A stretch of DNA of 64,000 nt from Peteryoungia ipomoeae (GTDB taxonomy: Bacteria; Pseudomonadota; Alphaproteobacteria; Rhizobiales; Rhizobiaceae). The stretch covers positions 806,001 to 870,000 of the forward strand of contig NZ_STGV01000001.1 in assembly GCF_004912165.1 (NCBI RefSeq), in the 5' to 3' direction. The translations under genes were made by a program, and so were the position numbers. Below, in pieces: positions 1-64,000 of the stretch. The stretch's first letter is position 1; every line of letters starts with the position of its first letter. Below the pieces are notes generated by a model. That model was not told the DNA's origin. It worked only from the letters and a program-made list of their open reading frames with translations, and ran no database searches.

Positions 1-421
1 CGGCGGCAACCGCTGCGCTGTCGACTACGGTCACGACGCCGTCGACCGTGACACGGGTGCGGATGTCCGGCCAGTTGAAGGCGGCGACCAGCGGCTGCGG
101 CAGCGCCAGGCCTGAGGTTTCGATAACGATATGATCAGGCTTGACGTCGCGGTCGAGCAGCTTCTGCATGGTCGGCACGAAATCGTCGGCGACGGTGCAG
201 CAGATGCAGCCATTGGTGAGCTCGATGATGTCGTCCTCGGTGCAGTTATCGGTGCCGCAGCCTTTCAGCACGTCGCCATCGACGCCGAGATCGCCGAACT
301 CGTTGATGATGAGCGCAATCTTCTTGCCGCCGGCATTCATCAGCATGTTGCGGATGATGGTGGTTTTGCCCGCGCCGAGGAAACCTGTGATGACGGTGGC
401 GGGGATCTTTTGCTGCAACAT
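1..421 (-). CDS. cobW: CobW-type GTPase (COG0523), truncated by window edge
   Basis: The first 140 residues are visible; the 3' part lies outside the window. Residues 13-21 form the P-loop GFLGAGKTT, the family CxCC metal-binding motif is C72-I-C-C75, and ETSG lies near 101-104. These define the COG0523 G3E GTPase family. CobW is thought to deliver the metal for corrin insertion in aerobic cobalamin synthesis; that role is family knowledge. The ATG at 421 lies 3 bp after the cobP stop, so the two are cotranscribed and share the cobalamin riboswitch upstream, which favours CobW over the zinc-related COG0523 members. Confidence 0.93.
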   Translation of the reverse strand, partial: MLQQKIPATVITGFLGAGKTTIIRNMLMNAGGKKIALIINEFGDLGVDGDVLKGCGTDNCTEDDIIELTNGCICCTVADDFVPTMQKLLDRDVKPDHIVIETSGLALPQPLVAAFNWPDIRTRVTVDGVVTVVDSAAVAA

Positions 422-424
422 GGT

Positions 425-955
425 TCAACCCTTCATTTTCAGCGGCAGTCCAGCCGCAACGAAATAGACCTCTGCCGCCTGGGCGGCGATGGCTTGGTGA
501 AGACGGCCGGCATGGTCGCGAAAGGCACGCGCCATCTTGTTCTCGGGCACGATGCCAAGACCGACTTCATTGGAGACAAGGATGACGGTGGCCTTGAGAT
601 CGCCGAGCTTTGCCGCAAGGGCCGCGCCCTCGGCGTCGACATCGCGGCCTTCCTCCATCATCAGATTGGTGACCCAGAGGGTCAGGCAGTCAACCAGGAT
701 GACGCGTCCAGGCTGATCCAGCTTGGCAAGCGCATCTCTGAGAGCGATGGGCTCCTCATACGTCGTCCAGCCGTCGCTGGCGCGGTCGGCCTTGTGGGTC
801 GCGATGCGGGCCGCCATCTCCTCGTCCCAGGGACGTCCGGTGGCGAGATACAGGCGTTCATGGCCGGAAGCGCGCGCGAGCCCTTCGGCGAATCGCGACT
901 TTCCTGACCGGGCACCGCCGAGAACGAGAATGGAATGAGGACGAGAAATGCTCAT
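425..955 (-). CDS. cobP: Adenosylcobinamide kinase/guanylyltransferase
   Basis: This 176-residue protein matches the CobU/CobP family in length and motifs. The N-terminal P-loop GGARSGKS is at residues 13-20, and conserved stretches such as [11 protein letters not shown] and [10 protein letters not shown] follow. CobP phosphorylates adenosylcobinamide and transfers GMP to it, giving AdoCbi-GDP during nucleotide loop assembly in the cytoplasm. A longer frame runs upstream to 1147 but goes through the riboswitch leader; the ATG at 955 sits directly before the conserved [13 protein letters not shown] block and is preferred. It heads the cobP-cobW unit and is probably shut off by adenosylcobalamin. 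Confidence 0.93.
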
Positions 956-1149
956 TGCGCGCCCGTCTGCCCGGTGGCGCAGCACACAGCCGCAGCGCCG
1001 GCATTTCGCCCCTGCAACGTCTCGATCGATGCGCGAACCGACGATACGGTCCGGCAGCGGCGGGACCATCTGGACCCGCGGATGCAATGCGTCGCCACGA
1101 CAACCTCCGTGCTGGCAACGGGGAGACCTCCCCAGTGTGGGCACCATGC

Positions 1150-1495
1150 CCGTGGATGGCAGGTCTCCTGGCTCGCAGGTCGTGGCCTTCGGGGCCAGCG
1201 GATTTTCCTCACCTTCCCAGGGTTAGCGCGCGACACGAAAGAGCGGACGATTCGTAGACATAGAGGCGTCCTGCCCCGGCTGATCGTGTCGCCACCCCAG
1301 TGGCTTTTCCGATCTGCCGTTCAGAAAGGCCGGCCGCATCGTGCGACCCGTCACCTTAAGGAACCGGCAGAGCGGATGGAAAACCCTCGCTGCAATACAG
1401 TCGCGGGGTCGGCTGCGTTCCGCGTGCCCGGTTGGGGTCCACGCCTTCGCATTCCCTTTTGCTCTCCGGACACCATCTCTGACATCCGAAAACCA
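1150..1495 (-). promoter_or_regulatory. Cobalamin riboswitch
   Basis: Read on the minus strand, the conserved blocks occur in the right order: AAAAGGGAA (about 1452-1460), then CCCCGCGACTGTA, then the B12 box GCCACTGGGG (1295-1304), GGGAAGG (1212-1218) and GAGCCAGGAGACCTGCC (1158-1174). This is the adenosylcobalamin aptamer. It precedes cobP by about 195 nt, and two short hairpins (GGGC/GCCC and GGGGAG/CTCCCC) directly after the last block are candidates for the expression platform. The outer limits are estimates. Ligand binding would be expected to repress cobP and cobW. Confidence 0.92.
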
Positions 1496-1575
1496 TCCGT
1501 AACGAGGATTAGGCCGAGGCCGGAGCCGAGTCAATCGCCTCGCTTGCGGCAGAAATGCAGGTCGCTGTCACACGG

Positions 1576-2250
1576 TCAGTGCTGGGGCACCAGGCAGTCT
1601 GCATTGCCGACGGCATCGCAGTCCGCTCCCAGGCGCACCGCGCCGCTTGCGCCGTCGTCGACCGTCGCGCTGCGTGGCGCGCGGACCGGTTTGGCGGCCT
1701 GTGGCTGGACAGTCGTCACGCTCGTCCGCGCGGCAACAGGCGCCTCGGTCGCCAGAATGGTCGAAATCTTCGGTGGATGCCTCACGACACGCAAGCGCGG
1801 CGTGGTCAGCGAAAAGGCATAGCGGATGCGGGCGGCGATCTGCTCGGCGAGCTGCTCCCGGCCATAGCGCGGGTCATCCGTCGAGGCATCAACGACAAGC
1901 TTCGCCTCGGCGACGGGCTCCCCTGTTTCAACAGAGCTTGCGGTGACCGTCACATGGGCCCGGTCGAGATTCCGACGGGCGTTGAAGCCCTTGGTCAGTC
2001 GATCGAGCTTTATCAGGAGGACAACCCGCTCGGCTCCCGGCGGCGGCCGGGTGGTGGCGATCGCGGATGCGATGCGGCGGTCGAGCGAGGTTAGAAGATC
2101 GAGGTGAACGTCACCATTGGCAAGGATGGTCGCCGTCCTGACATTGTAGACAAGCGGGCGCCCATTCCAGGTACCGGGAAAGGCAACGCAGGCCGTGAGG
2201 CTGAAGACTGCACAGGCGATAACAATCCAATAGACACTACGGCCCGGCAT
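1576..2250 (-). CDS. Conserved hypothetical lipoprotein
   Basis: I do not recognise the family. The 224-residue product starts with a short basic stretch and a hydrophobic segment ending in the lipobox LTAC, with the lipidated Cys at residue 21, so it should be an envelope lipoprotein. The middle mixes beta-like and helical segments, and the last third is rich in Pro, Ala, Thr and Val. The ATG at 2250 is preferred over an upstream ATG at 2286 because GGAG lies about 7 nt before it and because it gives a compact lipoprotein signal. It stands alone between the cobalamin leader and the ATP12 operon. Confidence 0.75.
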   Translation of the reverse strand: MPGRSVYWIVIACAVFSLTACVAFPGTWNGRPLVYNVRTATILANGDVHLDLLTSLDRRIASAIATTRPPPGAERVVLLIKLDRLTKGFNARRNLDRAHVTVTASSVETGEPVAEAKLVVDASTDDPRYGREQLAEQIAARIRYAFSLTTPRLRVVRHPPKISTILATEAPVAARTSVTTVQPQAAKPVRAPRSATVDDGASGAVRLGADCDAVGNADCLVPQH

Positions 2251-2310
2251 CCCGCGCTCCGGCTGTTGATTCCCAGCCGGCAGCATCCGCCTTTTATGGT
2301 TAGGACGAGG

Positions 2311-3117
2311 TTAATCCTGACGCATCACCGCCTGATAAAGCGAGGCTGCCGCGGCGAACTCGCGGTACCGCGCTTCTCTGCGCGCCTCGGCCTCGGCATC
2401 CGTGCCCCAATGCTCGATCGTCCAGTCCTCGTCGAGATGGGCAAGCGCCCAAATCTCATCCAGATCCAACGCCCCCTCGGCAAAGGCCAACGCCAAAACA
2501 GCGGATCCCGTGAGCGTCGTGACGACATTGAGGCAGCTTAGCTCGAAGGCGCCTCGGTAGGGCTTCAGGGCTGTTGAAAAGGCAGCAATCGCCTCCGAAG
2601 GCTGGGCCTGGTGCATGACGCCTTCGACCATAACCAGCCGTATGCCATGCGTGCGCATTGCCCATTCCAAGACAGGATCCCAGCGGCCGGCCTGGCGCTC
2701 GATCAATTCCTGCGGACCGTCGGCGCGGTAGCAGAGCATGTCGGTGCCGGCAAAGCGGACGATCTCTTCGAAAACGGCATCCACGCTGATGCTGACAGCG
2801 TCGATCGCCGTGTTGGAGAGCTTGGTGATCGGCATGCTTGCTGGGTCAATGACTTCCGCCTGCGCTGCCCATTCAGCGGCGACAAGTTCTGCTGCTTCGC
2901 GGCTCGGCAGCACCAGCGCGTTCTTGGCAGGCGTCTTGACCGGCTTTCCATCCAGATGAATGGCGTATCCGTCATCTGCCGTGGCGATGGAGACGTCCGT
3001 GTAAAAACGCTTGGGCAGCGGACGCTTCATCTGGATCTGGGCCCGGCGCACCGGATCCTCATGGCTCGGCTGAGGGATGAACGTGCCGAAGATGTCCTGG
3101 CTGAGTTCGTCGCGCAT
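2311..3117 (-). CDS. ATP12 family F1-ATPase assembly chaperone
   Basis: The 268 residues match the ATP12 family (human ATPAF2, yeast Atp12p), including LDGKPVKTPAKNALVLPS near the N-terminus and later DLDEIWALAHLDEDWTIEHWG. In mitochondria Atp12 protects the F1 alpha subunit before hexamer assembly; alphaproteobacteria carry the ancestral form. AGGAGA lies 5 nt before the ATG. The gene is last in a leftward operon crcB-rluC-HAD-ATP12, 9 bp after the HAD stop. Assignment to the family is firm; the exact role in bacteria is inferred. Confidence 0.93.
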   Translation of the reverse strand: MRDELSQDIFGTFIPQPSHEDPVRRAQIQMKRPLPKRFYTDVSIATADDGYAIHLDGKPVKTPAKNALVLPSREAAELVAAEWAAQAEVIDPASMPITKLSNTAIDAVSISVDAVFEEIVRFAGTDMLCYRADGPQELIERQAGRWDPVLEWAMRTHGIRLVMVEGVMHQAQPSEAIAAFSTALKPYRGAFELSCLNVVTTLTGSAVLALAFAEGALDLDEIWALAHLDEDWTIEHWGTDAEAEARREARYREFAAAASLYQAVMRQD

Positions 3118-3126
3118 TCTTGTCTC

Positions 3127-3780
3127 CTAGTGGATATAGGCAAGCAGATCGGCCGGACGATCCACCACCGCATCGGCACCGGCGTCCCATAGCGCCGCTT
3201 TCGCAGCGTAACCCCAGCTCACCCCGATGGCCGTTGCACCGGCAGCCTTGGCCATCTGCATGTCATAGACGGCATCGCCTATCACGATGGTTTCGCGCGC
3301 CACGATGCCGGCCTCGTCGCAGCATTCGGAGACCATGGCCGGATGCGGCTTTGAGGGGCAGTCGTCGGCGGTCCGGCAGAAGAGGAAATGGGGCGTCAGC
3401 CCATGCGCTTCAAGGATGAAATCCAGCCCGCGGCGCGACTTGCCCGTGACGGCGCCGAGCACGACATCATCTCGCGCGATCAGAGCATCGAGGACCTCCC
3501 GGATGCCATCGAACATGCCCTCGCCGAAACCGCCACGGCGACGGACGTCGGAGAAGATCGCCTTGTAGTGCTCGGCCATGGCCACGGCCTCCTCGTCGGC
3601 ATGCGGCTTGCCGCAGATGCGCGCAATCGCGATATCCAGCGTCAGGCCGATGATCGACTTGGTCTCGGCAAGCGTCGGCTCGGTACGACCGAAGGCGACA
3701 AAGGTCTCGCGCATCACGGCATGAATCAGCGCAGCGCTGTCCACCAGCGTCCCGTCACAGTCGAAGAGTACAAGCTTCAT
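3127..3780 (-). CDS. HAD-superfamily phosphatase, phosphoglycolate phosphatase-like
   Basis: A 217-residue HAD subfamily I hydrolase. Motif I is DCDGTLVDS at residues 8-16 (nucleophile D8, acid/base D10), motif II is the VTGKS region, the motif III lysine is in KPHPAM and motif IV is GDAVYDM. The helical cap lies between motifs I and II. This architecture is that of phosphoglycolate phosphatase and related small-molecule phosphatases; the substrate cannot be read from sequence. Its ATG overlaps the rluC stop by 4 bp, so translation is probably coupled. Confidence 0.9.
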   Translation of the reverse strand: MKLVLFDCDGTLVDSAALIHAVMRETFVAFGRTEPTLAETKSIIGLTLDIAIARICGKPHADEEAVAMAEHYKAIFSDVRRRGGFGEGMFDGIREVLDALIARDDVVLGAVTGKSRRGLDFILEAHGLTPHFLFCRTADDCPSKPHPAMVSECCDEAGIVARETIVIGDAVYDMQMAKAAGATAIGVSWGYAAKAALWDAGADAVVDRPADLLAYIH

Positions 3781-4766
3781 TCGTCGCCCCGGTCACCATC
3801 GGCCTGATCGAAACCGAGCAGGTTCCACGTCTGTACCATGTGCGGCGGCAGAGGCGCCGTCACCTTCAGACGACCGCCGGAGGGATGCGGCAAATCGATG
3901 TGGCGGGCGTGGAGGTGCAGGCGCTTCTGGACACCACCGGGGAAATCCCAATTGTGGTCATCGATAAAATACTTGGGGTCCCCGATGATCGGATGGCCGA
4001 TATGGAGGGCATGGACGCGCAGCTGGTGGGTCCGGCCTGTATAGGGCTCCATCTCCAGCCAGGCGAGGTTCTGCGCCGCAGTATCAATGACACGGTAGTA
4101 GGAAATCGCGTGATCTGCGCCCTCCTCGCCATGTTTGCAGACCCGCATGCGATCGCCCTCGTCGGTCTGGTCCTTGGTCAGCCAGGTCGAGATCTTGTCT
4201 TCATGCTTGCGCGGCACGCCCTTGACCAGAGACCAGTAGGTCTTCTTGGTATCACGCTCACGGAAGGCGGCGGTCAGCTTCTGGGCAGCGCCACGCGTGC
4301 GCGCAACGACGAGCACGCCCGAGGTGTCGCGGTCGAGGCGGTGCACGAGGCGCGGCTTCTCACCCTTCCGGCTGGTCCAGGCCTCCAGCATCTTGTCGAT
4401 ATGGCGCGTCAGGCCGGAGCCCCCCTGCACCGCGAGGCCGGCCGGCTTGTTGAGCACGAAGACCTTTTCGTCCTCATGGAGCAGCATACGCGACAGAAGT
4501 TCATGATCGTCGCCGTGCTTCAGATCGTGGCGGGCGATCGGGCCGGTCTTCTTCGCATCGACGTCCATCGGCGGGATGCGCACGATCTGGCCGGGCTGCA
4601 CGCGGGTGTCCGTCTTTACACGGCCGCCGTCGACGCGGACCTGACCGGACCGCAAAAGTTTCTGCAGGGCGCCAAAGCCGAGGCCCGGATAGTGGATCTT
4701 GAACCAGCGGTCGAGCCGCATGCCCGCCTCATCGGCGTCCACGGTGATATGTTCGATGCCAGCCAT
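3777..4766 (-). CDS. rluC: Ribosomal large subunit pseudouridine synthase, RluA/RluC family
   Basis: 329 residues with an N-terminal S4 RNA-binding domain (roughly 14-70) followed by a pseudouridine synthase domain. The catalytic motif is RLVHRLDRDTSGVLV, with the nucleophilic Asp in HRLDRDTSG, and GRTHQLRVH is the second family hallmark. The S4 plus RluA arrangement fits RluC or RluD, which modify 23S rRNA; which uridines are targeted is not resolvable here. It overlaps the HAD gene downstream and lies 93 bp after crcB. Confidence 0.92.
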   Translation of the reverse strand: MAGIEHITVDADEAGMRLDRWFKIHYPGLGFGALQKLLRSGQVRVDGGRVKTDTRVQPGQIVRIPPMDVDAKKTGPIARHDLKHGDDHELLSRMLLHEDEKVFVLNKPAGLAVQGGSGLTRHIDKMLEAWTSRKGEKPRLVHRLDRDTSGVLVVARTRGAAQKLTAAFRERDTKKTYWSLVKGVPRKHEDKISTWLTKDQTDEGDRMRVCKHGEEGADHAISYYRVIDTAAQNLAWLEMEPYTGRTHQLRVHALHIGHPIIGDPKYFIDDHNWDFPGGVQKRLHLHARHIDLPHPSGGRLKVTAPLPPHMVQTWNLLGFDQADGDRGDE

Positions 4767-4859
4767 CGGTTTTCTCTCATTTTTATGGGCCTAGCCCTTC
4801 AAGACCGTGCCTTTAGTAGATTTTGGCCCGAAAGGGAAAGCGAAATGACACGAAGCGTG

Positions 4860-5237
4860 TCACAACAGGCTTCGACCCAAAAGCAAGCCGGCAAAAACGG
4901 CCGCCAATGACAGAATGAGGCTCGCGAGGATGTAAGCCGCTGCCGCAAGGGTCGCACCGCGCTCGAACAAGGCCAGCGCATCCAGCGAGAAGGAGGAGAA
5001 GGTGGTGAAGCCACCAAGAAAGCCGACAACCAGAAAGAGCCGGAGATCCATCGACCCATTCAATTTGCGCGCCAACAGTTCAACGAGCAGGCCGATGAGA
5101 AACGAGCCGACGATGTTCACCGTCAGCGTACCATAGGGGAAACCTGCGCCCATCAGGCGGGTGATATGAACGCCTGCGAGATAGCGCCCCACGGAGCCAA
5201 GGGCGCCGCCGATGGCGACCAGCAGTATTTGCAGCAT
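4860..5237 (-). CDS. crcB: Fluoride channel CrcB/Fluc
   Basis: A 125-residue four-helix membrane protein of normal family length. The conserved signatures are present in order: GGALGSVGRYLAG near the start, GTLTVNIVGSFLIG in helix 2, and GFLGGFTTFSSFSLDAL in helix 3. It acts as a dual-topology dimer exporting fluoride passively across the inner membrane. The ATG at 5237 (MLQILLV) is chosen over an in-frame ATG 8 codons upstream because it gives the canonical N-terminus. I found no fluoride riboswitch in the 56 bp upstream. Confidence 0.94.
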   Translation of the reverse strand: MLQILLVAIGGALGSVGRYLAGVHITRLMGAGFPYGTLTVNIVGSFLIGLLVELLARKLNGSMDLRLFLVVGFLGGFTTFSSFSLDALALFERGATLAAAAYILASLILSLAAVFAGLLLGRSLL

Positions 5238-5293
5238 GACGACTCCGGTAATGACGAACACCGGAACCGTTCAACCCGCGTCAGGACGGCCCG

Positions 5294-5830
5294 TCAAGAT
5301 GCGGCGGCAGCGCGGAACTCATCGACAAAGGCGTTGAGCCTCTGCCAATCGGTAAATTCATAATCCTGCGTCGTATCAGTCGCCCCTGCCCGGCGCTTTG
5401 CCATCCGATGCATCATCCACCGCTTGAAGAAGTCATATTCCGTGAAACGCAATGCGCCAGCGGCATGATGCACCAGGTTGGGGACCCAGCCTGTTTCATG
5501 TTTCATCGTCTCAGCAAAGCCTCGCGCCTCTTCGCGCTCGTCCTCGACATCGCTCATGATTAACAGGCTGACCGAGACAAATGCAGATGGCACGCTGTTC
5601 AGCCAGGCTTTCTCGCGCGTGACGAATTCTGTGAAAACACCGGGATAATTTCCTGCGTGAATCGGCGCGCACAAGATCGCAGCTTCGGGGTGACTGACGC
5701 CGTATTCGTCCAGCGAGGCGATATCGAAAAGCAGGGCGCGGTCGCCGCCAGCCTCAATTCGGGATGCGATCTCACCGGCAATCCTCCGGGTCTGCCCGTC
5801 AACCGAGGTATATCCAACCAGAATGATCAT
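5294..5830 (-). CDS. Flavodoxin-domain protein, HemG-like protoporphyrinogen oxidase
   Basis: A 178-residue flavodoxin fold. The N-terminus IILVGYTSVDGQTRRIA is the FMN phosphate-binding loop, and the C-terminal block FFKRWMMHRMAKR followed by DYEFTDW matches the HemG family of menaquinone-dependent protoporphyrinogen IX dehydrogenases. HemG converts protoporphyrinogen IX to protoporphyrin IX in heme synthesis. The family match is good, but related flavodoxin-like proteins of unknown role exist, so I give no symbol. It stands alone, 56 bp upstream of crcB. Confidence 0.8.
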   Translation of the reverse strand: MIILVGYTSVDGQTRRIAGEIASRIEAGGDRALLFDIASLDEYGVSHPEAAILCAPIHAGNYPGVFTEFVTREKAWLNSVPSAFVSVSLLIMSDVEDEREEARGFAETMKHETGWVPNLVHHAAGALRFTEYDFFKRWMMHRMAKRRAGATDTTQDYEFTDWQRLNAFVDEFRAAAAS

Positions 5831-6036
5831 AGTCTCCTCCTATACCTTGCACTGAAAGCAAGTCTGCACCGTGTTTTGTGCAGTTGATTTGATCCAGGAC
5901 AAGAACGGATCAAAACTTGCTTCAACAACCCGAAAAAGAAGGGAATGTTTTTAGTCAAACCCACCGAATACGCTTAAAGATGCATATATAACCGCATGTT
6001 ATGCTAATATCGTTATGTCTTATGCGGAATGGAACG

Positions 6037-6312
6037 ATGACCCAGGTAGTGACAGTCTCAGCGCATACCGCCGCTTACGCAATGGAGCCGGTCAAGCCCG
6101 CCCTGCGATCGCAGCGGACGTCCTATGTCGAAGAGCACACGCAGCTGCTGGCCCATAAAGCGTCTCAGGGCGAAGATCTTCGTTTGCGGGCTCTGGTCAA
6201 CGTGGTGCAACCACCGGCCCTTGCCCTCTACTTTCTGACGGCCAGTCAGCAGCGATATGAGCAGGCAACGTTGAAAGATACCATCGACGCTTACAAGAGC
6301 TCGGTTGCCTGA
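6037..6312 (+). CDS. Small hypothetical protein
   Basis: I do not recognise this 91-residue product. It has no signal peptide; residues about 60-75 are moderately hydrophobic but not a clear membrane helix. The ATG at 6037 is chosen because GGAACG lies just before it; an earlier in-frame ATG at 6001 lacks a ribosome site. The upstream 200 bp are AT-richer than the surroundings, as expected of a promoter region. It converges on the copper gene at 6394-7461, with a terminator between. It could be a spurious frame. Confidence 0.5.
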   Translation: MTQVVTVSAHTAAYAMEPVKPALRSQRTSYVEEHTQLLAHKASQGEDLRLRALVNVVQPPALALYFLTASQQRYEQATLKDTIDAYKSSVA

Positions 6313-6320
6313 CCAAAAAA

Positions 6321-6343
6321 GGGCGGAGACCATGTCCCCGCCC
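6321..6343 (-). terminator. Rho-independent terminator of the DUF1775/PCuAC gene
   Basis: GGGCGG and CCGCCC arms, with an inner GAC/GTC pairing, form a hairpin followed on the minus strand by TTTTTT. It lies 51 bp after the stop of the leftward gene at 6394-7461. On the plus strand there is no T-run, so it serves that gene rather than the small gene ending at 6312. Confidence 0.85.
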
Positions 6344-6393
6344 ACCGGCAAATCAACTGCGCGGCCTCCGCGACAAGAGGTTTTCGCGTGACC

Positions 6394-7461
6394 TCAGCGT
6401 GCCACCACCGGCAGCTCCAGCTCCACATCCCCGGCCTTCTCGAATTTCAGGGTGACCTTGACTGTCTCGCCGACGGCAAATGGCGCTGACACCTTGTAGA
6501 ACATCAGGTGAAGGCCACCCGGCACCAGTTCGACCTTTTCCCCGGCAGGAATTTGGATCCCGTCCGTGAGCTGGCGCATCTTCATGACATTGCCTTCCAT
6601 CGTCATCTCATGCAGCTGGACGTCACCAGCCTGGTCTGATGAGGCACCGACAAGCTTGTCGTCGGCACTGCCCTTGTTTTCGATGGTCACAAAGCCGCCG
6701 CCCACAGGCTGGCCAGGAAGCATGGCCTTGGTGAAGGCCGCGGTCAGTTCAAGATCGCCCGCCGTCATTGGGGCAAAGTCACCAGGGGTGGCGCCGGCCA
6801 TGTGGGCGTCGTGGGCCGAATGATCGCCATGGGCTGCATGGTCGCCATGACCTGCATGCGCTCCGGCTCCGGCCTGTTCGGCCGAGGCAGCCTGGGCATG
6901 CGCACCATGGGCAGCATGCGCCCCATGGGCGTGACCATCGGCTTCGGCGGCAATAAGCTTGAGCACCGGTGCCGGACCGTCGAGGTCATGCGGATCCTGC
7001 CCCGGAGCCGCAATCTGGTCCCAGGCAACCTTCGCATCAGCGCCGCAGAGTTGAACTGTCGGGAAGGCCAGGCCCGTTGCCGGGTCACCGGCCGCAATTT
7101 TTCCGTAGACCACGAACGTGTCGTAGAAATTGTCTGGCAGCTCGCCATTCTTGTAGCGGATCTCGACAGGGCCGGAGGTCACGGCCTTGCCGTGATTGTC
7201 ATAGCTTGCTTTGTAGTCGCCGGTGATGACTTCCACATCCCAGCCCGGTTTCGGCATGGGTTTGGCGGAAATGAAGCCTTCAGGAAGCTTGATCTGAACT
7301 TCGTTGGTCGCCTTGCCGTCGCAGCCATGCGGCACCTGCAACGTGGCGGCAACATAGCCGCCGATCTTCGCGGGCTGGTTGGCGAAGGTAGCATGCGCCA
7401 ATGCGGCGGTGGTCGATGCAAGCGTGGCAATGGCCGTTGCGAGAATAAGGGTCGTCTTCAT
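6394..7461 (-). CDS. DUF1775 (YcnI) - His-rich linker - PCuAC copper-binding fusion protein
   Basis: 355 residues exported by a clear Sec signal ending in ALA at about residue 22. Residues about 23-170 are a YcnI/DUF1775 domain that begins with HATF, so the processed N-terminal His is available for copper binding. Residues about 175-228 are a His/Ala/Gly linker with many H-x-H and HGDH repeats. Residues about 235-345 are a PCuAC domain with the Cu(I) ligand pattern HEMTM...MRQ...HLMF. PCuAC proteins deliver Cu(I) to the CuA or CuB site of cytochrome oxidase. AAGGAGA precedes the ATG. The gene is cotranscribed with the small gene at 7532-7903. Confidence 0.93.
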   Translation of the reverse strand: MKTTLILATAIATLASTTAALAHATFANQPAKIGGYVAATLQVPHGCDGKATNEVQIKLPEGFISAKPMPKPGWDVEVITGDYKASYDNHGKAVTSGPVEIRYKNGELPDNFYDTFVVYGKIAAGDPATGLAFPTVQLCGADAKVAWDQIAAPGQDPHDLDGPAPVLKLIAAEADGHAHGAHAAHGAHAQAASAEQAGAGAHAGHGDHAAHGDHSAHDAHMAGATPGDFAPMTAGDLELTAAFTKAMLPGQPVGGGFVTIENKGSADDKLVGASSDQAGDVQLHEMTMEGNVMKMRQLTDGIQIPAGEKVELVPGGLHLMFYKVSAPFAVGETVKVTLKFEKAGDVELELPVVAR

Positions 7462-7531
7462 GGGGTCTCTCCTTGCCGCGGTCCTTCTCGGCCGTCGGCG
7501 GTCATCAATCTCTGTCGAAAAGCGAGGCTAT

Positions 7532-7903
7532 TCAGAGGAGAAGAGGCGGCCCCCGAAGACGCGGGCGATCAAGGAGATGCTGGATGAGGATGCCGGCTTC
7601 GACCGCAACGACGGGGCCGAGGCTGTTCAGCGACTGGAGCAGCCAGCTGTCATCGGACGGAGGCGGCAGGATGACGGACCCTGCCAGCCGGCAGGCTTGA
7701 CAATCATTGGCTGGCTTGGACTGCTCGTGATCGAGGTGGGCTGCACACAGACCGGCAAATGTGCCGTCAGGCAGGACATAGGCGGAGGACTGAGATTCGC
7801 TTGCGATGGCAGCAGGCGTGCGATGGGCAAAGCCAACCGACAGGAAGACCATGGCGCAGAATAGGCGCAGGATCATCTGAGCTGTCTTGACCTTCGGCTT
7901 CAT
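7532..7903 (-). CDS. Small exported/membrane protein, DUF2946-like
   Basis: A 123-residue protein with an N-terminal hydrophobic segment (about 11-30). The middle carries CAAHLDHEQ and NDCQAC, so Cys and His residues are set up for metal or disulfide chemistry. A second hydrophobic segment lies near the C-terminus. Size and pattern resemble DUF2946 proteins, which often sit next to DUF1775 and PCuAC genes. It is 70 bp upstream of the copper fusion gene and probably in the same transcript. A role in copper handling is inferred from context only. Confidence 0.7.
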   Translation of the reverse strand: MKPKVKTAQMILRLFCAMVFLSVGFAHRTPAAIASESQSSAYVLPDGTFAGLCAAHLDHEQSKPANDCQACRLAGSVILPPPSDDSWLLQSLNSLGPVVAVEAGILIQHLLDRPRLRGPPLLL

Positions 7904-8094
7904 CGTCGTCCCCTTCTGATCCTTGCTTTAACGCGATGCTGCTTGCCTGCCAAGCGGCGAGATGACGCGCCCGAGAACATCTCTGCAGATGCTTGCGCCA
8001 CAGCAAACACGGCGCTCATACGACAATAAATTGCTCGCAAGCGACGCGCCCCCTTGCCAAGAGTGACACTTGCCGGATAATGGCCTCAAGACCT

Positions 8095-8256
8095 TGTTGG
8101 GAGAAACCGGTTTACTCCGGTGCCGAAGGAGCAACCGCCCCGGAAACTCTCAGGCAAAAGGACCACAAGGCGTCGACTGCACTCTGGAGAGAGGCCCGTT
8201 TCCAAAGCGGACCAAGCCGAAGGGATAACAATCTCAGGCACAAGGACAGAGGGGGC
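8095..8256 (+). promoter_or_regulatory. Tandem glycine riboswitch
   Basis: Two consecutive aptamers can be read. The first begins near TTGGGAGAAACC (8096) and contains GCCGAAGGAGCAACC and the core CTCAGGCAAAAGGACC (about 8150-8166). The second contains GCCGAAGGGATAACAATCTCAGGCACAAGGACAG and ends near 8256. Each GCCGAAGGRR...CTCAGGCA...GGAC set is diagnostic for the gcvT motif. It lies directly upstream of gcvT and should switch the glycine cleavage operon on when glycine is high. Confidence 0.95.
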
Positions 8257-8284
8257 TCATGAACCGGCACAATCGTGCCCAGGC

Positions 8285-8308
8285 TTGAGCGAGCGCGCGT
8301 GCGCTCAA
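8285..8308 (+). promoter_or_regulatory. Candidate expression-platform hairpin of the glycine riboswitch
   Basis: TTGAGCG (8285-8291) and CGCTCAA (8302-8308) can pair just upstream of the ribosome binding site of gcvT. It lies between aptamer 2 and the start codon and lacks a long T-run, which suggests control of translation rather than termination. The pairing is seen; the switching role is inferred. Confidence 0.45.
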
Positions 8309-8313
8309 AACCC

Positions 8314-8318
8314 GGAGG
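8314..8318 (+). promoter_or_regulatory. Ribosome binding site that fixes a TTG start for gcvT
   Basis: GGAGG lies 7 nt before TTG at 8326. No ATG or GTG in frame has a comparable site, and the protein aligned from this TTG begins like other rhizobial GcvT proteins. Confidence 0.8.
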
Positions 8319-8325
8319 CGACGTC

Positions 8326-9465
8326 TTGGACGATCAGACCCAACTGAAACGCACCCCCCTTTATGATTTTCACGTGTCGCTTGGCGCCAAGATGGTACCC
8401 TTTGCCGGCTATGACATGCCGGTTCAGTATCCGGCTGGCGTCCTGAAAGAGCACCTTCATACCCGGGCCGCTGCCGGTCTCTTTGACGTTTCCCATATGG
8501 GCCAGGTCGAGCTGGTAGCTGCTTCCGGCGCCTATGCTGACGCGGCGCAGGCACTGGAAACGCTTGTTCCCGTCGATATTCTCGGCCTGAAGGACGGACG
8601 CCAGCGCTATGGCTTCTTCACCGACGAAAACGGCGGCATTCTCGATGACCTGATGATCTCCCGGCTCGGCGAACGCCTGCTGGTCGTCGTCAATGCCGGC
8701 TGCAAGGATGCCGACATCGCTCATATGCGGGCAAAGCTGCCTGAGGGCGTGAAGGTCCTCGTGCATGACGATCGTGCGCTTCTGGCGCTGCAAGGCCCAA
8801 AGGCCGAAGCCGTCCTCGCCGCTCTCAGCCCGGCCGTCGCATCGATGAAGTTCATGGATGTCAGCGAATTCTTGCTTGGCGACATCCCTGCCCTCGTCTC
8901 CCGCACCGGTTATTCCGGCGAGGACGGCTTTGAGATCTCGGTGTCTGCCGATCATGCCGCCGCGCTTGCCAAGGCCCTGCTCGAGCAGTCCGATTGTCAG
9001 CCCATCGGTCTCGGTGCGCGCGATTCGCTGCGTCTGGAAGCCGGTCTCTGCCTTTACGGCAACGACATCGACACCACGACCTCGCCGGTTGAGGCCTCGA
9101 TCGAATGGGGCATCCAGAAGGTCCGACGATCGGGTGGCGCCCGCCAAGGCGGCTTTCCGGGTGCCGAACGAATTCTCGCTGAGCTTGACAATGGCGTCTC
9201 CCGCCGCCGTGTCGGGTTGAAGCCCGAGGGCAAGGCCCCGGTGCGCCCGCCGGCCAGACTGTTTGCAGATGCAGAAGGCAAGACCGAGATCGGCCATGTC
9301 TCGTCAGGCGGTTTCGGCCCGAGCGTCGAGAGCCCTGTCGCGATGGGTTACGTGCCGACCGCAATGGCCGCCCCTGGCACCCAGGTTTTCGCGGAGGTGC
9401 GTGGCAAGCTGATGCCGCTCACCGTCTCCGCCCTTCCCTTCATCGCCCCCACCTATAAACGCTGA
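8326..9465 (+). CDS. gcvT: Glycine cleavage system T protein, aminomethyltransferase
   Basis: 379 residues from a TTG start. The upstream frame to 8275 runs through the leader and is not family-like. Hallmarks are [10 protein letters not shown] near the N-terminus, [11 protein letters not shown], and [15 protein letters not shown], which form the folate-binding domain; the C-terminal barrel follows. GcvT transfers the methylene carbon from the aminomethyl-lipoyl arm of GcvH to tetrahydrofolate and releases ammonia. It is the first gene of gcvTHP behind a tandem glycine riboswitch and 20 bp ahead of gcvH. Confidence 0.95.
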
Positions 9466-9485
9466 AAAAATCTCCGGAGAGAACC

Positions 9486-9848
9486 ATGCTGAAATTTACC
9501 GCTGAACACGAATGGCTGAAGATCGAGGGCGATGTCGCCACCGTCGGTATCACCACCCACGCCGCCGGCCAGCTCGGCGATCTTGTCTTCGTTGAACTGC
9601 CGGAGGAAGGCGCCAGCTTCAAGAAGGATGCCGGTGCCGCGACCGTCGAAAGCGTCAAGGCGGCGTCTGACGTCTACTGCCCGCTCGATGGTGAAATCGT
9701 CGAGATCAATCAGGCGATCGTCGACGATCCGTCGCTGGTCAATTCCGATCCGGAAGGCGCTGCTTGGTTCTTCAAGCTGAAGCTCGCCAACCCGTCGGAT
9801 GCCGATGCGCTTCTCGACGAGGCCGCCTACAAGGAGCTGATCGCGTAA
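9486..9848 (+). CDS. gcvH: Glycine cleavage system H protein
   Basis: 120 residues, close to the usual length. The lipoylation site is K58 within ESVKAASD, and the barrel-forming [12 protein letters not shown] precedes it. GcvH is the mobile lipoyl carrier that shuttles the aminomethyl group from GcvP to GcvT. AGGAGAGAACC-like sequence (CCGGAGAGAACC) precedes the ATG. The stop codon overlaps the gcvP start by one base (TAATG). Confidence 0.96.
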
Positions 9849-12706
9849 TGACGACGGAATTCCAGTTCACGGATTACGATCCTTACGATTTCGCCAACCG
9901 GCGCCATATCGGCCCCTCGCCGGTCGAAATGACCGAGATGCTGAAGACTGTCGGCTATCACTCGCTCGACGCGCTGATCGACGCGACGGTCCCCGGCTCG
10001 ATCCGCCAGAAGGTGCCGCTCACCTGGGGTGCGGCGATGACCGAGCGCGAGGCGCTCGACAAGCTGCGGGAAACGGCGAACAAGAACAAGGTTCTGACGT
10101 CGCTGATCGGTCAGGGCTATTACGGCACGATCACGCCGCCGGTCATCCAGCGCAATATTCTGGAAAACCCGGCCTGGTACACGGCCTATACGCCCTACCA
10201 GCCGGAAATCAGCCAAGGCCGCCTCGAGGCACTCCTCAACTTCCAGACCATGGTAACCGACCTCACCGGTCTCGACGTGGCGAACGCCTCGCTGCTCGAT
10301 GAAGCCACCGCTGCTGCCGAAGCCATGGCGCTCTGCCAGCGCAGCGCCAAGACCGAGGCGACCGGCTTCTTCGTTGACAAGGACTGCCATCCGCAGACGA
10401 TCGCCGTCATCCAGACCCGCGCCGAACCGCTCGGCTGGAACGTTATCGTCGGCGATCCCTTCACCGATCTCGATCCGACGGAAGTCTTCGGCGCGATCTT
10501 CCAGTATCCCGGTACGCACGGCCATGTGCATGACTTCTCCGGCTTGATCGCCCGACTGCATCAGACCGGCGCACTGGCTGCCGTTGCCGCCGACATTCTC
10601 GCGCTGCTGCTTCTCAAGTCGCCTGGTGAAATGGGGGCCGACATCGCCATCGGCTCGACCCAGCGCTTTGGCGTGCCCATGGGGTATGGCGGTCCGCATG
10701 CGGCCTATATGGCGGTCAAGGACGCGATTAAGCGTTCCATGCCCGGCCGTCTCGTCGGCGTCTCCGTCGATGCGCGCGGCAACCGCGCCTATCGCTTGTC
10801 GCTGCAGACCCGCGAACAGCATATCCGCCGTGAAAAGGCGACCTCGAACATCTGCACCGCGCAGGTGCTGCTTGCCGTCATGGCTTCGATGTATGCCGTC
10901 TTCCACGGTCCGAAGGGCCTGAAGGCGATTGCCCAGCAGGTGCACCAGAAGACGGTGATCCTCGCCAAGGGCCTGGAAAAGCTCGGCTATACGATCGAGC
11001 CTAAAAGCTTCTTCGACACGATCACCGTCGAAGTCGGCCATATGCAGGGCCTCGTCATGCGGGCAGCGATTGCCGAGGGCGTCAACCTGCGTAAGGTCGG
11101 CGAGACCAAGGTCGGCATCGCGCTCGACGAGCGCACGCGCCCGGCCACGCTCGAAGCAGTCTGGCGTGCCTTCGGCGGTCACTTCAAGGTCGACGACTTC
11201 GCTTCAGATTATCGTCTTCCGAAGGATCTGCTCCGAACCAGCGAATACCTGACGCATCCGATCTTCCACATGAACCGCGCCGAAAGCGAGATGACCCGCT
11301 ATATCCGCCGGCTCTCGGACCGCGATCTTGCCCTCGACCGGGCCATGATCCCGCTCGGCTCCTGCACGATGAAGCTGAACGCGACTGCGGAAATGCTGCC
11401 GATCACCTGGCCGGAATTTTCCGACATCCATCCCTTCGTCCCGGCCGATCAGGCGCTGGGTTACAAGGAGATGATCGACGACCTCTCGGAAAAGCTTTGT
11501 GCCGTCACCGGCTACGATGCGATCTCCATGCAGCCAAACTCGGGCGCACAAGGAGAGTATGCCGGTCTTCTGACGATCCGCGCCTATCACCTTGCCCGCG
11601 GCGACGCGCATCGCACGGTCTGCCTGATCCCGACGTCCGCGCATGGCACCAATCCGGCCTCGGCCCAGATGGTCGGCATGACGGTCGTGCCGGTCAAGTC
11701 CAAGGACAATGGCGACGTCGACCTCGACGACTTCCGCGCCAAGGCGGAACAGCATGCAGACAACCTCTCCTGCTGCATGATCACCTATCCCTCGACGCAT
11801 GGCGTGTTCGAGGAGACGGTGCGCGAGATCTGCGAGATCACCCACCAGCATGGCGGCCAGGTCTATCTCGACGGTGCCAACATGAATGCCATGGTCGGCG
11901 TCGCCCGTCCGGGTGACATCGGTTCTGACGTTTCCCACCTCAACCTGCACAAGACCTTCTGCATTCCGCATGGCGGGGGTGGTCCGGGCATGGGGCCGAT
12001 CGGCGTCAAGGCGCATCTTGCACCCTACCTGCCCGGCCACGTCGTCACCGATGGTCGTCCGGGCGCGGTTTCGGCGGGTCCTTACGGTTCGCCGTCGATC
12101 CTGCCGATCAGCTGGTCCTACTGCCTGATGATGGGCGGCGAAGGTCTGACCCAGGCGACGAAGGTGGCGATCCTCAACGCCAACTACATCGCGGCACGGC
12201 TAAAGGGTGCCTATGACGTCCTCTATACGTCTGCCTCGGGTCGCGTGGCGCATGAATGCATCATCGATACCCGTCCGTTGCAGGCCTCGGCCGGCGTGAC
12301 CGTCGACGATGTGGCGAAGCGCCTGATTGACTGCGGTTTCCATGCGCCGACCATGAGCTGGCCGGTTGCGGGTACTTTGATGATCGAGCCGACGGAATCC
12401 GAGACCAAGGCCGAGATCGACCGTTTCTGCGATGCCATGCTGGCTATCCGCGAGGAAGCCCGCGACATCGAGGAAGGCCGGATGGACAAGGCAGACAACC
12501 CGCTCAAAAACGCGCCGCACACGGTAGAAGACCTGGTCGGCGAGTGGACGCGTCCCTACAGCCGCGAGCAGGCCTGCTACCCGCCGGGCGCCTTCCGGGT
12601 GGACAAGTACTGGTCCTCGGTCAACCGCGTCGACAATGTCTATGGCGACCGCAACCTCGTTTGCACATGCCCGCCGATGGAGGCTTACGCCGAGGCGGCC
12701 GAGTAA
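9848..12706 (+). CDS. gcvP: Glycine dehydrogenase (decarboxylating), P protein
   Basis: 952 residues, a full-length single-chain P protein with two related halves. The pyridoxal phosphate lysine is about K702 in [20 protein letters not shown], and HGTNPASA and the N-terminal RHIGPS are also typical. It decarboxylates glycine and loads the aminomethyl group on lipoyl-GcvH. The start at 9848 overlaps the gcvH stop; a longer frame into gcvH is rejected. A strong terminator follows the stop by about 20 bp. Confidence 0.96.
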
Positions 12707-12725
12707 CGCCTCTCTTCGAACACAG

Positions 12726-12750
12726 GAACGCCGCCGTTATGGCGGCGTTC
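12726..12750 (+). terminator. Terminator of the gcvTHP operon
   Basis: A perfect 10-bp stem, GAACGCCGCC and GGCGGCGTTC, with a 5-nt loop, followed by TTCATTT. It lies 19 bp after the gcvP stop. Confidence 0.88.
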
Positions 12751-12839
12751 TTCATTTGTGGTTACGGCCACGCGCACAGCGTGATGGAACAGATTGCCAT
12801 GGTCTTCGTTTTTCCACCGTTCAAAACAGGAGATCGAAC

Positions 12840-13166
12840 ATGCGCAATACGCTTATTTTCGCCAGTGCGGCGGCTGTTCTGACGCTGTCGGCGTCGGCCT
12901 ACGCGCAGGAAACCGTCATCATCCAGCAGGCCCCGGTCGCTACCCATTCCACCGTCGTCATCCCCGCACCTGCGCGGACCTATGTGATGGAACGTGAAGT
13001 CCGTTCGGTCCCCTACGAAGGCGACGTTCTCGTCGGTCGCGTGATCGAAGATCCAGTCGAACTCTATCCGATCGATGGCTATAGCGACTACTCTTACACC
13101 GTCATCAACGAGCAACGCGTGATTGTAGACCCGCAAACGCGAGAGATCGTCGAGATTATCGAATAA
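12840..13166 (+). CDS. DUF1236-like periplasmic protein
   Basis: 108 residues with a clean Sec signal (MRNTLIFASAAAVLTLSASAYA) and a processed form rich in Val, Tyr and acidic residues. The stretch RSVPYEGDVLVGRVIEDPVELYPI and the end VIVDPQTREIVEIIE resemble the DUF1236 family of small alphaproteobacterial envelope proteins, whose function is unknown. AGGAGATCGAAC precedes the ATG at 12840. Longer upstream frames are rejected because they run through the gcv terminator. It is monocistronic. Confidence 0.82.
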   Translation: MRNTLIFASAAAVLTLSASAYAQETVIIQQAPVATHSTVVIPAPARTYVMEREVRSVPYEGDVLVGRVIEDPVELYPIDGYSDYSYTVINEQRVIVDPQTREIVEIIE

Positions 13167-13186
13167 TCGTCACGAGCAGCGATCGA

Positions 13187-13207
13187 GGCCCGGCACATTG
13201 CCGGGCC
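13187..13207 (+). terminator. Hairpin after the DUF1236-like gene
   Basis: GGCCCGGCA and TGCCGGGCC form a 9-bp stem with a 3-nt loop, 20 bp after the stop codon. There is no T-run, so it is either a weak terminator or a transcript-protecting stem. Confidence 0.6.
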
Positions 13208-13383
13208 AACCGCTTTCCGTCCGCACCGATTTTAGCCTCACGCCGAAATAAGGTCCCCAAGCGTTGCAGATCGATACATTTTCATCGTGCGCCCTCATCT
13301 TTCAGAAAGCCTGATAATTGAGGTTTCCCTAAATCTTATGCGCTAGCCTGTGGTCAATGACACTTTTAGCGGGTTCAAGAACG

Positions 13384-13710
13384 ATGAGCATCGGTTCCGT
13401 GATGGCGATATCCTTGTCCGGCATGCAGGCGCAGACACAAAAACTTTCTGCAACCGCCAGCAACGTCGCCAACGCCCTCACACCCGGTTATAATCGTCTG
13501 GAAACGCAGTTCAACACCACGGCAAGCGGCGGCGTTTCTGCCTCCACATTCCCCTCAGGTCAGCCATCCCTTCCCGAAAGCTCGAATGTCGACATTGCAT
13601 CCGAAATGCTGTCGCTGATCCAAGCCGAGCTCGCTTTCAAGGCAAATGCCAGTGCCTGGGAGAGCGGCGCGGACATGTGGGATGTGCTGAAAACCATCGT
13701 GCGTGACTAG
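13384..13710 (+). CDS. Short flagellar rod-like protein (FlgC/FlgG-type termini only)
   Basis: The 108 residues look like the two ends of a flagellar rod protein joined with little between. The N-terminus contains ISLSGMQAQTQKLSATASNVANALTPGY, the conserved N-terminal flagellar rod helix. The C-terminus VDIASEMLSLIQAELAFKANASAW is the conserved C-terminal helix. True FlgC or FlgB proteins are slightly longer and sit in flagellar operons; this one stands alone with no flagellar neighbours. The ATG at 13384 is preferred, although an upstream ATG at 13357 is possible. Role unknown. Confidence 0.78.
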   Translation: MSIGSVMAISLSGMQAQTQKLSATASNVANALTPGYNRLETQFNTTASGGVSASTFPSGQPSLPESSNVDIASEMLSLIQAELAFKANASAWESGADMWDVLKTIVRD

Positions 13711-13925
13711 ACCCAGCCCGCGAGTGCAACGCTATAAGGCCCGGTGGTCACGGTCCCGCCGCCTCAATGTTGCTGCGTGAAAAAGATAGGGTGAGGCCCC
13801 AGCCCAAAAAAAGCTGACCCTCCCCCCCTCTCGAACAAGGCGGATGCAGATTTTAGCCTTGAAAATTGCCCAAACAACAGGGCACATCATTTAGTTGTAG
13901 AACAGTTGCAAGCGGAACAAGGACA

Positions 13926-14228
13926 ATGGCTAACTCTGCGCTCGATACAATTTCCGAACTCGTTCGTTCATTCCAGATAGGCTCGCGGCAGCTGTTTGAA
14001 CGCGCTTTCCATCATCACTTGACGATCGCGACCGAGGCGGCCCGCGGGAACCACTATGTCGACGATTGCGTCGATCTCGTGCACGAGGCGCTGGATCGGT
14101 TGTTCGCGGATGACAGTGAAGCCGATGCCGCCCGCGCCCATCTTCTGGGCGCGATTGAAGCATTGCGTGACGAACTCTGTCTGAGCAGCGCGAATGAACC
14201 GGCCTATGTCAGAGCGACGGCAAGCTGA
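13926..14228 (+). CDS. Hypothetical protein next to the quorum-sensing genes
   Basis: 100 residues, soluble, mostly helical by composition, with acidic stretches (FADDSEADAARAH) and a His cluster (AFHHHLTIATEA). I do not recognise the family. AAGGAC lies before the ATG at 13926; an earlier ATG at 13866 has no ribosome site. It runs toward the cinS-like gene with only 9 bp between the two stop codons, which suggests a shared stable boundary rather than a common job. Confidence 0.65.
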   Translation: MANSALDTISELVRSFQIGSRQLFERAFHHHLTIATEAARGNHYVDDCVDLVHEALDRLFADDSEADAARAHLLGAIEALRDELCLSSANEPAYVRATAS

Positions 14229-14237
14229 CCCGTCCCG

Positions 14238-14447
14238 TCAGCCGTGCCGCAGATCAGACGGCTGTTCCACGGTTGCAGCATTGGCCGCAAGCGATACCAT
14301 CTGCAAGAGGTGATCAAGAAACCGGGTTTCTTCACTCAGCGGTTCCTTCAAACCAACGCTGTGAATGATCTCGCGAAGGCTTCGAACCTGTTCGCCAACG
14401 ATGGCTCGGACATAGAGGTCCGATGAGGGGAAGTTGCCGCTCTGCAT
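14238..14447 (-). CDS. Small protein coupled to the AHL synthase gene, CinS-like
   Basis: 69 residues, soluble and helical, with SDLYVRAIVGEQVRSLREIIH near the middle. The ATG at 14447 comes 1 bp after the luxI stop and is preceded by GGAGAGTAAC inside the end of luxI, so translation is likely coupled. In Rhizobium leguminosarum the AHL synthase gene cinI is directly followed by cinS, which encodes a small anti-repressor that acts on PraR. Position, size and coupling match that arrangement. I name it CinS-like by context; sequence identity was not tested. Confidence 0.6.
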   Translation of the reverse strand: MQSGNFPSSDLYVRAIVGEQVRSLREIIHSVGLKEPLSEETRFLDHLLQMVSLAANAATVEQPSDLRHG

Positions 14448-14448
14448 G

Positions 14449-15150
14449 TTACTCTCCTGCAAGTCTCTGATATTCGACAACACCATGCAGCTCGCCGACA
14501 TGCGCCAACCGTTTCAGGCGTTCCGGCCCAAACGGGTTGCCATGCGCCCTCTCCAGGTCCACCAGACTGCCCGTGATGTTGTATAATTCGTGATGTTTGA
14601 CCAAGGCGCGTGCAGAAGGCACAGCGCAAATCGGCACGATCAGCGACCCGTCCAGAACGGAGGGCGCGGCAAGCGGTGTCACCGTCCAGCCTGTGCCGAT
14701 CAAAAGATTGACCAGCTTCGGGTGAGTCTGCACGATCAACTGTTCGATACCGGCGATCAATGCGTATTCCAGAACAGCCGTCATGAGAGCGTTCGAGATG
14801 GGCACGCCACCGATCTTGGTATCGCTCGCTTCCGCGATGCAGCGGGTCCATTCGTAGACCCTCGGACCGCGCGGCCAGTCCCGCCCGTCCATCAGGTGAG
14901 GGTACACATCCGACAACAGATGCGGTGCCAGCGTGGGCAGCAGACGCGTGTAGCCGACCACCTTATCGCCCACGATCAGGGGCAGATGGATGGCGTCATC
15001 GGTATCGAACTGGTCGATCTCCCGCCCGTCAGCACGGCGAATGGCCTCCCAGCCAAGACGTTCGACGAATTGTTCATGGCGAAAGCGCCATATCTTTTCC
15101 ATCAACGCGGAATGGCGGGCGCAATCGGCGCCGACGATGGTCGCTAACAT
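14449..15150 (-). CDS. Acyl-homoserine-lactone synthase, LuxI family
   Basis: 233 residues with the invariant LuxI residues. The N-terminus has the Arg and Phe of WRFRHEQF and the Trp of RLGWE; EIDQFDTDD supplies the two Asp residues; GYTRLLPT follows; and PRVYEWTR carries the conserved Glu and Arg. The enzyme makes an N-acyl homoserine lactone from S-adenosylmethionine and acyl-ACP. It lies 71 bp downstream of a luxR gene in the same direction and is followed by a tiny coupled gene, as in cinR-cinI-cinS. The acyl chain cannot be predicted here. Confidence 0.92.
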   Translation of the reverse strand: MLATIVGADCARHSALMEKIWRFRHEQFVERLGWEAIRRADGREIDQFDTDDAIHLPLIVGDKVVGYTRLLPTLAPHLLSDVYPHLMDGRDWPRGPRVYEWTRCIAEASDTKIGGVPISNALMTAVLEYALIAGIEQLIVQTHPKLVNLLIGTGWTVTPLAAPSVLDGSLIVPICAVPSARALVKHHELYNITGSLVDLERAHGNPFGPERLKRLAHVGELHGVVEYQRLAGE

Positions 15151-15203
15151 TATTGCTCCTCTCGATGTTTCAGGGAGAGTGCAACAAGCCCGCCGCAGCC
15201 CCT

Positions 15204-15221
15204 ATAGGCTGATTGGCCTAT
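15204..15221. promoter_or_regulatory. 18-bp dyad, candidate lux-type operator of luxI
   Basis: ATAGGC (15204-15209) and GCCTAT (15216-15221) are perfect inverted repeats separated by 6 bp. The dyad starts right after the luxR stop codon and is centred about 62 bp before the luxI ATG, where a LuxR-type activator would bind ahead of the -35 region. The 18-bp length equals that of the TraR box. It could instead be a weak terminator of luxR, but no T-run follows. Confidence 0.45.
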
Positions 15222-15962
15222 TTATCTGATGATCCCGATTCGAATTGCCTCCGCAATGAGTTGTGCCCTGTTGACACTGTTCAACCTGCGGCAGGCGGAT
15301 GCCACTTCATGCTGGACGGTCTTCTCCGAAATCCCGAGGATCTGTCCGATTTCCCAATTGGTCTTGCCAGCCGCACACCACAGAATCACTTCACGCTCAC
15401 GCGGCGTCACCTTGAGGGCTGCCGCCATGCGGGAGAGATCGGGCTCCATCAGGAAAGCCCGCAGCCTGTTATGGGCGAAGATTGCCACCATTTGCAGCGC
15501 GCCACGCTGCTCATCCGACAAATCCACCTTGCGCGCACCAAAGGTCACGATGGCCTGAAAGCCGCCGACGGAATGCAGCGGCACACTGTAACCGTCCATC
15601 ATTCCAAAATTCGTCGCTTCGTCCATCACCCGGCGTGACGCCCGCGACAGGGGCACATCGCGCAGCGCTTCGGACCAGACAAAGGCCTCGTCCGACATCC
15701 GCGTGCGATGAATGACCGGGTCAATATGCACATAGTTTTCGCGGACATACCGCTCGAACCATTCGTCCGGCCAGGCGTTGAGCATCATATAGGGATCGAG
15801 GCGTTCATTCGGCAGCGGGATCCCGGCAATGGCATAACAGTCCATTCCGAAGGCCTTGGCCGCGGCTTCAAGTCCGTCCAGAACCTCGGCTTTCGAGGTC
15901 GCCTGCCCGCACAAACTCATGAAGTCGAACATGGCGTTCGCCGTCGCCTGCCGTTTCAGCAT
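15222..15962 (-). CDS. LuxR family autoinducer-responsive regulator
   Basis: 246 residues. The N-terminal autoinducer-binding domain (about 15-170) holds the expected Trp, Tyr and Asp ligands in NAWPDEWFERY and HIDPV and a Trp in FVWSEA. The C-terminal LuxR HTH (about 178-240) contains LTPREREVILWCAAGKTNWEI and SEKTVQHEVASACRRL. The ATG at 15962 is chosen because GGCGGGGG precedes it and the longer frame starts with an atypical Arg/Cys-rich stretch. It lies just upstream of luxI and probably activates it on AHL binding; CinR is the likely counterpart. Confidence 0.9.
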   Translation of the reverse strand: MLKRQATANAMFDFMSLCGQATSKAEVLDGLEAAAKAFGMDCYAIAGIPLPNERLDPYMMLNAWPDEWFERYVRENYVHIDPVIHRTRMSDEAFVWSEALRDVPLSRASRRVMDEATNFGMMDGYSVPLHSVGGFQAIVTFGARKVDLSDEQRGALQMVAIFAHNRLRAFLMEPDLSRMAAALKVTPREREVILWCAAGKTNWEIGQILGISEKTVQHEVASACRRLNSVNRAQLIAEAIRIGIIR

Positions 15963-16091
15963 CGTTGCCCCCGCCACACGCTGTTTAAATCGATTTAGAA
16001 CGCAAACGCGTGTCGATGCAAGCTGCTTCCGCAACCCACACGATTACTGGCGAATTCCAGGGGTATTGAGACGGGCCTGGGCTGACCCTGG

Positions 16092-16478
16092 TCAGGCCTG
16101 CTCGGCCTCCCGGCGCTGTGCAAGCTCAGCCAGATCCGCAGCCTTCAGCTCAACGGACTCGCCGCATCCACAGGCGGAGGTCTGGTTCGGGTTGTGGAAG
16201 GTAAATCCCGAGCGCAAGGTGGTGGTCTCGAACCCCATCTCCGTCCCGAGGAGATAAAGCACCGCCGCCGGATCGATCCAAACAGTCGCGCCATCCTTCT
16301 CGATCCGATCGTCGCGAGGATTGGGATCGCTGACCAGATCGATGGTGTATTCCATCCCGGCGCAACCACCCTTCTTGATCCCCACCCTGATGCCTTTGGC
16401 ATCCGGCGCGGAATTGGCAACGATCGACTTTACCCGCGCGGCAGCCGCATCGCTGAGCGTCATGACTTGAAACGCCAT
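16092..16478 (-). CDS. sufA: A-type Fe-S carrier SufA (HesB/IscA family)
   Basis: 128 residues with the three conserved cysteines of A-type carriers: C39 in KKGGCAG and C103 and C105 in CGCG. Residues 107-128 are a charged tail not found in the shortest family members. SufA accepts clusters from the SufBCD scaffold and passes them to target proteins. It is the last gene of the leftward suf operon, 75 bp after sufX. A second A-type protein, ErpA-like, is encoded at 52315-52647. Confidence 0.93.
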   Translation of the reverse strand: MAFQVMTLSDAAAARVKSIVANSAPDAKGIRVGIKKGGCAGMEYTIDLVSDPNPRDDRIEKDGATVWIDPAAVLYLLGTEMGFETTTLRSGFTFHNPNQTSACGCGESVELKAADLAELAQRREAEQA

Positions 16479-16553
16479 TCGTCATCTCCTTCGCTGACCG
16501 GGTTCAAGGCCCGGCGCTTCGTCATTCGAATGTAGAGAGCGACTTGACCTCTA

Positions 16554-16928
16554 TCAATACCAGCCGACCGCGACCTGCGCTTCTTCCGACATGCGGTCCG
16601 GGGTCCATGGTGGATCAAAGCTCATTTCAACCTCCACACCGGCGACGCCCTCAACAGCGCCCACGGCATTTTCCACCCAGCCCGGCATTTCGCCGGCAAC
16701 CGGGCAGCCCGGAGCCGTCAGCGTCATGACGATTTTGACCATGCGGTCGTCCTCGATATCGATCTTGTAGATCAGGCCGAGTTCAAAGATGTCTGCGGGG
16801 ATTTCCGGATCATAGACAGTCTTCAGCGCCGCGATGATGTCATCCGACAACCGTGCCACCTCTTCGGGTGGGATCGCGGTGTTGACGATGCCCTCGCGGA
16901 CGTCAGGCTTGCTTTCAGTGTCGGTCAT
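16554..16928 (-). CDS. sufT: SUF-associated DUF59/MIP18 family protein (SufT/SufX)
   Basis: 124 residues of the DUF59 (MIP18, PaaD-like) family. Hallmarks are LKTVYDPEIPADIFELGLIY and the conserved Cys in TLTAPGCPVAGEMP. DUF59 proteins take part in Fe-S cluster maturation, and the copy inside alphaproteobacterial suf operons is called SufT or, in Agrobacterium, SufX. The ATG at 16928 follows TGAGGATAAAACC; a start at 16961 would overlap sufS and lacks a site. It lies 10 bp after the sufS stop. Confidence 0.9.
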   Translation of the reverse strand: MTDTESKPDVREGIVNTAIPPEEVARLSDDIIAALKTVYDPEIPADIFELGLIYKIDIEDDRMVKIVMTLTAPGCPVAGEMPGWVENAVGAVEGVAGVEVEMSFDPPWTPDRMSEEAQVAVGWY

Positions 16929-16938
16929 GGTTTTATCC

Positions 16939-18183
16939 TCAGGCGAAGAAGCTTCGCGCATAATCGAGAGCGTCGGCCAATGCGTCGACTTCCTCCCGCG
17001 TATTGTAGAGCCCGAATGACGCGCGGCAGGTGGATGTCACCCCGAATCGAGCGAGCAGCGGCTGGGCGCAATGGGTGCCCGCCCGCACAGCCACACCGCG
17101 GCGGTCGATCATCGTCGAGACGTCGTGGGCATGGATGCCGGCAAGCTCGAAGGAGAAGATCGCACCCTTGCCCGGCGCATTGCCGATGATCCGCAGCGAA
17201 TTGATCGCCGACAGACGCTCATGGGCATAGGCGCGAAGGCTCTCCTCATGCGCCGCAATATTGTCTCGGCCAAGGCTTTCCATGTAATCGAGCGCATAGC
17301 CCAGTCCGATCGCCTGGACGATGGGCGGCGTGCCGGCCTCGAAACGGTGCGGCGGCTCGTTGTAGGTGACGCGATCCTCCGAGACCTCGACGATCATTTC
17401 GCCACCGCCCATGAAGGGATCCATGTCCTTCAGGCGATCCATTTTCCCCCAGAGCACGCCGATGCCCGAGGGGCCGTAAAGCTTGTGTCCGGTCACGGCA
17501 TACCAGTCGCAGCCAAGATCCTGCACATCGACCGCCATGTGTACCGCGCCTTGGCTGCCATCGACCATGACGGCGATGCCGCGCTCACGGGCGATCCGGC
17601 AGACCTCCTTGATCGGAACAACAGTGCCGAGCGCGTTCGACATATGGGTGATCGCGATCAGCTTGGTACGTTCGGTCAGGCAGGCCTCGAAAGCCTCCAT
17701 ATCGAAGGCGCCGTCGTCCGTTACCGGTGCCCAGACAAGCTTGGCTCCCTTGCGCTCCCTGACGAAGTGCCAAGGCACGATGTTGGAGTGGTGCTCCATG
17801 ATCGAGAGTACGATCTCGTCGCCCTCGCCGATGTGCTTCATGCCCCAGCCATAGGCAACCGTGTTGATCGCCTCCGTCGAGGACTTGGTGAAGATCACCT
17901 CGTCAATCGAAGGGGCATTCAGGAAGCCGCGCACCTTTTCGCGCGCAGCCTCGTAGGCATCCGTCGCGGCATTGGACAGGAAATGCAGGCCGCGATGCAC
18001 ATTGGCATATTCACTGGAATAGGCATGCGCGATCGCATCGATCACCTGGCTCGGCTTCTGGGCCGAAGCGGCATTGTCGAGATAGACCAGCTTTTTTCCA
18101 TAGACCTCGCGCGACAGGATCGGGAAATCCCGCCTGACAGCTTCGACATCATATCCTGCCCGTGCCGCGATCGTGTCAGCCAT
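16939..18183 (-). CDS. sufS: Cysteine desulfurase SufS (class II)
   Basis: 414 residues, normal for SufS. The pyridoxal phosphate Lys is in VTGHKLYGPSGIG, and the catalytic Cys is in RAGTHCAQPLL. The short loop around that Cys marks the class II type. SufS abstracts sulfur from cysteine for the SufBCD scaffold, usually with SufE as acceptor; no sufE is present here. The ATG overlaps the sufD stop by 8 bp, so translation is coupled. In Agrobacterium this copy corresponds to sufS1 of sufS2BCDS1XA. Confidence 0.94.
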   Translation of the reverse strand: MADTIAARAGYDVEAVRRDFPILSREVYGKKLVYLDNAASAQKPSQVIDAIAHAYSSEYANVHRGLHFLSNAATDAYEAAREKVRGFLNAPSIDEVIFTKSSTEAINTVAYGWGMKHIGEGDEIVLSIMEHHSNIVPWHFVRERKGAKLVWAPVTDDGAFDMEAFEACLTERTKLIAITHMSNALGTVVPIKEVCRIARERGIAVMVDGSQGAVHMAVDVQDLGCDWYAVTGHKLYGPSGIGVLWGKMDRLKDMDPFMGGGEMIVEVSEDRVTYNEPPHRFEAGTPPIVQAIGLGYALDYMESLGRDNIAAHEESLRAYAHERLSAINSLRIIGNAPGKGAIFSFELAGIHAHDVSTMIDRRGVAVRAGTHCAQPLLARFGVTSTCRASFGLYNTREEVDALADALDYARSFFA

Positions 18184-19453
18184 GGTGCTCCAGCCAGTCG
18201 GTGATGATCTCCTCCAGCGCTTCGACGAGCGGCTCATTTTCGAGCTCCTCGACGATCTCGGCGACAAAGCCGTTGATCAGCAGCGCCCGTGCCTTCTTTT
18301 CCGGAATGCCACGCGACATCAGGTAGTAGAGATGGCTCTTCTCGATGTCGGCAACCGTCGCGCCATGGGCGCACTGCACGTCGTCGGCGAAGATCTCGAG
18401 CTCTGGCTTTACCGAGAACTCGCATTCATCGGACATCAGCAGCGTGTTGCAGGCCATGCGGGCGTCGGTCTTCTGGGCATCGGGCGCCACCCGGATCATG
18501 CCCTGGAAGACGCCCCGGGCGCGATCGAAGACGACATTGCGGATGATCTCCGTGGAGGTCGTGTTCGGCACATCGTGGCCGAGCGTCATCGTCACATCGG
18601 TATGGGTGTCGCCACCGAGCAGATTGACGGCGCGCAACATGAAGTCGGAGCCTTCGCCCGCGGTCTTCACATGTACTTCCTGACGCACCAGCTTGCCACC
18701 GGCATTGATGATGAACAGACGGAACTTGGCATCGGCGCCCAGTTCGACACGGATCTGACCGAGATGGGTGTCGGCATCGCCCTCACCCTGCAGGATGATC
18801 CAGGTGATTTCCGCGCCGTCGCCAAGCTTCAGGTCCGCAACGACGGATGCGAGTGCGGCCGAACCGCTCTGGCCGATATGGCGCTCGATGACGGTTGCCT
18901 TGGAGCCCCTGCCGAAATTGGCCGGGAAGCGCAGGTGCAACTGGCCAGCGGCGTGAACGGACTGAAGCTCGATCGGCGCCTCGATTTCGGCGTCGTCGGC
19001 GACGTCAACAATCAGGCCGTCGCGCACAAATGCGCCGTTGATGCGTCCGATCGTATCGTCGCCGTTGAAAGGCGTCAGCCCCTCGGCGGCGGTACCGCTC
19101 AGCAGCGCATCGCGGTAGAGCGTTACGCTCAAGCCGTCGGGAAGCGCTGACGGGGTCTGTGCCACGCCCTGCAGGACATTGAGGACCGTTGCACCGGATA
19201 CCAATGCGTCGGCCGCCCTGGCAATTGCCTGGGGCTCATCAGCCGGCAACGCCCGCAGCAAGGCCTTGAGGTCGGTGTAGTGGAATGTCTCGACGCGTCT
19301 CGTCGGAAGTCCCTGGCGCTTCAGCACGTCAAACAGGCCGTCACGCTTCTGCAGCACGGCGCCGTCGCCGGGCAGGCTGCCGATCTGTTGGGTATAGGCG
19401 TCGATGAGCTGGGTCTCGGCCACAGTGAGCCGGTTTGCCGCTTGCAATGTCAT
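18176..19453 (-). CDS. sufD: Fe-S cluster assembly scaffold protein SufD
   Basis: 425 residues of the SufB/SufD family. The C-terminal beta-helix block contains KPELEIFADDVQCAHGATV and the end SRGIPEKKARALLINGFVAEIVEEL, both typical of SufD. The N-terminal helical part includes RRVETFHYTDL. SufD joins SufB and SufC in the SufBC2D scaffold and is linked to iron acquisition for the cluster. It lies 30 bp after sufC. Confidence 0.94.
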   Translation of the reverse strand: MTLQAANRLTVAETQLIDAYTQQIGSLPGDGAVLQKRDGLFDVLKRQGLPTRRVETFHYTDLKALLRALPADEPQAIARAADALVSGATVLNVLQGVAQTPSALPDGLSVTLYRDALLSGTAAEGLTPFNGDDTIGRINGAFVRDGLIVDVADDAEIEAPIELQSVHAAGQLHLRFPANFGRGSKATVIERHIGQSGSAALASVVADLKLGDGAEITWIILQGEGDADTHLGQIRVELGADAKFRLFIINAGGKLVRQEVHVKTAGEGSDFMLRAVNLLGGDTHTDVTMTLGHDVPNTTSTEIIRNVVFDRARGVFQGMIRVAPDAQKTDARMACNTLLMSDECEFSVKPELEIFADDVQCAHGATVADIEKSHLYYLMSRGIPEKKARALLINGFVAEIVEELENEPLVEALEEIITDWLEHHG

Positions 19454-19483
19454 CGTTGCTACTCCTTTAAAACTTGAAACCGC

Positions 19484-20239
19484 TTAGGCTGCCTGACCGG
19501 TGATGTCGGCGTAACCATTGGCTTCGAGTTCAAGCGCCAGTTCCTTGTCGCCCGACTTGATGATCTGGCCCTTGTAGAGGACGTGAACACTGTCCGGCAC
19601 GATGTAATCGAGCAGGCGCTGGTAGTGGGTGATCACGACGGTCGCACGATCCGGGCGCTTCAGAGCGTTGACGCCGTCAGCAACAATCTTCAGCGCATCG
19701 ATGTCGAGGCCGGAATCAGTTTCGTCGAGGATGCAGAGCTTCGGCTCGAGCAGCGCCATCTGCAGGATTTCGGCGCGCTTCTTCTCACCGCCGGAGAAGC
19801 CGACATTCAGCGGACGCTTCAGCATGTCCGGGTTGATCTTCAACTCGCCGGCAGCTTCCTTGACGCGGCGGATGAACTCCGGCGTCGTCAGCTCGTCCTC
19901 GCCACGCGCCTTGCGCTGCGAATTCATCGCAACCTTCAGGAACTGCATGGTGGCAACGCCCGGGATTTCCACCGGGTACTGGAAGGCGAGGAAGATGCCC
20001 TTGGCGGCGCGCTCGGCCGGGTCGAGTTCAAGAATGCTCTCGCCGTTATAGAGGATGTCGCCTTCGGTGACTTCGTAGTCTTCGCGGCCCGACAAGATGT
20101 AGGAGAGCGTCGACTTGCCCGATCCGTTCGGACCCATGATGGCAGCCACTTCGCCGGCCTTAACGGTCAGGTTCAGACCGCGGATGATTTCGGTGCCGTC
20201 TTCGGCGATGCGGGCATGGAGGTTTCTGATTTCAAGCAT
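19484..20239 (-). CDS. sufC: Fe-S cluster assembly ATPase SufC
   Basis: 251-residue soluble ABC-type ATPase. Walker A GPNGSGKST is at residues 36-44, the signature is FSGGEKKR, and Walker B is LCILDETDSGLD, where the extra Glu-Thr-Asp pattern is characteristic of SufC. ATP binding drives conformational change of the SufBC2D scaffold. The ATG at 20239 has AGGAAGACAGAC before it. A GIY-YIG gene with flanking repeats separates it from sufB by 540 bp, an unusual gap in an otherwise tight operon. Confidence 0.95.
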   Translation of the reverse strand: MLEIRNLHARIAEDGTEIIRGLNLTVKAGEVAAIMGPNGSGKSTLSYILSGREDYEVTEGDILYNGESILELDPAERAAKGIFLAFQYPVEIPGVATMQFLKVAMNSQRKARGEDELTTPEFIRRVKEAAGELKINPDMLKRPLNVGFSGGEKKRAEILQMALLEPKLCILDETDSGLDIDALKIVADGVNALKRPDRATVVITHYQRLLDYIVPDSVHVLYKGQIIKSGDKELALELEANGYADITGQAA

Positions 20240-20319
20240 GTCTGTCTTCCTGTCCATCGGGCGGTTCAAGGGCCGCCTGTCGTTTCCTGTTGCGCCGCTG
20301 GGCGCCTGTTCTTCATTTC

Positions 20320-20354
20320 GTCATCCTCAGGCTCGTCCCGAGGATCTACTGCCG
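20320..20354. repeat. 35-bp palindromic repeat, left copy (REP-like)
   Basis: The 35 bases match the copy at 20715-20749 in inverted orientation at 32 of 35 positions. The unit begins GTCATCCTCAGG, continues through TCCCGAGG and ends ATCTACTGCCG. CCTCAGG and its partner CCCGAGG make an internal hairpin. It ends 2 bp from the stop codon of the GIY-YIG gene. The form resembles the extragenic palindromes that are common in rhizobial genomes. Confidence 0.88.
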
Positions 20355-20356
20355 TA

Positions 20357-20698
20357 TCAGTTATAGTCCGACCATTGCGGTGAGCTCGGGTGCGGTGAGT
20401 AGATGTTTTCGATCTCGTAAATCCGGTCGCAGAGATCGAGCCATGTCGGGTTTAACCCTTCGATCAGCTTGATCTTCCAGTCCCGCAGATAGCGCTTCAG
20501 AGACTTCTCTCGTCTGATCGCGAGGACGATGTTCGGATGCTGCTCGAACCACACCAAGAGCTTTGCATGGTATCTGGACGTAAAACCTTTCCTCACTTCA
20601 TTCCGGTGCTCCCATATGCGCCCCTCAAGGTCGCTGGTCACACCGGTGTAAATCACACCACGTGGCTTGTCCGACATCATGTAAACGAAGCCGGACAT
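20357..20698 (-). CDS. GIY-YIG domain nuclease (COG2827/URI-like), bracketed by inverted repeats
   Basis: 113 residues. Tyr6 in FVYMM and the IYTG of VIYTGV (about 16-19) form the GIY-YIG core, R27 in EGRIWEHR is the expected catalytic Arg, and E64 in REKSLKRY is the likely metal-binding Glu. The domain is complete and seems intact. Such stand-alone GIY-YIG proteins have no established role, although the fold is that of UvrC and homing nucleases. The gene lies between sufB and sufC in their direction and its stop and start are 2 and 16 bp from matching inverted 35-bp palindromes, so it looks like a small inserted unit. Confidence 0.9.
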   Translation of the reverse strand: MSGFVYMMSDKPRGVIYTGVTSDLEGRIWEHRNEVRKGFTSRYHAKLLVWFEQHPNIVLAIRREKSLKRYLRDWKIKLIEGLNPTWLDLCDRIYEIENIYSPHPSSPQWSDYN

Positions 20699-20714
20699 CG
20701 TGCATCAGCCTTGC

Positions 20715-20749
20715 CGGCAGTAGATCCTCGGGACAAGCCCGAGAATGAC
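20715..20749. repeat. 35-bp palindromic repeat, right copy (REP-like)
   Basis: The sequence starts CGGCAGTAGATCCTCGGG and ends CCCGAGAATGAC. Its reverse complement differs from the left copy at 3 of 35 positions. CTCGGG and CCCGAG form an internal hairpin. It lies 16 bp upstream of the GIY-YIG start codon and about 30 bp after the sufB stop. Confidence 0.88.
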
Positions 20750-20778
20750 GACCGCAACTGGCTGTGTGCGCCCCCTCA

Positions 20779-22248
20779 TTACCCGACCGAACCCTCAAGC
20801 GAGATGTTGATCAGCTTCTGCGCTTCAACCGCAAATTCCATCGGCAGCTGCTGGATGACGTCGCGGACGAAGCCGTTGACGATGAGCGCGATCGCCTCTT
20901 CTTCCGGGATGCCGCGCTGCATGGCGTAGAACTTCTGGTCCTCGGAGATCTTCGAGGTCGTCGCCTCGTGCTCCACCTTGGCCGTCGAATTCTTCACCTC
21001 GATGTAAGGCACAGTATGCGCGCCGCAGGTGTCACCGATCAGGAGCGAATCGCAATTGGTGAAGTTGCGCGCGTTCTCCGCCTTGCGATGCATCGAGACC
21101 TGGCCGCGATAGGTATTCTGCGACACGCCGGCCGAGATGCCCTTCGAGATGATCCGGCTCTTGGTGTTCTTGCCGAGATGGATCATCTTGGTGCCGCTGT
21201 CGACCTGCTGATGGCCGTTCGAGACGGCGATCGAGTAGAACTCGCCCTGGCTGTCGTCACCGCGGAGAATGCAGGACGGATATTTCCAGGTGATCGCAGA
21301 GCCGGTCTCGACCTGCGTCCAGGAGATCTTCGAACGCGCACCACGGCAATCGCCACGCTTGGTGACGAAGTTGTAGATGCCGCCCTTGCCGTCCTTGTCG
21401 CCCGGATACCAGTTCTGAACGGTCGAATATTTGATCTCGGCATCATCGAGCGCCACGAGTTCGACGACCGCTGCATGCAGCTGGTTTTCATCGCGCTGGG
21501 GTGCGGTGCAGCCTTCGAGATAGGAGACGTAGGCGCCTTCCTCCGCAACGATCAGGGTGCGCTCGAACTGGCCGGTGTTCTTCTCGTTGATGCGGAAATA
21601 GGTCGAGAGTTCCATCGGGCAGCGAACGCCCTTCGGGATGAAGACGAAGGAACCGTCAGTGAAAACAGCCGAGTTCAGCGTCGCATAATAGTTGTCGGTA
21701 ACCGGAACGACGGTACCGAGATACTTCTTCACCAGTTCCGGATGCTCGCGCACGGCTTCCGAGATCGACATGAAGATCACGCCGGCCTTCTTCAGCTCTT
21801 CCTTGAAGGTGGTCACGACCGAAACCGAATCGAAGACGGCATCGACGGCGATCTTCGACGTCTGCACGCCAGCCAGCATTTCCTGCTCTTTCAGCGGAAT
21901 GCCGAGCTTTTCATAGACCTTCAGAAGTTCGGGATCGACTTCGTCCAGCGACTTCGGGCCTGCAGCCGTCTTCGGCGCGGCGTAATAATAGATGTCGTTG
22001 AAGTCGATCTTCGGATAGTCGACACGAGCCCAGGTCGGCTCTTCCATCGTCAGCCAGCGCCGGTAGGCGTCGAGGCGCCATTCCAGCATCCATTCCGGCT
22101 CCTGCTTCTTTGCCGAGATGAAGCGGACGATATCCTCGGACAGGCCCTTGGGCGCCTTGTCGACTTCGATCGTGGTTTCAAAACCATACTTGTACTGATC
22201 CACATCGATCTGGCGGACCTGATCGATCGTTTCCTGCACAGCAGCCAT
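20779..22248 (-). CDS. sufB: Fe-S cluster assembly scaffold protein SufB
   Basis: 489 residues. Family blocks include [29 protein letters not shown] and [21 protein letters not shown], the last with the conserved Cys region of the scaffold. The C-terminal end [19 protein letters not shown] matches SufB. SufB builds the nascent Fe-S cluster with SufC and SufD. The ATG at 22248 has TTGGAGAACGACC before it; the longer frame to 22314 is rejected. It lies 140 bp after sufS2. Confidence 0.96.
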
Positions 22249-22388
22249 GGTCGTTCTCCAATCTTGCCGGGCCAAATTCCGGCAGCTTGTTAACGTTGGG
22301 CGGTGTCCCGCCATATTTAAGGTTTCCGAGCCATCATTTCACCCCTCTTGGCAAGGGAAAACGACGTGCGGCCCGAATTTTCGCCGCC

Positions 22389-23555
22389 TCAGGCGGCCTG
22401 CCCCGCCGGTTTGCGGCGGGCAGCAATCTTTGCAAAGGCGCCCAGAAAGCGATCGATGTCGCTGTCCGTCGTATCAGTACCGATAGACAAGCGAAGCGCC
22501 CCGGTTGCGGCATGCTCGCCCATGGCGGTCAGCACGTGGCTTGCACCCACCTTGCCCGATGAGCAGGCGGCACCGGCCGACAAAGCCACGCCTTCGAGAT
22601 CAAACGCGATCTGCCCGGTTTCCGCCTTCAGCCCCGGCAGATGAAAAAAGCTCGTATTGCCGACCCGCGCTTCACCTCGTCCGTAGATCACCGTGTCCGG
22701 CGCCACCGACAGCATGGCTTGCTCAGCCCGATCGCGAAGTGCCGCCACATGCGCATTCCGCTCAACCAGGCCCGCCGCCATTTCGCGCGCAGCAGCGCCG
22801 AAGCCGGCGATCGCCGCGAGATTTTCAGTACCGGCGCGATGCCCCTTCTCCTGGCCACCACCACGCACCAGAGGTTCCGGCATCAAGGTCTCGCCACGCG
22901 ACACCAGAGCACCGACACCCTTGGGGCCACCCAGCTTGTGGGCCGAGAGGATCAGGAAATCCGCGCCGAGTTCAGAGATCGACAGAGGAATGCGCCCTAC
23001 CGCCTGCACGGCATCCACCACCAGCAGCCCACCTGACTTCTTTACGACGGCGAAGATCTCCTGGATTGGCTGGATAATGCCGGTTTCATTGTTGACCAGC
23101 ATCACCGCGACGAGTGGAAGGCCAGCGGAAAGATCGTGCGCGGCCAGGGTTGATGACAGGGCGTCGAGGTCGATCACACCGGTCCGCGTGACCGGAATTT
23201 CGGACACGGCATCGGCAGCAAAGCGCCCGCCTGCTCTCACAGCCGGATGCTCGATCGCCGAGACATAGAGCCGACCGAGCGTCACGCGCGATTTGCCCAT
23301 GCGATAGACTGGCGACAACACGTGATTGGCGGCTTCGGTCGCGCTTGCGGTAAATGTCACATGCGCCGGGTCGGCCATAACAAGAGCTGCCACATCACGC
23401 CGCGCCTTCTCAATGGCAGCACGCGCCGCACGCCCTTCGGCGTGAACGGATGAGGGGTTGCCCGGCATTGCCAGCGCCTCGACCATGGCATCGCGCGCCA
23501 CGCCCATCAGGGGCGCAGTGGCGTTCCAGTCCAGATATATGCGCTCTGCAGCCAT
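22389..23555 (-). CDS. sufS2: Cysteine desulfurase, NifS/IscS-like (SufS2)
   Basis: 388 residues of the class I type, distinct from SufS at 16939-18183. The pyridoxal phosphate Lys is in LSAHKLGGPKGVG, and the catalytic Cys is in GAACSSGKVGAS, with the longer flexible loop of IscS and NifS. It is the first gene of the suf operon; in Agrobacterium the same order is called sufS2BCDS1XA. The start at 23555 (MAAERIYLDWNATAPL) is chosen because the family N-terminus begins there; an ATG 6 codons upstream is possible. Confidence 0.88.
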   Translation of the reverse strand: MAAERIYLDWNATAPLMGVARDAMVEALAMPGNPSSVHAEGRAARAAIEKARRDVAALVMADPAHVTFTASATEAANHVLSPVYRMGKSRVTLGRLYVSAIEHPAVRAGGRFAADAVSEIPVTRTGVIDLDALSSTLAAHDLSAGLPLVAVMLVNNETGIIQPIQEIFAVVKKSGGLLVVDAVQAVGRIPLSISELGADFLILSAHKLGGPKGVGALVSRGETLMPEPLVRGGGQEKGHRAGTENLAAIAGFGAAAREMAAGLVERNAHVAALRDRAEQAMLSVAPDTVIYGRGEARVGNTSFFHLPGLKAETGQIAFDLEGVALSAGAACSSGKVGASHVLTAMGEHAATGALRLSIGTDTTDSDIDRFLGAFAKIAARRKPAGQAA

Positions 23556-23682
23556 CAGGGCTAAGCACTCCATGCATAAGACAGCGCATTTTTCTTGAAA
23601 TTGCCGTCGGGCTTGCCTTAAGACACCTTCACCCCGGATGCGCCGCCATCCAATTTCGAACGGTTCTAAACTTCGTTCTAGA

Positions 23683-23712
23683 AAAGCTGAGTGACCTCGT
23701 CAAGTCAGCTTT
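23683..23712. promoter_or_regulatory. Dyad with TGA-N9-TCA core, candidate iron-responsive operator of suf
   Basis: AAAGCTGA (23683-23690) and TCAGCTTT (23705-23712) are inverted repeats, and TGA (23688-23690) followed by exactly nine bases and TCA (23700-23702) matches the IRO box bound by RirA in Rhizobium. It lies about 130 bp upstream of sufS2 and 48 bp upstream of the divergent hydrolase gene. RirA control of suf is known in Agrobacterium; assignment here is by pattern only. Confidence 0.4.
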
Positions 23713-23759
23713 CTAATTTGGTGTTGACGAACCGCAAAAATATCAGGGACCGGAACCTA

Positions 23760-24437
23760 ATGCCCGAAGTGATTTTCAACGGCCCCGCCGGCCGTCTCGA
23801 AGGCCGTTATCAGCCCTCCAAGGAAAAAAGCGCCCCTATTGCCATCATCCTGCATCCGCACCCGCAATTCGGCGGCACGATGAACAATCAGATCGTCTAC
23901 CAGCTGTTCTACATGTTCCAGAAGCGGGGCTTCACGACGCTGCGTTTCAACTTCCGCAGCATTGGCCGCAGCCAGGGCGAGTTCGACCATGGCGCAGGCG
24001 AGTTGTCGGACGCGGCCTCTGCCCTCGACTGGGTTCAGAGCCTGCATCCGGATTCGAAGAGCTGCTGGGTTGCCGGCTATTCCTTCGGCGCCTGGATCGG
24101 CATGCAGCTTCTAATGCGCCGTCCGGAAATCGAAGGCTTCATGTCGATTGCGCCGCAGCCGAACATCTACGACTTCTCCTTCCTCGCCCCCTGCCCGTCT
24201 TCGGGCCTGATCATCAATGGTGACAGTGACAAGGTGGCCCCGGAGAAGGATGTGATCGGCCTCGTCGACAAGCTGAAGACGCAGAAGGGCATCCTGATCA
24301 CCCACAAGACGGTACCGGGCGCGAACCACTTCTTCAACGGCCAGGTGGAAACGCTGATGGCCGAATGCGAGGACTACCTCGACCGTCGCCTTGAAGGCGA
24401 ACTCGTTCCCGAACCGGCCGCCAAGCGGATCCGGTAA
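23760..24437 (+). CDS. Alpha/beta hydrolase (COG2945)
   Basis: 225 residues with an alpha/beta hydrolase fold. The nucleophile elbow GYSFGAW provides the catalytic Ser, HPHPQFGGTMNN near residues 35-45 is the family oxyanion region, and the catalytic His is likely in GANHFF. It is related to COG2945 hydrolases, which are commonly found next to rhizobial suf genes; substrate unknown. It is divergent from sufS2 and shares the intergenic region with the candidate iron box. A perfect terminator follows. Confidence 0.88.
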   Translation: MPEVIFNGPAGRLEGRYQPSKEKSAPIAIILHPHPQFGGTMNNQIVYQLFYMFQKRGFTTLRFNFRSIGRSQGEFDHGAGELSDAASALDWVQSLHPDSKSCWVAGYSFGAWIGMQLLMRRPEIEGFMSIAPQPNIYDFSFLAPCPSSGLIINGDSDKVAPEKDVIGLVDKLKTQKGILITHKTVPGANHFFNGQVETLMAECEDYLDRRLEGELVPEPAAKRIR

Positions 24438-24457
24438 GGTCGAAGAGTAAAATCAAG

Positions 24458-24479
24458 TGGCGCGGAATGATCCGCGCCA
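24458..24479 (+). terminator. Terminator of the alpha/beta hydrolase gene
   Basis: TGGCGCGGA and TCCGCGCCA make a 9-bp perfect stem with a 4-nt loop, followed by TTTGCTTTT. Confidence 0.87.
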
Positions 24480-24549
24480 TTTGCTTTTCAGGGTTCGCCA
24501 ACACGTTTTCCGAACCAGATTGTGCCGCGATCATGGAGTGCTTCCAACC

Positions 24550-25416
24550 ATGACTTCAGAGATGAGCTTTGACGCAGTCGGCCTCGCGGGCGGTGGAAAC
24601 CGTTGCTACTGGCAGAGTGGGTTTCTCAAAGCCTTCAGCGAGCATCAGCCGCTCAACCCGCGTTTCTATGTCTCGCTCTCGGCCGGTGCCTATCATGGCG
24701 CGATGTTCCTAGCCGGCGTCGGCGACAGGGTGCGTGAATCGGCCTTCGCCTTCGCCGAAAAGGGCCATCGCGGCGTCGACTGGAAAGCATTGCGGCGGCG
24801 GGAATCGCCGCTCGTCGTCGGGTCGCTGTTCCGGCAGCTGCTCGCAAGCGAATTCGGTGAAGCGGAACTTGTGGCTCTCAAGGCGGCGCCGCCGATGCTC
24901 ATCCAGTTGTCCGGCCTGCCGGACTGGATGCCGGGCGCGCTCGGCGCCCTCGGCTCGATCGGTGCCTATCAGATCGAGAAGCTCCTGACTGACGGAACCC
25001 ATTCCAGGGCGGGCCTGCGCCTGCGCCTGCGGCCCACCTGGATTTCGACCCACAATCTGAATTATCCTGGCGAGCTCGTCGATGCCCTGATGGCGACCTC
25101 TTCGGTGCCGCCCTTCATGCCGGTCGGCCGGCTGCGTGGTCGTGCCTATCTTGATGGCGGACTTGTCGACAATCCGCCACTGATCAAACTCAAGGAGGTC
25201 GAGAGCAAGGGCTGGCGCACCCTGCTTCTCTCCACGCGCTTTGGTCGCACGCCACCGCAGGCGCCAAACCGCATCGTTGTCGGCCCGAGTGAGGACATTC
25301 CGGTGAGCAAGTTTGCTGTCGGTGACGCCGCCGGCATCCGGCATGCCTATGAGGTGGGTCTGAGAGACGGGCGCGCCTTTGCCCGAATGGGTCTCTCCGC
25401 TGATCCAGTCCAGTAG
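24550..25416 (+). CDS. Patatin-like phospholipase family protein
   Basis: 288 residues. The oxyanion loop is GLAGGGNRCYW near residues 11-21, the nucleophile elbow is SLSAGAYHG, where the usual leading Gly is replaced by Leu, and the Asp of the catalytic dyad is in YLDGGLVDNPP near residue 200. All elements of a Ser-Asp lipid acyl hydrolase are therefore present. No signal peptide. The ATG at 24550 is chosen because the patatin domain starts just after it; longer upstream frames run through the previous terminator. Substrate unknown. Confidence 0.85.
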   Translation: MTSEMSFDAVGLAGGGNRCYWQSGFLKAFSEHQPLNPRFYVSLSAGAYHGAMFLAGVGDRVRESAFAFAEKGHRGVDWKALRRRESPLVVGSLFRQLLASEFGEAELVALKAAPPMLIQLSGLPDWMPGALGALGSIGAYQIEKLLTDGTHSRAGLRLRLRPTWISTHNLNYPGELVDALMATSSVPPFMPVGRLRGRAYLDGGLVDNPPLIKLKEVESKGWRTLLLSTRFGRTPPQAPNRIVVGPSEDIPVSKFAVGDAAGIRHAYEVGLRDGRAFARMGLSADPVQ

Positions 25417-25419
25417 CCC

Positions 25420-26556
25420 TCAAACCGGGTGCATGCGCGGTGTTGCAGCGAACACGCCGCCGCTGACCGGCCGGCTGACGCCGGTCGTACCCGGATAGGT
25501 CAGCGGGAGGCCGCGGGCGGACCGCACAGCCAGATAGGCCCAGGCTTCCGCCTCCATCGCATCGCCGTCGAAACCGGCCTGTTCGGCTGTCAACACCGCA
25601 GCCGCGCGTTCTCCGGCAAGCCGAACGAGATCCCCCATGATCGTCCGGTTCAACCGCCCGCCGCCGCAGATGACAAAGCAGCGCGGGAAGGCTGGAAGAT
25701 GGCCGGCCGATTTCAGAATCGCCGCAGCCGAAACATGGGCCAATGTCCGGGCACCGTCCGAAAGCTCCGCCTCGTGTCCATCCGGCGGGCGAAAGTCGTT
25801 GCGGTCGAGCGAGCGGCGGGTCTTTGCCGTGAAAAACGGATTGTCGAGATAGCGATCAGCCAGCGTCTTGATAACCGCGCCTTCAGAGGCAATGCGGCCA
25901 CCGTCGTCATAGGGGATCCCGGCATGGGTCTCGACCCACTGGTCGATCAGCGTGTTGCCCGGTCCGCTGTCAAAGCCGATGATCGTGTCATCGCGATCGA
26001 GAAAGGTCAGGTTCGAGATGCCGCCGATGTTGACGAAGCAGACCGGCCAGTCCTCTGCCGGAATCTTGTGGGCGAGCGCCTGGTGATAGACCGGGACCAA
26101 TGGTGCGCCCTGCCCGCCATGGACCATATCGTTGGCGCGCATGTCATAGACCACATCGATGCCGGTTTCCGCGGCAAGCAGGGCGCCGTCACCCAGTTGG
26201 ACTGTCAGGCCCTCATATGGTCGGTGCAACACCGTCTGACCGTGGAAGCCGATAAGGTCGATGTCGCGCTCGGCAAGCCCTTGCCGTTCCAGAAACAGGC
26301 GCACCGCTTCTGCATGGCGTAATGTTAGATCCTTTTCCAGACGCGCAAGGTCGCCAGGCCGCTCCTCCCGTTGCTTGACGCTCTTGACCTCGTCCAGCGC
26401 CTGCTTCAGCCGGTCGCGGAATGGCGGCTCATAGGGTACCGACAGGAATGCGCCACGCTCGACGAGCGCCTCCCCATCAGTCCGCAGCAGGGCCACGTCA
26501 ATGCCATCCATCGACGTTCCGCTCATCAGCCCGATTGCAGTTTTGATTTCCGCCAT
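25420..26556 (-). CDS. anmK: Anhydro-N-acetylmuramic acid kinase
   Basis: 378 residues of the AnmK family. [15 protein letters not shown] at the N-terminus is the ATP-binding hallmark, and [14 protein letters not shown] is the second conserved block. AnmK phosphorylates and opens 1,6-anhydroMurNAc to MurNAc-6-phosphate in peptidoglycan recycling. NagZ, encoded at 44978-46003, acts one step earlier in the same pathway. It converges on the patatin gene with 3 bp between stops, and is divergent from tyrS. Confidence 0.95.
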
Positions 26557-26694
26557 TTGCCACCCGATTCGGCCCTGTGTTCAGCTGGACATTCATGACC
26601 GAGACGGGTGCACAATTCAAAAAACAATGCTAAAGCCCGCGCGTATTTCCAAGATTACCACCGAAAGACCAGAGAAACCGAAAGCAACAGCGTC

Positions 26695-27951
26695 ATGACG
26701 AAGTTCAAGTCCGATTTCCTCCGCATCCTCTCCGAGCGCGGCTTCATTCATCAGATGTCCGATGAAACGGGGCTCGACGACCTGCTCGCCAAGGAAAGCG
26801 TGACGGCCTATATCGGCTATGATCCGACGGCTTCGAGCTTGCATGTCGGCCACCTGATGCAGATCATGATGCTGCGCTGGTTCCAACAGACGGGCCATCA
26901 GCCGATCTCGCTGATGGGCGGCGGCACGGGCATGGTCGGCGACCCCTCCTTCAAGGAGGAAGCGCGCAAGCTGATGACCATCGAGATGATCGAGGACAAC
27001 ATCGCCTCGATCAAGCGCTGCTTCTCGAACTATCTCGACTACGACAAGGGCCCGAAGAACGGCGCCCTGATGATCAACAATGCCGAATGGCTGCGGCCCT
27101 TGAACTACCTCGAATTCCTGCGCGATGTCGGCCGCCACTTCTCGGTCAACCGCATGCTGTCCTTCGACAGCGTGAAGACGCGCCTTGATCGCGAGCAGTC
27201 GCTGTCCTTCCTCGAATTCAACTACATGATCCTGCAGGCCTACGACTTCGTCGAACTGAACCAGCGCTACGACTGCCGCCTGCAGATGGGCGGTTCCGAC
27301 CAGTGGGGCAATATCATCAATGGTATCGACCTCGGCCACCGCATGGGCACGCCGCAGCTCTACGCGCTGACGGCGCCGCTCTTGACCACCTCTTCCGGTG
27401 CGAAGATGGGCAAATCGGCCTCCGGCGCCGTCTGGCTCAATGCGGACCTGCTTCCGGTCTATGACTTCTGGCAGTACTGGCGCAACACCGAGGATGCCGA
27501 CGTCGTGCGCTTCCTCAAGCTTTTCACCATCCTGCCGATGGACGAGATCGCACGTCTTGCCGCCCTGGGCGGTTCGGAGATCAACGAAGCCAAGAAGGTC
27601 CTCGCAACCGAGGTCACGACACTTCTGCATGGTCGGGAAGCCGCCGAACAGGCCGCAGAGACGGCGCGCAAAACCTTTGAAGAAGGCGCGCTCGCCGACA
27701 CGCTTCCGACTGTCGAAGTCGCGACCGGCGAACTCGACGCGGGGATCGGCCTGCTCGCGCTGATCGTCAAGGCCGGCCTTGCCGCATCGAACGGCGAAGC
27801 CCGTCGCCACGTCCAAGGCGGCGCCGTCAGGATCAATGACGCAAGCGTTTCGGATGAGCGCATGGCCGTCGGCAGCGCAGAGGTCACCGCCGAAGGCGTG
27901 ATCAAGCTTTCGCTCGGCAAGAAGAAGCATATACTGATCAAGCCAGTCTGA
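26695..27951 (+). CDS. tyrS: Tyrosyl-tRNA synthetase
   Basis: 418 residues, normal for TyrRS. The class I HIGH motif is HVGH at residues 50-53, the KMSKS motif is KMGKS at about 237-241, and [12 protein letters not shown] supplies tyrosine-binding positions. A C-terminal S4 domain (about 350-418, [15 protein letters not shown]) binds tRNA. The ATG at 26695 is used; longer upstream frames enter the intergenic region shared with anmK. A strong terminator follows. Confidence 0.96.
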
Positions 27952-27980
27952 TGCTTGGACATAAGGTACAGCTAACGTTG

Positions 27981-28006
27981 AAAAGCCCGCAATTGCGGGC
28001 TTTTTT
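27981..28006 (+). terminator. Terminator of tyrS
   Basis: AAAAGCCCGC and GCGGGCTTTT pair around an AATT loop and end in TTTTTT, 29 bp after the tyrS stop. Confidence 0.95.
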
Positions 28007-28209
28007 CGATTGGTAAACGCGCATTAACGCTTGGCGCGTATTTCATCATCGTCGCACCATTGCCGCTTATGACGGCAACCTCATGCACAAATGCATAGCA
28101 GTCGCACATTATTTGCACTGCACAATATTGTTTTACGGGCGTATAAGAAGGTCAATCGCCGATGCGGGAAACACCGCAAGATCGGCGAATATTCGACGAG
28201 GAAACGACC

Positions 28210-28353
28210 ATGAACCCGATCCGCATTGCAAAGAACTGGATCAGCTACCGCCGCACGATGAACGAACTGGGCAACCTGTCTTCGCAGACCCTGAACGACA
28301 TCGGCATCACACGTTACGAGATCCGCAACATCGCTTCCCGCTCTTTCCGTTAA
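28210..28353 (+). CDS. DUF1127 small protein
   Basis: 47 residues matching the short DUF1127 class: RIAKNWISYRRTMNELGNL followed by LNDIGITRYEI. In Agrobacterium and Rhodobacter such short Arg-rich proteins affect RNA turnover and phosphate-related or small-RNA-related processes; the role here is inferred only. GAGGAAACGACC precedes the ATG at 28210. It is monocistronic, with its own terminator. Confidence 0.93.
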   Translation: MNPIRIAKNWISYRRTMNELGNLSSQTLNDIGITRYEIRNIASRSFR

Positions 28354-28380
28354 TCGGAACCGATGCAGAAGTTTGTATGA

Positions 28381-28406
28381 AACGGCACCGTTTGGTGCCG
28401 TTTTTG
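28381..28406 (+). terminator. Terminator of the DUF1127 gene
   Basis: AACGGCACC and GGTGCCGTT with a GTTT loop, followed by TTTGTTTTC, about 28 bp after the stop. Confidence 0.92.
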
Positions 28407-28496
28407 TTTTCAGGCCCTGCCATGGCGACGATCCGCGCCGCTCGCCCATGATCACCCGATGGACCTTGAGCATCGAGCCGTGATATGGAGCCGCCC

Positions 28497-29906
28497 ATGA
28501 CAAACAGCTCCTTCTCCCCCATTCACATCATCGGCGGCGGCCTTGCCGGTTCGGAAGCCGCGTGGCAAGTGGCCCAGGCGGGTGTCCCCGTCATCCTGCA
28601 TGAGATGCGCGGCGTGCGCGGCACGGATGCGCACAAGACCGACGGCCTTGCCGAACTGGTCTGCTCCAACTCGTTCCGCTCAGACGATGCGACGGCCAAT
28701 GCCGTCGGCGTCATCCATGCGGAAATGCGTCTGGCAAACTCGCTCATCATGGCCTGCGCGGACAAGCATCAGGTTCCTGCCGGCGGCGCGCTTGCGGTTG
28801 ACCGCGACGGCTTCTCCGATGCCGTCACCGCTGCCATTCACCAGCATCCGCTGATCACCGTGGTTCGTGAAGAAGTCGCCGGCCTGCCGCCGGAGGACTG
28901 GGATCTTGCCATCATCGCGACAGGCCCCCTCACCTCGCCGGCGCTTGCCGAAGCAATCCGCGAGAAGACCGGCAAGGATGCGCTGGCTTTCTTCGACGCC
29001 ATCGCGCCGATCGTACACACCGAGTCGATCGACATGGATATCTGCTGGTATCAGTCACGCTACGACAAGGTCGGGCCCGGCGGTACGGGCAAGGATTATA
29101 TCAACTGCCCGCTCGACGAGACGCAGTACAATGCCTTCATCGATGCACTGATCGCGGGTGACGCTGTAGGCTTCAAGGAATGGGAAGGTACGCCCTATTT
29201 CGATGGCTGTCTGCCCATCGAAGTGATGGCCGAACGTGGCCGAGAAACCTTGCGCCATGGCCCGATGAAGCCGATGGGGCTGACCAACGCCCACAATCCG
29301 ACCGTCAAGCCCTATGCCGTCGTGCAACTGCGTCAGGACAATGCGCTCGGCACGCTCTACAACATGGTCGGTTTCCAGACGAAGTTGCGCTATGGCGCGC
29401 AGGCTGAGATCTTCCGGATGATTCCGGGGCTGCAGAATGCGGAATTCGCCCGCCTCGGCGGCCTGCATCGCAACACCTACATCCACTCGCCGACCCTGCT
29501 CGATCCGAGCCTGCAGCTGAAGGCGCGTCCGGGCTTGCGTTTTGCCGGTCAGATCACCGGCTGCGAAGGCTATGTCGAAAGCGCCTCCATCGGCCTGCTA
29601 GCCGGTCGCTTTGCCGCGGCTGAGCGTAAGGGCGAGACAATCGACCTGCCGCCGGCGACAACGGCACTGGGATCCCTCCTCAACCACATCACCGGCGGCC
29701 ACATTGTCTCCGACGAGGAACCCGGCAAGCGGTCTTTCCAGCCAATGAACATCAATTTCGGCCTGTTTCCGGACCTGGAGCCCGGATCGATCGTCAAGCC
29801 GGAAGGCGTCAAACGCTTCCGCGGCAAGGACAAGACGATCATGAAGCGGCAGTTGATCTCAGCGCGCGCGCTGGCCGACTGCCGCGCATGGCTGCAAACG
29901 GCTTGA
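28497..29906 (+). CDS. trmFO: Methylenetetrahydrofolate-tRNA-(uracil-5-)-methyltransferase
   Basis: 469 residues of the TrmFO flavoprotein family. The FAD-binding motif [11 protein letters not shown] is near residues 12-22, [10 protein letters not shown] carries a conserved Cys, and [10 protein letters not shown] contains the other conserved Cys and Glu. The enzyme makes m5U54 in tRNA with methylene-THF as the carbon donor. The start at 28497 is chosen over 28485 because GGAG lies 7 nt before it. It converges on the unknown gene at 29911. Confidence 0.95.
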
Positions 29907-29910
29907 GGCT

Positions 29911-30360
29911 TCAGATGCCGGGCAGCCCGTCCGGCACCTGACGATCGACAGGCGCGACATAATTGCCGAGGAGCCAGAGCGAAACCTCTGCGGCCTCGGC
30001 AGCGCTGGCGAAGCTGTAATCCCCGTTGTGATAAGATGCATCGAGGAAATCGATGGTCAGGGAATAGCCGTCGTTTGATCCACGAACCCGCACCCTGCCC
30101 GGCGTGATCAGGTGGCAGGCAAAGTGGTTGCGCATATTGCGCATGAAGCCGGCCTTGTTGTCATGCAGACGAACGAAAACGGCCTTGCCGTCTTCCGTCG
30201 CATGCAGGCTGCGGATCGCTTCATTCGGAAAGGCCCGCCCGAACTCGACGATTGCAAGCCCGGTATCCCCGAGACTGCTTTCATCGGCGCGGCGCGTCAT
30301 CCGTGTCGAAAAATACGCAAGCAGGCCCACCAGGACCAAAACGAAACTCCAGGCCAGCAT
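29911..30360 (-). CDS. Hypothetical membrane-anchored protein
   Basis: 149 residues with a single N-terminal hydrophobic helix (about 2-20) and an otherwise soluble domain, so it should be anchored in the inner membrane facing the periplasm. I do not recognise the domain; HNGDYSFASAAEAAEVSLWLLGN is its most distinctive part. The ATG at 30360 is preferred because GAGGTATACCCAA lies in front of it. It is separated from the NDUFAF6-like gene by about 100 bp and may be in the same transcript. Confidence 0.68.
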   Translation of the reverse strand: MLAWSFVLVLVGLLAYFSTRMTRRADESSLGDTGLAIVEFGRAFPNEAIRSLHATEDGKAVFVRLHDNKAGFMRNMRNHFACHLITPGRVRVRGSNDGYSLTIDFLDASYHNGDYSFASAAEAAEVSLWLLGNYVAPVDRQVPDGLPGI

Positions 30361-30458
30361 TTGGGTATACCTCGCTTCCGCTCGCATCCGATCATCGTTG
30401 AGCGACGCTTAGAGCGCAAGCCTTGCGTGAGCGTGACGCCAGCGGCATGCCCTCGGGG

Positions 30459-31343
30459 CTAAAGCCGGCCGGTGACCAACAGCCGCAGCATCGACATTTG
30501 CCTGCGCCACTGCGCTGGGCGGGCATCGCGTTGTGCCATGTCGCCGCCAATCCGCCGTGCACGCGTCAAGATGCGCTCGGTGGAGGCAAGTGGAAGATAA
30601 GCTGCAACAAGGGACTTCGGAATCCTGCCCGCGCGTCGCGCCTTTTGCAGGTGATCAAGCCCGTAACCCGCAAACGCCTCGATCGCCGCCGACAGTCTGG
30701 CTGGATCAGTGCGCTGCAGAAACGTGTCCCGATCAAGCGCCACCGCCGTCAGGATTTCCTGCGGCAGATAAACCTGCCCGCGCTGCATATGGAGGGGGAG
30801 TAGCAGCAGGCAACCGGCAACCAGCTGCGCGACGCCGGCATGGCCGGCAATCTCGCTTGCATCGGCCGCCGCTCCGGCGTCGAGCGCGAGCGATGCCAAC
30901 TGGATCAGACCAGAGGCAGTTTCGCCAGCATAGCCTTCGAACATCGCTGTCGATTCCATCGGATCGTCGTAGAGATCGAAGATCCGCGCGTCGGCCATGC
31001 GAACAAGCGCGTCGACCGGCAACTTCCGTTCGGCAACCGTGCGCAGGAGTTCGGCGGCGATCGGATTGGCATTGGTTTCGCCGTGCGCCTGCCCCTCAAG
31101 CAGATCGCGCCAATATTGCAGGCGCACTTCGCCGGTCATGGCTTCCCGCGTCACATCGCGGACACGGCTCAGCTCGGCATTGTAAGCATACAGCGCAGCA
31201 AGCTCGGCGCGATGCGCAGGCGGTGTCAAAAGACAAGCGAGATACCGATCACTGTCGGTAAGACGCAGTGTCTCAAGGCAGATATCTGCATTCGAAGACG
31301 GCTTTGCTCGTCCCTCTGGTGCACCCGATGCCATTGCCGACAT
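30459..31343 (-). CDS. Squalene/phytoene synthase-fold protein, NDUFAF6-like
   Basis: 294 residues of the trans-isoprenyl synthase fold. The block LYAYNAELSRVRD replaces the usual Asp-rich prenyl-diphosphate motif (no DDxxD), and FEGYAGETASGLIQL plus VYLPQEI follow. These resemble human NDUFAF6 (C8orf38), which is needed for mitochondrial complex I assembly, more than a carotenoid or squalene synthase. The gene starts at an ATG that shares one base with the stop of the Mth938-type gene. A role in respiratory complex assembly rather than isoprenoid synthesis is inferred. Confidence 0.83.
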   Translation of the reverse strand: MSAMASGAPEGRAKPSSNADICLETLRLTDSDRYLACLLTPPAHRAELAALYAYNAELSRVRDVTREAMTGEVRLQYWRDLLEGQAHGETNANPIAAELLRTVAERKLPVDALVRMADARIFDLYDDPMESTAMFEGYAGETASGLIQLASLALDAGAAADASEIAGHAGVAQLVAGCLLLLPLHMQRGQVYLPQEILTAVALDRDTFLQRTDPARLSAAIEAFAGYGLDHLQKARRAGRIPKSLVAAYLPLASTERILTRARRIGGDMAQRDARPAQWRRQMSMLRLLVTGRL

Positions 31344-31741
31344 CACACCGCGATCAGCGCCGCAGCAACAGGACGTTGCTCCGACAACATGATGTTGTAG
31401 GTGCGAACGGCTGCCCCGGTCGACATCTGGTCCACCGCCATGCCATGCGCCTTCAACGCAGTCCGCACGTCAGGCGGCAAAAGGCGAATCTGCTGACCCG
31501 TCCCCACAAGCAGAAATTCGACGCCTTTCTCATGAAGCAGGCGCGAAAACGCCTGTGGCGTGAACTCATCGCCCTCGTTCAAATCCCATCTGTAGATACC
31601 TGAGGGCAGAAGAAGCAGCGATCCGCGATGCGACATATCGGCAAAGCGAAAGCCGCCATTACCATAGCTGTCGATCGGCGCCTGGCCGGGAAAATGGGCG
31701 TCACGCACCACGACACCCTTGTCGCCAAAGCCAAGCACCAT
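31343..31741 (-). CDS. Mth938/NDUFAF3-like domain protein
   Basis: 132 residues of the Mth938 fold (DUF498). The blocks FADMSHRGSLLLLPSG and FLLVGTGQQIRLLPPD are typical. In mitochondria this family is represented by NDUFAF3, a complex I assembly factor; the bacterial copies have no proven role. The start at 31741 lies 4 bp after the secDF stop. The placement beside secDF and an NDUFAF6-like gene supports a role in membrane complex assembly. Confidence 0.88.
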   Translation of the reverse strand: MVLGFGDKGVVVRDAHFPGQAPIDSYGNGGFRFADMSHRGSLLLLPSGIYRWDLNEGDEFTPQAFSRLLHEKGVEFLLVGTGQQIRLLPPDVRTALKAHGMAVDQMSTGAAVRTYNIMLSEQRPVAAALIAV

Positions 31742-31745
31742 GGTC

Positions 31746-34289
31746 TTACGCTCCCGTCGTCGCCGGGACCTTTTCGGCCTCCGCCTGGAAGGCCTCCGGG
31801 CGCAGATTGAAGGCAATCAGCACCGGTCCGGCGATATAGATCGATGAGAAGGTACCGATCAGGACACCCGCCAGCATGGCGAAGGTGAAGGACGCAATGA
31901 CCTCCCCGCCGAACAGATAGAGCGCTCCGAGGGCCAGGATCGTACTGCCGGCCGTCAGAACCGTACGCGACAGGGTCTGGTTGATCGAGGCATCGATCAT
32001 CACATCAAGCGGCATCTTCTTGTAGCGCCGCAGGTTTTCGCGCATGCGGTCATAGACAACGACGGTGTCATTGAGCGAGTAACCGATGATCGTCAGGATC
32101 GCGGCAATACTGGTCAGGTTGAACTCGATGCCGGTCAGCACGAAGAGGCCAAGCGTGAAGATGACGTCATGCAGCGTGGCGATGATTGCACCCAGCGCAA
32201 ACTGCCATTCAAAGCGGAACCAGATATAGATCAGGATACCGACCAACGCCGCGATGACGCCCAGCGTGGCGGAATAGGTCAAATCGTTGGAAACAGCGGG
32301 ACCGACCACCTCGACGCGACGGAAGTCGTAATCGGCTTCCAGCTCGCCGCGCACCTTGCTCAAGGCCGACTGTTCGGCATTTTCGCCACCATCCTGCGCC
32401 TGCAGGCGGATCAAGGCACTGGATTCGTCGCCAAAGCCCTGGGCCTGGACTTCACCGAGGTTCAGACCGCTCAAACGATCGCGGATATCGGAAAGATCTG
32501 CCGCACCCTGACGTGCCTTGACCTCGATGATCGAGCCGCCCTTGAAGTCGATGCCAAGGTTCATGCCAACAGTGGCGAAGCCCACCACCGCGGCAATGGA
32601 AACGGCAATGGCCGCACCGAACGACAGCTTGCGAACCGCCATGAACGGGATATTGCGATTGTCGAAATAGCCGGTACGAATGCTCGTCGGCAGGCCCTGC
32701 GGGCGCTTCCAGCGATACCAGAAGGCCATCAGCCAAAACGTCAGCGTGTAGGCGGTAAAGAGGGTCGTCACGATACCGATCGACAGGGTGACCGCAAAAC
32801 CACGAACAGGCCCTGAGCCCAGGAAGAACAGAACAACGGCTGCAATCAGCGTCGTCAGGTTGGCGTCGAAAATGGTCGCAAAGGCTTTCTTGAAGCCGAT
32901 ATCGATGGCTTCGACGAGCTTGCGTCCACCGCGCACTTCTTCCCGGATACGCTCATAGATCAGCACGTTGGAGTCGACCGCCATACCCATGGTCAACACG
33001 ATACCGGCGATACCCGGCAAGGTCAGCGTCGAGCCAATCAAAGACAGGCCGGCGACGATCATGGCGATGTTGGCGGCAAGCGCGATGTTCGCCAGAACAC
33101 CAAATGTGCCGTAGAAAACCAGCATGAAGATGACCACCGCAATGGCACCGATGATGCTGGCGGTGACGCCGGCATTGATCGAGTCCTGACCGAGACCGGG
33201 GCCAACCGTGCGTTCTTCAACCACGGTCAAGGTCGCCGGCAGTGCGCCGGCGCGCAGGAGAACAGCAAGGTCGTTTGCACCTTCAAGTGTGAAGTTTCCG
33301 GAGATCTGGCCAGAACCACCGATGATCGGCTCACGGATGACGGGGGCGGAAATCACCTGATCATCAAGCACGATGGCAAAGGGACGTCCGACATTCTGCT
33401 GCGTTGCCTGGGCAAAGCGCTGCGAACCACGGCTATCGAAACGAAACGAGACAACCGGCTCATTCGAGCGCTGGTCGAAAACGGCCTGCGCGTCGACCAG
33501 GTTCTCCCCCGAGATCAGCGCATTGCGTTCCACCAGATAGGGAACAGCCGGGTCATCGGTCGAATACAGGATCTGCGACTGCGGCGGCGGACGATTGTTC
33601 AGCGCTTCGTTGGCCGGCATGCTGGTATCGACCATGTGGAAGGTCAGCTTTGCCGTCTGGTTCAAGAGATCCTTGAGTCGCTGCGGATCTGTGAGGCCGG
33701 GCACCTGGACGATGATGCGGTCTTCGCCCTGGCGCTGGATCAGCGGCTCGGTCGTGCCAAGTTCGTCAACACGACGACGGACAACTTCCATGGACTGCGA
33801 TACGGCGGAGGAAACGCGATAGTCGATGCCGGCATCCGTGAGGCTCAGGCGCAGAAGACCGTCGCCGGGCTGCTCCAGCGTGGCTTCGGTGACCGTGCCA
33901 CCCGTCAGACCGCCGACGCTGACCGGCTCGATCAGCGGGTTCAAGGCCTCGACGGCCGCCTGCAGTTTTTCCTGATCGGTGATGCGAACCTGAACCTGCT
34001 GACCAACGCCGGACAGGCCGGTGTAGCGGATGCCCGCATCGCGCAACGTCTGGCGGATCTCGCCCACAACCGTTTCAAGCCGCTCCTTGACGATGTCCTG
34101 GCGCTCGAGCTTCAACATGATATGCGAGCCGCCCTGAAGGTCGAGGCCCAGGGTCACCTTGTTCCGCGGAACCCACGAGGGCATGGAGTCCAGCTGCTCA
34201 TCACTGAAGGCATTGGGCAACGCCATGAATACGGCGAGGACAACCAGTCCCCAGATCAGCAATGTCTTCCAGCGTGAAAAATACAGCAT
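31746..34289 (-). CDS. secDF: Protein translocase subunit SecDF (fused SecD-SecF)
   Basis: 847 residues, a fused SecD and SecF. SecD occupies about 1-520 with the first membrane helix near 6-25, a large periplasmic P1 region with the LDLQGGSH family motif, and five further helices ending with the GIVTTLF segment. SecF starts near residue 550 with GIDFKGGS and ends with six helices. It uses the proton gradient to help pull exported proteins out of SecYEG. The gene follows yajC after a hairpin with a T-run. Confidence 0.96.
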   Translation of the reverse strand: MLYFSRWKTLLIWGLVVLAVFMALPNAFSDEQLDSMPSWVPRNKVTLGLDLQGGSHIMLKLERQDIVKERLETVVGEIRQTLRDAGIRYTGLSGVGQQVQVRITDQEKLQAAVEALNPLIEPVSVGGLTGGTVTEATLEQPGDGLLRLSLTDAGIDYRVSSAVSQSMEVVRRRVDELGTTEPLIQRQGEDRIIVQVPGLTDPQRLKDLLNQTAKLTFHMVDTSMPANEALNNRPPPQSQILYSTDDPAVPYLVERNALISGENLVDAQAVFDQRSNEPVVSFRFDSRGSQRFAQATQQNVGRPFAIVLDDQVISAPVIREPIIGGSGQISGNFTLEGANDLAVLLRAGALPATLTVVEERTVGPGLGQDSINAGVTASIIGAIAVVIFMLVFYGTFGVLANIALAANIAMIVAGLSLIGSTLTLPGIAGIVLTMGMAVDSNVLIYERIREEVRGGRKLVEAIDIGFKKAFATIFDANLTTLIAAVVLFFLGSGPVRGFAVTLSIGIVTTLFTAYTLTFWLMAFWYRWKRPQGLPTSIRTGYFDNRNIPFMAVRKLSFGAAIAVSIAAVVGFATVGMNLGIDFKGGSIIEVKARQGAADLSDIRDRLSGLNLGEVQAQGFGDESSALIRLQAQDGGENAEQSALSKVRGELEADYDFRRVEVVGPAVSNDLTYSATLGVIAALVGILIYIWFRFEWQFALGAIIATLHDVIFTLGLFVLTGIEFNLTSIAAILTIIGYSLNDTVVVYDRMRENLRRYKKMPLDVMIDASINQTLSRTVLTAGSTILALGALYLFGGEVIASFTFAMLAGVLIGTFSSIYIAGPVLIAFNLRPEAFQAEAEKVPATTGA

Positions 34290-34319
34290 CGAACTCTCTG
34301 TTCAGGCAATTGATATGAA

Positions 34320-34345
34320 AAAGGCCGGCAGCAAAGCCGGCCTTT
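34320..34345 (-). terminator. Hairpin with T-run between yajC and secDF
   Basis: On the minus strand AAGGCCGGC and GCCGGCCTT form a 9-bp perfect stem with a 6-nt loop, followed by TTTCAT. It lies 8 bp after the yajC stop and about 30 bp before the secDF start. It probably acts as an attenuator that lowers secDF relative to yajC. Confidence 0.78.
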
Positions 34346-34352
34346 CGAGGCC

Positions 34353-34703
34353 TCAAGCGGCGGTTTCGGTCTTGACCGGTTCGCCCTTGACGCGCACTTC
34401 CGCCACGTACTGGCGCATTGCGCGAACCTTTACGCCGTCGGCGATTTCCACTTCGAGTTCCTTGTCGTCGATCACCTTGGTGACCTTGGCAACAATGCCG
34501 CCGCCCATGACGACCTGATCACCGCGACGGATGGAGGACAGGGTCTCCTCGCGCTTCTTCATCTGCTGGCGCTGCGGACGGATCAGGAAGAAGTACCAGA
34601 CCACCATCAGCGGCGCAAAAAGCAGCAGCATTTCGAAGCCTGACCCCATACCGCCCGGAGCGGCGGGAGTGGCGGCCTGGGCGAATGCTTCGGTGACGAA
34701 CAT
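34353..34703 (-). CDS. yajC: Preprotein translocase subunit YajC
   Basis: 116 residues with one N-terminal membrane helix (about 23-42) followed by RPQRQQMKKREE and a small cytoplasmic domain beginning GDQVVMGGGIVAKV. That is the standard YajC layout. YajC associates with SecDF and YidC in the inner membrane. It is the first gene of the leftward yajC-secDF unit and shares a 195-bp promoter region with the divergent DUF815 gene. Confidence 0.95.
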   Translation of the reverse strand: MFVTEAFAQAATPAAPGGMGSGFEMLLLFAPLMVVWYFFLIRPQRQQMKKREETLSSIRRGDQVVMGGGIVAKVTKVIDDKELEVEIADGVKVRAMRQYVAEVRVKGEPVKTETAA

Positions 34704-34898
34704 GAAAAACTCCTATGAGGCCAATAAACCGGGGCCCTTGGCCCCCTCGTTCAGGTCGCCGGAATATAGTAACCACCGGGGTTAATGCAACAGAAACGGC
34801 AGCCAAGCGTACCGATTTCCATATCCCGGCTCTTTCTGGCGCTGAATCGTCGTGTTACTTCGCGGATGACGAACAAGTTCGATGCAAAGGGCACCGGT

Positions 34899-35771
34899 AT
34901 GAATGAAAACCTCATGAGCGACCTGCTACACGAGGTCAAGCGCCTGGCCGATGCTCTCGACAGGCTTGCCGGCCCTGCACCTGCGGCAAACGACCTCGGG
35001 GGTGCTGATTGCTTCGTATGGGTACCGGCACGCCGACACCTCCAGCCCGTCGTTCGGCCGAACCGTATCGAACTGTCGCTCATCCGCGGCGTCGATCATG
35101 TGCGCGACATCCTCCACGACAACACCCTGCGTTTCGCCGAGGGCTTCCCAGCCAACAATGTGCTGCTCTGGGGCGCGCGCGGCATGGGCAAATCCTCGCT
35201 GGTGAAGGCCGTTCATGCCGATATCGTCAAGGCACAGGGTCCGGGCCTCAAACTGATCGAGGTGCACCGTGAGGATATTTCAAGCCTGCCTGCCCTCCTC
35301 GACATTCTGAAGGACAGCGCGATGCGGGCCGTTGTCTTCTGCGATGACCTGTCCTTCGATCATGACGATACCGCCTACAAGTCTTTGAAGGCTGCCCTCG
35401 ATGGCGGCATCGAGGGCCGACCCGATAACGTTCTCTTCTATGCGACTTCCAATCGCCGCCACCTCCTGCCGCGGCACATGCTGGAAAACGAGCAGTCGAC
35501 CGCGATCAACCCATCAGAAGCGGTTGAGGAAAAGGTGTCTCTTTCGGATCGATTCGGCCTCTGGCTCGGATTTCACAAATGCAGCCAGGACGATTACCTC
35601 GCCATGATCGACGGCTATGCCGCGCATTTCGCGCTACCGCTGGAAAGAGCCGAACTCCACCATCAGGCGCTGGAATGGGCAACGACGCGCGGCGGGCGAT
35701 CCGGCCGCGTGGCCTGGCAATATATTCAGGATCTGGCCGGACGGCTAAGGATCGACACCACCGTTCGCTGA
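34899..35771 (+). CDS. DUF815-family ATP-binding protein (AAA+ P-loop)
   Basis: 290 residues of the DUF815 family. The Walker A motif is LLWGARGMGKSSLV (about 88-101), Walker B is VVFCDDLSF, and the sensor region is YATSNRRHLLPRHM. It is a AAA+-type ATPase of unknown function that is common in proteobacteria. The ATG at 34899 is preferred because upstream in-frame codons belong to the divergent promoter region. It converges on the LysM/LytM gene with a shared terminator. Confidence 0.9.
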   Translation: MNENLMSDLLHEVKRLADALDRLAGPAPAANDLGGADCFVWVPARRHLQPVVRPNRIELSLIRGVDHVRDILHDNTLRFAEGFPANNVLLWGARGMGKSSLVKAVHADIVKAQGPGLKLIEVHREDISSLPALLDILKDSAMRAVVFCDDLSFDHDDTAYKSLKAALDGGIEGRPDNVLFYATSNRRHLLPRHMLENEQSTAINPSEAVEEKVSLSDRFGLWLGFHKCSQDDYLAMIDGYAAHFALPLERAELHHQALEWATTRGGRSGRVAWQYIQDLAGRLRIDTTVR

Positions 35772-35790
35772 TGTGCTGAACGACAAACAG

Positions 35791-35823
35791 AAAGGCCCGA
35801 AACCGCGGAGGTTTCGGGCCTTT
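35791..35823. terminator. Bidirectional terminator between DUF815 and the LysM/LytM gene
   Basis: AAAGGCCCGAAACC and GGTTTCGGGCCTTT form a 14-bp perfect stem with a 5-nt loop, followed by TTT on the plus strand. It lies in the 75-bp gap between two convergent genes and can serve both. Confidence 0.93.
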
Positions 35824-35846
35824 TTTCATCACCTGGTATGCAATAC

Positions 35847-37325
35847 CTATTCCAGGTAAGTGATCGGGTTGACGGGTGCCGCGTCCTTGCGCACCTCGAA
35901 ATGCAGCATCGGGCGCGACACATTGCCGGTCATGCCGGAGGCGCCGATTGTCTGGCCACGCTGGACTTTCTGGCCGCGCTGGACCGACAGACTGTCGGCA
36001 TGGCCATAGACGGTGACCTTGCCATCATCGTGGCGGATCAGAACCGTGTTGCCGAGCTCCTTCAGGCCGTTGCCGGCATAGATGACGACGCCGTTCTCCG
36101 CAGCCTTGATCGGCGTGCCCTGCGGCACGGAGATCGCGATACCATCGGAACGCTTGCCGTCGATATTGGCGCCGTAATTTGCAATCACGGCTCCGCGCGC
36201 TGGCCAGCGATACTTGCCAATGCCGGTCGCTTCCGGTGCCGCGCTCTCGGTCTTCAAGGAGGCGACCTCGGTTACCGATTTGGTTGCAGCAGGGGCTGCC
36301 TGCGGCTCAGCTGCAGTCTTGGCAGGAACGGATGCAGTGGTGGCCGGCTCCGCGACAGGCTTTACCGATGCGACCTGGGTTGCGGGCTTCGAACCTGCCG
36401 GGATCGCCAAACGCTGACCAATCCGGATATTGCCGGTCGACAGGCCATTGGCACGCTTCAGATCATCGACGCTGACCCCATGTGCCTGGGCAATGCGACC
36501 GAGCGAATCACCCGGCTTGACTTCGTAGGAGCCGGCGCCGGCAGACGATGACGCCGTGCCCTGCTTGTCACGGCTGCCCGTGCCATTCGGCAGGACGGCC
36601 AGGTTCTGCGGCTGACCATCAGGCTGCTTGGGGGCGCGACCGCCGGAGGGCAAGCCGTTGGCACTGGCGGCAGCACGTGCCGCACTGGCGGGAATGATGA
36701 CCAACTGGCCAACCGCTGCATCGGACGACATGGTCAGACCGTTGGCTCTCAGAATTTCCTGTTCCGACACACCGTGACGCGCTGCAAGCGTGGCGATCGA
36801 TTCGCCTGGACGCAGCGTCACCCGGCCCGCGGCACCGTTTGAAGCGCGCGGCGTCGAGGCCGTGGTCGTCGGCTCCTGCAGCGTGTAGATCGGCTTTGCA
36901 GCGGCCACCGTGCCAGCGGAAGCCGGAGGCGCTGAAGGCATGGGCTGCGCAAGCGCCTCACCGCGAGAGCTGATCGGCCCATTCGACGAGGTTGTTCCGG
37001 CAGGCGCTGCAAGTTCATTGCGCTGCACCGTTACCGGCATCGTCGCGGCGCGTGCAGACACCGGCTCATATCCCGTCGAGGCCATCTGCTGACCCATGGG
37101 CTGAGCCTGCTGCTGCGCATAGCCGCCACCACCAATATCCTGCTGCGGAACGGGCGTCTTGGGCTGACCGCGACCGATCGAAGCGGTGGTTAGTGTATCG
37201 GTCGAGAAGACCGAACCGAAGCGTGACGCATCGGAACTGCAGCCTGCAGCCGTACTTGCCAGAAGGACGGCACCCAGAAGACGGGCAACCGTTGGACCTG
37301 TTTTCGGCGACACAGATTTACGCAT
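35847..37325 (-). CDS. LysM/LytM lipoprotein with degenerate M23 domain, NlpD-like
   Basis: 492 residues. A lipoprotein signal ends in STAAGC near residue 29. Two LysM domains follow, the first around RVTLRPGESIATLAARHG and the second around VKPGDSLGRIAQAHG. The C-terminal M23 domain (about 375-492) retains the fold but lacks the catalytic His residues: SDGIAI where HxGxD should be and PMLHFEVR where HLHFE should be. This is the pattern of NlpD, EnvC and DipM amidase activators rather than of active peptidases. The preferred start is 37325 (MRKSVSP). It probably activates a cell-division amidase. Confidence 0.87.
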   Translation of the reverse strand: MRKSVSPKTGPTVARLLGAVLLASTAAGCSSDASRFGSVFSTDTLTTASIGRGQPKTPVPQQDIGGGGYAQQQAQPMGQQMASTGYEPVSARAATMPVTVQRNELAAPAGTTSSNGPISSRGEALAQPMPSAPPASAGTVAAAKPIYTLQEPTTTASTPRASNGAAGRVTLRPGESIATLAARHGVSEQEILRANGLTMSSDAAVGQLVIIPASAARAAASANGLPSGGRAPKQPDGQPQNLAVLPNGTGSRDKQGTASSSAGAGSYEVKPGDSLGRIAQAHGVSVDDLKRANGLSTGNIRIGQRLAIPAGSKPATQVASVKPVAEPATTASVPAKTAAEPQAAPAATKSVTEVASLKTESAAPEATGIGKYRWPARGAVIANYGANIDGKRSDGIAISVPQGTPIKAAENGVVIYAGNGLKELGNTVLIRHDDGKVTVYGHADSLSVQRGQKVQRGQTIGASGMTGNVSRPMLHFEVRKDAAPVNPITYLE

Positions 37326-37453
37326 AACTCGACCCACATGAAGACAGTTTGAAGTGGGTCCATTAAACCGTGTTAGTATTACCGGGCGGTTAACCCCGTG
37401 AAATCCTTGGAGACGAATTCACCATTTTCGCTAAAATAAGGCAGCGTCAGCAC

Positions 37454-38107
37454 TCAGAGGTAGAGCGCCAATTTGGTCTGCAGCGGCAGAAATGGCACCT
37501 CAAACAGATCCTCACGCTCGAATCGGCTGCCGGTCTTGGTCAGACGCACCATGACACAGCGCTCCTCTTCCACCATCAGGGGTGCGAGCAACATGCCGCC
37601 TGACACCAACTGCTCGGCAAAGAAGCGCGGCATGGCGGGAAAAGCTGTCGTCGCGATGATTCGGTCGAAGGTTCCCTCGCCCGGCAAGCCATTGGCACCA
37701 TCGGCCTGACGCAGAATGACATTGCGCAGCCCGAGGGCTTCCAGACGCTTCTGGGCGTCACCGATCAGGCTCCGGTAGCGATCGATGGATATCACCCGCT
37801 CTGCCAGCCGCCCCAGCACGGCGGTCATGAAACCACTGCCCGTCCCGATCTCAAGCACGCGGTGCCCGGGTTTCACCTGCAGGATCGAAAGCAGCCGCAC
37901 GGCAAGATCCGCACCCTCGATGAACTGGCCGCAGGCCAGCGGAACCGTTCGGCTCGAATAGGCGCTGCTCGAATATTCAGAGGAGACGAAGGAGGAGCGC
38001 GGCGTCTGCTCGACCGCCGTCAGAAGGTCGAGATCGGTCACACCCTCGCGCCTCAGGCGCAAAACCAGTGCCGCAAAGCCCTCGCGCTCGAGAAGCTGCG
38101 ATTTCAC
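37454..38107 (-). CDS. pcm: Protein-L-isoaspartate O-methyltransferase
   Basis: 217 residues. Motif I of the methyltransferase fold is [16 protein letters not shown], and the substrate-binding loop near the N-terminus is [10 protein letters not shown] where many family members have the same loop as IPIGFGQTIS. Pcm methylates L-isoaspartyl residues in damaged proteins for repair. Its start overlaps the surE stop by 4 bp; surE-pcm is a common pair. A second family member is encoded at 60761-61432. Confidence 0.92.
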
Positions 38108-38874
38108 GCGCCGTCTCCGTCACTCAATGCGGCAGCAACCATGTCCTGAACGGCATAGTCGGTCATATCGAGCTTGAGCGGCGTCACCGATATCTTGTGG
38201 CCGCGAAGGGCATAGATGTCGGTGCCAGCGCGGAAATTGCCTTTCCGGTCGCCGAATCGCAGCCAGAAATAGGGCACGCCACGGCCGTCTTCGCGCTCTT
38301 CGACACTCAGACCGAAATCGAGTTTGCCCTGCGCCGTCACCTCGATGCCCTGCACCTCAGCCGGTTCGCAGTTGGGAAAATTGACGTTCAGAAATGTGCC
38401 CGGCGGCAGATCCAGACGGCAAAGCTTGGCAATGAGCTCCGGCCCGAGTGCCTCTGCCGTGTGAAAAGGAATGGGTGTGCCTGCCACGTAGCTGTAGGCC
38501 TGGCTCAGCGCGATCGAGCGCACGCCATGCACCGTGCCTTCAATGGCGCCAGCAACGGTACCGGAATAGGTCACGTCATCGGCGATATTGCCGCCAGCAT
38601 TGACGCCGGACAGAACGAGATCGGGCTTGCGGTCGAGCACCTTGCGGATCGCCATGATGACGCAATCGGTCGGCGTGCCGCGCAGGGCAAACGTCTTCTC
38701 ACCGACTTCGCGCAGCCTCAGAGGCTCCGACAGGGTCAGGGAATGCGCGAGGCCGCTCTGGTCTGTCTCCGGCGCCACGATCCAGACATCATCGGAAAGC
38801 GTGCGAGCGATGCGCTCCAGCGAGGCCAGACCCGGCGCGTTGATACCGTCGTCATTGGTCAAGAGAATCCGCAT
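38104..38874 (-). CDS. surE: 5'-nucleotidase SurE
   Basis: 256 residues. [15 protein letters not shown] carries the metal-binding Asp pair (D8, D9), and later [22 protein letters not shown] is the family active-site block. SurE is a stationary-phase nucleotide and polyphosphate phosphatase. The start at 38874 is chosen from the family N-terminus; the longer frame begins inside serS. It overlaps pcm by 4 bp and is 19 bp after serS. Confidence 0.95.
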
Positions 38875-38893
38875 CGCTGCTTGTTCCTTAAAT

Positions 38894-40177
38894 TCAGGCC
38901 GCCTTTTCGATCCGTGTAATGCCGCCCATGTAAGGCAGCAGAACATCCGGCACGGTGATCGAGCCGTCCTCGTTCAGATAGTTTTCCATGACAGCGATCA
39001 GGCAACGACCAACCGCCGTGCCCGAACCGTTCAGCGTGTGCACGAATGTCGTGCCCTTGCCATCCTTGTTGCGATAGCGTGCATTCATCCGGCGCCCCTG
39101 GAAATCACCGCAGACCGAGCAGGACGAAATTTCGCGGTAGGTGTTCTGTCCCGGCAGCCAGACTTCCAGATCGTAGGTCTTGCGCGCACCGAAGCCCATA
39201 TCGCCGGTGCAGAGCGTCATGGTGCGGAAATGCAGCCCGAGACGCTTGAGCACCTCTTCGGCGCAGGCGGTCATGCGTTCATGTTCATCCATCGCGCTGT
39301 CCGCGTCGGTGATCGAGACCAGTTCGCATTTCCAGAACTGGTGCTGGCGCAGCATGCCACGCGTATCGCGACCGGCCGACCCTGCCTCCGAACGGAAGGA
39401 CGGCGTGAGTGCGGTAAAGCGCAGCGGCAGCTTTTCCTGGTCAAGGATTTCGCCGGCCACGAGGTTGGTCAGCGTCACCTCGGCTGTCGGGATAAGCCAC
39501 CGACCATCCGTCGTCTTGAACAGATCCTCGGAAAACTTCGGCAATTGGCCTGTGCCATACATGGCGTCATCACGCACCATCAGCGGCGAAGACACTTCGG
39601 TATAGCCGTGCTCGGAGGTGTGCAGGTCGAGCATGAACTGCCCAAGCGCGCGCTCAAGCCTGGCAAGCTGGCTGGTCAGCACTGTAAAACGTGCACCGGA
39701 AAGCTTGGCCGCACGCTCGAAGTCCATATAGCCGAGCTGCTCGCCAATCTCGAAATGCTCTGATGGCTTGTGGTTCCAGGTCGGCTTTTCGCCAACGACC
39801 CGGGCCACCACATTGTCATGCTCGTCCTTGCCGACGGGAACATCCTCGTGCGGCACATTCGGAATGCGCGACAAGGCGTCGTTGAGTTCGGCAGTCAGCT
39901 GGCGCTCTTCCTCTTCCGCAGCCGGCAGCGTGTCCTTGAGCGAGGCGACTTCGGCCTTCAGCTTCTCGGCAAGCTCCATGTTCTTTTGCGCCATGGCGGC
40001 GCCGATTTCCTTGGAAGCGCTGTTGCGGCGCGACTGCATGTCCTGCATCGACTGGGCGACGGCGCGGCGCTTCTGATCAAGTGCGATCAGAGAGGCAGAC
40101 AAGGGTTCTGCACCACGCTTGGCCAGAGCGGCGTCGAGGGCCTCGGGATTGTCGCGGATCCACTTGATATCGAGCAT
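38894..40177 (-). CDS. serS: Seryl-tRNA synthetase
   Basis: 427 residues. The N-terminal arm is a coiled coil (about 25-110, with [19 protein letters not shown]) that recognises tRNA-Ser. Class II motif 2 is [16 protein letters not shown], followed by motif 3 [17 protein letters not shown]. The start at 40177 (MLDIKWI) is the standard N-terminus. It lies 105 bp after tatC; that gap holds a GC-rich stem without a T-run (40216-40238). Confidence 0.96.
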
Positions 40178-40282
40178 GGTCGTTCCAGGTCTTGAGCGTC
40201 GACCGGGATCGGAACGGGCCGGCGGCCATGTCCGGCCCCATGTCGGCATGGGTTAAGGCTTGGGCGGCGTCACGGGAGTTCG

Positions 40283-41092
40283 TTACACCACCTCGCTCGC
40301 ATCGTCCTCGGTCGTTTCCGAAACCGAGCGGTTCCGTTCCACGAGTCGTGCGGCGTAGATTGCCACCTCGTAGAGAAGGATTGTCGGCAGCGCAAGGCCG
40401 ATCTGGGAGAGCGGGTCCGGCGGCGTCAACACCGCTGCGACAACGAAGGCGACGACGATGAAGTACTTGCGCTTGTCGGCCAGCCACTGGCTTTCCAGGA
40501 TGCCGACGCGGGCCAGCAGCGTGGTGATCACCGGCAGCTGGAAAACGAGGCCGAAGGAGAAGACCAGCGTCATGATCAGGCTGAGATATTCAGAAACCTT
40601 CGGCAGGAGCGAGATCGCCACACCGCCCTCTTCCGGCGCCTGCTGCATGGCCAGGAAGAACCACATCACCATCGGCGTGAAGAAGAAATACACCAGCGAC
40701 GCGCCGAGAAGAAAGAGCAGCGGTGATGCGACAAGAAACGGCAGGAAGGCGGCGCGCTCGTTCTTGTAGAGGCCGGGCGCGACGAATTTATAGATCTGGG
40801 CTGCAATCACCGGAAAGGCGATGACCATGGCGCCAAAGGCTGCGACCTTGACCTGGGTAAAGAAGAACTCCTGCGGCGCCGTGTAGATGAGTTCGGCCTT
40901 GCTGAGATCGAGCCCTGCCCAGCTGACTGCCCATTTGTAGGGAATGACAAGGATGTTGAACAACGCCTTGGCGAAGTAGAAGCAGACGAGAAACGCGAGG
41001 AAAAAGGCACCCAACGCCCAGATCAGCCGGGTGCGCAACTCGATCAGGTGCTCGATCAGCGGCTGGGGCTTGTCTTCGATGTCACCCGTCAT
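40283..41092 (-). CDS. tatC: Sec-independent protein translocase TatC
   Basis: 269 residues with six predicted membrane helices. The N-terminal motif PLIEHLIELRTRLI and the loop FVAPGLYKNERAAFLPF are the signal-peptide recognition regions. TatC is the receptor of the twin-arginine pathway for folded proteins. Its start overlaps the tatB stop by 4 bp (ATGA). The C-terminal tail after the sixth helix is short and acidic. Confidence 0.96.
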   Translation of the reverse strand: MTGDIEDKPQPLIEHLIELRTRLIWALGAFFLAFLVCFYFAKALFNILVIPYKWAVSWAGLDLSKAELIYTAPQEFFFTQVKVAAFGAMVIAFPVIAAQIYKFVAPGLYKNERAAFLPFLVASPLLFLLGASLVYFFFTPMVMWFFLAMQQAPEEGGVAISLLPKVSEYLSLIMTLVFSFGLVFQLPVITTLLARVGILESQWLADKRKYFIVVAFVVAAVLTPPDPLSQIGLALPTILLYEVAIYAARLVERNRSVSETTEDDASEVV

Positions 41093-41811
41093 GCGAGATC
41101 CTCATTCTTCGGCTTGCGGGTCCGCGTTGCAGGCTTGCTCGCTGCGGGTTTCGCAGGCTTTGCCGGTGTCTTGGGCCCGCTGGCTGACTTTTTGGCCGGC
41201 TGGGCGGCGGCAGGTTTGCGCGCCTTGGACGTTTTTGCCGATGGCGATGCCGCTTCCTTGGCGCTCGCCGGTGCTGCCAATTGCGTCTCGGCGGCCTTTG
41301 CCGCAGGCTCGACCGGACCGGCAGCCGGCGCAGATGTTGCAGCAGCCACGGCAGCGGGCGCCGCCGCGACTGGTGCCGCGGGGGAAGCCGCGCGCAGTTC
41401 CTGCGGCGCATCCCTCAAGGTCAACGGCGTGTCCGGCAAAATCGAAGGTTCTGTTATTGCCTCATCCTCGGCAGCGAAATCGGCAGGCTCGCTGGTCTTC
41501 GGCTCATAGCGCGTCGACCGTTCGAGATCGGAGCGGATATCCTGCCCCATCTGCCGCAGGGGATTGAGCGTGTCCCTGATGGTGTTGGCCGGATTGAGAG
41601 AACGAATGTCGTTGACCGAGGACTTCAGCTCATCGAGCTCTGCCTCGCGCAAGGCCTCGTCGAACTGCGAGCGAAATTCGCCTGCCGTCTGACGCAGACG
41701 CCGGGTCATCTTGCCGAAGGCCCGGATCATGGGCGGCAGATCTTTCGGACCAACAACCACGATCAGGACGACCGCCACAACCAGCAGCTCGGTCCAGCCA
41801 ATATCCAGCAT
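41089..41811 (-). CDS. tatB: Sec-independent protein translocase TatB
   Basis: 240 residues. The N-terminal helix MLDIGWTELLVVAVVLIVVVGPKDLPP is typical of TatB, followed by an amphipathic helix (FGKMTRRLRQTAGEF). The C-terminal half is a long Ala/Pro/Lys-rich tail (about 120-240) with KKSASGPKTPAKPAKPAA, as is common in rhizobial TatB and probably unstructured. TatB is the partner of TatC in substrate binding. It lies 113 bp after tatA. Confidence 0.94.
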   Translation of the reverse strand: MLDIGWTELLVVAVVLIVVVGPKDLPPMIRAFGKMTRRLRQTAGEFRSQFDEALREAELDELKSSVNDIRSLNPANTIRDTLNPLRQMGQDIRSDLERSTRYEPKTSEPADFAAEDEAITEPSILPDTPLTLRDAPQELRAASPAAPVAAAPAAVAAATSAPAAGPVEPAAKAAETQLAAPASAKEAASPSAKTSKARKPAAAQPAKKSASGPKTPAKPAKPAASKPATRTRKPKNEDLA

Positions 41812-41883
41812 AAAAACGGGCTCCTGATGCCACGCCTGGACGCCTGAAACAGGCGCCGGTCTTGCAAGGGGTCAAAGACGAAC

Positions 41884-41904
41884 GGGCGGCCCTGAAAGCC
41901 GCCC
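41884..41904 (-). other. Hairpin between tatA and tatB
   Basis: GGGCGGC and GCCGCCC pair around a 7-nt loop about 20 bp after the tatA stop. There is no T-run. It could attenuate or protect the tatA message, which must be made in excess over tatB and tatC. Confidence 0.4.
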
Positions 41905-41924
41905 CGAGCATCGGCAAAAGCCGA

Positions 41925-42146
41925 TCACTTTACCTCGTCGGCCTTGTGGTCGACTGTCTTTGTCACGGTAGGCTGAGCATTCGTGGCGGTCTGCGACTCG
42001 TTGTCGTCCTCGTCGCTCATCCCCTTCTTGAAGCTCTTGATGCCCTTGGCAACGTCGCCCATCAGCTCGGGGATCTTGCCACGGCCGAAGAGAAGCAGAA
42101 CAATCGCCAAAACGATGATCCAGTGCCAAATGCTAAATGAACCCAT
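41925..42146 (-). CDS. tatA: Sec-independent protein translocase TatA
   Basis: 73 residues. The N-terminal membrane helix begins [20 protein letters not shown], the hinge FGRGKIPEL and the amphipathic helix [15 protein letters not shown] follow, and the tail is acidic. TatA forms the pore of the twin-arginine system. The ATG at 42146 follows AAGGAGTTGCAGAC. It is the first gene of tatABC. Confidence 0.95.
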
Positions 42147-42191
42147 GTCTGCAACTCCTTGCACAATCACTGCCCCGATGTAGGGGGTTTT

Positions 42192-43286
42192 CTAGGCTTT
42201 TTCAAACACCAAAATGTCTTTTGCCTCAACGGATATCGTCACGTTCCGGTCATGTTGCGACAAGATGTCTGAGCGAATACGCGCTCGAACCGTCCGTTCG
42301 GTGCCCGGCACCGCGAGCTCGAGAATATCCACCACACCGGCAAATCGGCGCGACACGATACGGGCGGGTATGGCCCCACCCTCGTTTTGAACCCCAACCG
42401 CCGAGAGCCTGACCGCGACATCGACCGGCGTGCCATCCGAAAGCGCGGAACAATCCACCCGCCCCAAGGGCGTCTCAACGCCACCGTCTTCGACAACCGC
42501 CGAGAACTGGTTGATCTCCGAAAAGAAGCCAGCCGCAAAAAGGCTCTTCGGTCGACGATAGAGATCTTCCGAGGTGCCGAGCTGCACGAGGCTCCCCCCT
42601 TTCAGCAGGGCAATTCGGTCGGCCATGCGCATCGCCTCTTCGGCGTCATGCGTAACGACCACCGCAGTTGCCCGTGTTTCGCGCAGGATCGCCAGCGTAT
42701 CGGCACGTACGGTATCCTTAAGGCGCGAATCGAGCCCCGAAAACGGCTCGTCCATCAAAAGCACGCTGGGACGCGGCGCCAGCGCCCGCGCAAGCGCCAC
42801 GCGCTGCTGCTCGCCACCGGACAGTGCATGCGGATATTTGTCCGCATAATGCGCCAAACCAACGCGCTGCAACGATGCCATGGCTTCTGCTATCGCATCT
42901 TTGGCAGGAAGAGCCGTCAGGCCGAACCGAACATTGTCCAGAACGCTCAGGTGCGGAAACAGCGCAAAGTCCTGAAACATCAAACCGATGCCGCGCTTTT
43001 CTGGCGGCACGAAAACCGACGGCCCCGAAACCTCGCGATCATTGATCAGAACCCGACCGGAAGTCTGTGATTCGATACCGGCGGCAATGCGCAGCAGCGT
43101 CGTCTTGCCCGAGCCAGAGGGACCGAGGAGGCAGAGCACTTCACCGGGCTCAGCCGTCAGGCTCACACCGCGAATGGTCTCTTTGCCGTGATAATCGTGG
43201 CGGATATCCTCAAAGGCAAGCCGCGCTGCGAACGTCACGCTGGCAGTGCGGGGGGCATCCTGATGCACGCTGTAAGCCTTGTCCAT
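42192..43286 (-). CDS. ABC transporter ATP-binding protein, FbpC/PotA-like
   Basis: 364 residues. Walker A GPSGSGKTTLL (about 60-70), signature LSGGEQQRVALARAL, Walker B VLLMDEPFSGLD and H-loop VVTHDAEEAM are all intact. The C-terminal part (about 260-364) is a TOBE-type regulatory domain, as in ferric iron, sulfate or polyamine importers. No permease or binding-protein gene lies nearby, so the substrate is unknown and the partner genes must be elsewhere. The start at 43286 is preferred to the longer Arg-rich extension. Confidence 0.85.
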   Translation of the reverse strand: MDKAYSVHQDAPRTASVTFAARLAFEDIRHDYHGKETIRGVSLTAEPGEVLCLLGPSGSGKTTLLRIAAGIESQTSGRVLINDREVSGPSVFVPPEKRGIGLMFQDFALFPHLSVLDNVRFGLTALPAKDAIAEAMASLQRVGLAHYADKYPHALSGGEQQRVALARALAPRPSVLLMDEPFSGLDSRLKDTVRADTLAILRETRATAVVVTHDAEEAMRMADRIALLKGGSLVQLGTSEDLYRRPKSLFAAGFFSEINQFSAVVEDGGVETPLGRVDCSALSDGTPVDVAVRLSAVGVQNEGGAIPARIVSRRFAGVVDILELAVPGTERTVRARIRSDILSQHDRNVTISVEAKDILVFEKA

Positions 43287-43374
43287 TCCGTCATCATTTC
43301 TGGCGCCCGCCTTGACACGCCATCCCGATGGGCAGGCATGGGCATAGTTCCGGCGGCGCTTCAAAAAGCTGACC

Positions 43375-44106
43375 TTATTCCTCTGCTTCACCGCCCGGAG
43401 TCAAGAGGCCCAACTCTTCAAGGTCAAGCTGGGAGATCGGATCTTCATCCTCGGAGAGTTCGTCTTCCGCCTGCGGTATCGGAATATTGAGGTTGGAAGG
43501 GATCCGACCGGACAGGAGCCCTGCCCCCTTCAACTCTTCGAGACCCGGCAGGTCGCGCAGGTCTTCGAGGCCGAAATGATCGAGAAAATCCCGGGTCGTC
43601 CCAAGCGTGACCGGGCGTCCCGGTGTCCGCCGCCGCCCGCGAAACCGCACCCAGCCCGCCTCCATCAGAACATCGAGCGTCCCCTTGGAGGTCGTCACGC
43701 CACGGATGTCCTCGATCTCCGCACGGGTCACCGGTTGGTGATAGGCGATGATGGCAAGCACCTCGAGTGCTGCGCGAGACAGTTTCTTGACGTCATTTTC
43801 GTCAGTCCGGATGACGAAAGAAAGATCAGCTGCCGTTCGGAAGGCCCAACTGTCTTCGACCTGCACGAGGTTCACCCCCCGGCCTGCGTAGTCCTGCTTC
43901 AGGCGCAACAGCACGGTGCGGGCATCGACACCATGAGGCAGCCGATCTTCGACGAAGCCTGTGGAGACGGGCTGCGCCGAGGCGAAGACCAGAGCCTCTG
44001 CAATCCTCATGGCTTCTTCGACAAGCCTTGGCTCGACGGTGACAGGCGCCTCCTTGTCGTACGGATCGTCTTGTCGCTCGGCGGGCGCTTCCTCAACATG
44101 CATCAT
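43375..44106 (-). CDS. scpB: Segregation and condensation protein B
   Basis: 243 residues. Two winged-helix modules follow an acidic N-terminus; LSRAALEVLAIIAYHQPVTRAEIEDIRGV is the family signature. ScpB binds ScpA and the SMC ATPase to form the bacterial condensin that compacts DNA. The C-terminal tail is acidic and low in complexity. It lies 8 bp after scpA. Confidence 0.93.
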   Translation of the reverse strand: MMHVEEAPAERQDDPYDKEAPVTVEPRLVEEAMRIAEALVFASAQPVSTGFVEDRLPHGVDARTVLLRLKQDYAGRGVNLVQVEDSWAFRTAADLSFVIRTDENDVKKLSRAALEVLAIIAYHQPVTRAEIEDIRGVTTSKGTLDVLMEAGWVRFRGRRRTPGRPVTLGTTRDFLDHFGLEDLRDLPGLEELKGAGLLSGRIPSNLNIPIPQAEDELSEDEDPISQLDLEELGLLTPGGEAEE

Positions 44107-44114
44107 CAGTTGCC

Positions 44115-44978
44115 TTATTCCACAGCGCGCAAGGCTTCAGCCTTGGGTCCACTGCGCATGAAAATCGTCTGGAAGGCGCTTTCCTGGCGGATTTCCAGCC
44201 GCCCTTCCCGCACGAGTTCCAGCGAGGCGGCAAAGGCACTGGCGATCGCGGTCACGCGCTCTTCCGGCGTGGTCATGTATCGCAACAGGAATTGGTCAAG
44301 CGCCGTCCAGTCGCCGATCTCGCCAATCATGCGGGTCAGGATGCCGCGCGCGTCGGCGAGCGACCAGACGCGGCGTCGCTCGATCGTCACCTGCGTCACC
44401 GCCTGACGCTGGCGAAGCGAAGCATAGGCAGTGAGCAGATCATAGAGCGACGCCTCATAGGCGCTTTGCGAGCGTACTGGCACATGCTCCGGCGCCCCAC
44501 GGGCAAAAACGTCGCGACCGAGACGATTGCGGTTGACGAGCCGGGTCGAGGCCTCACGAATCGCTTCAAGCCGCCGCAGCCGGAAGGCCAGCGTGGCGGC
44601 CATTTCCTCGCCGGAGGGACCGTCATCCTTGGGCTGCTGGGGGATCAACAACCGCGACTTCAGATAGGCAAGCCAGGCGGCCATCACGAGATAGTCGGCA
44701 GCGAGCTCCAGGCGCACCCGCCGGGCATTCTCGATGAAGGCGAGGTATTGCTCGACCAGCGCCAGGATCGACATGCGGGCAAGGTCGACCTTCTGGTTGC
44801 GCGCCAGATAAAGCAGAAGATCGAGCGGACCTTCAAAGCCGGCCACGTCGATCAACAGGGAAGGATCACTGGCTGCCCGCTCTTCGGAATTATCCTGCCA
44901 CAGCGGATCCATCGGGCGCGGGTCCGAGACCGTGCTCTGGCGCGAATTTCCGGTTTGAGACTGTGGCGCCCGCCCCAT
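44115..44978 (-). CDS. scpA: Segregation and condensation protein A
   Basis: 287 residues. The N-terminal FEGPLDLLLYLARNQKVDLARMSIL is the SMC-binding block typical of ScpA, and the C-terminal winged helix is near EERVTAIASAFAASLELVREG. It is the kleisin subunit of condensin. The ATG at 44978 shares a base with the nagZ stop (TGATG). A GTG one codon upstream is possible but less likely. Confidence 0.93.
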   Translation of the reverse strand: MGRAPQSQTGNSRQSTVSDPRPMDPLWQDNSEERAASDPSLLIDVAGFEGPLDLLLYLARNQKVDLARMSILALVEQYLAFIENARRVRLELAADYLVMAAWLAYLKSRLLIPQQPKDDGPSGEEMAATLAFRLRRLEAIREASTRLVNRNRLGRDVFARGAPEHVPVRSQSAYEASLYDLLTAYASLRQRQAVTQVTIERRRVWSLADARGILTRMIGEIGDWTALDQFLLRYMTTPEERVTAIASAFAASLELVREGRLEIRQESAFQTIFMRSGPKAEALRAVE

Positions 44979-46003
44979 CACGACACCGCCATGAGCGCTG
45001 AAAACTCTTCGCGCAGGCTCTGTTCATCTGCCGGCTCCGGCGCCACAAGGGCTTGTTCGACGCGATCGGCGCGGCGGCGCGCAGCGCCTGTCAATTCGGA
45101 CACGGCAGCAGCGACAGCCGTCATTTCATCCATGTGGCCATGGCAATGCAGGACGACATCAAGCACCGGGGCAATGCGCTGCGCCCGCTCGCCGATGGTG
45201 CCTTTCAGCGCATTCATCGAGATGTCATCCGACATCAGCAGACCATCAAAACCGATTTCGCCGCGAATGACCTTCTCGGTCACGATCCTGGATGTCGAGG
45301 CTGGATTGTCAGGATCGATGTCGCTGAACACGACGTGGCAGCTCATTGCCATAAGCTCGTTCGAAAGAGCCTTGAAAGGTACGAAATCATGCGCCTGCAA
45401 CTCGCTGCGCGGGGTGGAAACGACCGGCAAATCGTGATGGCTGTCAGCCATGCCGCGCCCATGCCCCGGGATATGCTTCATTACCGGCAAAACGCCGCCC
45501 GCCTTCAGGCCATCGGCAGCCGCCTGACCGATGGCCGCCACAACATGCGGATCATTTGCATAGGCACGGTCACCGATGACGTTGTTCGCACCGGCGACCG
45601 GCACATCCAGCACCGGCAGGCAGTCGACATTGATGCCGAGGCGATAAAGATCGAATGCATGAAGGCGCGACAGAAGCCAGGCGGCGCGAAGGCCAAGGGC
45701 AGCGTCCCGCGCATAGACCGCACCGATGTCAGCCCCCGAGGGATAGCGTGGCGCGATCGGTTCGCGAATACGCTGCACGCGCCCACCTTCCTGATCGATC
45801 AGCACCGGGGCGTTGCGCCCGCCAACGGTCTCGCGCATCTCCGCCACCAGATCCTTGATCTGCTCGACATCACCGATGTTCCGGCCAAAGAGGATGAAGC
45901 CCCAAGGCTGTTGGTCGCGATAAAAGGCCTTCTCGTCAGCGCTGAGACGCTGGCCGAGGCAACCGAGGATCATGGCCTTGGAAGGCGAAGAATGTGTGCT
46001 CAT
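44978..46003 (-). CDS. nagZ: Beta-N-acetylhexosaminidase NagZ
   Basis: 341 residues of glycoside hydrolase family 3. The KHIPGHG motif and the following DSHHDLP supply the catalytic His and Asp, and the nucleophile Asp is in LLMSDDISM. LIDQEGGRVQRIRE is another conserved block. NagZ removes GlcNAc from anhydro-muropeptides in cell-wall recycling, upstream of AnmK. Coupled to scpA, a typical rhizobial order. Confidence 0.94.
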   Translation of the reverse strand: MSTHSSPSKAMILGCLGQRLSADEKAFYRDQQPWGFILFGRNIGDVEQIKDLVAEMRETVGGRNAPVLIDQEGGRVQRIREPIAPRYPSGADIGAVYARDAALGLRAAWLLSRLHAFDLYRLGINVDCLPVLDVPVAGANNVIGDRAYANDPHVVAAIGQAAADGLKAGGVLPVMKHIPGHGRGMADSHHDLPVVSTPRSELQAHDFVPFKALSNELMAMSCHVVFSDIDPDNPASTSRIVTEKVIRGEIGFDGLLMSDDISMNALKGTIGERAQRIAPVLDVVLHCHGHMDEMTAVAAAVSELTGAARRRADRVEQALVAPEPADEQSLREEFSALMAVS

Positions 46004-46093
46004 GGCCGGACCTTACGAGGCGATCTGCAAAAGCCGAAGCGACAAGCGAGTCTCGCAGGCGAATCATACACAGAAAAGATGGGAAAAACTGAA

Positions 46094-46119
46094 AAAGGCG
46101 AGCCTTTCAGCCCGCCTTT
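46094..46119 (-). terminator. Hairpin with T-run between the SPOR gene and nagZ
   Basis: On the minus strand AAAGGCG and CGCCTTT pair around a loop that holds an inner GC/GC stem, and TTC follows. It lies about 28 bp after the SPOR gene stop. Confidence 0.75.
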
Positions 46120-46146
46120 CTTTCAAATCAGCAAATAATCGCCGTC

Positions 46147-49017
46147 TCAGCGCGCAACCAGGCAGGAGCCACCGGCATCGCGGTATTGCTCGCACAGCGC
46201 CACGGCCTCTTCACGCGTCGGGGCGAGAATGCGGACACGGTAATAGGTTCCCTTGCCCGGTATCGCTGCCTCGCGGATTTCATGCGGCTTGCCACCGAGG
46301 ATGTTGCCGAACCGGCCAATCAGCGATTTGTAGCTGCGCTCGGCATCCGCCTGGCTTGGCAGCGACGCGATCTGGATGGCGAAGCCGCTGCTCGCACCGG
46401 TCTCAGACGGAGAGGCAGTTACGGCCGCCGTCTGCGTCGGGACGTTCTCCTGTGTCGCCGGCTGGGCCGGGCGCAAGTTCCCCTGATCGGTAACCGTGCC
46501 GACGATGTTGACCGGCTGGTCGGCGGGGCGGTTCGCCGGAACGGCAGCCGGCATGGGCGCGACAGCCGCGACTTCGGTGGTTGCCGGTGCGGCCGGCGCA
46601 CTGTCGGAGTCAGGCGTGACCGCGCGGGCCGCAACCGTGTTCACCGCCTCGCCACTGTTTTCATTGCTGACAGCCGGCGGCGCAAGGACCGGTGCCGCAG
46701 ATGCCGTTTCGGTGGCAGCAGGCACCTCCTGGGTTACCAGCGAGCCATCGGGACGCACGATCATCGTGCGCACGCGTCGAGGCGTCACCGTGGCCGGATC
46801 TTCCTGGCTTGCAGAAGCCTGCTGCGATTCCGGCAGGAGACGTGGATCTTCCGTTTCGCCGACTGGCGTGCCCATGAATTCCCCTTCCCCTTCAAGAGGC
46901 GGGTTCTCTGGAATGAGCGTGCGCTGAACGACATCGACAGGCTCTTCTTCGGAAGAGATCAGGCTTGGCTGTGTCGGCCCGTCGCTGGCATTGCCCGCAA
47001 CGCGGTCATACACGGCCTTGTCCTGATTGGGCACCGTTTTGCCGCCCGGATCTTCCGGCACTATTTTTGTCGGGCTGGTGTCGGCAGCAATCACCACCGG
47101 ATCACCGGAGCCAAGGCTGCCCACAGCGCCGCTGCCGATCCAGGCATAAATGCCACCGGCGCCTGCCAGGAGCACAACGGCTGCCGTGCCTGCCATCAGA
47201 TAGGGTTTCAGTTGGCGATAGCCCCCCTGCCCGTGGCCAACGATCTTGATATGGCCCCGGTTGATACGCTGGTCCGGAACAGGTGGCGTCAGCGCCGTCT
47301 TGAAGTCTTCTTCCAAAGCCTTTTCGAAAGCTGCGAATTCGTCGACCGGACCATCATTGGATTGGATCGCTGCCGCTGAAGCCGTCACCTGAGGCTCTGC
47401 GGCAACCGGCTGCGACTGGACGACCTGCTCGCTGAGCAGGTTGGCAAGTTCGGAATCGAGATCAAGATCGAAGTCGTTCGATACCTGCGGCTGGGCCGGC
47501 GTTTCCGCCACCTGAACCTCAGGCACATCCATCACGGCTATGGCTTCCAGGAAATCATCCTGTTCCGCAATTTCGGCAGGGTCGAATGCCAGGCTGTCCG
47601 GTGTCGCCGAGGCGACGAACGCTGCGGCAGGCGCTGTCTTCGGCTGATCCACCCATGCGGCTGCCTGCGGCGCGATAGCGGCGGGTGCCGTGCTCTGAAC
47701 CGATACGCGATACTCGGGCGCAGCATAGCTCTGCCTTGCCGCGGGGATTGCCATCTGTGCGGGGGCGGCAAGCTGCGCCCTTACGGGTGATGGCGGAACC
47801 GGCTGCTGCGCAACAGGTTCGAGTTCCGAAAGATCGATATCGAGCTCATCGAGCTGCAATTCAAAATCCTGATCGGAGAAGAAATCACTGTCGCTTGCAG
47901 CCGACACCTGCCCGACGTTTCGTGCCGGCTGCGCATGATGTTCCACATCCGCAGCGACGTCGGCGAAGGCCTCCGACTCGGCAAGCTCCTGGGCAAAATC
48001 AAGCGAGAAGACCGGCTCAGCTTCAGGCTCATGATGAGCGACGCTGCCTCCCCGGCGGGCAACAGGTTCGACAGGCCCGACGGGAACCTGTGACCAATCG
48101 AATGCCGGGGGCTCCACACGAAGCTCGGTTGATGAGACAGGGAGCGGTTCGACAGTCGCAGGCCGCTGTTGGGCCTCAAGGCTCGGCGCCGTCGCAAAAC
48201 CTTTACGCTCGGACACGCCAGCATCAAGACCTGCAACCGCCTCTGTGGAGGGCGCCGCGTCGTATGGCATGACAAGTCGTGGTTCGGATGCTGGCTGAGG
48301 CAGCTCGAACTGCGGTTCCGGCCGCCGGGCAGACTGACTTGGCACCTGAAAATTGGCAAGCGGCAGGCGTAGACGTGGTACCTCGGTTTGCACCGGAGGC
48401 ATCACGGGCTCGCTGACGGAAAATTCCAGTTCGTCGGCAAGGTCAAAGCTGGCAGGCTCATCCTGCGCCGGTGCCGGTGTCCACTCATCCTCCAACGCAG
48501 CCGGCGCGACATCGGGCCAGCTCAATGACGGCTGAGGCTGGGCCGCAACTGCTGCATATCCGTTCGTGGCAAGCTCGGGCACGGTCTCATAGACGTCTTG
48601 CGGCTCATAGGACGGCTCCACCGGCTGAACGAAGGCTTCGCGCTCCAAGCGCGCCGGCTCGGGCGCAGCAAAGCTCGGCTCGGAAACCGCCCAAACCGGC
48701 TCTTCTGCGCCACGAAACCCGCCATCGCTCTTCCAGTTCATGGGCTCGAATGCCGGCTCGTTGCGGTGCGAAGTCACTTCAGCCTGGACATAGCGGTCCT
48801 GCTGCGGTTCGACATAGCCGTCGAACTCACCCAACAACTCGTCATGCAAGCTAAACACGGGCTCGTCGCGCGGCGTATCGCCGGCTGGACCGGGCAGCGT
48901 CTCGCGGCGCGGGGCCTGCTCAAATCCGACGATCCTGGCGAGTTCCGCCAATGGATCGTCATCAGAGAAACCATCGCCCTGCGCGCCGATGCTGTTAGCA
49001 GCCTGCTTGTGTACCAT
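46147..49017 (-). CDS. Large SPOR-domain protein with a central membrane helix
   Basis: 956 residues. Residues 1-600 are acidic, Pro/Ala/Gln-rich and apparently unstructured, and lie in the cytoplasm. A single membrane helix (PYLMAGTAAVVLLAGAGGIYAW, about 607-630) follows. The periplasmic part is again low in complexity up to a SPOR domain (about 876-956, beginning GFAIQIASLPSQADAE). SPOR domains bind denuded glycan strands at division sites. The gene is a standard neighbour of argS and nagZ in rhizobia; precise role unknown. Confidence 0.85.
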   Translation of the reverse strand: MVHKQAANSIGAQGDGFSDDDPLAELARIVGFEQAPRRETLPGPAGDTPRDEPVFSLHDELLGEFDGYVEPQQDRYVQAEVTSHRNEPAFEPMNWKSDGGFRGAEEPVWAVSEPSFAAPEPARLEREAFVQPVEPSYEPQDVYETVPELATNGYAAVAAQPQPSLSWPDVAPAALEDEWTPAPAQDEPASFDLADELEFSVSEPVMPPVQTEVPRLRLPLANFQVPSQSARRPEPQFELPQPASEPRLVMPYDAAPSTEAVAGLDAGVSERKGFATAPSLEAQQRPATVEPLPVSSTELRVEPPAFDWSQVPVGPVEPVARRGGSVAHHEPEAEPVFSLDFAQELAESEAFADVAADVEHHAQPARNVGQVSAASDSDFFSDQDFELQLDELDIDLSELEPVAQQPVPPSPVRAQLAAPAQMAIPAARQSYAAPEYRVSVQSTAPAAIAPQAAAWVDQPKTAPAAAFVASATPDSLAFDPAEIAEQDDFLEAIAVMDVPEVQVAETPAQPQVSNDFDLDLDSELANLLSEQVVQSQPVAAEPQVTASAAAIQSNDGPVDEFAAFEKALEEDFKTALTPPVPDQRINRGHIKIVGHGQGGYRQLKPYLMAGTAAVVLLAGAGGIYAWIGSGAVGSLGSGDPVVIAADTSPTKIVPEDPGGKTVPNQDKAVYDRVAGNASDGPTQPSLISSEEEPVDVVQRTLIPENPPLEGEGEFMGTPVGETEDPRLLPESQQASASQEDPATVTPRRVRTMIVRPDGSLVTQEVPAATETASAAPVLAPPAVSNENSGEAVNTVAARAVTPDSDSAPAAPATTEVAAVAPMPAAVPANRPADQPVNIVGTVTDQGNLRPAQPATQENVPTQTAAVTASPSETGASSGFAIQIASLPSQADAERSYKSLIGRFGNILGGKPHEIREAAIPGKGTYYRVRILAPTREEAVALCEQYRDAGGSCLVAR

Positions 49018-49081
49018 TACTAATCCCACTTACTCACGCGACTTTACGCTTGCCAGTGCAATGTGGGGAATTGGTGACAGA

Positions 49082-50842
49082 CTATCGCATCTCGAGTGGA
49101 GCTTCGGTGCCCGTGATTGTCAGTCCAGACTTCAACACCGAGGCGACAGCATGCACCAGCCCAAGCCTGGCGATGGTCAATTCTCTATCGTTATCGTTAA
49201 CAAAGCGTAATTCCGGCGAATCCTTGCCCTTATTCCAATGAGAATGCAACGAGCTCGCGAGATCATGCAAATAAAATGCGAGTCGGTGTGGCTCTTGTGA
49301 CTGCGCAGCCGCCTCAATCAACCTTGGATATTCAGCAAGCTTAGCCACAAGTTGCAATTCGGTCGGATCCGCAATTTTACCCATAACAGCCGAAGCAAGA
49401 TCGAGGCTTGCCAAGTCGAGATCCGGGAAGGCTTCCTTTGCTTGCCGCAGGATCGACATGCAACGGGCATGGGCGTACTGCACGTAGAAGACCGGATTGT
49501 CCTTGGACTGCTCGGTGACCTTGGCAAAATCAAAGTCGAGCGGTTCGGAGCTCTTGCGATAGAGCATCATGAAGCGGACGCTGTCGCGACCGACTTCCTC
49601 GACCACCTCACGCAGGGTGACGAAGTCGCCGGAGCGCTTCGACATCTTCACCGGCTCGCCGTCCCGGTAAAGCTTGACGAGCTGGCAGAGCAACACCGTC
49701 AGCTTGGACTTGCCTTCAGACACAGCCCGGTTGACCGCCTCCAGTCGCTTGACATAGCCGCCATGGTCGGCGCCGAGCACATAGATCATTTCGGAGAAAC
49801 CGCGATCGAACTTGTCCTTGAAGTAAGCAACGTCGGCGGCGAAATAGGTGAAGGCTCCGTCTGACTTCATCAGCGGACGGTCAATATCGTCGCCGACTTC
49901 CGTCGAGCGAAACAGCGTCTGCTCACGGTCTTCCCAGTCTTCCGGCAATTGCCCCTTCGGCGGCGGCAGCTTGCCCTTGTAGACATGCCCCTTGAACGTC
50001 AGGTCATTGATCGCCGAGAGGATCTTGGCAGCATTGCCGGCATGCAGCGTGCGCTCGGAGAAGAACACATCGTGATGCACATTCAGCGTGGCGAGATCGT
50101 CGCGGATCATCACCATCATCGCGTCGATGGCCTTGTCCTTGACAATGGCAAGCATCTCGTCCTCGGGCATTGTCAGCAGCTTGGTGCCGTATTCATCGGC
50201 CAGAGCCTTGCCAACCGGCAAGAGATAATCGCCGGGATAGAGTCCCGCCGGAATTTCACCAATGCTTTCGCCGAGCGCCTCGCGGTAACGAAGGAAGGCT
50301 GACCGGGCGAGCACCTCGATCTGCGCGCCGGCATCGTTGATGTAATATTCTTTGGTCACCTCATAGCCGGCAAAACCCAGAAGGTTTGCAAGCGCATCAC
50401 CAACGACCGCGCCCCGGCAATGGCCGACATGCATCGGTCCCGTCGGGTTGGCCGAGACATATTCGACATTGACCTTATGACCGGCGCCGACTGTCGAGCG
50501 ACCGAAGGCTTCGCCCTGACGGATCATCGTTGCCAGCAACTGCTGCCAATAGGCGACAGAAAGGCGGATATTGATGAAACCCGGTCCGGCAACGCTCACC
50601 TCGGCAATATCCGGATCCTGCTTCAGCCGGTCCCCGATCACGTCTGCCAGCGCGCGGGGGTTCATGCCCATGCCCTTGGCAAGCACCATGGCGGCATTGG
50701 TCGCTGCGTCGCCATGGCTCGGATCGCGCGGCGGCTCCACCACGATGCGGCTGAAGTCCAGCGCGTCGCGCTTTTCGCTGATGGCATCGATATCGTCGAG
50801 TGCGGCTTTGATCCGGGTTTCGAAATCGGCAAAAAGGTTCAT
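49082..50842 (-). CDS. argS: Arginyl-tRNA synthetase
   Basis: 586 residues. The class I HIGH-type motif is [27 protein letters not shown] is the KMSKS-type motif, and the N-terminal additional domain [17 protein letters not shown] is present. The start at 50842 (MNLFADF) is the normal family N-terminus; the longer frame runs upstream of it. It lies about 58 bp after the dGTPase gene and 64 bp ahead of the SPOR gene. Confidence 0.95.
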
Positions 50843-50900
50843 GACGTGTCCCTGCGCGCGGCCGCTCGAGAGCCGCGCCTCTTCAAATTTTGACGGCTGC

Positions 50901-52118
50901 CTATCGCAAATCCGGAGTCCGGTCAAACAGCGCACGGTGGGTGCGCTCCGCATAGGTGTCCGTCATCCCTGCGAGATAATCGCCGACATGGCGGGCTTTC
51001 TGCCCATCATTGAGTCCCGAGATATGATTGACCCAGTAGTGGCTTTTCATCAGCGCAGGATCGGCCATGTAGGCGTTGAACAGATCGGTGACGATCTGGG
51101 CGGCTGCAGCCCGGATCCGCATGATATCGGGATGACGGTAGATCCGGCTGAACAACAGCTTCTTGATCTGACGGTCCGTCTCGGCCATCTCCTCGGAGAA
51201 TGTGGCAATGGTCATCGGCGCGGCGCGAACATCTTCGACAGACTGCGGCTTGATCGTCTTCAACCGCTCCTGCGCAACGGCAATCACGTCCTCGACCATG
51301 CGGGTAATCTGGCGGCGCATGATTTCATGCGTGAAACGATCGTCGTCCAGATGCGGATAGCGATCACGCACCTCCTTCATCAAGCCGGTCAGGAAGGGCA
51401 CCTCTTCCAGCATCTCGAATGTCAGATAGCCGGAACGCAATCCGTCATCGATGTCATGGGTATTGTAGGCGATGTCGTCGGCGATTGCCGCCACCTGCGC
51501 CTCAAGCCCTGCGAAACTCGAAAGCTCGAGGTCATGGATTTCGCAATAGTCCAGGATCGGCTGTGGCACGGGGCCACGCGTGCCCTGCCCGTTCTTCGTC
51601 AACAACGGCCCATTGTGCTTGACCAGTCCTTCGAGCGCTTCCCAGGTGAGGTTCAGCCCGTCGAAATCCGCATAACGCCGCTCCAGCTTGGTGACGATCC
51701 GGAGCGACTGGGCATTGTGATCAAACCCGCCATAGGGGGCGAGCACCTCATGCAGGGCATCCTCGCCGGTGTGACCGAACGGCGTGTGGCCGAAATCATG
51801 CACCAGCGCCACACCTTCAGCGAGATCCTCGTCGAGCCGCAGCGCACGGGCAAGCGCACGGGCAATCTGGGCGACTTCGATCGTATGCGTCAGCCGGGTG
51901 CGATAGTGATCGCCGTCCGGTCCGATGAACACCTGGGTCTTGTGCTTGAGGCGGCGAAAGGCCGTCGTGTGGACGATGCGGTCACGGTCGCGCTGAAAAT
52001 CCGAGCGCGTCAGACTGCCGCCCTCGACGAAAAGCCGACCGCGACTCTTCCACGGATCCGTTGCGAAAATCGCCCGGTCGCCGGCGCCGAAACCCAATGC
52101 AGATTTATCAATCGTCAT
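50901..52118 (-). CDS. dgt: Deoxyguanosinetriphosphate triphosphohydrolase-like protein
   Basis: 405 residues of the HD superfamily. The metal-binding set is [12 protein letters not shown], then [18 protein letters not shown], then a later Asp in [16 protein letters not shown]. The N-terminal [19 protein letters not shown] is the family signature. Such proteins remove triphosphate from dGTP or other dNTPs. The start at 52118 (MTIDKS) is chosen over the frame to 52253. It is divergent from erpA. Confidence 0.9.
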
Positions 52119-52314
52119 GCGCGTGCTGTCCGCTCCCCATTGACGCAATTCCCCTGCCTTCATACCTATAGCGGAAGATGCCGCAAGGCGAAGCGGATCA
52201 CGATGCGAATGTGACCCGCGAAGATGAGCGAAATTCCGTGACTTGCACGACAAATCGATGAAATTCGCCTAAATGACAGGTTTTCACCGGGCCTTGACCC
52301 CGGCAGGAGGCAGT

Positions 52315-52647
52315 ATGAGCACCGACACCGTGACACTTTCTGAAGCCGCTGCGAAGCGAATCGCTGCCGTCGTCGCGTCCGACGCGGAGAAATCCAGCCT
52401 GCGCGTCTCCGTCGAAGGCGGCGGCTGTTCCGGCTTTTCCTACAAATTCGATCTCGATCGTGGCCCGCAATCCGATGACATCGTCATCACCCGCGCTGGC
52501 GCAACCGTCCTTATCGATCCCGTTTCAATCGTCTACATGGCCGGCTCGGAAATCGACTTTGTCGATAATCTGCTCGGCCAGTCCTTCCAGATCAAGAACC
52601 CCAATGCGGTGGCAAGCTGCGGCTGCGGCACCAGCTTCTCCGTATGA
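52315..52647 (+). CDS. erpA: A-type Fe-S insertion protein ErpA-like
   Basis: 110 residues. The three cysteines of A-type carriers are C38 in GGGCSG and C102, C104 in CGCG. It is shorter and less basic than SufA at 16092-16478, and GSEIDFVDNLLGQSFQIKNPNA is ErpA-like. It inserts Fe-S clusters into target proteins. GGCAGGAGGCAGT precedes the ATG at 52315. Its stop overlaps the xthA start by 4 bp (ATGA). Confidence 0.87.
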   Translation: MSTDTVTLSEAAAKRIAAVVASDAEKSSLRVSVEGGGCSGFSYKFDLDRGPQSDDIVITRAGATVLIDPVSIVYMAGSEIDFVDNLLGQSFQIKNPNAVASCGCGTSFSV

Positions 52648-53441
52648 GCATGCCGATGAAAATTGCGACCTGGAACATCAACGGCGTCAAGGCGCGCATC
52701 GAGAACCTTTGCCAGTGGCTGAAGGACAGCGATCCGGATATCGTCTGCCTGCAGGAAATCAAGTCCGTCGACGAAGGCTTTCCGCGGCTTGAGATCGAGG
52801 CACTCGGCTACCACGTGGAAACGCATGGCCAGAAGGGTTATAACGGCGTCGCCCTGTTGTCGAAGCTCAAACCCGATGAGGTCAATCGCGGCCTGCCGGG
52901 CGACGACAGCGACGAGCAGGCACGCTTCATCGAGGGCATTTTCTCGACTGACGGCGGTGTGCTCAGGGTCTGCTCGCTCTATCTGCCGAACGGCAATCCG
53001 GCCGACGATCCCGTCAAATATCCCTATAAGCTCGCCTGGATGGCGCGACTGGAAGCCTTCGCGCGTGAGCGCATGGCGCTCGAAGAGCCGCTGATCCTCG
53101 CCGGCGACTACAACGTCATCCCGGAGCCGCATGATGCGAAGGATGCCAGCCAGTGGCTGACCGACGCGCTTTTCCTGCCGCAGACGCGCGCGGCCTTTCG
53201 TCGACTTGAGAATCTCGGTTTTGTCGATGCGGTCAGGGCCACGAGTGACGAGACCCCTCTGTTCTCATTCTGGGATTACCAGGCCGGCGCCTGGCCAAAG
53301 AACAACGGCATCCGCATCGATCACCTGATGCTCTCGCCCGAAGCGTCAGATCGGCTGCGCTCCAGCGCAATCGAGAAGCATGTGCGCGCCTGGGAAAAAC
53401 CCTCCGACCACGTCCCGGTGATTGGCCACTTCCAATTCTGA
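52644..53441 (+). CDS. xthA: Exodeoxyribonuclease III
   Basis: 265 residues of the EEP superfamily. Active-site motifs in order are IATWNINGVKAR, CLQEIKS with the metal-binding Glu, LAGDYNVIP with Asp and Asn, RIDHLMLS, and SDHVPVIGHF with the catalytic His. It is an AP endonuclease and 3'-exonuclease in base excision repair. Its ATG overlaps the erpA stop by 4 bp. Confidence 0.95.
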   Translation: MSMPMKIATWNINGVKARIENLCQWLKDSDPDIVCLQEIKSVDEGFPRLEIEALGYHVETHGQKGYNGVALLSKLKPDEVNRGLPGDDSDEQARFIEGIFSTDGGVLRVCSLYLPNGNPADDPVKYPYKLAWMARLEAFARERMALEEPLILAGDYNVIPEPHDAKDASQWLTDALFLPQTRAAFRRLENLGFVDAVRATSDETPLFSFWDYQAGAWPKNNGIRIDHLMLSPEASDRLRSSAIEKHVRAWEKPSDHVPVIGHFQF

Positions 53442-53474
53442 GCCGCCCCGAACGACCCAGATCAATGCATGCAA

Positions 53475-53499
53475 AAAGGGAGGGTCCAGCCCTCCCTTT
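53475..53499. terminator. Terminator between xthA and exoR
   Basis: AAAGGGAGGG and CCCTCCCTTT form a perfect 10-bp stem with a 5-nt loop. The T-run follows on the minus strand (TTTTTGC), so it mainly ends exoR; it may also end xthA. Confidence 0.92.
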
Positions 53500-53525
53500 C
53501 CAATTGTCTGCAGACAGAAAACCGA

Positions 53526-54341
53526 TCAGTTGCCTTCGCGATAGACCTGCGGTGCCAGCAAGACGGCAACAGTGCGATCCTCTTCCGAGGCCGAAGCAAA
53601 GGCCTGTTCCTGAAGCCGCTGCATCCACTCGCATTCCGCGGTGCGGCAATGGCTGAGAGCCGCCGTCAGGAAGGCTAGCCCGCGCACCGTCTGCCCCTCT
53701 TCAAACAGCAGACTGCCGAAGACCGACATGGCACCCGCATGGCCACCCTTGCGCGCCATGTTCAGCCACTTCTTGGCCTGCTGCACATTCGAGGCACCGC
53801 CCTCACCGGCGAGAATCATCCGCGCCAGCTGGAACTGGGCTTCCGGAATGCCGAAGGTGGAGGCCACCTGGAAATACAGCTGACGTGCCTGGGCGAGGTC
53901 AGCCTTGACCGGCGTATTCGGGATACCGTTGCGATAATAGCGGGCCAGCGACATCAGCGCATTGACGAAAAAGCCCGTGTCTTCGGAACCGGGTTCGATC
54001 CCCTGGTTGGCAATCTGGGCATAGATCTTGAACGCTTCGAAGTCGTTTTCAACCACACCGTCGCCGGCTTCATACATATTGGCAAGCGCCCAGCGCGAAC
54101 CGGTATGGCCTTTTTCGGCAGCGTAGCGATAGGCCTCGACCGCGTCTTCCTTCTGGCCGTTCTTGTAGGCATTGAAGCCGAACTTGAAGAGATCGAAGGG
54201 GCCGGACTCACTGCTCACGCCAGCATCGATGTCAAACGCCTGCGCAATCGAAGGCATAGGCAGCAACATCGCTGCTGCCAAAAGGATCGCTGCTGATGTC
54301 TTCCAGTCTTTCAACCGTTTTACTTCCCTGGTCTTCGTCAT
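53526..54341 (-). CDS. exoR: Exopolysaccharide regulator ExoR (Sel1 repeats)
   Basis: 271 residues. A Sec signal (hydrophobic core AAILLAAAMLLPMPSIAQA) is followed by Sel1-type repeats such as AVEAYRYAAEKGHTGSRWAL, AKKWLNMARKGGHAGAMSVFG and the near-C-terminal VRGLAFLTAALSH. ExoR is the periplasmic inhibitor of the ExoS-ChvI two-component system in Sinorhizobium and Agrobacterium, controlling succinoglycan, motility and acid response. Its convergence with xthA is consistent with other rhizobia as I recall them. The start is either 54341 (chosen) or 54356. Confidence 0.85.
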   Translation of the reverse strand: MTKTREVKRLKDWKTSAAILLAAAMLLPMPSIAQAFDIDAGVSSESGPFDLFKFGFNAYKNGQKEDAVEAYRYAAEKGHTGSRWALANMYEAGDGVVENDFEAFKIYAQIANQGIEPGSEDTGFFVNALMSLARYYRNGIPNTPVKADLAQARQLYFQVASTFGIPEAQFQLARMILAGEGGASNVQQAKKWLNMARKGGHAGAMSVFGSLLFEEGQTVRGLAFLTAALSHCRTAECEWMQRLQEQAFASASEEDRTVAVLLAPQVYREGN

Positions 54342-54820
54342 CACCGCCACCATCATGCGACGATTCCAACTGTCCGCGCGGCACCAGCCGCTCTCAATGC
54401 AAACCGAGTGCCCCCCGGGCGAACCCGACGCTCCTGTTTGCTATCACCTTTCAGATGAGACTTGCTGCAAGCTTCCGCTGTTCTATCCATAAGAGGAACA
54501 GTAGACCGCATTTCCGGCAAGACTTCGACCGATGTCGCCAAAGTTGTCTTCCCGACCGAAGATTTCCGCAACCGCCCCTCGACAGCGACCGCAACCACTG
54601 GATTCAAAACCCTAAACATGCCCTGAGGCTCTTTTCTTTTTCGATACGCCGCACACACTCGAAACGGAAACCCGCATCCCGTGCCATAGCGGTGCTCTTC
54701 CTTTGTGGCGCAAAGTGGACAAATGCAACGCCTGGATTCATTGTCCCGAAAGGCAAAAGAGAATTGTTGCAGAATCGTCACATTCGACCATTCTAATAGA
54801 GGGGTGGGTTTGGCAAAAAA
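54342..54820. other. Intergenic region without identifiable gene
   Basis: 479 bp between exoR and the terminator of the FadL-type gene. I see no convincing coding frame: the open frames here are short on family features and overlap on both strands. Promoter elements for exoR must lie at the left end, but none is clear enough to mark. Confidence 0.5.
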
Positions 54821-54843
54821 GAAGCCCGGATGAACCGGGCTTC
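54821..54843 (-). terminator. Terminator of the FadL-type gene
   Basis: GAAGCCCGG and CCGGGCTTC form a 9-bp stem with a 5-nt loop, followed by TTTTTTGCC on the minus strand, about 20 bp after the stop. Confidence 0.93.
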
Positions 54844-54863
54844 GGGGTGTCAATAGCTCAAGA

Positions 54864-56033
54864 TCAGAACGAGATCTTGTAGGAGGCCGTCAGAGCATAG
54901 GCCCAGTCTGCATCGGCAGTTGCGTTATAAAGGGCTTCATCCCCAACCGATTGGCTGCCGGCAGTCAGGTAGCTGACGCCACCACCTGCACGAAGCTCGC
55001 CTGGACCAAGCTTGGCAGACACACCGGCACCCAAGGTCCACGTATCCGTGTAAATATCTGCGCCTGAGTCAACACCCTTGTCCCAAGTCAGATTGACCGT
55101 TCCGGAAATCTTCTCATTGAAGGAATGCCCTACGCCCGCCTGGATCGTCCAACCGTCTTTCCAATTATAGACGTCACGACGATCTAAGACCGAACCACCA
55201 AGCACTGGCACACCGATTGGAACATCAATCGAATATTCAAGAGCGTCCATCACACTCCAGTCCGTCCACTTGATAGAGCCGTAGACAAGCCAGCCTGGCG
55301 CCACACCGCTTTGCGCACTAAGTTTGATCGACTGCGGCAGGGTTCCGCTGCCACGGGCGTCCGATAGGCCGAGAGCAGGGTTTAGTTCCGTCCAGTCGAA
55401 CGAGCCTTTATTTGTTGTGTGATCGATCTTCGAACGATACATCAACTGAAAACGCATAGCGTATTCAGGGATCGCATACGCGGCCCCAAGTCGATACCCG
55501 TAGGCCGACGTATCTTCGAGCGACAGTGTACCATTTGCGCCTGTGTTAAGAATTTCGCTAACCGCAGTGTAATCGAAATCCTGCATAAAGACGCCGCCTA
55601 ACAAATAGGCCTTACCGGCGCCTGCATCCATGTTTACCGCGCAAGTGGCACCATATTCGTTGGTGATGAAGTCCTTGTGGGAGGACGCGCCAGCTGCCTG
55701 CGCTTGCGGCCCATAATCCGCATCCGCGCCAAAAGGCTGCGTGTAGGTAAACGCACAGGCGAAATTGTCCGTGACCTTCACCTTTGCAGCGAATGACGGA
55801 ATGGCATAATTCTGCGTAAAGTCGTCGTCGGTAGCAGCCACGCCGTTGATCGTGTCGTAGCCGCGCTGCGGCATGACGAAGGTGACCCCGCCGCGAGCAG
55901 CAACAGTACCGTCTTCAAACAGGATATCGGTGTCCGCCTCACCGCGGTTCCAGCCACCGGCCTGCGCGCTTCCCACGAAAGCACAAGCTGCGATCAAACC
56001 GAGCGCGGTGGTCTTTTTCAGGTTATTCGCCAT
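54864..56033 (-). CDS. Outer membrane protein, OmpP1/FadL family
   Basis: 389 residues. A Sec signal ends near AQA-GG (about 26), and the rest alternates polar and aromatic residues like a beta barrel with a typical C-terminal Phe (SYKISF). The family layout matches OmpP1/FadL/TodX, outer membrane channels for hydrophobic compounds such as long-chain fatty acids. GGGGAGAGAC precedes the ATG at 56033; a longer frame to 56096 is rejected. The exact ligand is unknown. Its base composition is a little lower in GC than neighbouring genes. Confidence 0.85.
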   Translation of the reverse strand: MANNLKKTTALGLIAACAFVGSAQAGGWNRGEADTDILFEDGTVAARGGVTFVMPQRGYDTINGVAATDDDFTQNYAIPSFAAKVKVTDNFACAFTYTQPFGADADYGPQAQAAGASSHKDFITNEYGATCAVNMDAGAGKAYLLGGVFMQDFDYTAVSEILNTGANGTLSLEDTSAYGYRLGAAYAIPEYAMRFQLMYRSKIDHTTNKGSFDWTELNPALGLSDARGSGTLPQSIKLSAQSGVAPGWLVYGSIKWTDWSVMDALEYSIDVPIGVPVLGGSVLDRRDVYNWKDGWTIQAGVGHSFNEKISGTVNLTWDKGVDSGADIYTDTWTLGAGVSAKLGPGELRAGGGVSYLTAGSQSVGDEALYNATADADWAYALTASYKISF

Positions 56034-56412
56034 GTCTCTCCCCAATTCCGGCAAAACTGTGATTTGGGATAGTAACCAAGTGCGACAGTTTGACAATCGG
56101 CGCCCGCTCGCGGCCAGTCGGCGTTTGAGCCCATTGATTTACGTAACCTGTTTTACCCGCAAGGATTTGAGAAGCGTCATCGCAACATTTTTCCAGTGAT
56201 GGACAAAATACGCACACTCAGTAGATGATTTTACCTCTACAGCTCAAAGCTGTGTCAAACGAACCACACCTGACGGCTTCTGTGATCCGACCTGAATTGC
56301 CCCATTGAAATCGGCAGTGACGTAAGGCGCACCCGCCATTTCTGGCGTCCGGGCGCCAGAATCGATGTGCAACGCAACAAAAAGCGCCTGGCTCCCTGCC
56401 CGACGCGCTAAA
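56034..56412. other. Intergenic region without identifiable gene
   Basis: 379 bp upstream of the FadL-type gene and downstream of valS. I see only short inverted repeats (for example GCCA/TGGC near 56335) and no coding frame with support. The promoter of the FadL-type gene should be here. Confidence 0.5.
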
Positions 56413-56441
56413 AAGCGCCGGACATGTCCTGCCCGGCGCTT
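56413..56441 (-). terminator. Terminator of valS
   Basis: AAGCGCCGG and CCGGCGCTT form a 9-bp stem with an 11-nt loop; TTTAG follows on the minus strand, about 30 bp after the valS stop. Confidence 0.88.
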
Positions 56442-56469
56442 AGAAATCCATTCCTTTTGAGGGGAACAA

Positions 56470-59400
56470 TTAAACCGCTTCGAGAACCCGCTGCAGAGCC
56501 GTCTGCAGGCTGGCCTTCTGCACGGTCAATTCTTCATGCCGCTCACGCTCGGCTGCCACCACATCCGGGTTGGCATTGGCGACAAATTTCTCGTTGCCAA
56601 GCTTGCCGGCGATGCGTGCCATTTCCTGGTCCACCTTGCCGATTGCCTTCTCCAGACGGGCCTTCTCCGCGCCGATATCGATCAGCGCACCCAGCGGCAG
56701 GCAGGCCGTCGCCTCTCCGATGACGATCTGGGCCGCGCCCTTCGGCGCCACATCGGCGACCGTGATCGTTTCCACTCGGGCAAGCCGCTTGATTGCCGCC
56801 TCGTGGCGAAGCAGGCGCTCCTGGGTGACGCCATTCGCGCCAACAACGACCAGCGGCGCTGTCGCCCCCGGCGGCACGTTCATTTCAGCGCGGGCAGAGC
56901 GGATCCCGGTGACGAGATCGATCAGCCAGTTGATATCGGCCGCCGAATTTTCGTCCGAGAACTCCGGGGCCGGCCAGTCGGCATGGCAGAGCAGCGTAGC
57001 ACGCGATGCGCCCTCACCGGCCGTATGTGCCCAAAGCTCTTCCGTCATGAAGGGCATGAAGGGATGCAAGAGCTTGTAGATCTGCTCCAGCACATAAGCG
57101 GCACAGGCCTGTGCCTCGGCCTTTGCCGCTTCGTCTTCGCCCATGAAGACCGGCTTTAGGAGTTCGAGATACCAGTCGCAGACCTGATTCCAGACAAAAC
57201 GGTAGAGGCTGCCAGCGGCATCATTGAAGCGATAGCTTTCGATCGCCTCGGTCACGTCCCGCTCTGTGCGGGCGAGTTCGGTCAGGATCCAGCGGTTGAT
57301 CGCAAGCGATGCCGTCTCCGGCAGGAACTTCGGATCGGCCTTCACGCCGTTCATCTCGGCAAAACGCGTGGCGTTCCACAGCTTGGTACCGAAGTTGCGG
57401 TAGCCGGCAATACGGGCTGGATCCAGCTTCACGTCGCGGCCCTGGGCTGCCATGATCGCCAGCGTGAAGCGCAGCGCATCCGCACCATATTCGTCGATCA
57501 GCTCGAGCGGGTCGATGACGTTGCCCTTGGACTTCGACATCTTCTGGCCGTTCTTGTCGCGAACCAACGCGTGAACATAAACCGTGTGGAAGGGCTCGAC
57601 GGCGTTGCCGTCCTCGTCCTTCATGAAGTGCAGGCCCATCATCATCATGCGGGCGACCCAGAAGAAGATGATGTCAAAGCCGGTAACCAGAACGTCTGTC
57701 TGGTAGTATTTCGCCAGTTCCGGTGTGTTGTCCGGCCAGCCCAGTGTCGAGAAAGGCCAGAGCGCGGACGAGAACCAGGTATCGAGCACGTCTTCGTCGC
57801 GGGTCAGAATTTCGCCGGGTGCAAAATTCTCCAGCTTCTCCTCGACCCAGGCTTTCCACGGGCCTTCATGCGCGATGTAGTGCTGGATTGCGGCGTGCAG
57901 CGCCTCTTCCTCGGTCTTTTCGACAAAAACCTGGCCGTCCGGGCCGTACCATGCGGGGATCTGATGGCCCCACCAGAGCTGGCGCGAAATGCACCAGGGC
58001 TCGATGTTCTCCATCCACTCGAAATAGGTCTTTTCCCAGTTCTTCGGGACGAAGTTGGTGCGGCCTTCACGAACCGAGGCAATGGCCGGTTCGGCCAGCG
58101 TCTTGGCGTCGGCGAACCACTGGTCGGTCAGCATCGGCTCGATGACGACGCCGGAGCGATCGCCGAAGGGCTGCATGATCTTCTTCGATTCGACGTAAGG
58201 CACATCATTGCCCTCGCCATCCTTGACCGTGACCGCGAGGCCTTCGGCATTGATTGCATCGACGATGCGCTTGCGGGCTTCGTAGCGGTCGAGACCGCGA
58301 TACTCGTCGGGAACGAGGTTGATTTCGTCGACTTCGGCCTCGTTCGGCAGATGACCGCTCTTGACGATCTCAAGCGCGCGGGCCGCATAGACCGCGTAGT
58401 CCTCGCCGTCGTCGCGCATTTTCGCCTGCGTATCCATCAGGCGATAGAGCGGAATCTTGTTCCGGCGGGCAACCTGATAGTCGTTGAAATCATGCGCGCC
58501 GGTGATCTTGACCGCGCCGGAGCCGAACTTCGGATCCGGATATTCATCCGTGACGATCGGGATCAGGCGGCGATGCTCCTTCGGGCCAACCGGGATTTCG
58601 CAGAGCTTTCCGACGATTGCGGTGTAACGCTCGTCCGAGGGGTGAACAGCAACTGCGCCGTCGCCGAGCATGGTCTCAGGTCGCGTGGTTGCGATCGAGA
58701 TGTAGTTTCGCTCTTCCTGGAAGGTGACATTGCCGTCTTCATCCTTCTCGACATAGGTATAGGTTTCCCCACCCGCGAGCGGATATTTGAAGTGCCACAT
58801 ATGGCCTTCAACTTCCTTATTCTCGACTTCAAGGTCGGAAATCGCCGTTTCGAACTTCGGATCCCAGTTGACCAGCCGCTTGCCGCGATAGATCAGGCCT
58901 TCCTTGTAGAGCGAAACGAAGACTTCGAGCACGGCCTTGGACAGGCCCTCGTCCATGGTGAAGCGCTCGCGCGACCAGTCGCAGGAGGCACCGAGGCGCT
59001 TCAACTGGTTGAAGATCAGGCCGCCCGATTCCTCCTTCCACTCCCAGACCTTATCGATGAAAGCCTCGCGGCCCATGTCGCGGCGGGTGACGTTCTGGCC
59101 GTTTTCGGCAAGCTTGCGCTCGACGACCATCTGGGTCGCAATGCCGGCATGGTCCATGCCCGGCTGCCACAGCACGTCCTTGCCGCGCATGCGCTCGAAG
59201 CGGACCATGATGTCCTGCAGCGTGTTGTTCAGCGCATGACCCATATGCAGCGAGCCGGTCACGTTCGGCGGCGGGATCACGATGGTGAAGGTGTCCTCGC
59301 CCGGCTTCGCGTTGGCGCCGGCGCGGAAGGCGTCCGCCTCCTCCCAGGCTTTCGCGATCTTCGGTTCGACGGCGGCTGAATCATAGGTCTTTTCGAGCAT
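56470..59400 (-). CDS. valS: Valyl-tRNA synthetase
   Basis: 976 residues. The HIGH-type motif is PPPNVTGSLHMGHALN, the KMSKS motif is KMSKSKGNV, and the editing domain lies between. The C-terminal coiled-coil arm (about 910-976, with EKARLEKAIGKVDQEMARIA) is present. It is slightly longer than the Escherichia coli enzyme. It follows the popZ gene by 114 bp, with a terminator in the gap. Confidence 0.97.
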   Translation of the reverse strand: MLEKTYDSAAVEPKIAKAWEEADAFRAGANAKPGEDTFTIVIPPPNVTGSLHMGHALNNTLQDIMVRFERMRGKDVLWQPGMDHAGIATQMVVERKLAENGQNVTRRDMGREAFIDKVWEWKEESGGLIFNQLKRLGASCDWSRERFTMDEGLSKAVLEVFVSLYKEGLIYRGKRLVNWDPKFETAISDLEVENKEVEGHMWHFKYPLAGGETYTYVEKDEDGNVTFQEERNYISIATTRPETMLGDGAVAVHPSDERYTAIVGKLCEIPVGPKEHRRLIPIVTDEYPDPKFGSGAVKITGAHDFNDYQVARRNKIPLYRLMDTQAKMRDDGEDYAVYAARALEIVKSGHLPNEAEVDEINLVPDEYRGLDRYEARKRIVDAINAEGLAVTVKDGEGNDVPYVESKKIMQPFGDRSGVVIEPMLTDQWFADAKTLAEPAIASVREGRTNFVPKNWEKTYFEWMENIEPWCISRQLWWGHQIPAWYGPDGQVFVEKTEEEALHAAIQHYIAHEGPWKAWVEEKLENFAPGEILTRDEDVLDTWFSSALWPFSTLGWPDNTPELAKYYQTDVLVTGFDIIFFWVARMMMMGLHFMKDEDGNAVEPFHTVYVHALVRDKNGQKMSKSKGNVIDPLELIDEYGADALRFTLAIMAAQGRDVKLDPARIAGYRNFGTKLWNATRFAEMNGVKADPKFLPETASLAINRWILTELARTERDVTEAIESYRFNDAAGSLYRFVWNQVCDWYLELLKPVFMGEDEAAKAEAQACAAYVLEQIYKLLHPFMPFMTEELWAHTAGEGASRATLLCHADWPAPEFSDENSAADINWLIDLVTGIRSARAEMNVPPGATAPLVVVGANGVTQERLLRHEAAIKRLARVETITVADVAPKGAAQIVIGEATACLPLGALIDIGAEKARLEKAIGKVDQEMARIAGKLGNEKFVANANPDVVAAERERHEELTVQKASLQTALQRVLEAV

Positions 59401-59471
59401 TTTCCGACCGGATTTTCGAGTTCTGGATGTGGTTTTGTAAATAGGACTGGCAAAACCAAGTCAATAAAAAA

Positions 59472-59491
59472 GGCCGCTCTCGCGAGCGGCC
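59472..59491 (-). terminator. Terminator of the PopZ-like gene
   Basis: GGCCGCTC and GAGCGGCC form an 8-bp stem around a TCGC tetraloop; TTTTTTATT follows on the minus strand. Confidence 0.93.
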
Positions 59492-59514
59492 CTCGATGCA
59501 AATGGGGATGAGGA

Positions 59515-60567
59515 TCAGCGCCGCGGGCCGCGGGCGACGCGTTCGATTTCCTCCCGCACCAGGCGCTCCACAAGCGTCGGCAAGTTGTCGTCGAGCCATT
59601 CCTTCAGCATCGGACGCAGCATTTCCTCGGCCATTTCATCCAGCGAACGACGCTGCTGGCCATCGATGGCAGCGGCGAGATCCGAGAAGGAGCGGTTGAC
59701 CTGCTCGACAGTCGTCATGGAAACCAGCGCATTACCGCCGGTCTCCTCTTCGGCGCTGCCGTCCTCATCGGCCGACAGACCCCACGGGGCAGATGCCTCG
59801 AAGGACAAGGGCTCAGAGCGAGAGGAAAGGCTCGCGGCGGGGTTATCAAGCGACAAAGGCACACCCTTTTCTTGTTTCACTTCAACGGAGGCCATCCGCC
59901 CGAGCGGCGAGCTGCGATCCTCCTGGCTTGGAGCGATCGGCTCAGCTGCAGCGGGAGCCTTCGTCATCATGGGGTCGAGGTGTGGCCGAAGTTCGGCATT
60001 GCCGAAATTTGCCATGCGCGGCGCCTCAACAACTGGCGCCTGTGCCTGAGGAACCGGAGCCTGAGGGGCTCGCAGGGGAACACGAGAGGTCGCAGCGGGG
60101 CCCTGCTGCACGGCGCGCTCGGCGGCTGAGCGCACGCGCGCGGCCAGATCTGCAAGCGACACGGTTTTCTGCGGCTCGGCCTGCTGCGGCTCAATCCGCG
60201 GCGCCTCGACCCGAGGCGCCTCTGCTCTAGGCAGTTCGATCCTGACCGTCTGCTGGACCGGTACAGCCGGCGCTACATGCTGGGGCTGATGGATCGGCTG
60301 GCTTGCAGGCGCACGCTCGGGCTCTACAAGCCGCTCGGCGGCCAGGCTGCGCTCGACTTTCGGGCTGGGGGCGGGATCGTTTGCAGCCGACAGAAGCTGC
60401 TCACGCGCGATGCTCGCTTCCATCTCGTTCTGGAACTCGGCTGTGAACGCATCCACCTCGTCGGCCTGTTCCGCCGCTGTGGCCGGATCATTGCTCTCGA
60501 TGATTCGACGGATCGATGCCAGAATCTCTTCCATCGACGGTTCACGCACTACGCTTGGCTGAGCCAT
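59515..60567 (-). CDS. popZ: DUF2497 polar organizing protein, PopZ family
   Basis: 350 residues with the PopZ layout. The N-terminal helix EPSMEEILASIRRIIES (about 8-24) is conserved, a long Pro/Ala/Gln/Glu-rich linker (about 60-280) follows, and the C-terminal helices LDEMAEEMLRPMLKEWLDD and LVERLVREEIERVARG are the oligomerisation domain. PopZ forms polar hubs that anchor the chromosome centromere and signalling proteins in Caulobacter and marks growth poles in Agrobacterium. The start at 60567 is chosen at MAQPSVV. It lies between valS and the pcm-like gene. Confidence 0.88.
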   Translation of the reverse strand: MAQPSVVREPSMEEILASIRRIIESNDPATAAEQADEVDAFTAEFQNEMEASIAREQLLSAANDPAPSPKVERSLAAERLVEPERAPASQPIHQPQHVAPAVPVQQTVRIELPRAEAPRVEAPRIEPQQAEPQKTVSLADLAARVRSAAERAVQQGPAATSRVPLRAPQAPVPQAQAPVVEAPRMANFGNAELRPHLDPMMTKAPAAAEPIAPSQEDRSSPLGRMASVEVKQEKGVPLSLDNPAASLSSRSEPLSFEASAPWGLSADEDGSAEEETGGNALVSMTTVEQVNRSFSDLAAAIDGQQRRSLDEMAEEMLRPMLKEWLDDNLPTLVERLVREEIERVARGPRR

Positions 60568-60709
60568 ACTTGTCCCCGCTGTCTTCAAGGTGTCCGGCCC
60601 ACGACCGGGCAGCACCGATTCGTTTCACCGTAGGATACGCCGCTCAGGAAAAAAATCACGCAAAGGCCACAGTCGCGACAGATGCACAGTTTTGTATATC
60701 ACAAATGCA

Positions 60710-60734
60710 TGAGGCCCGCTTGTGACGGGCCTCA
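60710..60734 (-). terminator. Hairpin after the pcm-like gene
   Basis: TGAGGCCCG and CGGGCCTCA form a 9-bp stem with a 7-nt loop about 25 bp after the stop. The following bases on the minus strand are TGCATTTG, so the T-run is poor. Confidence 0.55.
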
Positions 60735-60760
60735 CTGGGGACAATTGCCGCTAAATCGGA

Positions 60761-61432
60761 TCAGAAAACGAATTCAGCCGCTTTGCGGAATCCGGGCAAA
60801 GGCATGACGGCCGCGTTGAAATAGTCTGTGTATGACGTCTCGCCCGTATTCTTGACATACAGCCGCGCGCGGGCCGCATTGCCGTAGCCGGTAACCGCGA
60901 CAAGACGACCGCCATCACGCAACTGCTCCAGCAGCGCCGGCGACATCTGCTCCACGGCACCGTTGACGAAAATGACATCATAGGGGGCTTCGCCGGGATA
61001 GCCGGCTTCCAGATCGCCCGTCACCACCGCCACATTGTCATAGCCAAGGCTCGACAGCGTCTCGGTTGCCTTGGCCGCCAGGGCCTCATCACATTCCAGG
61101 GCCACGACCGAACCTGCGACCAGCGACAGAAGCGCTGCCGCGTAGCCGGAACCACAGCCCACTTCGAGCACGACGTCGTCGCGATCGATTGCTGCCAGCT
61201 GCATCAGCTTGGCAAGCGGAGACGGCTCCATGACATAACGAGCAGGGCTCGAAACGGTCGCCGGGGCGACCAGCAGGTCCTCGTCGATATAGGCAAGCGG
61301 GCGCAACTCGGGAGCGACAAATGCCTCCCGCGGAACCGAGAGGAAGGCGTTGAGCACGGAATGGGAGGTCACATCCGTTGTGCGGATCTGGTTCTCCACC
61401 ATCTTGATGCGTGCGGCTGCGTAATCGATCAT
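60761..61432 (-). CDS. Protein-L-isoaspartate O-methyltransferase family protein
   Basis: 223 residues. Methyltransferase motif I is LEVGCGSGYAAALLS, and VENQIRTTDV plus SPARYVMEPSPLAKLMQL are the family blocks found in the rhizobial copy that lies next to tolC. It differs clearly from the Pcm paralogue at 37454-38107. Substrate unproven; repair of isoaspartate is inferred. In several rhizobia tolC lies directly after it; here it is followed by the hairpin and popZ. The ATG at 61432 has GACAGGAC before it. Confidence 0.85.
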   Translation of the reverse strand: MIDYAAARIKMVENQIRTTDVTSHSVLNAFLSVPREAFVAPELRPLAYIDEDLLVAPATVSSPARYVMEPSPLAKLMQLAAIDRDDVVLEVGCGSGYAAALLSLVAGSVVALECDEALAAKATETLSSLGYDNVAVVTGDLEAGYPGEAPYDVIFVNGAVEQMSPALLEQLRDGGRLVAVTGYGNAARARLYVKNTGETSYTDYFNAAVMPLPGFRKAAEFVF

Positions 61433-61727
61433 GTCCTGTCGCCCCATGTGGCCGGTCGTATTTGACCCCGTGTCTTAATTGCAGCGCGCCCGGCTTTCAA
61501 GTCGCCGCATTGTTGGAAAACGCTTTATGCGCCGCAGATTGCGGCCAAGCTCCGACAAGACCGCGTCAACGCTCAGATCCGCGCGCGGCCGCTCTCACCG
61601 CATCGTGACCTCTCCTTACGGCAATCCATAACGCACCTTTACGTAACGTTAAGCGCGCATAAGCAGCATTTGTGAAAATCAGTGGCCGTTGAGTTGTATT
61701 TCCATGGGGAGAATAAACTTGGAAACC

Positions 61728-62520
61728 ATGCCGATTCGTGTCGTCTTCACCGCCCGTGACAGCGCTACCCGGGCAGCCTTTGCGCAAGCCATCCACCCGC
61801 TCAGGATCGCGCGATGGAGCTGCCTGACGCCCGAGCAGCTGTCGGATCTGCTGCTCAAAAAAAACGTCATGCGTCATCATTGACCAGTCAGAGGCGACCT
61901 CTCACACCTCGGAATGGAACTGGATCCTGGAAGAGTGCGGACGACAGAAAATCTCCTCCATCGCCGCGATATCGGAGCCTGTGCTGCAACGGGCCCATAT
62001 CTTCAGACTGGGGTTTGAAGACTACATTTGCCGACCCTTTCTGAGAGAAGAAGTCGCCACCCGCCTGCTCGGACTGATGGCCAGACGCTCATCAGGTGAC
62101 GTGGCACCAACCCCGCCAAGCCCCGCCTCGCCGGCCGTTCCATCACACCAACACCTGGGACGCTACGAAAGCCTGGTCGCTGCGACCTGCACGTTTTTGC
62201 AGCTCGATCTTTCCGCCCACCACAACCTCGATGAGCTTGCCCGGCAGGTCGGCACCAACAGGAACACGCTCGCCAAGGCCTTCAGGCAGGTGCTCGAGGC
62301 CGGCGTTCACGAGTGGTTCCGCGAAACCCGCCTGAACCATGCGGCCGCTCTTCTCACCGAGACAGACCGACCGATCCAACAGATCGGCTTCGATGTCGGC
62401 TTCGACAATGCGGCGAATTTCTCGACGGCCTTTCGTCTTCATCATGGCCATTCGCCCCGCGAATATCGCGAATTGGTGCGGAATCAAAAACTGACAGTGA
62501 CTGTTTCAAAAGACGGGTAG
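61728..62520 (+). pseudogene. AraC-type regulator with degenerate receiver-like N-terminus, frameshifted
   Basis: Read continuously, residues 1-45 lie in one frame and everything after lies one base later; the break is in a run of eight A (61857-61864). With one A removed, the frame is open to 62520 (about 264 residues). The N-terminal half resembles a receiver fold (CVIIDQSE with an Asp at the usual position, FEDYICRPF in place of KPF). The C-terminal half is a complete AraC HTH with NLDELARQVGTNRNTLAKAF and IGFDVGFDNAANFSTAF. As sequenced the first frame stops at TGA 61881-61883. It could be a pseudogene, a slippage-controlled gene or a sequencing error. Confidence 0.8.
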
Positions 62521-62802
62521 CACGTTGACGAATACAATCATTGCGAGATCTCAAACAGAATTACTCGCGTCTTAACAAGAAGGCATTCCGTAACAGACTG
62601 GCACATGCCCAGGCTCTGCGGCTGCCCGCGATTCCGCCGCGCCTTTCCCCTCAGAACTGGAAAGCTGCCGGCGGATAAGGACGGCGAGCAGCACCACCCC
62701 ACCCCCACCCGGCTGCTCGTCGTCCACCCCAACACAAAGATAGTCTAGGCAACCCAGGGAGGGCGATGTTGCGCGCCCTTTCGCTTGACGACGAGGCGTT
62801 TG

Positions 62803-63180
62803 ATGACAGAAGATCACACACGCGGACATCGGCTCCGCGAGGCAATGAAATCTCGGAATTTCAGCAAGACCTTGGCGCTGGCCACCGAACTCAATGTGTC
62901 GGTGGCGGCAATTTCCCGCTGGCAGAATGGCGGACATGTTTCGCTGCAAAGCGCCTGCGACATCGCGCAACACCTCGACATCTCACTCGACTGGCTGCTG
63001 ATGGGCCGCGGTCACATCGATTGGCACCGGGAGGACAGACTGTCCGATGAAGAGCTTGGGCTGATCCTGCGCTATCGCGCGCTGCCCCACAGCCAGCGCT
63101 CGGTGGTGGGCGCGCTGACGGAGCAGCTTTCAAGCATTCAAGCGCAGCGCAACTCAGAAAAAACAATCAACCTCAGGTAA
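62803..63180 (+). CDS. XRE/HTH regulator, phage-repressor-like
   Basis: 125 residues. An N-terminal helix-turn-helix (about 10-60, with LATELNVSVAAISRWQNGG) is followed by a short C-terminal part. The family is XRE, close to Cro/C1-type repressors. GAGG lies 7 nt before the ATG at 62803; the upstream in-frame ATG at 62785 has none. No phage genes are visible, so it may regulate a nearby gene or be a leftover. Confidence 0.82.
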   Translation: MTEDHTRGHRLREAMKSRNFSKTLALATELNVSVAAISRWQNGGHVSLQSACDIAQHLDISLDWLLMGRGHIDWHREDRLSDEELGLILRYRALPHSQRSVVGALTEQLSSIQAQRNSEKTINLR

Positions 63181-63289
63181 ACAATCCAGAGTTGCGACCA
63201 TGCAACCAGGCAGGCACACTACAGCTCATGAGGAAGAAGCCGGGCCCTCATCAGAGTAACAATCGGCTGATGACAGCGAGGATATGACG

Positions 63290-63958
63290 ATGTCTACAAC
63301 ACTCACAATCAATGTCAGAAACTATCAGGACGTCACGCAGGATTTCTATATTTTCCAGGAGCCTGCGATCTATTCGGGCGGCTCGAAGGTATACAGCAAT
63401 TCCTTGTATACCGAGCAGCTCGGAAACTACGACAAATACGGGGCCATCCTGACCTTCGAGGTCAACCTGCAGTTCTATGCCGGCATTCAGCAGGCGAACA
63501 CACCACCTGCAATCGGCCAGACATCGGGCTTTGAATCGGCCTGGCGCGCGGTCAATCTCACGCCCGCCTCCGGCAGCGCCGTGGACAACAGTGCCGAAGC
63601 CTCGATCGATCCGATCGGCATGCTTGCCACCACGTCGGATCCGAACGCCCAACCCGGATCGTTCCGGATTGTCACGCCTGAATTCTTCCCGCCTGCCGTC
63701 AACATCGGCAGCGCCGTCGAAACCAGGAATGGCGGAATCGTGCTGTCGAACTTTATCACCGCCAAGCCGCTGAACTTCACCGATTGCCAGCCGATCATCA
63801 AATACTACGTGCAGACGGGCGGCTATCGGGGCGGCACGGTGATGAACTTCACCCAGTCGAGCATCAATGCCGGCCTCTGCGACTTCACCGGCGGCGTCTC
63901 GGCAATCGACGTTTCCCTGCAGCCAAACGGCAGGTGGGATGTGACGGCCGTCGGCTGA
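63290..63958 (+). CDS. Unrecognised 222-residue protein
   Basis: I do not recognise this protein. It lacks a signal peptide and membrane helices; it is rich in Asn, Thr, Ser, Gly, Tyr and Phe and has a beta-strand-like pattern throughout (for example TLTINVRNYQDVTQDFYIFQ, VMNFTQSSINAG). Such composition suits a beta-sandwich or lectin-like fold. It has only two Cys, near the C-terminus. GAGG lies 8 nt before the ATG at 63290; an ATG at 63284 is too close to that site. It lies 109 bp after the XRE gene in the same direction. Confidence 0.72.
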   Translation: MSTTLTINVRNYQDVTQDFYIFQEPAIYSGGSKVYSNSLYTEQLGNYDKYGAILTFEVNLQFYAGIQQANTPPAIGQTSGFESAWRAVNLTPASGSAVDNSAEASIDPIGMLATTSDPNAQPGSFRIVTPEFFPPAVNIGSAVETRNGGIVLSNFITAKPLNFTDCQPIIKYYVQTGGYRGGTVMNFTQSSINAGLCDFTGGVSAIDVSLQPNGRWDVTAVG

Positions 63959-64000
63959 GGCCTGGCCACTCCGTGGCGACGCTTCTTTGAGACCAGCGCT

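Follow-up and report, generated by a model that had tools for sequence, protein, structure and literature searches.

Small GIY-YIG nuclease genes of the Rhizobiaceae are paired with palindromic repeats, and the kind of palindrome follows the clade of the nuclease; of this pairing and its clade specificity we are close to certain. One such gene sits with two palindromes between sufB and sufC of Peteryoungia ipomoeae, within the 64,000-nucleotide stretch of contig NZ_STGV01000001.1 (positions 806,001 to 870,000) that we call the window. We think it probable that this unit is a REP-bounded element carrying a structure-specific GIY-YIG nuclease for CGTC-type REPs, whose cuts would let host repair copy the REPs.

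The nuclease gene (20357..20698, minus strand) is a complete 113-codon ORF in the same sense as the suf operon, flanked upstream by sufB (20779..22314, minus strand) and downstream by sufC (19484..20240, minus strand), both placed by the ORF listing and by junction comparisons. The name sufB for 20779-22314 follows an earlier note on this DNA, and the A. lipoferum annotation concurs. Against the Pfam GIY-YIG profile (PF01541) the protein scores 45.1 bits (cut-off 22.6), which places it in the superfamily and bears out what the earlier note had claimed, namely, a complete 113-residue GIY-YIG gene between these two neighbors. Y17, G19, R27, H31, E64 and N83 are invariant in an alignment of 33 sequences; presumably Y17, R27, H31, E64 and N83 are the GIY-YIG catalytic positions. 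The gene is under purifying selection (dN 0.059, dS 0.317 and dN/dS 0.185 against the same-site gene of G137, a genome of the same genus), and the AlphaFold model of its product has a pLDDT of 90.9.

Around this gene lie two inverted arms, one downstream (20318..20354, plus strand) and one upstream (20715..20751, minus strand), which are the sole inverted pair reported for 20000-21000. The inverted match had been described before, with a length of 35 bp; the arms are in fact 37 nt long and 92% complementary. The gaps to the gene, 2 bp at its stop and 16 bp at its start, are exactly as first described, and each arm does fold on itself, as a hairpin with a CGTC tag, a 9-bp stem with one mismatch and a 5-nt loop. 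The CGTC-type REP core occupies 20319-20348 in the downstream arm and 20721-20750 in the upstream arm, and in both the tail CTA faces the nuclease gene. Predicted single-stranded DNA folding gave z-scores between –2.3 and –2.9 for all but one of the four arm strands tested; the exception, at –0.8, is the plus strand of the 20318-20354 arm, whose stem holds a mismatch. No Rfam family was found for the palindromes in 20100-20950, where the one match (16.9 bits, threshold 49) lies outside the arms.

In its available text, the survey of Di Nocera et al. 2013 (PMC3733652) defines CGTC REPs by a CGTC tag, a stem of 8-9 bp starting with AT, a loop of 4-5 nt and a short unpaired tail, and includes Neisseria dRS3 and Rickettsia RPE-6/RPE-4 in the superfamily. 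The window palindromes have the tag, the AT stem start, a 9-bp stem, a 5-nt loop and a short tail, departing from the usual form in the tail (CTA instead of CCA) and in one mismatch per stem. The earlier note had called the repeat form known in rhizobia; it is indeed a known REP class, but one that extends beyond rhizobia, as far as the available text of PMC3733652 goes.

The palindrome is also repeated through the P. ipomoeae genome (4.39 Mb, 23 contigs). Allowing up to three mismatches, its pattern has 19 copies there and the backwards-read pattern none, and within the window there are two copies vs. none in 100 shuffles; because of these two contrasts its presence is not due to chance, and it is above chance in the window. 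As is usual for CGTC REPs, inverted pairs accompany the genome-wide repetition: five neighbor pairs lie 112-115 bp apart, all with heads inward, two of them adjoining a second nuclease gene. PF01541 has three matches at E ≤ 0.01 in this genome, namely the window gene, this second small GIY-YIG gene (C1:916351-916572), and a 701-aa frame that we take for uvrC. Both small genes sit between palindromes. In the locus of the second (L001) one palindrome lies at ∼1751-1776 before the start and a nested one at ∼1364-1409 after the stop, the latter missed by the motif search and detected by the inverted-repeat search and by eye. A palindrome nested within another at the 3′ end of a nuclease unit was seen in two genomes (L001, 1364-1409; L036, 3′ flank).

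We searched 121 genomes of the window's family with the PF01541 profile and, from matches listed down to about E 1e–10, read 92 small-gene loci: 30 supplied by the search itself, 60 retrieved separately and the two of P. ipomoeae. Sequence motifs divide these loci into clade A (66, with the window gene), clade B (20), clade C (5) and clade D (1), except that six genes, damaged or unusual, were placed in A by hand. For an inverted-repeat test we compared the 250 bp ahead of each gene with the reverse-complemented sequence that follows it, at a score of at least 15. Among the matches listed, such repeats flank 43 of 65 clade A genes, 14 of 19 clade B genes, none of five clade C genes and not the single clade D gene (counts that omit one clade A and one clade B locus with short flanks), and they flank none of 17 uvrC genes (17 of 20 were usable) and none of 85 other genes of the uvrC loci. 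Shuffled flanks scored at most 14 (460 trials), and of 352 offset positions tested in these loci 8 scored 16 or more, several of them from the same palindromes. The same test at 80 named loci of other genomes, the best 80 of at least 579 by similarity to the window gene, gave flanking inverted repeats in 53. The window unit is bracketed in the manner of a REPtron; from the clade A and clade B fractions above, such flanking is not universal in the family.

The type of palindrome separates the clades. A-type palindromes have the form GTCA(T/C/G)-stem-loop-stem-TC, and of 146 clade A genes among the matches listed (a set of loci containing two repeats, L035/L210 and L111/L157) 109 have one within 260 bp, 67 of them on both sides, as against none of 20 clade B and five clade C genes; the background was 10 of 277 same-locus windows and 4 of 520 at uvrC loci. 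Clade B goes instead with CCTCATSSTGAG palindromes, present, among the matches listed, within 260 bp of 18 of its 20 genes (14 on both sides) and at 1 of 146 clade A genes, vs. 0 of 38 background windows of clade B loci. The innermost pair has its tails toward the gene in 39 of the 67 two-sided clade A loci, as in the window, the other orders numbering 12, 10 and 6. Homologues lacking flanking palindromes, which the earlier note had counted against its reading, do occur in part: the motif search found no A-type palindrome at 37 of the 146 clade A genes (among the matches listed), and the six genes of clades C and D have no palindromes. The co-evolution of REP and enzyme that marks REPtrons is seen between clades A and B; within clade A the covariation is weak (Mantel r 0.18 over 110 loci, a value that none of 2000 permutations reached), and shared descent could produce it.

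Across the 121 genomes, palindrome number tracks the nuclease, as the abundance of cognate REPs does in REPtrons. Of the 56 genomes that contain a clade A gene or a fragment of one, 32 have at least six A-pattern matches, vs. 5 of 65 without (P = 2e–9), the 56 being 61 less five matched solely by a clade B gene; at least three B-pattern matches occur in 19 of 20 genomes with a clade B gene vs. 12 of 101 without (P = 4e–13). In the crossed comparisons, at least six A-pattern matches were found in 6 of 20 genomes with clade B vs. 31 of 101 without (P = 0.62), and at least three B-pattern matches in 20 of 56 with clade A vs. 11 of 65 without (P = 0.016, or 0.19 leaving out clade B genomes). Gene-adjacent copies inflate these counts, strongly at the threshold of three and less at six, which is itself not free of them: four of six A-pattern matches in the P. 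ipomoeae genome are at the second nuclease gene. Fewer than three A-pattern matches were found in 19 of the 56 clade A genomes, partly because the A pattern covers only CTTG-loop palindromes. Conversely, five of the 121 genomes have at least six A palindromes with no clade A gene, and eight have at least six B palindromes with no clade B gene. One genome (G097) has 78 A-pattern matches and no clade A gene at E ≤ 1e–12; 11 of its 12 listed neighbor pairs are spaced by 46-47 bp, often with two different stems (spacings were read at listed places in six genomes, in two of these for part of the matches). REPs may here have outlived their nuclease.

We compared junctions with and without the unit at three sites. 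The sufB-sufC junction was searched in 24 genomes of the genus, the window genome included, and obtained from 23 (loci L233-L255): three hold an intact unit (the window genome, G137 and G134), one a unit carrying an in-frame stop (G126), one an apparent deletion remnant, two a single palindrome with other sequence, seven a short junction of 68-74 bp with no unit, and nine other inserts of 211-433 bp without palindrome. The junction is an insertion hot spot in the genus. A small ORF starting MNEKVEN accompanies a single palindrome at two sufB-sufC loci. The earlier note had pictured an otherwise tight operon, which suits the seven short junctions but not the many with other inserts or remnants. 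It had also proposed comparing occupied and empty junctions, and both states exist in the genus; the comparison yielded no clean unoccupied counterpart of the window site, as the sequence of the short junctions diverges on the sufC side. The note had named as a contrary outcome that every relative would carry this gene and its repeats here and that further copies would be lacking; this is not what we observe, since 7 of 23 genomes have a short junction lacking the unit and many other copies exist.

Twelve of 172 tested loci lie beside sufB, one of them counted twice (L111/L157), and among the matches listed all relatives at least 75% identical to the window gene are beside sufB, in several genera. 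A Shinella gene in an unannotated record (L417), outside the set of 172, is 78.8% identical, and in A. lipoferum, which belongs to a different order, the annotation puts a distant clade A gene between sufB and sufC. The sufB-sufC lineage is, from these placements, a long-standing resident of several genera that is decaying in some relatives; recent insertion at sufB-sufC we rejected, with the lineage resident in several genera.

At a second junction, whose genes we take to be ku and ligD and whose genus is taken for Mesorhizobium from similarity, 39 of 41 genomes matched and 30 loci were read, 28 of them with both neighbors. The unit is present in 4 of these 28 and, in the opposite orientation, in strain dw_380. 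Two unit-free relatives (L286 and L282) have a solitary symmetric palindrome at this place. These suggest, at ku-ligD, insertion into a pre-existing palindrome, which we did not adopt as a general rule, and we claim no direction here because deletion between repeats gives the same picture. A junction of two ABC-ATPase genes in another genus, presumably urtD-urtE, was read at 30 of 39 loci: the unit is present in five, a lone palindrome pair in one, a spacing of 4-6 bp in six, and other spacings or inserts without palindrome in 18. The inserted stretch at urtD-urtE reaches past the outer palindromes, and its edges do not coincide with them. Inserts of ∼200 bp at two urtD-urtE-like loci (L302 and L309), whose long inverted ends contain many runs of C and of G, are a different small repeat family.

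Some copies occupy unrelated sites and have their edges at the terminal repeats, as mobile elements do. Two copies within genome G034 (L061 and L096), in differing contexts, share 85% identical DNA over 434 bp, and this homology starts at TGTCATCC and stops at GGATGACA, that is, at the palindrome ends; two copies within Mesorhizobium sp. dw_380 (L207 and L209), likewise in differing contexts, are 88% identical over 517 bp, with edges within ∼7 bases of the palindromes. We aligned 16 related unit pairs; in five, including these two within-genome pairs, each edge coincided with a palindrome end or lay no more than ∼14 bases from one; in the other 11 homology stopped with the gene (five pairs), entered the flanks (three) or was clear on one side only (three). 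No common flanking gene on the same side was shared by 172 of 186 protein pairs at 80-90% identity and by four of nine pairs above 90%, fractions that overcount differing contexts because the same side alone was compared (the two oppositely oriented ku-ligD copies L044 and L209 scored as different). By eye we could recognise no target-site duplication, either where the homology of the aligned unit pairs ends or at the ku-ligD loci. On S. meliloti pSymB (L412) a 5′-truncated nuclease copy at 567-730 lies between palindromes and adjoins the full gene, and looks like a non-autonomous derivative. The earlier idea of a unit that moves or copies itself is partly borne out, by the clade-specific pairing, by some palindrome-ended copies and by the unrelated sites; recent movement of the sufB-sufC copy itself is not supported.

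The association is found well beyond the family. In a sample of the phylum, 96 of 398 genomes had a clade A match at E ≤ 1e–20. Of 60 loci chosen by hand among the matches listed outside the window's family, 53 were placed; these have an A-type palindrome within 260 bp in 32 cases (background windows 1 of 93) and a flanking inverted repeat in 36. From 33 matching records of a plasmid collection we chose eight loci, and six of these have A-type palindromes beside the gene: N. gonorrhoeae, S. meliloti, A. lipoferum, Sphingobium, Shinella and Aeromonas, although for S. meliloti and Aeromonas the motif search located them only upstream. A variant inverted repeat, overlooked by that search, is present in Novosphingobium, and the Planktothrix GIY-YIG locus has no palindromes beside the gene. 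That locus (L416, Planktothrix agardhii p1) places a related GIY-YIG gene between an MmeI-type restriction-modification gene and the DISARM gene drmA. The Sphingobium clade A gene is annotated 'excinuclease ABC subunit C'. A Neisseria protein of this kind may act on DNA uptake, for which a search of open-access papers found no support; none of our conclusions depends on it. At the N. gonorrhoeae locus (L411, NZ_CP119140.1, 1881375-1883441), in a record listed as a plasmid and of chromosome size, an unannotated clade A gene is flanked on each side by dRS3-kind repeats, the closest of which lies 2 bp past the stop codon; we take the name dRS3 for these repeats partly after PMC3733652. Some annotations in the available text of that survey may likewise refer to the small GIY-YIG family.

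How might such a nuclease and its palindromes work together? A REP would extrude as a hairpin or cruciform, the GIY-YIG nuclease would bind the extruded REP and nick or cut it, and host recombination or replication repair would fill the break with a further REP-bounded copy as template. In this way REPs could be copied, homogenised or lost, as could REP pairs and sometimes the nuclease gene enclosed by two of them. We consider it likely that the nuclease acts on its palindrome, and somewhat probable that this action spreads REPs and units, while a route through cutting and host repair, rather than through transposase-like strand transfer, is put forward tentatively. To our knowledge GIY-YIG enzymes are hydrolytic nucleases with no known strand-transfer activity, so that any movement would need host repair, and it is because of this hydrolytic chemistry that we lean to the cutting-and-repair route.

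We find the other explanations less probable. A free-standing endonuclease of the homing type might cut unoccupied sufB-sufC, ku-ligD and urtD-urtE junctions and be copied through the homology of the flanking genes, the palindromes being incidental ends or terminators. GIY-YIG homing enzymes are well known (PMC1564403, available text), and the repeated residence at sufB-sufC in several genera and, as a distant protein, in Azospirillum lipoferum, together with the existence of alleles with and without the unit, would fit; we nonetheless find this unlikely, for it leaves unexplained that each nuclease clade goes with its own type of palindrome, that the number of palindromes in a genome tracks the nuclease, and that some palindrome-ended copies occur at unrelated sites of one genome. 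We also doubt that the gene serves the cell without spreading REPs, either as a cruciform or hairpin resolvase kept for numerous REPs or as an auto-regulated gene with REPs in its own mRNA. Purifying selection on the window gene and the fold matches to Slx1 speak for such a service, and the correlation of palindrome number with nuclease fits either causal direction, yet a resolvase of this sort need not sit between REPs, where the two-sided clade A genes (67 of 146, among the matches listed) do; moreover, the nuclease genes often change place, and one same-site copy (G126) is broken, as mobile genes often are.

Recombinogenic REPs could alternatively carry any gene lying between them, with the nuclease as a common passenger, and the same junctions do hold other small inserts. 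Most of the other inserts at sufB-sufC and urtD-urtE are without palindrome, however, none of 85 other genes and none of 17 uvrC genes has inverted repeats at its flanks, and two clades keep two distinct palindromes with almost no crossing; we therefore regard simple carriage as very improbable. Finally, RAYTs or other IS200/IS605-type transposases might move the REPs in trans, leaving the GIY-YIG gene irrelevant, on the precedent of the GTAG-class REPs, which are attributed to RAYTs in the available text of PMC2817692 and PMC3116915. We rejected this, and credit it with next to no probability: Y1_Tnp (the RAYT class) occurs in 14 of the 121 family genomes and is absent from that of P. ipomoeae (G000), its presence has no link to palindromes (at least six A-pattern matches in 6 of 14 genomes with it vs. 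31 of 107 without, P = 0.36), the link between nuclease and palindromes persists in genomes without Y1_Tnp (27 of 47 vs. 4 of 60), and CGTC REPs do not flank tyrosine transposase genes according to the available text of PMC3733652.

REP palindromes are numerous in many bacterial genomes, and RAYTs have been proposed to move those of the GTAG class. A survey devoted to CGTC REPs found, in its available text, no associated transposase, and left the question of the mover open (PMC3733652). The clade-by-clade pairing opens that question to direct test, using a protein of ∼100 residues and a hairpin of 30 nt. Our search of the open-access literature found no paper linking GIY-YIG nucleases and REPs; in the available text of the papers concerned, the term COG2827 is absent from PMC1564403, and the term CGTC is confined to the reference lists in PMC6006769 and PMC12306157. 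Small GIY-YIG nucleases are the best candidate for spreading CGTC REPs. Returning to spread by the nuclease as the preferred reading, we incline to the view that these are the missing enzymes of CGTC REPs (clade A) and of CCTC-ended palindromes (clade B), unrelated to RAYT chemistry, and that they have spread many palindromic repeats of Alphaproteobacteria and dRS3-type repeats elsewhere. If this is true, two enzyme chemistries unrelated to each other gave rise to REP systems, and there would be a role for a widespread family of small proteins that the records read here annotate as 'GIY-YIG nuclease family protein' or 'excinuclease ABC subunit C'.

Among known proteins, the nearest solved relatives by sequence are UPF0213 proteins (PDB 1zg2, BH0048, the nearest chain at E 8e–9; 1ywl, EF2693), which are also ranks 1 and 4 among the fold matches; UPF0213 proteins and Slx1 are the nearest of these matches, none of which reaches E ≤ 0.001. 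Slx1, among the best by fold, processes branched DNA (6seh, as far as its available description goes); the window protein is in contrast a single small domain. With these weak E-values, the modeled likeness to Slx1 would suit a cruciform substrate. With homing endonucleases of the I-TevI type the unit shares the catalytic domain and the habit of small genes shifting between conserved genes, but the window unit has no known intron, its 113-aa protein has no separate DNA-binding domain, and its palindromic ends are matched to the nuclease clade. For the CGTC REP superfamily the survey of PMC3733652 (available text) found no associated transposase, whereas here a nuclease gene lies between the repeats, as it also does among the dRS3-kind repeats of the N. 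gonorrhoeae record. A close parallel in organization is with RAYT-REP systems, with their REPtrons and REPINs: REP type is matched to enzyme lineage, REP number tracks the gene, and gene-free inverted REP pairs occur with near-constant spacing in some genomes. The REPs here end in CGTC or CCTC, not GTAG, and the enzyme is a GIY-YIG nuclease, different in fold and chemistry from the HUH tyrosine transposase of RAYTs. Because a Pfam scan of the window protein gives GIY-YIG only, with no Y1/HUH transposase domain, and the genome has no Y1_Tnp, the unit works like a RAYT system but is not one.
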